This document shows, in pieces, positions 1-10,180 of a stretch of 10,180 nucleotides of DNA. Every line of letters starts with the position of its first letter. The stretch's first letter is position 1. Under the pieces are notes generated by a model. That model had not been told where the DNA came from. It saw only the letters and a list, made by a program, of their open reading frames with translations, and did no database searches. Origin of the DNA: Ruminococcus flavefaciens (GTDB taxonomy: Bacteria; Bacillota; Clostridia; Oscillospirales; Ruminococcaceae); contig CADBQF010000408.1 of assembly GCA_902796705.1 (NCBI GenBank), positions 1 to 10,180 on the forward strand. The letters are read 5' to 3'. A program made the translations under genes and the position numbers.

Positions 1-42
1 AAACTGCTTTATAAGAAGCGACCTGTAGAACGGGTTTTACTT

Positions 43-71
43 ATTATAACATAGTTTTTCTGAAATAGCAA
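43..71 (-). promoter_or_regulatory. Sigma-A-type promoter firing leftward out of the window
   Basis: On the minus strand a -35 box TTGCTA (71-66) is followed after 17 nt by a perfect -10 box TATAAT (48-43), preceded by TG as an extended -10 element. The start point would be near position 36, and the transcript would leave the window at position 1, so its gene is not visible. It lies just beyond the terminator of the six-gene operon, which fits a new transcription unit on the same strand. Confidence 0.65.
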
Positions 72-80
72 GCACAGAGC

Positions 81-110
81 AAAAAATAAGGGAGCATGAC
101 GCTCCCTTAT
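81..110 (-). terminator. Intrinsic terminator of the leftward six-gene operon
   Basis: A perfect 10-bp inverted repeat, ATAAGGGAGC (86-95) and GCTCCCTTAT (101-110), has a 5-nt loop. On the minus strand it runs straight into a T tract (complement of the A run at 81-86). It begins only 4 nt after the stop codon of the last gene, as expected for a Rho-independent terminator. Confidence 0.92.
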
Positions 111-114
111 GATA

Positions 115-1431
115 TCAATATCCAAGATCCTTCATTTTCTTTTTGAAGTCATTGTTTACCTTTGCGAGCTTCTTTCTCTCACGGGCCTGCTTTTCAAGCT
201 CGTTCATAGCTTCGGGATCGGAATTCTTTCCGACGTTCTCATCGTTCATGAAGCTGCTGAGTCTCTTGCTGAATGCAGAATTTCCGCCGCTTGTCGGTAT
301 CGGAACTGATACTGAACCGGAATTCTGTCCGAGAGGCTTTGAGATATTGCCGCTCTGCTGGTATTTGCTCGAAGTATTGTTGTAGAATCCCTGCTGCGGA
401 TAAGCACCTGCCTGGAGGGGCTGGCTGTTTATCTGCTGCTGATAGTACGGCTGTGCCTGCGGGAAGCCCTGATTCATCTGCTGCTGTCCCTGCTGCATAT
501 ACTGGGGGTTCATGCCCTGCTGCATCGGGTAGGGGTAGCCGTTCATCATGCCCTGCTGCTGTCCCTGCTGCATATACTGGGGGTTCATGCCCTGCTGCAT
601 CGGGTAAGGATAGCCGTTCATCATGCCCTGCTGCTGTCCCTGCTGCATATACTGGGAGTTTATTCCCTGCTGGGGGTTCATGCCCTGCTGCATCGGGTAA
701 GGGTAGCCGTTCATCATGCCCTGCTGTCCCTGCTGCATATACTGAGGATTCATGCCGTTGTACATATTGTTGTTCATAGGCATACCGTTGTTCGCAGGCT
801 GAACATTTTCAGCGGGTTTCTTTTCATCTTCTGCCTTGTCCTCAGCCGGCTTTTCGTCGGGCTGACCGATGACTTTGACAGGGTGAGCTGCTTCCGGAGG
901 AGGAGTCTCCTCGAAATCACCGAATCCGAAGTCTGCTGAATCAGGATTGAAATCAGAGATATCCATAAACGGTGAATTTGATGAAGCTTCATCTTTTGAC
1001 TCTTCTTCTGCTGCTTCTGCTTCGTCCTCAAATGTATCCTTGCGGAAGAACTCCGGAAGTTCATCTGAATCGGCAGTGAGTGACTTGTCTTCTGAAACAG
1101 CGATCTCACAGGCTTCGTTCTTTTCGTCGATGCCGATGAGAAGTCCTACGCACTCCTCACACGGAGGAATGATCTTCATATCGGAGAGTGAAATGGTCAG
1201 TGCCTTTTCAACAACTGTCCTTCCCTCTGCTTTCATTGAAATGACCGCATTATACTCCGGACTTGAAGCTGATACCTCACCATTGATGATCTTGATACCG
1301 TTCACACCGGCAAAGATATCCTTATCCTCTGTAAGGAGGACAGTAAGAGCTTTGATGCTCGGTGATGAAGTGATATTCTTCACATCTTCGGCAAGTTTTT
1401 TTGCAGTATTATATAATTCGTTGAACTCCAT
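115..1431 (-). CDS. Cytidine-deaminase-fold-like protein with Met/Gln/Gly-rich repeat tail
   Basis: This 438-residue soluble protein is the last gene of the leftward operon. Its start is supported by AAAGGAAG upstream of the ATG. Residues about 1-115 can be read as a cytidine-deaminase-like fold: a GVNG stretch near 42, SPEYNAV at 57-63 where active enzymes have C-A-E, and PPCEEC at 89-94 where enzymes have P-C-x-x-C. The Glu-to-first-Cys spacing (E59 to C91) is close to that of bacterial cytidine deaminases. The first zinc ligand would be Ser57 instead of Cys or His, so activity is doubtful. Residues about 130-220 are acidic and proline-rich. Residues about 220-350 are repeats of Met, Gln, Asn, Gly, Tyr and Pro. 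The last 50 residues are charged and probably helical. There is no signal peptide or membrane segment. The deaminase-fold reading comes from eye alignment only. A role as a scaffold or effector of the kinase/phosphatase module is inferred from operon position. Confidence 0.9.
   Translation of the reverse strand: MEFNELYNTAKKLAEDVKNITSSPSIKALTVLLTEDKDIFAGVNGIKIINGEVSASSPEYNAVISMKAEGRTVVEKALTISLSDMKIIPPCEECVGLLIGIDEKNEACEIAVSEDKSLTADSDELPEFFRKDTFEDEAEAAEEESKDEASSNSPFMDISDFNPDSADFGFGDFEETPPPEAAHPVKVIGQPDEKPAEDKAEDEKKPAENVQPANNGMPMNNNMYNGMNPQYMQQGQQGMMNGYPYPMQQGMNPQQGINSQYMQQGQQQGMMNGYPYPMQQGMNPQYMQQGQQQGMMNGYPYPMQQGMNPQYMQQGQQQMNQGFPQAQPYYQQQINSQPLQAGAYPQQGFYNNTSSKYQQSGNISKPLGQNSGSVSVPIPTSGGNSAFSKRLSSFMNDENVGKNSDPEAMNELEKQARERKKLAKVNNDFKKKMKDLGY
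481..760 (-). repeat. In-frame 75-bp tandem repeat in the Gln/Met-rich tail
   Basis: The landmark CATATACTG recurs at 496, 571, 646 and 736, giving spacings of 75, 75 and 90 bp. The third unit carries an 18-bp in-frame insertion and has lost one Gln codon. Each unit encodes about 25 residues with core motifs NPQYMQQGQQQ and GMMNGYPYPMQQG. The units are nearly identical at DNA level, which points to recent expansion by slippage or recombination and to possible copy-number variation between strains. Confidence 0.9.
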
Positions 1432-1475
1432 ATAAATACCGACTTCCTTTCGTTAGTTATTTTGTATAATACGGC

Positions 1476-1503
1476 ATTCACGCCTCCTCATGGAAGCGTG
1501 AAT
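1476..1503 (-). promoter_or_regulatory. Intercistronic hairpin before the repeat-protein gene
   Basis: ATTCACGC (1476-1483) pairs perfectly with GCGTGAAT (1496-1503). A further TCC/GGA pairing lies inside after one mismatch, leaving a TCAT loop. It lies in the 82-nt gap between the diguanylate cyclase gene and the repeat-protein gene. On the minus strand no T run follows, so it is not a standard terminator. It could be an RNA-processing or stability element that sets the ratio of the last gene to the rest. The loop side carries GAGGAGG followed by ATG and a six-codon reading frame (1477-1457). Confidence 0.55.
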
Positions 1504-1513
1504 CTGATACGGC

Positions 1514-2548
1514 TCATTCTCCTCTGCTGAAGAAGCTGAGCTGATTCTTGCCGTTTGTTTTTGATGCGAACATAGCAGTCTCGGCACATCTGAAGATATC
1601 CTCTGAGCTTCTTGCGTCTACAGGGAAATGTGCTGCACCGTAGCTTGCTGTTACTGAGAAGCTGTCGCCTCTTACAACAACAGGCTCCTGGAATGCCTGC
1701 TGGATCGCACTTACACAGTTTATAACGTCCTCGTTTGTGCTTCCTGCGAGGAAAATTATACCGAACTCATCGCCGCCGATCTTGGCAACGAAGTCGTTTT
1801 CACGGACGATAGCCTCGATACGCTTAGCGTATTCCTTGAGAAGCTCATCACCTGTGCTGTGGCCGTAGCCTTCGTTTATTGTTCTGAAGTTATCGATATC
1901 GACATAGAGTACGAAGCAGTCAACGCCGTTCTTTGCATTTTCCTCAAGGTTATCAAGGAAGAGCTGTCTGTTAGGCATCTGTGTGAGACGGTCATAGTAA
2001 GCGAGGTATGAGAGAACTTCGTCCTTTTCCTTGATTATACGGTTGTTCTCGATAACCTGCTCGTATGAATCTCTGAGCTGCTCGTGTGCCTTTTCGTTTC
2101 TTACCTTGTATACGTAGATGATGATAAGAACTGCTGTAGATGCAAGTCCGATGAAGAAGCTCGGAAGAGCCTGTGTCTGTCCCTTGATAATAACAGTTAC
2201 GATAAGTGTTGAGATACCTGCTACCATGTTGATAGAACCGCCGATGATAAGTCCGACAAGACCGTTTGTAAGTACGAGAGCAACTGCTGCGATCAAGCCT
2301 ACCTGAGCGAGAACGCCGTTAACGGCATTCGCACCGGTGTGAAGGAGTCCGTTGAGAGGGCCTTCTACAGGACCCTTGTCAGGACCGATGCCGTATCTTT
2401 CTACAAGTCCATGGAATGCGTCGATGATTCCCTGAACTGTCTCGTTAGGCTGTGCTGTGTAATATCTCTGGAATATATTTACGCCTATAAGGATCGCCGT
2501 GAATATAATAAGTGTTGGTATATTGATTTTTTTCTTTTTGTTTTCCAT
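1514..2548 (-). CDS. Four-TM membrane diguanylate cyclase (GGDEF)
   Basis: The protein is predicted to make cyclic di-GMP from two GTP at the inner face of the membrane. The ATG at 2548 (344 residues) is preferred because GGAGA lies 7 nt upstream; an in-frame TTG at 2566 would add six residues but lacks that spacing. After a Lys-rich N-terminus there are four hydrophobic segments (about 10-27, 83-104, 106-122, 129-148), giving a cytoplasmic C-terminus. About 55 Gly/Pro-rich residues lie outside between the first two. A short charged helical linker (about 150-178) leads to the GGDEF domain (about 180-340). The metal-binding Asp217 in VDIDNF, an intact GGDEF at 258-262, and RxxD (R249, D252) five residues upstream as product-inhibition I-site are all present, so activity and feedback control are expected. 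The gene starts 19 nt after the PP2C stop, so it is very probably co-transcribed. The signal sensed by the membrane part is unknown. Confidence 0.93.
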   Translation of the reverse strand: MENKKKKINIPTLIIFTAILIGVNIFQRYYTAQPNETVQGIIDAFHGLVERYGIGPDKGPVEGPLNGLLHTGANAVNGVLAQVGLIAAVALVLTNGLVGLIIGGSINMVAGISTLIVTVIIKGQTQALPSFFIGLASTAVLIIIYVYKVRNEKAHEQLRDSYEQVIENNRIIKEKDEVLSYLAYYDRLTQMPNRQLFLDNLEENAKNGVDCFVLYVDIDNFRTINEGYGHSTGDELLKEYAKRIEAIVRENDFVAKIGGDEFGIIFLAGSTNEDVINCVSAIQQAFQEPVVVRGDSFSVTASYGAAHFPVDARSSEDIFRCAETAMFASKTNGKNQLSFFSRGE

Positions 2549-2567
2549 AATACATTCTCCATTCAAA

Positions 2568-3791
2568 CTAATCGTTTACTTCGATCTTCAGAGCATCTTC
2601 CTGAACTGCATCATCTTCTGCAACGTCGGCAGCAGTACTTTCCGCCTCTGTATCAGTTTCAACTGCCGCATCACCGGCTGTATCAGATGATTGAACATTT
2701 TCTTCAGGAATTGCGGCTTCGGGAGCTTCCGGTTTGTTTTCAGAGGTATCCGGCTCTTCCGCAGCGGCAGACTGTGCTTTCATCTGCTCTTCGATCCTTG
2801 ATCTTTCTTTTTCTGCTTCTGCTATTTCGTTCGGCAGAAGCGTATCCTGTCTTTTCTGTCTGAGAGCGTTCTTGATCTTTTGTTTTTCGAGGCTTGCGAG
2901 CTTTTCAGCTTTACGCATAGCGGCACGGTTCCTGTTGGCTTCGATAGTCTCATTGATAGCCTCAAGGTTTTCACCGACCAGTTCAGGATCAAATATACAC
3001 GATAAGGAGATATCGTCCTGAGTACCGTAGTGGGCACGTTTTTCGAGATTCTTCACTATCGTTTCATCGAACGTTTCCAATTCTGTAAGCTGGCTCGTCA
3101 CCATGCTGTGGTAGTCGAGGAAATCCTCCTCGCTGCCGAACGATGTGTAGAGTCCGTCTGTCGATGCGAACACTGCTATGGGCTGTATCTCATCAGTCAG
3201 TGCAAAACTGCTGAAATGGCTGAATGCCTGTGTGTTGCACATTGATGCCGTAACGTTTGCCGGGGCTGATTCCTCATACGACATCGGCAGCTCCGCATTT
3301 CCGTCTTCATAGACGACAACAAGGCTGCCGTCGCCTATCTGAAAACCGAACGTGAAGAATTCAGTTATGACAACTGCAATGAGCGTCGTTCCGTAGACTG
3401 ACTCCATTTTGAGCTGGCTGAATTCTTCCTCAGTGAATTTTTCTCTTTCCTTATCGGTATACGGATTAGCATTGAAATGCTCAGTAATACTGTCATTCCA
3501 GAGTGCTATTATCTTTTTTTCTATTTTCTTGATAATCCTATCCGGATCCCGAAGCATGTTATCGATAAAGTTGTCTCCTGCTGCAAAGCACTCATCAACA
3601 ACGTCCAGAGCAGCCTGCACGGCTTTTTCTGAGCCTACATTGCTTCTGAAGTGCTTCTTGCTTCCGTGGCCGTCGGCAACTACAGCCATGCCGTAATTGT
3701 CGCCTGTCCTGTATGCCGATGCATCCTGACAGACTATCCCGGAAGTTTCGTGGCTTGCTCCCTTGACAGTATGATTAAACCCATTCAACAT
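2568..3791 (-). CDS. PP2C-family Ser/Thr protein phosphatase with coiled-coil, acidic tail
   Basis: This 407-residue cytoplasmic protein is predicted to remove phosphate from Ser or Thr using two divalent metal ions. The phosphatase domain spans about 5-270 and retains the metal-ligand motifs: VVADGHG (Asp40), GDG at 153-155, STDG with Asp212, and TQDD with Asp259/Asp260. Residues about 275-340 are rich in Glu, Lys, Arg and Ala and look like a coiled coil. Residues 341-407 are an acidic Ala/Glu/Asp-rich low-complexity tail that may be a docking segment. It lies between the vWA gene (31-nt gap upstream) and the diguanylate cyclase gene (19-nt gap downstream). The placement matches the phosphatase member of the TerY-P triad, where it would oppose the neighbouring kinase. 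The start has AAGGAG about 11 nt upstream, slightly far but usable. Substrates are not known. Confidence 0.93.
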   Translation of the reverse strand: MLNGFNHTVKGASHETSGIVCQDASAYRTGDNYGMAVVADGHGSKKHFRSNVGSEKAVQAALDVVDECFAAGDNFIDNMLRDPDRIIKKIEKKIIALWNDSITEHFNANPYTDKEREKFTEEEFSQLKMESVYGTTLIAVVITEFFTFGFQIGDGSLVVVYEDGNAELPMSYEESAPANVTASMCNTQAFSHFSSFALTDEIQPIAVFASTDGLYTSFGSEEDFLDYHSMVTSQLTELETFDETIVKNLEKRAHYGTQDDISLSCIFDPELVGENLEAINETIEANRNRAAMRKAEKLASLEKQKIKNALRQKRQDTLLPNEIAEAEKERSRIEEQMKAQSAAAEEPDTSENKPEAPEAAIPEENVQSSDTAGDAAVETDTEAESTAADVAEDDAVQEDALKIEVND

Positions 3792-3822
3792 ACTCTTTCA
3801 TGCTCCTTCCGGCGAACGATCA

Positions 3823-4740
3823 TCACCAGCCCGTATCGAAAGGTACAGTATCCGAATAATCCTGTGATTTTACAAGCTCCTGTATCTGATCGCCGAGCAT
3901 CTTCTGCTTGGCTGCCGTTACATCAGCGGCACTCAGTTCATGATTTGTATCGTCTGAGAGAGTCATACTTTTACTGCCTATCTGTGAAGAGGTCACGGCT
4001 ATGATCTTTACCATCTGTGCAAGCTGTCCGCCTGAGTAAGCGTGTACGACGGTATCCTTTGTGCCTGTGAACTCTGCGAGCATATCATCATTCGCCTCTT
4101 TGCCTATACCGAGAGCAGCTTTAAGTCCAAACTTATACCAGCTATTTGCCTGAAGTGCCTTGAGTCCCGACTTGTAATCATCTGACGGATAGCCGTCCGT
4201 CATGAGGAATATTACAGGTGCGAACGATAATGACGGTGAATTGAGGAAACTGTTTCTGGACATTCTTACAGAGAGTTCTCTGAATGCCTCTCCCATGCTT
4301 GTGACACCGTCTGCACGGAGTCTTGTCCATTCAAAGTCCTCGATGGATATCGGCTCTGAATACATCCACATAACACTGTTTGCGAATGTAAGAACAGCGA
4401 TCTTTACGTCTGTGTCTGCCTCTCCGACACGGCGTATCTCAGGGATAAGCTCCTCCATAACTGTGTTCAGCTCTCCCATTTTTGTACCCTTCATGCTTCC
4501 TGATGTGTCGATGAGGAAGAAGATAACGAGACTCTTCTTCGACACGCCTGTAGCACTCAGCGGATCATCGTCGTCGAAATCGAGAAGTCCTGTATTCTTT
4601 ACAACGAGCTTCTGTTCATGCACCGGCGTTGATTTTGCATGAGGGACATTAGGTCCGTTTTTCTTGAAGTCGTCCATTTCCTGTCCGTTTCTATTGGCAG
4701 GTCTTGCCTTGTTGTCCGACTTTCTGTTTTCATTACTCAT
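3823..4740 (-). CDS. TerY-like von Willebrand factor A domain protein
   Basis: This 305-residue cytoplasmic protein has an intact metal-ion-dependent adhesion site (MIDAS): DTSGSM with Asp78, Ser80 and Ser82, Thr147 in DGVTSMG, and Asp182 in LMTDG. The vWA domain covers about 70-255. The first 68 residues are polar and probably disordered, with an acidic DFDDDDP stretch at 54-60. A helical tail follows (about 265-295). There is no signal peptide. TerY proteins of tellurium-resistance-type systems are cytoplasmic vWA proteins thought to assemble partner proteins through a bound metal ion. Here the gene lies between the kinase gene (52 nt away) and the PP2C gene (31 nt away), the order seen in TerY-P triads. 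A GGGAG/AGGAA region precedes the ATG. It could be a phosphorylation substrate or adaptor of the pair; that is inference. Confidence 0.92.
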   Translation of the reverse strand: MSNENRKSDNKARPANRNGQEMDDFKKNGPNVPHAKSTPVHEQKLVVKNTGLLDFDDDDPLSATGVSKKSLVIFFLIDTSGSMKGTKMGELNTVMEELIPEIRRVGEADTDVKIAVLTFANSVMWMYSEPISIEDFEWTRLRADGVTSMGEAFRELSVRMSRNSFLNSPSLSFAPVIFLMTDGYPSDDYKSGLKALQANSWYKFGLKAALGIGKEANDDMLAEFTGTKDTVVHAYSGGQLAQMVKIIAVTSSQIGSKSMTLSDDTNHELSAADVTAAKQKMLGDQIQELVKSQDYSDTVPFDTGW

Positions 4741-4792
4741 ATAATTCCTACTCCCTTCCTGAACACCTTATACGGTATCCATTATTTCTTTC

Positions 4793-6136
4793 TCAGATAT
4801 GAGCATTGACTTCGCCGAAATCGATCTCCAGGCCTTTCCAGAGGGGGAAACCTTTTCCGGGTGCGATGTCGTAGAACACACCGTCCGGCATTTTTGCACG
4901 CCATGTTCTGTCTGAACTGTTCTTTATTCCCAGCATACCCTGCTTGAGCTTGTTCTCGACCATTACGCCTGCTACCTTTGTAAAGTCGTCAGACTTTGGA
5001 TCGATCTCGCACTCGTAGAATTTGCTGCCCACAAAAAGCGGGATCCTATAGTCACGGTTGCTGAAAGCCAGTGTTATGAATTCAGCACCGCACTTCGGAC
5101 ATCTGTAAGTTACATCGTCCTTTATCTCGAACATTGAGGTGAAGTTCGTTCTGCCGCAGCCGCATGAGATTATCTCTGAACGCAGCCTTATGAAGAGCTT
5201 CTGCCACTCGTTCTCGATTATACGCTTGTTCGGCTCTTTGATGCCTGTTGTGAATGAAAGAGTGAAAGCGTCACGGACGTAATCGGGATATATCCTCCAG
5301 AACTTAATAACATTGTCATGTATGCCTCTTACAGGCCTGTTCGAGTCGTCATCGGGATCGTAAACGAAGACTGCCTGCTGACCGTAGTGTTTAAGTTCTG
5401 ATGATTCTGTAAGGCATATATCCTTTACAACCTTCTCGCCCTCCATAGGATCTCCTCTGAAGAGGAGCTTGAAGAGAACGACAGCGAGTGAGTATTTATC
5501 TGTCTGTACATTAGGCTTTGCAATGCCTCGTACTACCTCCGGAGCCATATATCCGGGCTTGCCTCCGATACCGAAGTTGCTTCCGTCAGGTGCGATGTTA
5601 TCACAGTCGCAGACGAGGATATCGCCTGTCCTTATGTTGATGAAGAAACCTCCGTCGTTAAGGTCCTGATAGCTCTTTCCGGCTCTGTGGAGCTGTCTGA
5701 AAGCATTTACTATATTTATGACTGCTGTGACCATTGCGTAAAGACTGCCGAACTGTACGCTCTGCTTTACTGCACGGCCTGTCATGGGATCGATCTCAAG
5801 TTTGTATGTGTTGAGGATATCGACGAATGAATCGTACTCCTGAGGGCGGAGATCCATGATATATCCGAACGTGCCGTCCCTGTTCTGCTTAGTGAGGTAC
5901 TTCGGCCACAGGAACTTGTCGCTCGGAGCACCGTCCTTGATATTGTTCTCGATATTCTTGCGGAATGCCTGAGGGTTCTTTATTTTATCGATATCGTACC
6001 ATTTGAGGGCGTACTTCATCTCGTTGAATTCAACAAGATAAACGATACCCTGTCCGCCGCTGCCGAGGATACTGAGAACTTTAGCAGATCCGCCGTACTC
6101 CATTTCGACATTCTGGCCGATTTTAAGCTCTACCAT
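4793..6136 (-). CDS. Ser/Thr-kinase-like protein with C-terminal zinc ribbon (TerY-P type)
   Basis: This 447-residue cytoplasmic protein has a protein-kinase domain over about 10-320. The Gly-rich loop GSGGQG is at 25-30, the ATP-anchoring Lys at 45 in ALKW, the catalytic-loop Asp at 158 in YQDLND, a DFG-equivalent DCD at 177-179, and MAPE at 197-200. HRD is changed to YQD and the Asn usually five residues after the catalytic Asp is Gly163, so the active site is divergent though most key residues remain. A zinc ribbon follows, with C325-G-C327 and C346-x-x-C349. Residues about 365-447 form a beta-rich C-terminal domain I do not recognise. No membrane segment is present, unlike PASTA-type kinases. 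It lies directly upstream of the TerY-like and PP2C genes, and a kinase fused to a zinc ribbon is the third member of the TerY-P triad. The ribosome-binding site is AAAGGA about 10 nt before the ATG. Confidence 0.92.
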   Translation of the reverse strand: MVELKIGQNVEMEYGGSAKVLSILGSGGQGIVYLVEFNEMKYALKWYDIDKIKNPQAFRKNIENNIKDGAPSDKFLWPKYLTKQNRDGTFGYIMDLRPQEYDSFVDILNTYKLEIDPMTGRAVKQSVQFGSLYAMVTAVINIVNAFRQLHRAGKSYQDLNDGGFFINIRTGDILVCDCDNIAPDGSNFGIGGKPGYMAPEVVRGIAKPNVQTDKYSLAVVLFKLLFRGDPMEGEKVVKDICLTESSELKHYGQQAVFVYDPDDDSNRPVRGIHDNVIKFWRIYPDYVRDAFTLSFTTGIKEPNKRIIENEWQKLFIRLRSEIISCGCGRTNFTSMFEIKDDVTYRCPKCGAEFITLAFSNRDYRIPLFVGSKFYECEIDPKSDDFTKVAGVMVENKLKQGMLGIKNSSDRTWRAKMPDGVFYDIAPGKGFPLWKGLEIDFGEVNAHI

Positions 6137-6169
6137 TTGTATTCATTCCTTTCTGTAGTTAACTCCCGT

Positions 6170-7225
6170 TTACTTGCCGAAAGGTGTACCCTTTGCGACT
6201 GTCTCCACCCTTATGCCGGCATTGAGGCAGTAGCGGTGGACGTATGAATTCTCATAACAGCGTATCGTCAGTCCGGGACAATATGAGAAAGCATCTTCTT
6301 CGATGAACTTTACGTTGTCTGAGAGGTAAAGTCTCTTGAGGCTGTCACATCCTGAGAAAGCTCCTGCACCTATACTGCTGACTTCTGACGGTATCTCTAT
6401 TATCTCAAGAGCATGGCAGAAAGAAAACGTATTGTCAGCGATCTCAAGCAGACCACTTGGGAGCTTGGCCATTGTAAGCCTTATGCACTGGCTGAAAGCA
6501 CCGTTCTTTATCATTTTTACCGACTCCGGGATAGTAACGCTCTTGAGGTGCTTGCACTCCGAGAATGCGTACTCACCAATGGCGATGACTGAATCAGGTA
6601 TGTATACCGACCTCATGAATCCGTATCCGTCGAATGCGAATCCTTCGATCTTCGTTACTCCGTCAGGGATCTTTACGTTTCCTCTGAGCCTGAACCTTGC
6701 GGCATCGATAGGACGGAGAACTTTGGCATTTATATCTATCGGGCCTCTTCTTACGGGTTCTCTCTCCTCCGGCATCTCCGGGGGGAGTTCTTCAACAGCA
6801 GCCTGCTTTGCCTCCGGTATTGCCGGCGTGTACTCCCAGCCGAGTATATACGTGAAGCAGACCATAACGAACTCAGCGGCGTTCTCCGAAAGGAAAACTT
6901 CGTTTATCATATACTCCTTCGCCTTCATTATGGCGATCTTCTCGTTTGACTCACGGAGCATATTGGTGACAACACCTGTCTGAAGCATACTCTTCAGCAG
7001 ACGTCTTTCTTTTTCGTACTCAGGAATAAAATCGTTAAGAAGCGCAATGAATTTGAACGGATCCCTTATGATATCCTTGCCGTACTGGTCGATCATCGAC
7101 CGTAAAGCACGTTTTATAGCGGCTGTGTTTTCAAAACCTGCAACATTTTCCTGAACCGGCGTACCGCAGTTCGGGCATACTGTGTCTGTTGATTTAAGCT
7201 CATAACGGCACTTCTCACAGAGCAT
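6170..7225 (-). CDS. Cytoplasmic zinc-ribbon, helical and BspA-type LRR protein
   Basis: This is the first gene of the operon, with 351 residues and AGGAGG 8 nt before the ATG. It begins with a zinc ribbon (C3-x-x-C6 and C17-x-x-C20). An alpha-helical region (about 35-130) contains YGKDIIRDP, LLNDFIPEYEKERRLL and a hydrophobic FVMVCFTYILGW helix. A Pro/Glu-rich linker leads to six leucine-rich repeats of exactly 23 residues starting at 186, 209, 232, 255, 278 and 301. These follow the LRR_5/BspA pattern (IPxxVxxIxxxAFxxCxxLxxV). Most BspA-like proteins are secreted, but this one has no signal peptide or anchor, so it should act in the cytosol. The likely role is protein binding, perhaps as a scaffold for the kinase/vWA/phosphatase set; this comes from context only. 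The helical domain resembles one I have seen in bacterial signalling proteins, but I cannot name it safely. Confidence 0.9.
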   Translation of the reverse strand: MLCEKCRYELKSTDTVCPNCGTPVQENVAGFENTAAIKRALRSMIDQYGKDIIRDPFKFIALLNDFIPEYEKERRLLKSMLQTGVVTNMLRESNEKIAIMKAKEYMINEVFLSENAAEFVMVCFTYILGWEYTPAIPEAKQAAVEELPPEMPEEREPVRRGPIDINAKVLRPIDAARFRLRGNVKIPDGVTKIEGFAFDGYGFMRSVYIPDSVIAIGEYAFSECKHLKSVTIPESVKMIKNGAFSQCIRLTMAKLPSGLLEIADNTFSFCHALEIIEIPSEVSSIGAGAFSGCDSLKRLYLSDNVKFIEEDAFSYCPGLTIRCYENSYVHRYCLNAGIRVETVAKGTPFGK

Positions 7226-7321
7226 ACATCAATCCTCCTGTTTGTTTTAGATTTCGGCATATCAAAGCTCTGCCGCAAGCATTATGATTCCTTATAAAAA
7301 TATAACGTTGTCCATTTTTGT

Positions 7322-7350
7322 AGTATATCACTTTCTTGGCAAAATGTCAA
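7322..7350 (-). promoter_or_regulatory. Near-consensus sigma-A promoter of the six-gene operon
   Basis: On the minus strand there is a perfect TTGACA (7350-7345), a 17-nt spacer, and TATACT (7327-7322). The start point would be near 7315, leaving a leader of about 90 nt before the ATG at 7225. The leader holds a weak 5-bp hairpin (CGGCA/TGCCG, 7255-7275) and the AGGAGG site. I see no recognisable riboswitch in it. Confidence 0.85.
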
Positions 7351-7590
7351 GAGTTCACAGAATTATTGATGTGTTTTTATCAAGAATAATAAAATTGATA
7401 ACTCGTAAAGTAAGCTGATTATACAAATTAACGGCTTATTAGCACGCTTTTGCACATGAAATCGCAGCTATGTTTAATATGATTTGTTTATATCCAACAG
7501 AAAACCTGACATTATCAATTGTTTTTACCTAATAAAATAACGCTTAGCATTTATAACAAAAATTAATGCAAAAAATCATCAATATGGGTA
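7351..7590. other. AT-rich divergent intergenic region without a gene
   Basis: The 503-bp gap between the divergent operons (7226-7728) carries the leftward promoter and leader on one side and the rightward promoter and leader on the other. The central 240 bases are strongly AT-rich. I find no convincing coding frame, RNA gene or terminator here. A weak rightward promoter-like pair (TTGATA at 7395-7400, TTATAC at 7419-7424, 18-nt spacer) is present but not convincing. Operator sites may lie here, but no clear long palindrome was seen. Confidence 0.6.
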
Positions 7591-7619
7591 TTGAAAAATC
7601 AAAAAAAATATGTTATAAT
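7591..7619 (+). promoter_or_regulatory. Extended -10 sigma-A promoter of the binding protein/GGDEF operon
   Basis: TTGAAA (7591-7596) is followed by a 17-nt A-rich spacer and a perfect TATAAT (7614-7619), with TG at 7611-7612 giving an extended -10. Transcription should start near 7626, leaving a leader of about 100 nt before the ATG at 7729. Confidence 0.85.
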
Positions 7620-7634
7620 ACTATCGTTATATCT

Positions 7635-7694
7635 ATGTACAGATCTTACTGTGCATTTCCAACAAATGACTGCCTCCGTTGTCCTTTAAGGCAG
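7635..7694 (+). promoter_or_regulatory. Two-hairpin leader of the binding-protein operon
   Basis: The first hairpin pairs ATGTACAG (7635-7642) with CTGTGCAT (7649-7656), 8 bp with one G-U and a 6-nt loop. The second pairs CTGCCT (7670-7675) with AGGCAG (7689-7694) around a 13-nt loop. No T run follows either one, so they are not terminators. They lie just upstream of AAGGAGGT (7711-7718). The sequence does not match a riboswitch class I know; a role in mRNA stability or translation control is possible. Confidence 0.45.
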
Positions 7695-7728
7695 CCGCTT
7701 ATTCTAAATCAAGGAGGTCATCTATACA

Positions 7729-8724
7729 ATGAGAAAATTTACCAAACGGCTCCTGAGTTCCCTCGCTCTCGGTGCTTTAGCTGCATCATTCGCAGTAACC
7801 GGCGGATGCGGCAAGAAAGACGACGAGAAATATATCGTAGTCATCTGCAAAAGCCAGGACGAGTACTGGGACAGCACGAAGCAGGGAGCTTTCGATGCTG
7901 CGGAAGAGCTTGACATAAAACTTGACTTCAATGCTCCTGTCAACGAGGACTCAGAACAGCAGGTCACTATGATCTATGACGCTATCAATATGAAAGCCGA
8001 TGCTATAGTTCTCGCTCCTATCAATGATGACGAGAGAACTATAGATGCTGTTAAAAAGGCTGCCGCAAGCGGTATACCGGTGATCACTATCGATGACGAC
8101 ATTACCTGCGACGAGCGTATCGCCTGCATAAAGACTGAGAATACATTCGGCGGTGCTATCGCCGGACGTGCTGTTGAGAATATCATGCCGGAAGGCGGCG
8201 ATATCGCTATCGTTTCACACACTGTCACATCAAAGACAGCTCAGCTCCGTACAGAGGGCTTCAAATCTCAGCTCGAAGCTGACGGCGGCGAGGCATACAA
8301 GATCATCAGGACCGAGGACTGCGGCGGTGATATCCAGCTCTCCAAGGAGATCACCAAGAAGCTCATCAACGAGAATGACGGTCTGACTATGATCTATACA
8401 ACGAACCAGCCCAGCACTATCGGTGCTTGTCAGGCTATCGCTGAGGAAGGTGCGGGTGCAAGAGTCAACCTCGTCGGATTCGACTTCTTCAACAAGGCAG
8501 GCGACCACGAGAGTGCCGAAACTTACATCGAAAGCGGCGTGCTTGACGGCGTTATCGTCCAGAACCCCTATAACATGGGATACCTCGGCGTGAGATATGC
8601 TCACAAGTACACCGAGGGAAACAAGGTATCGGCTAACATCGACACCGGTGCTTACCTCGTTACAAAAGATAATATGAACGATGCAGACATCCAGCTTCTG
8701 CTCTACCCGACAAAGACTAAGTAA
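7729..8724 (+). CDS. Sugar-type periplasmic-binding-protein-like lipoprotein
   Basis: The 331-residue product starts with a lipoprotein signal: basic MRKFTKR, a hydrophobic stretch, then VTGGC with Cys27 as the likely lipidated residue. Thr at the -3 position is less usual than Leu. After a short charged spacer the mature part (about 35-325) matches the RbsB-like family (Peripla_BP_4). It has YIVVICKSQDEYWDSTKQGA at the start of the first lobe, ADAIVLAPIND, GIPVITIDDD, and VNLVGFDFF in the second lobe. Such proteins bind sugars or similar small ligands outside the membrane. AAGGAGGT lies 10 nt before the ATG. No ABC permease or ATPase gene is present; the only partner is the membrane GGDEF gene 14 nt downstream. 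The protein may therefore serve as a ligand sensor or share a transporter encoded elsewhere. The ligand cannot be named from the sequence. Confidence 0.93.
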   Translation: MRKFTKRLLSSLALGALAASFAVTGGCGKKDDEKYIVVICKSQDEYWDSTKQGAFDAAEELDIKLDFNAPVNEDSEQQVTMIYDAINMKADAIVLAPINDDERTIDAVKKAAASGIPVITIDDDITCDERIACIKTENTFGGAIAGRAVENIMPEGGDIAIVSHTVTSKTAQLRTEGFKSQLEADGGEAYKIIRTEDCGGDIQLSKEITKKLINENDGLTMIYTTNQPSTIGACQAIAEEGAGARVNLVGFDFFNKAGDHESAETYIESGVLDGVIVQNPYNMGYLGVRYAHKYTEGNKVSANIDTGAYLVTKDNMNDADIQLLLYPTKTK

Positions 8725-8738
8725 GGAGGAGTGCAGAT

Positions 8739-9944
8739 ATGGCTAATTTAAAGAAAGATATCACTGCGTTCAGTTCCAAGGGCTATGTCCTTGCTTCTGT
8801 GGTGCTGCTGCTCATCACACTCGCAAACTTCGTACTCATTAATATCGTTTTCATCAACTCAAAGAGCATCACTGACAACAACATGAAGGCTGTCCGTCAG
8901 ATGAACACGATCAACAGCGAACTTGCGAACGTAAACCGAAATGCTCTCATGATCGCCGGAAATATCGGTGATCCGTACGCCGCTGTAAGCAATATCGAGA
9001 ACTCGTTCAGGATCATCGAAGCCAATGAGGCTGCTTACGAAAAGATAAAGAACCGTTCCGACATCGAGATCAAGCGATACAATCAGAGTAAGCTCCTCCT
9101 CGAAGCTTATCACCAGAAGCTCTTCGCTATAAGAGATACTTTCAGAAGTATCCCGCCGGAGGGCAGACGTGAGATCTACCTCCAGGAACTCCACCCGCTC
9201 CAGATCACTGCTACTGAAATGTTCCTCGCTGCCAGTGAGCTGAACGATAAGAACGCTGACGATCTCGTTCATAGAAACTCTATCATCCACGGTATCTCTA
9301 TCGACCTCATGATCTTCCTCCTTGCTGTCGGTGAGATCGCTATCTTCCTCCTCGGCAAGAGAGCTAAGAAGTCACATCAGGAACTCCTCCGCAGACAGCA
9401 CGAGATCGAAGTTGCCGGCGAAAAGCTCCAGCTTTCAAAGGACAGAATGACCGACCTCGCCCGTATGAACCTCCTCACAAATATGAAGAACCGTTATGCT
9501 CTTGAGGACGAGCTTTCAAGCCGCCTTGAGACTGACCAGTTCAATATCGGCGTATTCGATATCGATAATTTCCGCAATATCAACGACCTCTACGGCTATG
9601 CCTTCGGTGACGAATACCTCGCTGCAATCGGTGAGGCTCTCAACAATGAGTTCAGCGATGTAGCACGTATCTACAATATCACAGGTAATGAGTTCTGCTT
9701 CGTATTCAACGATGACGTTCCTGACAGCCAGGCTCAGAAGATCGCTGAAAAGATCCGTACAGTCATCTCGAATCCCTATACGATACTCAACATCAGCGTT
9801 CAGTCATCTGTATCAGGAAGCATCTACCACTACCTCCCGAATGACTGCCTTAACGTCAGTGCCCTCCTTATCAAAATGGACACAGCCGTCCACAACGTAA
9901 AGAGAAACGGCGGAAATTCAGTTATCACTGTAAACAACCTCTGA
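8739..9944 (+). CDS. Membrane sensor with helical extracellular domain and degenerate GGDEF
   Basis: This 401-residue protein has TM1 at about 15-38, an extracytoplasmic mostly helical domain of about 145 residues resembling the four-helix-bundle sensors of chemoreceptors, TM2 at about 184-206, a charged coiled-coil-like linker (207-240), and a C-terminal GGDEF domain (about 241-400). The first metal-ligand motif FDIDNF (Asp274) is kept, but the signature reads TGNEF at 315-319. The first Gly is Thr and the acidic third residue is Asn. The RxxD I-site is missing, its positions reading SDVA. Cyclase activity is therefore unlikely; the domain may bind GTP or a partner instead. GGAGGAG (8725-8731) directly follows the stop of the binding-protein gene and lies 7 nt before this ATG, so the two genes are translated from one mRNA. 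The pairing suggests the lipoprotein delivers ligand to the extracellular domain, which is inference. Confidence 0.92.
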   Translation: MANLKKDITAFSSKGYVLASVVLLLITLANFVLINIVFINSKSITDNNMKAVRQMNTINSELANVNRNALMIAGNIGDPYAAVSNIENSFRIIEANEAAYEKIKNRSDIEIKRYNQSKLLLEAYHQKLFAIRDTFRSIPPEGRREIYLQELHPLQITATEMFLAASELNDKNADDLVHRNSIIHGISIDLMIFLLAVGEIAIFLLGKRAKKSHQELLRRQHEIEVAGEKLQLSKDRMTDLARMNLLTNMKNRYALEDELSSRLETDQFNIGVFDIDNFRNINDLYGYAFGDEYLAAIGEALNNEFSDVARIYNITGNEFCFVFNDDVPDSQAQKIAEKIRTVISNPYTILNISVQSSVSGSIYHYLPNDCLNVSALLIKMDTAVHNVKRNGGNSVITVNNL

Positions 9945-9947
9945 TAC

Positions 9948-9977
9948 AAAAAACCGGAGCATCAGCTCCGGTTTTTT
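9948..9977 (+). terminator. Intrinsic terminator of the rightward operon
   Basis: ACCGGAGC (9953-9960) pairs with GCTCCGGT (9965-9972) around the loop ATCA, and the flanking A run (9948-9952) pairs with the T run (9973-9977). It starts 3 nt after the TGA stop. The A and T runs on both sides could let it act in both directions. Confidence 0.93.
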
Positions 9978-9992
9978 AATTCTCCTGCAAAT

Positions 9993-10112
9993 CCGCTGCT
10001 CACATGGCAACCTGCCCCTTTTAGTGGGGGAAACCTTTCTGAGGAAAGGTTCCGCCAACAGCGGCGGGTACCCTCTGTCAGCTCCGCTGACAGCTCCCTA
10101 CACTGTAGGGAG
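9993..10112. repeat. Hairpin-rich intergenic element, probably a dispersed repeat
   Basis: Several perfect stem-loops follow each other. CCGCTG (9993-9998) pairs with CAGCGG (10059-10064), enclosing a CCCC/GGGG hairpin (10015-10029) and AACCTTTC/GAAAGGTT (10032-10051). Then come CTGTCAGC/GCTGACAG (10075-10093) and CTCCCTAC/GTAGGGAG (10094-10112). A C-rich tract and about 50 bases without a gene run to the window edge; a small TCCC/GGGA hairpin is near 10152-10165. From memory, similar blocks recur between genes in Ruminococcus-type genomes. This copy cannot be shown to be repeated from the window alone. No transposase is present. Confidence 0.5.
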
Positions 10113-10180
10113 TCACCCCCACACCCCCTTCCAAAGACTTTTAACATGAAATTTCCCCTGACGGGACGCTCACGATAGCT

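Follow-up and report, generated by a model that had tools for sequence, protein, structure and literature searches.

The 10,180-nt stretch of Ruminococcus flavefaciens DNA analyzed here (the window) carries a six-gene run, closed by a hairpin terminator, in which a Ser/Thr kinase, a TerY-like vWA protein, and a PP2C phosphatase lie side by side (Table 1). On balance, we favor reading this operon as a TerY-P phospho-switch of a Ter-independent kind, which was probably passed on by vertical descent in Ruminococcus and its near relatives. It is probably a phosphate on/off switch and a lineage-specific offshoot of the tellurium-stress/anti-phage module. The observed basis comprises the gene content, the intact active-site residues, the near-invariant gene order, and the slow evolution of the kinase and the vWA protein; the mechanism that we infer is best read as that of a cytosolic switch.

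Table 1. Features of the window, with positions counted from its first nucleotide.
Feature	Position	Strand	Basis
Intrinsic-terminator-like hairpin, 11 pairs and T run, directly 3' of the last gene	86..110	-	
Deaminase-like protein with a cytidine-deaminase-like domain at its N terminus, then a low-complexity repeat and a basic C terminus	115..1431	-	
Hydrophobic N-terminal part and GGDEF domain, optional operon member	1514..2566	-	Pfam, loci survey
PP2C_2 Ser/Thr phosphatase with metal ligands	2568..3791	-	Pfam, residue alignment
TerY-like vWA protein, MIDAS intact	3823..4740	-	Pfam, residue alignment
Ser/Thr kinase, C-terminal zinc ribbon and predicted FHA-like tail, 447 aa	4793..6136	-	Pfam, residue alignment
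Predicted FHA-like beta-sandwich tail of kinase, residues 352-447	4796..5083	-	Predicted model and structure comparison
Kinase zinc ribbon, Cys 325, 327, 346, 349	5090..5164	-	Alignment
N-terminal zinc ribbon and BspA-type LRR_5 repeats (ZnR-LRR), 351 aa	6170..7225	-	Pfam
Promoter-like site, TTGACA-17-TATACT, TG before second hexamer, 5' of operon	7322..7350	-	
Divergent neighbor outside operon: Peripla_BP_4 substrate-binding protein (SBP)	7729..8724	+	Pfam
Divergent neighbor: GGDEF-domain protein, degenerate motif TGNEF	8739..9944	+	Pfam

Composition of the triad and its operon

A TerY-P triad, as defined in the available part of PMC11090510, combines a TerY-like vWA protein, a PP2C phosphatase, and a Ser/Thr kinase with a C-terminal zinc ribbon; the window encodes all three. 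The genes run in the same direction with gaps of 31 and 52 nt in the ORF list, and Pfam profile searches assigned their products to Pkinase (E 4.5e-10), VWA (E 4.3e-8), and PP2C_2 (E 2.3e-33). The window kinase retains the catalytic set Lys45, Asp158, Asn167, and Asp177. In alignment rows that include the window sequence twice, paralogues, and a few duplicate records, Lys45 is found in 100/101 (one gap) and the catalytic Asp158 in 99/101, the vWA MIDAS (D-x-S-x-S, Thr147, Asp182) in 89/89, and PP2C Asp40, Gly41, Asp212, Gly213, and Asp260 in 88/88, with Asp259 in 87/88; the four ribbon cysteines of the kinase are invariant in 37/37. The first-pass annotation, which had described an adjacent, co-directional TerY-P-type triad with a zinc ribbon on the kinase, an intact MIDAS, and PP2C metal ligands, is thus borne out in each respect. 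In addition, the vWA protein bears a conserved acidic motif N-terminal of its domain and a conserved FD(T/S)GW at its C-terminal end, and the phosphatase has a long, acidic, low-complexity C-terminal extension.

Behind the ribbon, the kinase tail is predicted to adopt an FHA-like fold, which sequence searches had not revealed and which was found by folding the tail alone. Upon structure comparison, the predicted model matches FHA beta-sandwich folds, the FHA domain of ArnA (5a8i) among them, with a best Foldseek E of 1.2e-2. No Pfam FHA match was obtained in the tails of 39 members at E up to 1, and a sequence search of the tail against the PDB returned a single match (E 1). The classical FHA phospho-Thr motif is GR...SxxH, which was not seen in the tail alignment; given the missing motif and Pfam match and the Foldseek value, phospho-binding by the tail is doubtful.

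The ZnR-LRR protein, probably a cytosolic scaffold or sensor, matches LRR_5 (E 3.5e-35) and, just under the cut-off, Zn_Ribbon_1 (E 3e-5, 24.1 bits vs. 25); its four zinc-ribbon cysteines are retained in 84-85 of 90 rows, with five rows gapped. The product of the sixth gene had been described as a repeat protein and does contain a Q/N/G/M/P-rich repeat, but this follows a degenerate cytidine-deaminase-like domain that was overlooked, as were the kinase tail and the paralogous triads, including a dead-kinase branch. The window copy matches PF00383 below the cut-off (E 0.083); 12/23 members match at E up to 1, the best at 8.5e-8, with the protein of locus L056 barely passing the threshold (25.4 vs. 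25 bits). The zinc/catalytic set is incomplete in the window copy (Ser-Glu-Cys-Cys, with Ser at the first zinc ligand) and complete in 30 of the 84 deaminase-like ORFs of the surveyed loci.

Sister triads and the location of Ter genes

No Ter genes lie within the window, and to this extent its description as a triad without Ter proteins stands; however, the genome contains seven TerD matches, all on other contigs, and the absence of Ter genes from the cell was therefore rejected. The same genome holds a second, divergent triad, and among the relatives of this one, linkage to Ter genes can occur. In a duplicated sister branch, the kinase catalytic Asp is lost in 15/15 cases and the phosphatase is intact; these kinase-dead triads offer a natural test of whether phosphotransfer is needed. 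Tentatively, a TerY-P stress/defense module could have become a near-core Ruminococcus operon and then been duplicated, one branch dropping kinase catalysis while retaining the phosphatase; the kinase and vWA protein would then serve chiefly as a sensing complex of pseudokinase and MIDAS that gates the PP2C, phosphotransfer would be optional, and the output would come from the deaminase fold.

It is rather unlikely that the operon is a detached part of the Ter (tellurium/metal stress) system of the cell, acting in trans on TerD encoded elsewhere. In an even draw of 148 genomes of the family, window genome included, 13 carry a window-type kinase once seven weak kinase matches (E 1.6e-7 to 9.2e-4) are left out of the classing, and TerD occurs in 8 of these 13 as against 12 of the remaining 135 (Fisher p 2.3e-5, kinship ignored). 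This association speaks for a link to Ter, as do the TerD matches in the window genome and pseudokinase branch B2, in which a TerD gene comes next in 8/10 loci, the other two being cut by contig ends. However, the five kinase-bearing genomes without TerD are each at least 96% complete, no TerD was detected around 80 named copies, the best of 238 relatives, or around the 13 family copies, some contigs in these sets being short, and in the single case of a family copy with TerD on its contig, 25.9 kb lie between the two. Of the Ter-type kinases of the family, 9/14 lie about 3-4 kb from TerD (at most 4.1 kb), and the other five are on TerD-free contigs; profile comparison of their tails with those of the window-type kinases gave no link (hhalign probability 0.6%).

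The Ter-independent variant that we favor shares the TerY-like vWA protein, the PP2C, and the kinase with C-terminal zinc ribbon with the TerY-P triad of Anantharaman et al. 2012. Unlike that Ter-linked stress system, the window and the examined copies have no adjacent ter genes such as TerD, and they are characterized by the order kinase-vWA-PP2C, fixed ZnR-LRR and deaminase-like partners, and a predicted FHA-like tail behind the ribbon. The suggestion of a distinct Clostridial version is partly supported by the conserved operon and by the lack of TerD near the examined copies, but Ter-free TerY-P-like triads are already described in the available parts of PMC11090510 and PMC7699616. Our search found no literature on TerY-P in Ruminococcus; subscription papers were mostly beyond its reach, and absence from print is not implied.

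Conservation of the operon

Gene order was surveyed in 80 named loci, the best of 238 relatives, with profiles built from the same loci in which they were searched; these and the evolution-rate comparisons cover loci whose contigs were long enough and whose genes were complete. In this set, the order ZnR-LRR, kinase, vWA, PP2C, deaminase-like is near-invariant (78/78, 75/75, 70/73, and 74/74 testable), the PP2C gene being adjacent at 70/73 testable loci and missing at three (L083, L095, and L100). Since these loci are the closest copies, mostly from one genus, such conservation partly reflects shared ancestry; kinases are identical in three locus pairs (L038/L072, L080/L082, and L084/L086). 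The operon is carried by 77/100 genus genomes, and both R. flavefaciens and R. albus, which are in culture, have it. Within the family, TerY-P-type triad operons span ten genus codes; at class level, 292 genomes were searched with the vWA protein, and three, including that of the window, gave a match at E up to 1e-8.

Defense genes are expected to be patchily present. The frequency within the genus, the near-invariant partners, and the slow pace at which the kinase and the vWA protein evolve compared with their neighbors make it improbable that the operon is a stand-alone anti-phage module comparable to the Gao et al. 2020 TerY-P system, even though the three activities are identical and Ter genes are lacking in both, as far as the available parts of PMC11090510 and PMC7699616 describe the defense triad. 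In the published stand-alone module, an OB fold replaces the zinc ribbon of the kinase (available part of PMC11090510), whereas the near-core Ruminococcus operon encodes a kinase that keeps the ribbon and has a tail model matching FHA folds. Neither the vWA protein nor the PP2C of the window was matched by PADLOC, which says little since those of two Ter-linked triads were missed as well; its one weak match (0.0071) was to the PP2C of a pseudokinase triad.

The diguanylate cyclase, which the first-pass annotation had counted in a six-gene operon, was rejected as a core member: among the best 80 of 238 relatives, a GGDEF gene lies between PP2C and deaminase-like genes at 27/74 loci and is absent at 47/74, leaving the five-gene order. 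A c-di-GMP-coupled surface or carbohydrate-sensing module with GGDEF proteins at its center is the least probable reading, which would fit the presence of a GGDEF gene, with intact motif, in the window operon, the seven tandem GGDEF genes at L043, and the divergent SBP-GGDEF pair adjoining the operon at many loci, but not those 47 loci or the strict motif being found in just 18/45 GGDEF-type ORFs of the surveyed loci.

Proposed phospho-switch and flanking features

In the Ter-independent phospho-switch, the kinase would be activated by its partners and not via its activation loop; switching through the loop is disfavored because the kinase is non-RD, with Gln157 preceding the catalytic Asp, and residues 183-198 contain at most one Ser/Thr. 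The zinc-ribbon/FHA-like tail may dock the MIDAS-bound vWA protein, as ArnA docks ArnB in Sulfolobus, and the kinase would then phosphorylate the vWA protein and clients, with the acidic/Thr motif and the FD(T/S)GW end of the former as candidate phosphosites or docking peptides. The PP2C would undo this phosphorylation, the ZnR-LRR protein may provide input or a scaffold, the deaminase-like/low-complexity protein is a likely output or client, and at loci with a GGDEF gene, additional input may come from c-di-GMP or from the membrane. With its constant membership, the near-fixed operon leaves the ZnR-LRR protein and the deaminase-like protein as the narrowed set of candidate TerY-P partners.

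YegL of E. coli is a vWA protein. Its locus, compared by description, resembles the operon in the adjacent kinase and PP2C genes, YegI and PphC (YegK), for which joint action is reported; unlike the Ruminococcus kinase, YegI is described as membrane-bound and without conserved motifs (available part of PMC13232886). In ArnA-ArnB, a vWA protein is likewise the binding partner of an FHA protein, and their interaction is tied to phosphorylation sites; however, that system is archaeal and represses motility, and its FHA protein is separate from the kinase, according to the available part of PMC6509490.

The promoter-like site matches 11/12 consensus positions and is a candidate only, as the window contains 16 such sites, close to the shuffle mean of 14.0. 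An Rfam search of the window returned nothing at gathering score. Although outside the operon, the divergent SBP gene likewise recurs, in 55/66 stretches with enough upstream flank, and HSF was found at 10/66 loci.

Operon structure and conservation

The source assembly comprises 2.27 Mb in 441 contigs (88.7% complete), and the window is the entirety of contig CADBQF010000408.1. Its six consecutive minus-strand open reading frames are separated by gaps of at most 82 nt and likely form one transcription unit, as suggested by an upstream promoter-like site and a downstream hairpin with a T run.

Coordinates of the operon genes and putative signals in the window
Feature	Position	Strand	Remark
Promoter-like site, candidate	7350-7322	minus	such sites no commoner than in shuffles
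ZnR-LRR	7225-6170	minus	operon gene 1
Kinase	6136-4793	minus	operon gene 2
vWA	4740-3823	minus	operon gene 3
PP2C	3791-2568	minus	operon gene 4
GGDEF protein	2566-1514	minus	operon gene 5
Deaminase-like repeat protein	1431-115	minus	operon gene 6
Hairpin and T run	110-86	minus	3' of operon

A contig scan confirmed 238 relatives, titled mostly Ruminococcus, Oscillospiraceae or Clostridia where named, and the best 80, i.e., the nearest, were kept. Among the testable loci of these 80, the LRR gene lies upstream in 78/78, while vWA, PP2C and deaminase-like genes are present in 75/75, 70/73 and 74/74, respectively, the last set being biased towards success, since a locus enters it either by having 5.5 kb of downstream sequence or by giving a match. 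Of the six genes, whose shared order in several genera had been named as a check, LRR, kinase, vWA, PP2C and deaminase-like genes are near-constant over ten genus codes; the GGDEF gene separates PP2C from the deaminase-like gene in just 27 of 74 loci and is absent there from 47. Locus L043 carries seven consecutive GGDEF genes at this position, and in L083, L095 and L100, where PP2C is missing, the vWA gene is followed directly by a GGDEF gene.

An even family draw of 148 genomes, the window's own included, yielded 31 with any match and 13, spanning the ten genus codes, with a window-type kinase (at least 67% identity). In testable loci of this draw, LRR (12/12), vWA (13/13), PP2C (12/12) and deaminase-like genes (11/12) recur, the lone exception (L047) having its deaminase-like gene on the opposite strand. 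Within the genus, 84 of 100 genomes have a match, and 77 as counted from the listing carry a window-type kinase (one split in two). Mean pairwise identities over 38 complete operons out of 92 loci are 0.85 for the kinase and 0.83 for vWA, against 0.66 for PP2C, 0.65 for LRR, 0.52 for the deaminase-like protein, and 0.43 and 0.51 for the flanking substrate-binding and second GGDEF proteins; kinase and vWA thus evolve slowly and in step. Of the 66 stretches that extend far enough upstream, 55 contain a substrate-binding protein gene at some position; beside the one in the window (8739-9944) lies a divergent GGDEF-domain protein with the degenerate motif TGNEF. Additionally, locus L066 (JAMPEF010000001.1), titled Alistipes senegalensis, contains the Ruminococcus operon with an 86% identical kinase and is probably a mislabelled or mixed assembly.

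The deaminase-like protein

For the N-terminal domain of the sixth gene product, 12 of 23 members match PF00383 with an E-value no higher than 1, the strongest being 8.5e-8. The E-value of the window copy is just 0.083, and 0.0032 against an NCBIfam cytidine deaminase, far under the family cut-off; this copy bears Ser at the first zinc ligand position. All zinc/catalytic residues occur together in 30 of the 84 deaminase-like ORFs from the loci, not all of which belong to the operon. The middle region is rich in Q, N, G, M and P, with repeats in 75-base units, and a basic C-terminal pattern is found in 70/72. The simplest reading is that of a deaminase decaying to a scaffold.

Relation to TerY-P and ter genes

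The first-pass annotation recognized a TerY-P-type triad, and the identification holds: the window encodes the vWA protein, PP2C and Ser/Thr kinase with zinc ribbon that define TerY-P in PMC11090510. Compared with that description, the operon differs in its constant partners, its near-core status in the genus and its distance from ter genes, and its kinase in an FHA-like tail of predicted fold. The closest mechanistic analogue is ArnA-ArnB, an FHA/vWA pair linked to phosphorylation (PMC6509490). Kinase-phosphatase pairing in general is supported by the reported dephosphorylation of the kinase YegI by E. coli PphC, as cited in PMC13232886. From gene content, residues, gene order and predicted fold, we infer a phospho-switch; on balance, a Ter-independent TerY-P variant, probably vertically inherited, is modestly favored.

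The absence of Ter genes claimed earlier is correct for the window but not for the genome, which has seven TerD matches (contigs C368, C51, C146 and C24) and a TerF-like vWA on C146. TerD occurs in 20 of the 148 family genomes: in 8 of the 13 with a window-type kinase (5 lack it) versus 12 of the other 135 (Fisher p 2.3e-5, uncorrected for phylogeny). Only one of the 13 window-type family copies shares a contig with TerD, at 25.9 kb; for the other 12, TerD was not found on the same contig, some contigs being short, nor was it found in the stretches examined around the best 80 named and 13 family copies. Ter-type kinases, mostly some 490 aa long, are carried by 13 family-draw genomes, every one with TerD; 9 of 14 copies lie 3.1-4.1 kb from TerD, as in L055 (vWA-PP2C-kinase-P-type cation ATPase-TerD-TerD), and 5 are on TerD-less contigs.

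Paralogous triads

Two further triads, types C (contig C125) and B (C333), reside in the window's genome. The type C kinase is about 40% identical to that of the window, with intact catalytic-loop residues. Loci L174 and L175 show the order ATPase-TerD-TerD-kinase-vWA-PP2C-LRR (ATPase Pfam-confirmed in L174 alone); since contig C51 terminates in the same ATPase-TerD-TerD block, C51 and C125 are probably genomic neighbours. TerD was not found within 15 kb in five other genus type C loci (L176-L180), nor were vWA and PP2C found in the 15 kb examined around the type C kinases of L177, L179 and L180.

The type B set comprises 15 loci (L004, which is C333, L048 and L161-L173; genus copies listed at 50-62% identity), and the C333 kinase is about 57% identical to that of the window. 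The catalytic Asp is replaced by Gln, Ala, Tyr or Gly in all 15 kinases, which form a single branch within the window type (SH-aLRT 98, quick tree; long-branch warnings apply to types C and T), while PP2C ligands are intact in 15/15. Subtype B1 (5 loci) retains kinase-vWA-PP2C, with the MIDAS intact in the five vWA copies where readable (L166 is partly masked), behind an iron-hydrogenase-like Fe-S protein. This Fe_hyd_lg_C/4Fe-4S gene lies upstream in 5/5 B1 loci (L004:1841-3586) and, among 66 loci tested for it, also precedes the operon of the window type in 10 (L042, L088, L125 and others), a possible redox input. In subtype B2 (10 loci), the vWA gene is absent between kinase and PP2C, and mannose-6-phosphate isomerase, TerD and AIM24 genes follow in 8/10, the other two being cut by contig ends; L048:10781-13319 exemplifies this pseudokinase-PP2C arrangement.
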